From: Roseburia sp. | Lineage (GTDB): Bacteria > Bacillota_A > Clostridia > Lachnospirales > Lachnospiraceae | Assembly (NCBI GenBank): GCA_019411365.1 | Contig: DXQT01000054.1 | Span: forward strand, 1-12,348 | Reading direction: 5' to 3' | Length of the DNA: 12,348 nucleotides | Part shown: in pieces, positions 1-12,348 of the stretch | Numbering within the stretch: the stretch's first letter is position 1 | Layout of the letters: each line of letters begins with the position of its first letter | Made by a program: the position numbers and the translations under genes | Notes under the pieces: generated by a model | What the model saw: only the letters and a program-made list of their open reading frames with translations | Told to the model about the DNA's origin: nothing | Databases searched by the model: none

Positions 1-54
1 ACCTATGACCCTCTGCTTGTAAGGCAGATGCTCTCCCAGCTGAGCTAAGATCCC
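1..54 (-). tRNA. tRNA-Val (anticodon UAC), 3' end cut by window edge
   Basis: Read on the minus strand, the 5' acceptor strand GGGATCT begins at base 54. It is followed by TA, a D-arm (GCTC...GAGC), base A26, then the anticodon arm TCTGC-CTTACAA-GCAGA. The seven-base loop places TAC at positions 34-36, which decodes valine codons GUA/GUR. The variable loop and the start of the T-arm are visible; the rest of the T-arm, the 3' acceptor strand and the CCA end lie outside the window. A strong promoter stands just upstream (91-120). More tRNA genes may follow beyond the window edge. Confidence 0.93.
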
Positions 55-62
55 ATATGTTT

Positions 63-84
63 GCGAGTCGCTCGCGCAACTCGC
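63..84 (-). repeat. GC-rich inverted repeat in the tRNA-Val leader
   Basis: GCGAGT (63-68) and ACTCGC (79-84) form a perfect six-base inverted repeat around a ten-base, GC-rich loop. It stands out in very AT-rich surroundings. It lies between the tRNA promoter and the tRNA 5' end, so it would be at the start of the precursor transcript. No T-run follows on either strand, so it is not a standard intrinsic terminator for metH. A role in precursor folding or processing is only a guess. Confidence 0.5.
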
Positions 85-90
85 TTTGCT

Positions 91-120
91 ATTATATAAT
101 GAATTATATAAAAAAGTCAA
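91..120 (-). promoter_or_regulatory. Sigma-A-type promoter for tRNA-Val
   Basis: On the minus strand TTGACT (120-115) and TATAAT (96-91) are separated by 18 bases. This is the closest match to the consensus in the window. Transcription should start near base 84, about 30 bases before the tRNA 5' end. The region between is AT-rich, as is usual for stable-RNA promoters. Confidence 0.8.
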
Positions 121-170
121 CACTTATTTTTGTGTTTCTGCAATTTTTTTATTGTCAGCTTTTTCATCTG

Positions 171-2618
171 CTATTCTTCCAACAGTCGATCCACCAGTTT
201 TACGCAGTCTGCAGCATCTTTCGAGTATCCGTCCGCTCCGATCTCGTCTGCAAAACTTTCATTGATCGCCGCGCCACCAATAACGATCTTGCTGTCGCAT
301 CCCTTTTCTTTTGCTAATTCCACAACATCTTTCATGCGCATCATCGTTGTTGTCATAAGGGCTGACAGACCAATTACTTTTGCATGTTCTTTTAAAGCAG
401 TCTCAACGATCAGCGAAGCCGGAACATCTTTTCCAAGGTCGATCACATTGTAGCCATAGTTTTTCAACATAAGAACAACAAGATTTTTTCCGATATCGTG
501 AATATCTCCTTCTACTGTTGCAACTACAATTGTCGCCTTTTGTTCCGCATCATTCCGCTCTAACATTGGCTCTACGTATTCGATCGCCATCTTCATCGTG
601 TTGGCAGAGGAGATCAGCTGTGGCAGGAAATATTTCTGTTTGTCAAACAGCACGCCAACTTCATTGATCGCCGGGATCAGATGATGGTTGATGATCTCAT
701 CCGGTTTTTCTCCGTCGGCAAGCGCCTTTTTCACCTCATCTAAAATGCCACCCTTATTTCCTTTTAAAACAGCTTCAAAAATAGCACTTCTTCCTTCCTG
801 TGATCCAGGTTTTGCCTGATCATCCGCCGCCGCTTTTTTTACCGGGACAAGCACGCGCTCCTGACCTGCGTACTTTTCAGCGAGCATGTTCATACGCTCA
901 ATATAGCGGATATCACTCTCTTCTCTTGCAAGAAGCAGATCAGACGCAAATGCGGCATTCATCAATAATTCCTGCGATGGATTTGCAATAGCCATTGTAA
1001 GCCCATGTGCGATTGCCATCGTAAGGAACGCTGTATTCACATAAGTCCGCTCCGGCAGACCAAAAGAAATATTGGAAAGTCCACAGGCTGTTGGCAGTCC
1101 AAGTTCATTTTTACAATAAGAAAAGGTTTCATAGCACTCAATGGCAGCTCTTGGATTTGCTCCGATCGTTGCAACCAGTCCGTCTACGATAATGTCCTCT
1201 TTGCTCATTCCGATCTTGATTGCCTGCTCCATAACCGTGCGGATGATTGCATGTTTTTCCTCAGAATCATTCGGAAGCCCTGCATCCGATAATGGCAGCA
1301 AAATAAACATTGCTCCGTATTTCTCTGCAATCGGAAGAAGTTTATCCATTTTCTCTTTTTCCATGGAAATCGAATTGATCAGGGCACGTCCCGGATAAAT
1401 ACGGAGTGCCGCCTCAATAATATCTACATGGCTGGAATCAATGCACAGCGGACAATCAACCGTAGAAGTCACTTCGTAAATCGTGTTGATCATCATTTCT
1501 TTCTCATCAATTCCGTTCATTCCCATATTAACATCAAGAATCGCAGCACCGTTTTCTTCCTGGTCTAACGCCATCTGACGCACCATGTTAAGGCTGCCCT
1601 CCCGCAGTTCTGCCTGAAGTTTTTTCTTACCGGTCGGATTGATGCGCTCACCGATCACCATAAAATTACCATCCAATGTAATTTCCACCAGTTTACGTTC
1701 AGAAGCCAGAATTCTTCTTTTTTGCGTCAAAGGTTTATGCACCGGCATATCCTTCACTGCTTCTTTCAGTGCACGGATATGCTCCGGTGTCGTGCCACAG
1801 CAGCCTCCGATAATGGACGCACCGGCCTCCACCAGTTTTTTTCCACAGGAAGCAAACTCCTCTTGTCCCGTCTTGTAGACTGTCACACCATTCTCCAGCT
1901 CCGGCAGCCCTGCATTCGGCTTTGCAAGGATTGGGATTGTGGCATACTCTGCCATTTTTTCAACCGGTTCTATCATATCCTCCGGTCCTGTTGAACAGTT
2001 GATCCCGATCGCATCAGCTCCGAGACTCTGCAGTACGACTGTCGCCGTTGCCGGATCTGTTCCATAAAGGGTTCTTCCATCCGGGTTATATGTGAGTGAT
2101 ACCATGATTGGAAGATCACATACTTCCCTGATCGCAATGACTGCCGCCCTGCATTCCTGAAGACTCATCATGGTCTCTACCACAAAGAGATCAGCGCCTG
2201 CATCTGCAACTACCTCTGCCTGTTCTTTGTAGACATCCACAAGATCTTCAAACATCAGGTCGCCGATCGGATATAACTGTTGTCCTGTCATCGTCATATC
2301 CGCTGCCACCAGCGCTTTTCCCTGCGCCGCTTTTTTGGACAGGGCGATCAGTTCCCGGTTCATTTCTTCTAATCTGTCTGCAAGTCCATACTCTTCCAGT
2401 TTTATACGGTTTGCAGTAAATGTTGGTGCATACAAAATATCAGTTCCGGCCGCCACATAATCTTCCTGTAACTTTATCATAATATCAGGATTTTCAAGAA
2501 TCCACTGTTCCGGGCACACGCCAACCGGCATGCCTGCCTTCTGCAAATTCGTTCCTGTCGCTCCATCCAGAATAACCGGTCCGTTTTCCACCAGTTTTTT
2601 AAATTCTGCTTTTGTCAT
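171..2618 (-). CDS. metH: Cobalamin-dependent methionine synthase, short form
   Basis: This 815-residue protein moves a methyl group from methyltetrahydrofolate to homocysteine through cobalamin, in the cytoplasm. Domains in order: homocysteine-binding barrel (1-290) with zinc ligands Cys208 and the Cys273-Cys274 pair; pterin-binding barrel from about 318, opening with VIGERINPTG; helical cap (about 605-690); B12 domain with DxHxxG at Asp705, His707 and Gly710, the histidine being the lower cobalt ligand, followed by the GG of GGAAI at 781. It ends at the B12 domain. Large MetH of about 1,200 residues adds an AdoMet-binding reactivation domain, so a separate activation protein is expected elsewhere. 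The start at 2618 has GGAAGGA about 13 bases upstream, slightly far; a second ATG 13 bases upstream is out of frame. It lies 85 bases downstream of gatB, with no clear terminator between, and no cobalamin or SAM riboswitch fits the short leader. Confidence 0.95.
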   Translation of the reverse strand: MTKAEFKKLVENGPVILDGATGTNLQKAGMPVGVCPEQWILENPDIMIKLQEDYVAAGTDILYAPTFTANRIKLEEYGLADRLEEMNRELIALSKKAAQGKALVAADMTMTGQQLYPIGDLMFEDLVDVYKEQAEVVADAGADLFVVETMMSLQECRAAVIAIREVCDLPIMVSLTYNPDGRTLYGTDPATATVVLQSLGADAIGINCSTGPEDMIEPVEKMAEYATIPILAKPNAGLPELENGVTVYKTGQEEFASCGKKLVEAGASIIGGCCGTTPEHIRALKEAVKDMPVHKPLTQKRRILASERKLVEITLDGNFMVIGERINPTGKKKLQAELREGSLNMVRQMALDQEENGAAILDVNMGMNGIDEKEMMINTIYEVTSTVDCPLCIDSSHVDIIEAALRIYPGRALINSISMEKEKMDKLLPIAEKYGAMFILLPLSDAGLPNDSEEKHAIIRTVMEQAIKIGMSKEDIIVDGLVATIGANPRAAIECYETFSYCKNELGLPTACGLSNISFGLPERTYVNTAFLTMAIAHGLTMAIANPSQELLMNAAFASDLLLAREESDIRYIERMNMLAEKYAGQERVLVPVKKAAADDQAKPGSQEGRSAIFEAVLKGNKGGILDEVKKALADGEKPDEIINHHLIPAINEVGVLFDKQKYFLPQLISSANTMKMAIEYVEPMLERNDAEQKATIVVATVEGDIHDIGKNLVVLMLKNYGYNVIDLGKDVPASLIVETALKEHAKVIGLSALMTTTMMRMKDVVELAKEKGCDSKIVIGGAAINESFADEIGADGYSKDAADCVKLVDRLLEE

Positions 2619-2656
2619 TGTCTTTTGTCATTCCTTCCGCGGATTTACTCCTTTTG

Positions 2657-2685
2657 ATTATGCCATTTCCATAAATGCGGCGCAA
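2657..2685 (-). promoter_or_regulatory. Candidate extended -10 promoter for metH
   Basis: On the minus strand TTGCGC (2685-2680) and CATAAT (2662-2657) are 17 bases apart, and TGG stands directly before CATAAT, giving an extended -10 (TGn). The -35 matches consensus at only three positions. It would give metH its own start point inside the gatB-metH gap, with a leader of roughly 35 bases. Co-transcription from the gat operon is not excluded. Confidence 0.45.
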
Positions 2686-2703
2686 GTATTTTTAAATTCC
2701 TAT

Positions 2704-4134
2704 TTACAGCAATTCTTTGAGGATTTTATTGACCATTCCAGGATTTGCCTTTCCTTTCATCGCCTTCATTGTCTGTCCAACCAGAAATCCGATCGCTTTT
2801 TCTTTTCCATTACGGTAATCTTCTACTGACTGTGGATTGTCTCTGATGACCTGTTCCACGACTGTCTGCAGCTCGCCGGCATCATTGACGGTCTTTAATC
2901 CTTTTTCCTCAACGTATTTGTCAGGATCAATATCATGCTTGAAAACTTCCTCAAACACTTCCTTTGCAACTGTGCTGTTGATCGCACCGGAATCTGCCAG
3001 ATCAATGACTTTTGCAAGATTTACCGGGGAGAATTGAATGTCCTCCGGATCCATCTCATTTTCTTTTAACAGACGGATGATTTCACCCATAATCCAGTTG
3101 GAAACTTTCTTTGGTTTCTTACATATCTCTGTCGTCGCCTCGAAAAGATCGGCAAATTTTTTATGTCCGGTGATAATTTCCGCATCATAATCCGGCAGAC
3201 CGAATTCTTTTTTATAGCGTTCTAATTTTTCTGTGCGGAGTTCCGGCTGTCTTGCCTTGATTTCTGCGATCCACTCATCGCTTATGACAATTGGAACAAG
3301 ATCCGGTTCCGGGAAATAACGGTAATCCTGTGCATCCTCCTTAGAACGCATTGCGTAGGAGTACTCTTTGTTGTCATCCCATCTTCTGGTTTCCTGAATG
3401 ACCTTTTTTCCTTCCTCGATCAGCTCGATCTGCCGGGCGCGCTCGCCCTCGATAGCTCTTGCGATCGCCTTGAAAGAGTTCAGGTTCTTCATCTCGGTAC
3501 GTGTTCCAAATTCCGGTGCCCCCATCTCACGGACGGAAAGGTTAACATCGGCACGCATGGAACCTTCATTTAATTTACAGTCAGACGCACCAAGATACTG
3601 GATGATCAGCCTTAATTTTTCCAGATAGGCAATGACCTCCTCTGCGGAACGCATATCCGGCTCTGACACGATCTCGATCAACGGTACGCCGGAACGGTTG
3701 TAATCGACGATCGAACAGTCCTCCCACTCATCATGCACCAGCTTTCCGGCATCCTCCTCCATATGGATTTCATGGATACCAACCGTTTTCTTACCCGCTG
3801 CAGTTTCGATCTCCACCCCGCCGTTCCTGCAGATTGGCAGATACAACTGGGAAATCTGGTAATTCTGCGGATTATCCGGATAAAAATAGTTTTTACGGTC
3901 AAACTTGCAATACTGTGTAATGCTGCAGTTAGTGGCAAGACCAACTGCAATCGCATACTCTACCACCTGTTTATTTAAAACAGGAAGAGAACCCGGCATA
4001 CCGGTACATACCGGGCAGGTATGGCTGTTTGGCGCCCCTCCGAATGCGGTGGAGCAGCCACAGAAAATCTTTGTTTTACTTGCTAATTCAACATGGACTT
4101 CCAGTCCAATCACAGTTTCATATACTTTACTCAT
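2704..4134 (-). CDS. gatB: Asp/Glu-tRNA amidotransferase subunit B
   Basis: GatB is the tRNA-binding and kinase subunit of GatCAB. It phosphorylates the side chain of misacylated Asp-tRNA-Asn or Glu-tRNA-Gln, which is then amidated with ammonia from GatA. The 476 residues match the family length. The N-terminus has GLEVHVEL (10-17) and four zinc-type cysteines (Cys25, Cys27, Cys40, Cys43), followed by the conserved FDRKNYFYPD segment (78-87) of the kinase site. The C-terminal third is the helical plus YqeY-like tail domain, ending in the typical GKANPGMVNKIL motif. GGAGGA lies six bases before the ATG. The gene starts 16 bases after the gatA stop, consistent with translational coupling in a gatC-gatA-gatB operon. 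Confidence 0.97.
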   Translation of the reverse strand: MSKVYETVIGLEVHVELASKTKIFCGCSTAFGGAPNSHTCPVCTGMPGSLPVLNKQVVEYAIAVGLATNCSITQYCKFDRKNYFYPDNPQNYQISQLYLPICRNGGVEIETAAGKKTVGIHEIHMEEDAGKLVHDEWEDCSIVDYNRSGVPLIEIVSEPDMRSAEEVIAYLEKLRLIIQYLGASDCKLNEGSMRADVNLSVREMGAPEFGTRTEMKNLNSFKAIARAIEGERARQIELIEEGKKVIQETRRWDDNKEYSYAMRSKEDAQDYRYFPEPDLVPIVISDEWIAEIKARQPELRTEKLERYKKEFGLPDYDAEIITGHKKFADLFEATTEICKKPKKVSNWIMGEIIRLLKENEMDPEDIQFSPVNLAKVIDLADSGAINSTVAKEVFEEVFKHDIDPDKYVEEKGLKTVNDAGELQTVVEQVIRDNPQSVEDYRNGKEKAIGFLVGQTMKAMKGKANPGMVNKILKELL

Positions 4135-4150
4135 GACGATTCCTCCAAAC

Positions 4151-5608
4151 TTATGCTAATGGGCTGTGTTCATATTCCCTGGTCTGCTCAAATGCATACG
4201 CAGCGCGGATAATATTTTTCTCTTTGAAACAGTCGCCGATCAGTTGTAAGCCGATTGGAAGTCCATTGGAATCTTTTCCACAAGGAAGTGAAATTCCCGG
4301 AAGTCCTGCAAGGTTTACAGAGATGGTATAAATATCTCCGAGATACATTTTTATCGGATCACTTAAGGATTCCCCTAACTTCGGAGCCGTTGTCGGGGCT
4401 GCCGGTCCTAAGATCACATCATATTTTGCAAATGCTTCATCAAATACTTTTTTGATCAATGCCTTTGTGCGAAGTGCTTTCAGATAATAAGCATCATAAT
4501 ATCCACTGCTTAATACGAAGGAACCCAGCATGATCCTTCTTTTTACTTCCGGACCAAAACCTTCCGAACGTGTCTTTTTGTACATATTATGAAGTCCTTC
4601 GTATTCCTTTGCGCGATAACCATATTTTACTCCGTCAAAACGTGCAAGGTTTGAGCTTGCCTCGGCACAGGCGATGACATAGTATGCAGGAATTGCATAT
4701 TCCACAAGACTCAGATCAAATTCCTCTACGACCGCACCTTTTTCTTCTAAAACCTTTGCTGCATTTAATACGGCCTCTTTTACTTCCGGATCAAGTCCCT
4801 CTCCAAAATAATCTCTTGGAATTCCGATTTTTAATCCTTTCACATCATCTACCAGAGCATCCGTGAATTTTAAGTCATCTCTTGCAATGGATGTGGAGTC
4901 CTTCTTATCATAAGAAGCAATTGCTTCTAAGATTGTTGCACAGTCTGTCACATCTTTTGCAATCGGTCCGATCTGATCCAGTGAGGAGCCATAAGCGATC
5001 AGTCCATAACGGGAAACGGTTCCATAAGTTGGTTTGATTCCGGTCACACCACAGAATGAACTTGGCTGACGGATGGAACCGCCGGTGTCAGAACCTAACG
5101 CATAGGAGCATTCTTCTGCTGCAACCGCTGCACAGGAACCACCGGAAGAGCCACCCGGGACATGAGCTTCATTCCATGGATTCTTAGTTGCCCCGTAAGC
5201 GGACGTCTCTGTGGTACTTCCCATCGCAAACTCATCCATATTTGTTTTTCCAATGATCACCGCACCTGCTTTTTCAAGATTTTCTACCGCTTCTGCAGTG
5301 TACGTTGGTTTAAAATTATATAATATCTTTGAGGAACAGGTCGTCAGCAGATCTTTCGTGCACATATTGTCCTTGATGGCGACCGGCACTCCGGCAAGCG
5401 GACCTGTAAGCGTTCCATCATCGATCATTTTCTGTACTTCCTCTGCACGTTTTAATGCGCCTTCACGATCCACTGTCACAAAACTGTTCACTTTTTTCTC
5501 TTTTGCTTCAATTGCATCTAAAGCTGCTGTAACAGCCTCTGTAACCGTAACTTCTTTTGCTTTTATTTTTTTGCCTAATTCCACGGCAGTCAAACTCATT
5601 AAACTCAT
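4151..5608 (-). CDS. gatA: Asp/Glu-tRNA amidotransferase subunit A (amidase)
   Basis: GatA is the glutaminase of GatCAB; it frees ammonia that is channelled to GatB. It belongs to the amidase-signature family. Counting from the ATG at 5608, the Ser-cisSer-Lys triad falls at Lys79 (VAIKDN), Ser154 (PGGSSGGS) and Ser178 (GSDTGGSIRQPS), the same numbers as in the structurally studied Staphylococcus aureus enzyme. That agreement supports this 485-residue start. A GTG nine bases upstream (5617) is in frame, but the AAAGGG ribosome binding site almost touches it, whereas it sits eight bases from the ATG. The C-terminal half contains the conserved GLPGISLPCG and GLPIGLQLIG motifs. It is preceded by gatC (about 50 bases) and followed by gatB (16 bases). 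Confidence 0.97.
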   Translation of the reverse strand: MSLMSLTAVELGKKIKAKEVTVTEAVTAALDAIEAKEKKVNSFVTVDREGALKRAEEVQKMIDDGTLTGPLAGVPVAIKDNMCTKDLLTTCSSKILYNFKPTYTAEAVENLEKAGAVIIGKTNMDEFAMGSTTETSAYGATKNPWNEAHVPGGSSGGSCAAVAAEECSYALGSDTGGSIRQPSSFCGVTGIKPTYGTVSRYGLIAYGSSLDQIGPIAKDVTDCATILEAIASYDKKDSTSIARDDLKFTDALVDDVKGLKIGIPRDYFGEGLDPEVKEAVLNAAKVLEEKGAVVEEFDLSLVEYAIPAYYVIACAEASSNLARFDGVKYGYRAKEYEGLHNMYKKTRSEGFGPEVKRRIMLGSFVLSSGYYDAYYLKALRTKALIKKVFDEAFAKYDVILGPAAPTTAPKLGESLSDPIKMYLGDIYTISVNLAGLPGISLPCGKDSNGLPIGLQLIGDCFKEKNIIRAAYAFEQTREYEHSPLA

Positions 5609-5661
5609 TTCTATCACCCTTTCTTCCTTATTCCATGATCACATCCAACACATCCGAATTG

Positions 5662-5955
5662 CTAACCGATCGTCTTTGGCACCTTGAATCCACTGTCTTT
5701 CATGGAAGGCGCATTAGAAAGGGTTGCTTCGCTTCCGTCTCCATTCGTGACAACGTCTTCACGAAATACGTTTGTCACCGGAAAAACATGAGACATCGGC
5801 TCAACTCCTGTGGTATCTAACTCATTTAATTTATCAATATAGTCAAGCATGGCGCCCATATCTTTTTTTGCCTGCTCTTTTTCTTCTTCATTCAATTCCA
5901 GTTTTGCAAGAATTCCTACATATTCAATGGTTTCATCCGAAATAATATTTGCCAT
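5662..5955 (-). CDS. gatC: Asp/Glu-tRNA amidotransferase subunit C
   Basis: This 97-residue protein is GatC, the small subunit that wraps around and stabilises the GatA-GatB interface. It shows the family pattern: an N-terminal helix beginning with [19 protein letters not shown], a second helix with the [18 protein letters not shown] motif, then the conserved extended tail with REDVV and a C-terminal F(K)VPK(T). Length and motif order match the family. AGAGGA lies nine bases before the ATG. It starts 29 bases after the aspS stop and precedes gatA, so the order aspS-gatC-gatA-gatB forms one leftward operon. Confidence 0.96.
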
Positions 5956-5984
5956 TTTTCTTATCCTCTCTGCTTTCTTTCCGG

Positions 5985-7316
5985 CTATGGCTCTAATCTG
6001 CTCATATCACGCGGGAACAACGTTGTCTCTCTGACATTATCTTCACCGATCAGTTTCATCGTCAGACGCTCCAGACCGATTCCAAGACCTCCGTGTGGCG
6101 GCATTCCGTGTTTGAATGTGTCCATGTACTGCTCCATGCCCTCGGTTGTCATGCCGCGTTTTTCGATTTTTTCCAGCAGCATGTTGTAATCGTGGATACG
6201 CTGTCCACCGGTCGTGATCTCCAGACCGTGATACAATAGATCAAAACTTAATGTAAACGTCGGATCTGCCGGATCGTCCATTGCGTAGAATGGTCTTTTC
6301 TTGGAAGGATAATGTGTGACAAACACGAAATCCGCATCACATTCCTCTTTAAAATACTGTCCGATCAAAGCCTCCTCTTCCGGTTCAAGATCATATGGGT
6401 TACGAATTTTTCTGCCGTATTTTTCAGCTACTTTTCTTTTTGCCTCGTCGAATCTGACGGTCGGGATTTTATCCACATTTGGCAGTGTCACACCAAGGAT
6501 TTTCAACTCTTTTTCGTAGTCCTTTTTCAAAAGTTCAACCATATACTGTAAAAATCCGGTCTCCATTGCCATGATATCTTCGAATCCATCAATGTATCCC
6601 ATCTCAAAATCAAGACTGGTATACTCATTCAAATGACGTTTTGTATTGTGTTTTTCTGCACGGAACACCGGGGCTGTCTCAAATACACGGTCAAATACGC
6701 CAACCATCATCTGTTTATAAAACTGTGGGCTCTGCGCTAAAACAGCCGGTCTGTGGAAATAGTCCATACGGAACATATTTGCACCACCCTCAGCGCCTTT
6801 TGCACCAATCTTCGGCGTGTGGATCTCGGTAAATCCCTGCTCATAAAGAAAATCACGGAATCCTCTGACGACACCTTCCTGAATCTTAAATTTTGCACGC
6901 TCTCTTATATTTCGAAGTGCAATGGAACGGTTGTTTAAGTTTGCTTCCAGGGAAGTGTTTAATTTCCACTTGGAAATTGCTAACGGCATCGGTGCAGCCG
7001 GCTCAGATAATACCCGGATGCTGTCTAACCGGATTTCAAAACCATTCGGTGCCCTGTCCTCGCTTTTCACTACACCTTCCACTTCCACGGTGGCTGCTTC
7101 TTTCAGGTCTTTTAAGTCAAACTTTGTTTTTCCCTCTTCAAATACACATTGAAGAAGTCCTTCCCTTTTTCGTAAAACGACAAATGCAACCTCTCCCATA
7201 TCCCTTATGGTATGGACTGCACCGTTCACTTTTACGGTCTTTCCTTCGAAATCTCCTGCTAAGATCTCACTGATCTCTACTGTGTCTTTTTTGTTTACTC
7301 CTGTCATGAATTCCAT
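5985..7316 (-). CDS. aspS: Archaeal-type, probably non-discriminating aspartyl-tRNA synthetase
   Basis: This is a 443-residue class IIb synthetase: an N-terminal OB-fold anticodon-binding domain (about 15-105) and a catalytic domain with motif 1 near 161-170, motif 2 with Arg219 ([21 protein letters not shown]) and motif 3 with Arg417 (GLGIGLER). It lacks the GAD insertion of bacterial AspRS of about 590 residues, so it is the archaeal/eukaryotic type (AspRS2). The tail [11 protein letters not shown] is AspRS-like, not AsnRS-like. His35 (GAVHTIRD) and Pro90 (DRAPNGFE) sit where work on Deinococcus AspRS2 and archaeal AspRS links His and Pro with acceptance of tRNA-Asn; discriminating enzymes have Trp and Lys. 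Together with gatCAB this predicts Asp-tRNA-Asn formation. The start at 7316 has AAAGGAG 11 bases upstream; an in-frame ATG at 7307 is less well placed. A T-box leader precedes it. Confidence 0.95.
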
Positions 7317-7399
7317 ACGTTTGTACGCTCCTTTTCTTTCCTTATTTTGGGAATTACTCGGTGCGGGACGGAATAATCATTATAATATAAAATGAAACT

Positions 7400-7436
7400 A
7401 AAAAAGCCCTGGAAGAACAAAATGTCCTTTCAGGGC
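7400..7436 (-). terminator. T-box-controlled intrinsic terminator
   Basis: On the minus strand GCCCTG (7436-7431) and CAGGGC (7411-7406) pair, and the arms continue inward with one A/C mismatch to a stem of about 14 bp and a TTT loop. Six T follow (7405-7400). This is the terminator half of the T-box switch. It lies about 85 bases before the aspS start codon. Confidence 0.9.
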
Positions 7437-7718
7437 GAGATATACAATTATCCCGCGGTACCACCCGCATTGGAAAATGATAACATTAAATTCATTTTCC
7501 CACTCAATGTGCGTAACGTGCACTAACGTACTGACCTACTTACATACCGGTCATCACAATGATCCAAATAGCTTCGGCTGTAATACCCGGTTATGGTTCA
7601 ACCAGTCTGCTCCAGAGTGTTCCCTGTATCTCCTCTTTCAAACAGCGCTCTCAGTCGGTGACGCTGTATTCCTGTCGACGCCTGAAGATCAGAGTCTCTA
7701 TCAACGCTTTACTGTGTT
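7400..7718 (-). promoter_or_regulatory. T-box riboswitch leader of aspS-gatCAB, AAC (Asn) specifier overlapping GAA (Glu)
   Basis: The T-box consensus GGGTGGTACCGCGG is intact on the minus strand (7466 downwards). It is preceded by a perfect nine-base-pair stem III (GGAAAATGA 7500-7492 with TCATTTTCC 7480-7472) and followed by the terminator at 7436-7400. Stem I lies upstream: ACAGCG/CGCTGT form its distal helix, CTCTG and CAGGG can pair just above the specifier, and AGAG and CTCT just below. The 3' strand of that internal loop reads GAACA. By position, and by the conserved purine after the codon, the specifier is AAC (7621-7619), an asparagine codon; shifted by one base it is GAA (7622-7620), glutamate. 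The tRNA-tail bulge is UGGU (7463-7460). Uncharged tRNA would stabilise the antiterminator and allow aspS-gatCAB transcription. The T-box itself is certain; the codon reading is probable. Confidence 0.93.
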
Positions 7719-7730
7719 AATGTTGTAATA

Positions 7731-7759
7731 TTTATATCACTTCAAAAACAGAAATGCAA
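7731..7759 (-). promoter_or_regulatory. Candidate promoter of the T-box/aspS-gatCAB operon
   Basis: On the minus strand TTGCAT (7759-7754) and TATAAA (7736-7731) are 17 bases apart. TGA directly precedes TATAAA, making an extended -10. Transcription would begin near 7724, just before stem I of the T-box, which is the expected position. Confidence 0.6.
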
Positions 7760-7822
7760 GAAAAAATTTGATTTTTATTATAACAAATTTTAATAATTGT
7801 TATTCTTTTTGGTTAAAAAACA

Positions 7823-8323
7823 TCAATCCCAACGATTTATCATGCCAGAAACCCGCCGGATCACCATCACTGCAAGAAGTCCGATCACCGTTCCGGAAGC
7901 AATCCCTGTGATAGCAAGAACCGGGAGATAATAAATTAAAGTTGCCGTATCAAGTACCCACATTGCGACAAATATCTGACCTGCATTGTGCGAAATGCCG
8001 CCGAGAACGCTCACTCCGGCAGCCGAAAAAAGCTTTGATCTCTTTGCCAGATACATCACTGCAAAACTCAAAAGTCCTCCGGCAAAACTGTAAAGCATTG
8101 CTGCCATGGAACTAAACGTAAGTCCTGTGAGCAGGATACGCACCATGGAAAGTGCAAATGCTTCCTTTGTTCCAAGTGTGTACAGTGCGACCATCACCAC
8201 AAGATTTGCAAGTCCAAGCTTTGCCCCGGGAATCCCCAGATTTACCGGGATCAGCGTTTCAATATAGGAAAGCACAAATGCAAGTGCCACAAGCATTCCA
8301 AGAAGTGCTGTTTTTTTTGCCAT
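7823..8323 (-). CDS. Gx transporter family membrane protein (EetB-like)
   Basis: This 166-residue, very hydrophobic protein has about five membrane segments, with the conserved stretch PGAKLGLANLVVMVAL after the first helix and a GGISHNAGQ motif near residue 110. These mark the family often annotated as Gx transporter, or historically as heptaprenyl diphosphate synthase component I (Hpre_diP_synt_I). The sequence shows no prenyl-transferase Asp-rich motif, so an enzymatic role is not supported; its fold recalls ECF substrate-binding subunits. The start at 8323 is chosen because AAGGG lies seven bases upstream; the ATG at 8329 is only one base from it. It starts 19 bases after the NusG-II gene and is the last gene of the apbE unit. 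Family members sit with NusG-II and apbE genes in flavin electron-transfer loci; the transported molecule is unknown. Confidence 0.87.
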   Translation of the reverse strand: MAKKTALLGMLVALAFVLSYIETLIPVNLGIPGAKLGLANLVVMVALYTLGTKEAFALSMVRILLTGLTFSSMAAMLYSFAGGLLSFAVMYLAKRSKLFSAAGVSVLGGISHNAGQIFVAMWVLDTATLIYYLPVLAITGIASGTVIGLLAVMVIRRVSGMINRWD

Positions 8324-8342
8324 AATCATTCCCTTCTTTTCT

Positions 8343-8789
8343 CTAATGCTGCAAAATGTCGATTCCGGAGTCTTCTCCGTTCTCGATCGTGATAACTACC
8401 TTATCCGGGAGACAGACAATCGTCTCTTTGTTCCTGCTGATTTTATTGTGATGCACACAGATCTGATCCGGGCATGACGCTTCCGGCATATTCACATAGC
8501 CATCCAGAATCGCAAACCGGTTATAAGAGCCATCCTCAAACCGTATCGTCTCTGTATGATCCTCCGAGAGCGGATATCTCCCATATTCCACACCGTCCAC
8601 TGTCACAACGGCAACTGCATTTTGGGTCGATACCTTCTGGTAATACTGTATTGCAACGTATATACCGGCCGCCGCCACAAGTAACACAACGATCAGGAGC
8701 CAGTCATTTTTCCGGATGCGTAACTCTTTCCCATCCTGCGCCCCTGCTTCTTTTTGAGATGGTTCTTTCATCTGAAATATTTTTTTCAT
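8343..8789 (-). CDS. Membrane-anchored NusG domain II protein (EetA-like)
   Basis: This 148-residue protein has a charged cytoplasmic N-terminus (1-28), one membrane helix (about 29-49) and an outside domain of about 95 residues. The outside domain fits NusG domain II: VVTVDGVEYGRYPL, then the cysteine-rich stretch with Cys106, Cys111, His113, His114 and Cys126 (ASCPDQICVHH and VCLPDKVVI). There is no NGN or KOW domain, so it is not the transcription factor NusG. The three exposed cysteines and the His pair are conserved features of this domain and could bind metal or take part in redox chemistry; that is inference. It lies between apbE (76 bases upstream) and the Gx gene (19 bases downstream), the same pairing seen in Listeria-type eet loci. 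AGAGGAAAG lies about 12 bases before the ATG. Confidence 0.88.
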   Translation of the reverse strand: MKKIFQMKEPSQKEAGAQDGKELRIRKNDWLLIVVLLVAAAGIYVAIQYYQKVSTQNAVAVVTVDGVEYGRYPLSEDHTETIRFEDGSYNRFAILDGYVNMPEASCPDQICVHHNKISRNKETIVCLPDKVVITIENGEDSGIDILQH

Positions 8790-8865
8790 CTGGGACTCTC
8801 TTTCCTCTTTGTTTTCTTTTTATCAGCAGCACCTGTTTCTTTGCCGGATCAAAAATACTTTATCA

Positions 8866-9921
8866 TCACCTGGTGTATTCTTCAAATCCATCCGAATACC
8901 GAATGCTTCCGTCTTCTAAAATCCACATTGCCTCCACACCGTCAAGCTGATTTACAAATTCCATTCCTTCCGCAAGCGGCATATTAAAAACCGCAGTGGA
9001 ATACGCATCTGCCATTCCAGAATCATTTGTGATAATGGTAACGGATGAAAAATTATCTGCCGGCATCAGGGTATCCTGATTGATAATGTGACAGTATCTT
9101 TTTCCATCGACTGTATAATAGCGTTGATAATTTCCACTCGTTACCACGCTTAAATCCTGAACTTCCACTTTTTTTATATATGCCTGATCACTCTCCACAT
9201 CAGGATTCTGAATTCCGACCGCCCAGGCGCTTCCATCCGGGTGTCCGCCAATAGCGCACACATTTCCCCCGACCGAAAAAAGCATATACCGGATCCCAAG
9301 TTCATTTTTTGCATACTCTGCAACCTTTTGAACCGCATAACCTTTTCCAATACTTCCAACATCTAACGACATATCCGGGTCTGTCAGATAAACCGTAGAC
9401 GCCTCCTCGTCAATGACAATATTATGGATATCTGTATGTTCTGCTGCTCTCTCCAATTCATCCATCGGCGGCAGCTCTGCAGAATACGGATCTTCACTTC
9501 CTGCTTCCCTATAATCATGCCAGATAGACAGCACACTTCCCATTGCGATATTCATGTTTCCATCTGTTTTTTCATCCATCGTAATGCCGAGTTTCAACAG
9601 CTCGATGATTTCCTCATCCACCTTTACCGGCTGGATTCCCGCATTATCATTGATGGTCTTGATGTTATTCATCCCCTCATAGTCGTGATAAATATCATAC
9701 AGATCATTATAGTATTGAAACTTGTCTTTGATCAATGACATCTGTTCCGAAAATTGCTCTTTTGATGACGCATAACCAATAATCTGTGTCTGTGTGTCAA
9801 ACACATCAAAAAAAGATGCCTCATATTTTTCCAGATCCTTCCCTGTGCTATGTCTGTAGGCGATCACGCCAATCAATGCAAGCAATATCAAAACTGCCGC
9901 AATCTGTCTCTTTTTTTCCAT
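8866..9921 (-). CDS. apbE: FAD:protein FMN transferase (ApbE family), membrane-anchored
   Basis: ApbE splits FAD and links FMN through phosphate to a Thr/Ser of an FMN-binding-domain protein, outside the cytoplasm. The 351 residues begin with a positive tip and a hydrophobic segment (8-22). There is no lipobox cysteine, so it is probably a signal anchor rather than a lipoprotein. Family motifs: Asp187-Val-Gly-Ser-Ile-Gly-Lys-Gly (flavin site), GGN (218-220), SGNYQRYY (262-269), HIINQDTLMPA (278-288) and NDSGMADAYSTA, with Asp305 and Thr309 as likely Mg ligands. The usual HIIDPxTGxPA motif lacks its Pro and Gly here. AGAGGA lies seven bases before the ATG. An intrinsic terminator ends only 18 bases upstream of the start codon. 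No FMN-binding acceptor protein is encoded in the window. Confidence 0.94.
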   Translation of the reverse strand: MEKKRQIAAVLILLALIGVIAYRHSTGKDLEKYEASFFDVFDTQTQIIGYASSKEQFSEQMSLIKDKFQYYNDLYDIYHDYEGMNNIKTINDNAGIQPVKVDEEIIELLKLGITMDEKTDGNMNIAMGSVLSIWHDYREAGSEDPYSAELPPMDELERAAEHTDIHNIVIDEEASTVYLTDPDMSLDVGSIGKGYAVQKVAEYAKNELGIRYMLFSVGGNVCAIGGHPDGSAWAVGIQNPDVESDQAYIKKVEVQDLSVVTSGNYQRYYTVDGKRYCHIINQDTLMPADNFSSVTIITNDSGMADAYSTAVFNMPLAEGMEFVNQLDGVEAMWILEDGSIRYSDGFEEYTR

Positions 9922-9939
9922 TCATTCTTCCTCTCGTAT

Positions 9940-9968
9940 AAAAGAAAAAGAGGGGTTATACGCCCCTC
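9940..9968 (-). terminator. Intrinsic terminator between the small ORF and apbE
   Basis: On the minus strand GAGGGG (9968-9963) pairs perfectly with CCCCTC (9955-9950) around the seven-base loop CGTATAA. TTTTT-C-TTTT follows (9949-9940). It begins 12 bases after the stop of the 58-residue gene and ends 18 bases before the apbE ATG. There is no room for a promoter between it and apbE, so it may act as a partial terminator or attenuator within one unit. Confidence 0.85.
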
Positions 9969-9980
9969 CTGCCGTCATCC

Positions 9981-10157
9981 TTATTTTTTCTCATAAATGC
10001 CGAATTCATTCTGAATCAAAATATCGCCAACCTCTAATTCCAATGGCAGCTTATACTTCTGAACTTCTATGGAACCATTCTGTGTGGTCAACATCACACT
10101 TGTCTCCTTAAATGATTCAACTGTATATTCTTCTACTTCTTTTTTTCTTTTAAACAT
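9981..10157 (-). CDS. Small 58-residue protein, possibly DUF3006-like
   Basis: ATG at 10157 to TAA at 9981 encodes a 58-residue, soluble, beta-rich-looking protein. It has a Lys/Glu-rich start (MFKRKKEVEE), then YTVESFKE, a Gly turn (TTQNGSIEV), and LPLELEVGDIL before FGIYEKK. The spacing of the xVxxF start, the central acidic/Gly turn and the LPxxxxxGDIL ending recalls small DUF3006-type proteins; this is a pattern resemblance only. A good promoter (10205-10233) fits its start and a strong terminator follows its stop, which supports a real gene. The ribosome binding site of the first ATG is weak, but AAGGAG lies nine bases before an internal ATG (codon 22, base 10094), so a 37-residue form may also be made. 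It may be the first gene of the apbE unit. Confidence 0.62.
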   Translation of the reverse strand: MFKRKKEVEEYTVESFKETSVMLTTQNGSIEVQKYKLPLELEVGDILIQNEFGIYEKK

Positions 10158-10204
10158 AAATTGATGCCCGTTTTCCTATTCCCAAACTCTAAAAACCAAA
10201 GAAG

Positions 10205-10233
10205 ATTATATCAAGCCTCTGTCATTCATGCAA
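10205..10233 (-). promoter_or_regulatory. Sigma-A-type promoter, small ORF/apbE unit
   Basis: On the minus strand TTGCAT (10233-10228) and TATAAT (10210-10205) are 17 bases apart, with TGA directly before TATAAT as an extended -10. Transcription should start near 10198, about 40 bases before the ATG of the 58-residue gene. The TTGCAT/17-base/TGA-TATAA layout is the same as in the T-box promoter. Confidence 0.75.
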
Positions 10234-10284
10234 GATATTTTTTCGTTGTTTTTCTTCCAGATAATGGCAGCGTATTTGTAGTTT

Positions 10285-10710
10285 TTATTTTAATTTGCGC
10301 AATATTTTTATGATCTTCACCTCAAAGACTACCGCAACTACAAGAATCAGCCCCATAACAATCAGACTATATGCTGCATCGACCCGATATCCTAACGCAT
10401 CGCAGATGCTGGTAAAAAGAAGAGACAACACAAATACCAGTTTGATCAATTCCACCATGCGGATCGTATATTTGCGTATCGCGCCGGTACAGACCTCGCG
10501 CGACAGTCCGTTAACGCGCTCCGGGTAAATAGCCAGCACAGTAAGCCCCATATAGACAAGAATCAGGATCAGCACATTCATGACAATACGCACTGCCCCT
10601 GCGCCGTAGACAATCCCATAATAAACCTGTAATCCCATATAAAATAATGCTGCTATCGCCGAAATAATCTCGAAAACGAGTGTCTCTGTTGACAAATGAT
10701 TTTTCTTCAT
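10285..10710 (-). CDS. Uncharacterised four-helix membrane protein
   Basis: I do not recognise this 141-residue protein. It has about four membrane segments (roughly 12-32, 38-60, 88-106 and 112-132). A basic cytoplasmic loop between helices 2 and 3 (YPERVNGLSREVCTGAIRKYTIR) and a basic C-terminus (KIIKILRKLK) suggest that both ends face the cytoplasm. There is no visible catalytic motif, signal peptide or nucleotide-binding motif. Composition matches its neighbours. AAGGAAA lies about ten bases before the ATG. A strong promoter for the next leftward unit starts just after its stop, so it is probably transcribed alone. I see no clear promoter in front; a small ATTGC/GCAAT inverted repeat (10734-10748) lies in its leader. 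The upstream neighbour asnA is divergent, and the 206-base gap is shared. Confidence 0.78.
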   Translation of the reverse strand: MKKNHLSTETLVFEIISAIAALFYMGLQVYYGIVYGAGAVRIVMNVLILILVYMGLTVLAIYPERVNGLSREVCTGAIRKYTIRMVELIKLVFVLSLLFTSICDALGYRVDAAYSLIVMGLILVVAVVFEVKIIKILRKLK

Positions 10711-10793
10711 TCTATATCATTTCCTTTTCTGGTATTGCTATTTGCAATCTTCCCTGAATCCATAACATAGTTAGAATACAATATTTTTTTCTT

Positions 10794-10824
10794 TTCTAAA
10801 AGTAATTTTAGAATAATTTTAGAA
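10794..10824 (+). promoter_or_regulatory. Operator-like palindrome with a third half-site, upstream of asnA
   Basis: TTCTAAAA-GTAA-TTTTAGAA (10794-10813) is a perfect 8+8 palindrome. A second direct copy of TTTTAGAA follows at 10817-10824, exactly 11 bases (one helical turn) after the first. A weaker TTAGAA lies at 10771-10776. The array ends 17 bases before the asnA -35. It could bind a regulator of asnA or of the divergent membrane protein, or act as an AT-rich UP element. The binding protein is unknown. Confidence 0.45.
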
Positions 10825-10841
10825 TTATGTGTTTTCTTTTC

Positions 10842-10869
10842 TTGAAAATCAGTTTCGCTGTGCTATAAT
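10842..10869 (+). promoter_or_regulatory. Promoter of asnA
   Basis: TTGAAA (10842-10847) and TATAAT (10864-10869) are 16 bases apart, and TGC precedes TATAAT as an extended -10. Transcription would start near 10876, giving a leader of about 40 bases. That is too short for a T-box, so asnA is not T-box-controlled here. Confidence 0.75.
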
Positions 10870-10916
10870 TATTTAGGTTATGATTACGAATCAACACTAA
10901 AGGAGAACTTATATAT

Positions 10917-11927
10917 ATGGAAAAATTTATTATTCCAAAAGATTATCATTCAGAATTAAACCTGCATGATACACAGATTGCAATTAAAACAGTCAAAGAT
11001 TTCTTTCAGAATCTTCTTTCCCAGAGACTGAATCTCTCCCGTGTATCAGCACCTTTATTTGTCGATCCTGATTCCGGATTAAACGATAACTTAAACGGTG
11101 TGGAACGCCCTGTTACATTTGATATCAAAGAACAGAACGGAAGGGAAGCTGAAGTTGTCCAGTCCCTTGCAAAATGGAAAAGATATGCTTTGAAAAAATA
11201 TGGTTTTTCTTACGGCGAAGGACTTTACACAGATATGAATGCCATCCGCCGCGATGAAATCACCGACAATATCCACTCTATCTTTGTTGACCAGTGGGAT
11301 TGGGAAAAAATCATCAAAAAAGATGAGCGTACCATTGCAACTTTGATGGATACCGTAAAGGTTGTATACAAATGCCTTCGTAAAACAGAAAAATATATGG
11401 CAATCCAGTATGATTATATTGAAGAAATCCTGCCACATGATATTTTCTTTGTCACAACTCAGGAATTAGCTGACATGTTCCCGGACAACACTCCAAAGGA
11501 ACGTGAGTATTACATTGCAAAAGCAAAAGGTGCTGTCTGCATTATGAAGATTGGTGATGTTCTGGAAAATGGTGAACGCCATGACGGACGTGCTCCTGAC
11601 TATGATGACTGGAGTTTAAATGCTGATATCGTTGTTTACTATCCGGTTCTTGATATCGCATTAGAGTTATCTTCCATGGGTATCCGTGTTGACAAAAAAG
11701 CGCTGCTTTCCCAGTTAAAGAAGGCTGGCTGTGAAGAAAGAAAAGATCTTCCTTTCCAGAAAGCAATCATCAACGAAGAACTTCCATACACCATCGGCGG
11801 CGGCATCGGACAGTCCCGTATCTGTATGTTCTTCCTGCGCAAAGCACACATTGGAGAAGTACAGTCCTCTCTGTGGCCAGAAGATATGATCGCACAGTGC
11901 GAGGAAAATGGAGTCCAGCTTCTGTAA
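10917..11927 (+). CDS. asnA: Aspartate--ammonia ligase (asparagine synthetase A)
   Basis: AsnA makes free asparagine from aspartate, ammonia and ATP through an aspartyl-adenylate, in the cytoplasm. The 336 residues match the family length. The fold is that of a class II aminoacyl-tRNA synthetase catalytic core without an anticodon domain. Visible family signatures include the N-terminal LSQRLNLSRVSAPLFVDP, NGVERPVTFDI, VVQSLAKWKRYAL and the motif-3-like GGGIGQSRICMFFL near the C-terminus. AGGAG lies 11 bases before the ATG. It is the only plus-strand gene here and is monocistronic, with its own promoter and a strong terminator. It lies about 3.6 kb from the T-box of the transamidation operon and gives the cell a second, tRNA-independent source of asparagine. 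Confidence 0.97.
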   Translation: MEKFIIPKDYHSELNLHDTQIAIKTVKDFFQNLLSQRLNLSRVSAPLFVDPDSGLNDNLNGVERPVTFDIKEQNGREAEVVQSLAKWKRYALKKYGFSYGEGLYTDMNAIRRDEITDNIHSIFVDQWDWEKIIKKDERTIATLMDTVKVVYKCLRKTEKYMAIQYDYIEEILPHDIFFVTTQELADMFPDNTPKEREYYIAKAKGAVCIMKIGDVLENGERHDGRAPDYDDWSLNADIVVYYPVLDIALELSSMGIRVDKKALLSQLKKAGCEERKDLPFQKAIINEELPYTIGGGIGQSRICMFFLRKAHIGEVQSSLWPEDMIAQCEENGVQLL

Positions 11928-11951
11928 ATCAAAAAAAATTGTTATTGATAT

Positions 11952-11998
11952 AAAAATCAGCACCCGCTTCACATTTTTGTGAATGAGTGCTGATTTTT
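11952..11998 (+). terminator. Strong bidirectional terminator after asnA
   Basis: AAAAATCAGCAC (11952-11963) pairs with GTGCTGATTTTT (11987-11998) over 12 bases. An inner stem TTCACA/TGTGAA with a TTTT loop extends the hairpin. T-rich tails exist on both strands (TTTTTCTTTCTT on plus; TTTTTATA on minus), so it can end asnA and also block leftward transcription from the right. Confidence 0.9.
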
Positions 11999-12090
11999 CT
12001 TTCTTCTGCAAATTTCAGTTTACATTAATTCCAATCTGCTAACTGCTGATATAATTTTTCTTTTATATAATCCATATCCAATGCCTCACT

Positions 12091-12222
12091 CTACGATAAA
12101 CTGATCATCCACTTACGCCTCTTAAAGATAATTAACGATACAACCAGTCTGAATATTTCCTCCGTGGTAAGCAGTGTATACACACCCACAATTCCCCACT
12201 TAAATACATACGCTGCAAGCAG
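12091..12222 (-). pseudogene. Decayed C-terminal fragment of a MATE-family transporter
   Basis: In one minus-strand frame, 43 codons read as the last membrane helix and tail of a MATE-type multidrug/Na+ exporter: LLAAYVFKWGIVGVYT, then TEEIFRLVVSLIIFKRRKWM, matching the usual G(I/L)xGVW...EEI(I/F)R...RFKxxKW ending. An in-frame TGA stands at 12231-12229. The sense-like upstream piece FLEKSKILLIV continues only in a neighbouring frame and hits TAA about 20 codons further back, so at least one frameshift is needed. After the TAG at 12091 the same frame stays open for 21 more codons (DMDYIKEKLYQQLADWN) to TAA at 12025. There is no start codon or ribosome binding site and far too little length (a full MATE has about 450 residues). 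The family call is by pattern and moderately sure. Confidence 0.55.
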
Positions 12223-12348
12223 ACACAATCAGCAGTATCTTTGATTTTTCCAGAAAATATTTTACTTACTTTGTTTTTCATGAGTATGAATACAATTTTT
12301 ACTTATTTCCGTATCTGCGAAAACTCTTATAAATAAAAGGCAGTAAGG
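12223..12348. other. Right-edge stretch without a supported gene
   Basis: No reading frame here is convincing. On the minus strand a 15-codon open tail (ending FIYKSFRRYGNK, stop at 12299) runs off the window edge and could be the end of another membrane protein or a further piece of the MATE remnant. An ATG at 12282 opens a 60-codon frame across the fragment, but it has no ribosome binding site and its product is unlike a protein end. Confidence 0.35.

Follow-up and report, generated by a model that had tools for sequence, protein, structure and literature searches.

An S-turn-less T-box leader with overlapping GAA and AAC codons before an AspRS2–gatCAB operon in Roseburia sp.

The stretch of DNA analyzed in this study (the window) comprises 12,348 nucleotides of contig DXQT01000054.1 from Roseburia sp. 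and carries, on its minus strand, a T-box leader followed by an operon of four genes. The first gene (5985..7316) encodes AspRS2, an aspartate–tRNA(Asn) ligase, which exceeds the curated cut-offs of both tRNA(Asn)-type models, NF003483 (585.6 bits, cut-off 353) and TIGR00458 (432.2, cut-off 368.4). It is followed by gatC (5662..5955; TIGR00135, 90.8 bits, cut-off 47.1), gatA (4151..5617; TIGR00132, 635.6 bits, cut-off 481.1) and gatB (2704..4134; NF004012, 674.1 bits, cut-off 338; TIGR00133, 584.4, cut-off 314.8). A first-pass annotation of the sequence had found it odd that an aspartyl-tRNA synthetase should be controlled by asparagine; since the enzyme is of the aspartate–tRNA(Asn) ligase type, control by tRNA-Asn is expected, and the plain name aspartyl-tRNA synthetase is misleading for it. 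After gatB, at 171-2618, lies an 815-residue methionine synthase-like protein (TIGR02082, 515.4 bits against a cut-off of 1010.85). An asnA gene for aspartate–ammonia ligase (TIGR00669, 327.1 bits) is located at 10917-11927 on the strand opposite to the operon, and no T-box core was seen in the sequence before it.

The leader RNA (minus strand, 7428..7713) was matched to positions 1-219 of the T-box model RF00230 with 73.3 bits and an E value of 4.5e-16 in a sensitive covariance scan of 7300-7800, which confirmed the T-box noticed in the first pass. This score is under the Rfam gathering value of 93 bits, and the T-box was absent from a scan of the window at gathering scores; a low score is not peculiar to this leader, as seven of the 13 T-box matches in genome G001 also score below 93 bits. 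G001 is the nearest genome, sharing 72% of the sampled words of the window and encoding an AspRS2 that is 99% identical. The elements occur in the order of the model: Stem I with the specifier, Stem II (7531..7606, with GAA and AGUA motifs of its own, identified by eye) and the antiterminator with the UGGN bulge, here UGGU (7460..7463; N is U). An intrinsic terminator, GCCCUG...CAGGGC UUUUUU (7400..7436), was identified by eye and also appeared in the whole-leader fold, while a pattern scan listed no terminator. Its 5' arm overlaps the antiterminator, and such an overlap, together with the amino-acid genes downstream (AspRS2–gatCAB), is in keeping with a T-box.

The four bases GAAC occupy 7622-7619 of the minus strand and are followed by A7618 and CUCU. 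In the RF00230 alignment, AAC (7619..7621) and A7618 fall in the specifier and purine columns of other T-boxes. The covariance-model fold therefore gives AAC, the codon for tRNA-Asn, as the specifier in the canonical frame, in agreement with the first-pass reading of a codon, a purine and a strand pairing with AGAG. The overlapping GAA codon for tRNA-Glu begins one base earlier (7620..7622). When Stem I was folded alone, AGAG (7696..7699), the 5' strand of the helix below the specifier loop, paired with CUCU (7614..7617), the 3' strand, leaving a loop of AACA, and G7622 paired with C7694 with a probability of 0.99 (ViennaRNA). A7695 lies opposite the specifier next to C7694, the proposed partner of G7622, and this side (7694..7695) is without an AGUA S-turn. 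In the minimum-energy fold of the whole leader, CUCU pairs elsewhere; this counts against the main reading, and folding alone is thus no proof of Stem I.

The conservation of these elements was examined in a close-relative set of 82 leaders, consisting of that of the window, the best 80 of 585 relatives and L125. Specifiers could be read in 76 of them, the exceptions being L049, L071, L075, L078, L091 and L099; the near-copy L124 in G001 was excluded from the counts, and the 5' side of L044 was dropped, as its contig ends there. In a MAFFT alignment that covered 55 of these leaders, one subgroup had its 5' strand displaced, and pairs were therefore counted by script. Of the 76 leaders of this best-80-of-585 set, 75 have the codon AAC (L119 has AAU), and in 75 the codon is preceded by G (in L074 by U). 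The base after the codon is A (73) or G (3), and the N of UGGN is U in all but L120, which has C. GAAC is thus kept as four bases in related aspS–gatCAB leaders, a point that the first pass had proposed to check, and the opposite pattern, an AAC with a variable preceding base, was looked for in these relatives and not found. Below the codon, the four positions of the helix form standard pairs in 68, 74, 76 and 76 of the 76 leaders, and the first pair varies (G-C 28, C-G 25, A-U 14, A.C 8, G-U 1), with compensatory changes on both sides. Taken together, the helix and the conserved GAAC are more than chance. A gatA motif was found downstream in 76 of the 80 best loci, including L074; of the four without it, three end at contig ends and L071 does not. 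In a subgroup comprising L093, L100, L120, L123 and their kin, the specifier loop has GGAAACGA or a similar sequence on its 5' side and AGGAGAACA on its 3' side, and purine-rich strands replace the upper helix.

The specifier region of these leaders differs from that of most other T-boxes considered here. In 75 leaders of the close-relative set (window, best 80 of 585 and L125), the eight bases on the 5' side never contain AGUA, and GAA never stands before position -1. Both motifs are present in eight of the ten other T-boxes of G001 that were looked at (ten of 13 inspected), and beside the specifier in 39 of the 41 gat-linked leaders from outside the window's kind, as judged by a loose pattern that accepts AGTA anywhere in 85 bases and that L289 and L332 fail. 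According to PMC7583486, the Stem I S-turn lies above the specifier and prevents tRNA modifications from causing a clash, for which reason its loss in the window's kind is of note. The base at position -1 faces a possible partner: among 75 readable leaders (window, best 80 of 585 and L125), the two bases are C and G in 74 and A and U in L074. The closing C-G pair reaches a probability of at least 0.5 in only 35 of 75 leaders of this best-80-of-585 set, with a median of 0.42 (ViennaRNA). With C-G in 74 of 75 leaders above a helix that varies, GAAC is conserved more strictly than pairing alone would demand; this strictness and the pair probabilities both count against the main reading. These S-turn-less leaders, in which the overlap base is able to join the stem, constitute a new structural variant. 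S-turn-less AspRS2 leaders were not found in a literature search, which left Saad 2012 and Saad 2013 outside its scope and is therefore no proof of novelty.

AspRS2 leaders were also read more widely. Of 291 genomes sampled from the class, 48 gave an AspRS2 match at E 1e-60; 30 of these loci were read, seven of them with a T-box core before aspS, and 11 of 20 further regions also had a core. In family f43, 146 genomes were searched and 77 had AspRS2; of the 91 loci read, two had no AspRS motif and nine gave no specifier by the rules, with likely specifiers in L289 (GAAGAAC) and in L273, L319 and L320 (GAC). All leaders read with a gatA motif downstream have the codon AAC, both the 32 in f43 (L231 included) and the eight from seven other families. 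Where no such motif was seen, the codon is GAC in 47 of 48 AspRS2 leaders of f43, four of which (L267, L271, L293 and L310) lie on stretches too short to exclude gatA, and in six of six outside this family. The exception is L271, with AAC preceded by G, whose contig ends early. The same division is found within single genomes (L313/L315, L292/L279, L331/L287 and others), in which the leader with gatA downstream has AAC and the one with no gatA seen has GAC. The codon thus follows the partner genes within one enzyme family, and the presence of gatCAB downstream can be predicted from the specifier of an AspRS2 leader.

The base before the codon behaves differently in the two groups. Outside the window's kind, G precedes AAC in 39 of 40 gat-linked leaders (31 of 32 in f43 and eight of eight in the seven further families), with L350 of genome G595 as the only one read that has A. 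The base before GAC in f43 is A in 31, G in 14 and U in one, with none in one more, so that G stands at 31/32 before AAC against 14/46 before GAC (p = 9e-10, kinship ignored), and the paralogs show no constraint at this position. The overlapping GAA is a real, inherited feature of the AspRS2–gatCAB operon class. Two other features were observed in these leaders: C instead of a purine follows AAC in L152 and L153, and in L231, L268, L333, L345 and many GAC leaders two T-box cores come after a single Stem I, spaced by tens to some 240 bases and often differing in the N of UGGN (U, then C).

As a control, AAC leaders of other asparagine genes were considered, namely 20 T-boxes of asnA, asnB and asnS that we chose among the matches listed and whose genes were named by eye from protein starts. 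They share the codon with the window, and 15 of the 20 have UGGU. Unlike in the window's kind, however, different bases precede AAC (G 12, U 7, A 1), and in seven further AAC leaders drawn from 60 asnS and asnA loci the preceding base is G in three, A in three and U in one. GAA precedes the specifier in all 20 because the search pattern demanded it. Counted by leader with kinship ignored, the contrast between gat-linked f43 leaders (31/32) and asn leaders (12/20) gives p = 0.001, whereas counted by genus (14/15 against 6/10) it gives p = 0.12 and by family p = 0.53, so that kinship takes most of the statistical force from it. Conservation of the overlap is stricter in gatCAB leaders than in those of other asparagine genes, but G is common before AAC in any case.

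The enzymes encoded elsewhere in the genomes bear on which tRNA the operon serves. G001 encodes AsnRS, GlnRS and one gatB, and both GlnRS and a single gatB were found in five of five tested genomes of the window's kind, which indicates that GatCAB is probably not needed there for Gln-tRNA and probably serves Asp-tRNA-Asn rather than Glu-tRNA-Gln. Of 46 genomes tested for AsnRS, 45 gave a match, among them G001 but not G263, and the operon is probably a second route to Asn-tRNA beside AsnRS. Among the 41 gat-linked genomes outside the window's kind, some of which are only about 80% complete, 27 had a GlnRS. The absence of GlnRS was also considered as the cause of the retention of GAA and was rejected, as G is kept with or without GlnRS; the two leaders that lack G, L074 (genome G582) and L350 (G595), are both from genomes with GlnRS, and two are too few to judge.

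The reading that best accommodates these data, and which we regard as probable, is a transcriptional T-box for a backup Asn-tRNA route, with uncharged tRNA-Asn as the main ligand in the AAC frame, GAA latent and the reading by tRNA-Glu at most secondary. The T-box, the frame, the genes, the conservation and the presence of the other routes were computed; from them, we infer the ligand and the direction of control. A drop in free asparagine would cause AsnRS to leave tRNA-Asn uncharged; the uncharged tRNA would pair with AAC and, through its 3' end, with UGGU, allowing the antiterminator to form and AspRS2 and GatCAB to be made. AspRS2 would then load aspartate onto tRNA-Asn and GatCAB would convert it to Asn-tRNA-Asn, beside the product of AsnRS. 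As G7622 can be tied into a stem in the lineage of the window, a reading by tRNA-Glu would be at most secondary.

The strict conservation of G before AAC may have another explanation, in which the base serves local structure or stacking rather than decoding: as the closure of the loop by C-G in the close relatives, and as a favoured neighbour of AAC elsewhere. The double change in L074, where C-G is replaced by A-U with a gatA motif still downstream, is in line with such a role, as is the frequency of G before AAC in leaders without a link to glutamate (the 12 of 20 and three of seven asn leaders above). However, this is just one compensatory change, the pair is weak in many relatives, and AAC leaders with U or A in several genera indicate that G is not required. 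We consider a structural role quite possible, if short of likely.

The first-pass annotation had proposed a possible two-tRNA switch, in which the four-base specifier would accept either uncharged tRNA-Asn (through AAC) or uncharged tRNA-Glu (through GAA), each of them activating the operon. Besides the counts of G before AAC given above (75/76 in the best-80-of-585 set, 31/32 in f43 and 8/8 elsewhere) and its lower frequency, by leader counts, before GAC and in the asn leaders, the bulge was considered in favour of it. The tRNA-Glu(UUC) read in 14 genomes has A73 in every case and the tRNA-Asn read in six has G73, so that the UGGU of the window would pair fully with tRNA-Glu(UUC) and only by wobble with tRNA-Asn, which also counts against the main reading. 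In addition, G goes with UGGU among the 20 chosen asn leaders (12/12 with G against 3/8 without; p = 0.004, kinship ignored), and dual tRNA binding has been reported for the T-box of the Clostridium acetobutylicum operon (PMC4052509). TBDB accepts a G-U wobble between UGGN and the discriminator base, with Trp as an example. However, UGGU also occurs in asnA and asnS leaders with A or U before AAC (L192, L194, L201, L388, L390 and L400, and in one of the two cores of L196). Conversely, UGGC is the only bulge sequence in 17 of the 31 G-bearing gat-linked leaders of f43, the leaders of G270, G156, G212 and G581 have UGGC facing a tRNA-Glu(UUC) with A73, and the N of UGGN is U or C in Asp (GAC) leaders. 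UGGN was accordingly rejected as proof of Glu sensing, and it does not decide between the readings.

The contrast with the asn leaders is lost by genus and by family, as stated above. We infer a weak Glu frame from four points: GlnRS and one gatB in all five tested genomes of the window's kind, the frequent G before AAC in asn leaders, an N of UGGN that does not single out tRNA-Glu, and a G7622 that can be held in the C-G pair. Together, these points argue against tRNA-Glu having a strong role in the lineage of the window, and a two-tRNA switch is possible but unlikely. From the first interpretation, the T-box, the AAC frame and the conserved overlap of GAA and AAC before the transamidation genes stand, whereas the argument from the glutamate pathway is weakened and the supposed oddity of asparagine control is corrected.

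A specifier located elsewhere, such as the aspartate codon GAC at 7607-7605, is highly improbable and was rejected; GAC is the specifier of AspRS2 leaders with no gatA seen, but here RF00230 places these bases in the linker and the first pairs of Stem II and AAC or AAU occupies the helix-defined place in 76 of 76 leaders (window, best 80 of 585 and L125).

The usual view of a T-box is that a single tRNA is read via a single three-base frame. Against this background, and in addition to the tRNA-Asn reading preferred here, an ancestral two-codon T-box may have lost its S-turn in Lachnospiraceae, with the first base of GAA drawn into the loop-closing C-G pair; the stem would then fix the frame, offering AAC when closed and GAA only if the pair opens. 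This scenario is somewhat unlikely and is put forward tentatively. If true, the stem-fixed reading frame would be a frame gate for the choice of tRNA in a riboswitch, and about 75 natural leaders that keep the overlap without an S-turn, together with the one natural double change (L074), make the choice of frame directly testable.

A comparison with C. acetobutylicum is possible through genome G603, whose leader L315 we take to be the gat-linked leader of this species. L315 reads GAA-G-AAC-A with AGUA and UGGC, whereas the window has UGGU and no S-turn; L315 keeps AGUA and GAA beside the specifier; the window's kind has lost both, and its overlap G can pair. No GlnRS was found in G603, in contrast to the five tested genomes of the window's kind, and its second AspRS2 leader, L313, has GAC. 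In the published work (Saad 2013, as described in PMC4052509 and PMC7778990), a two-codon T-box with overlapping Asn and Glu codons precedes the transamidation operon of C. acetobutylicum, a layout shared with the window, so that the two-codon idea, as the first pass had correctly stated, was already published for that species; what is new here is the structural variant. The title of Saad 2012 (cited in PMC4206432) describes T-box control of tRNA-dependent amidation and a redundant Asn-tRNA route in C. acetobutylicum, and so, by title, the same pathway and redundancy logic as in the operon of the window, which belongs to another family of Clostridia and has a single gatB in the five genomes of its kind.
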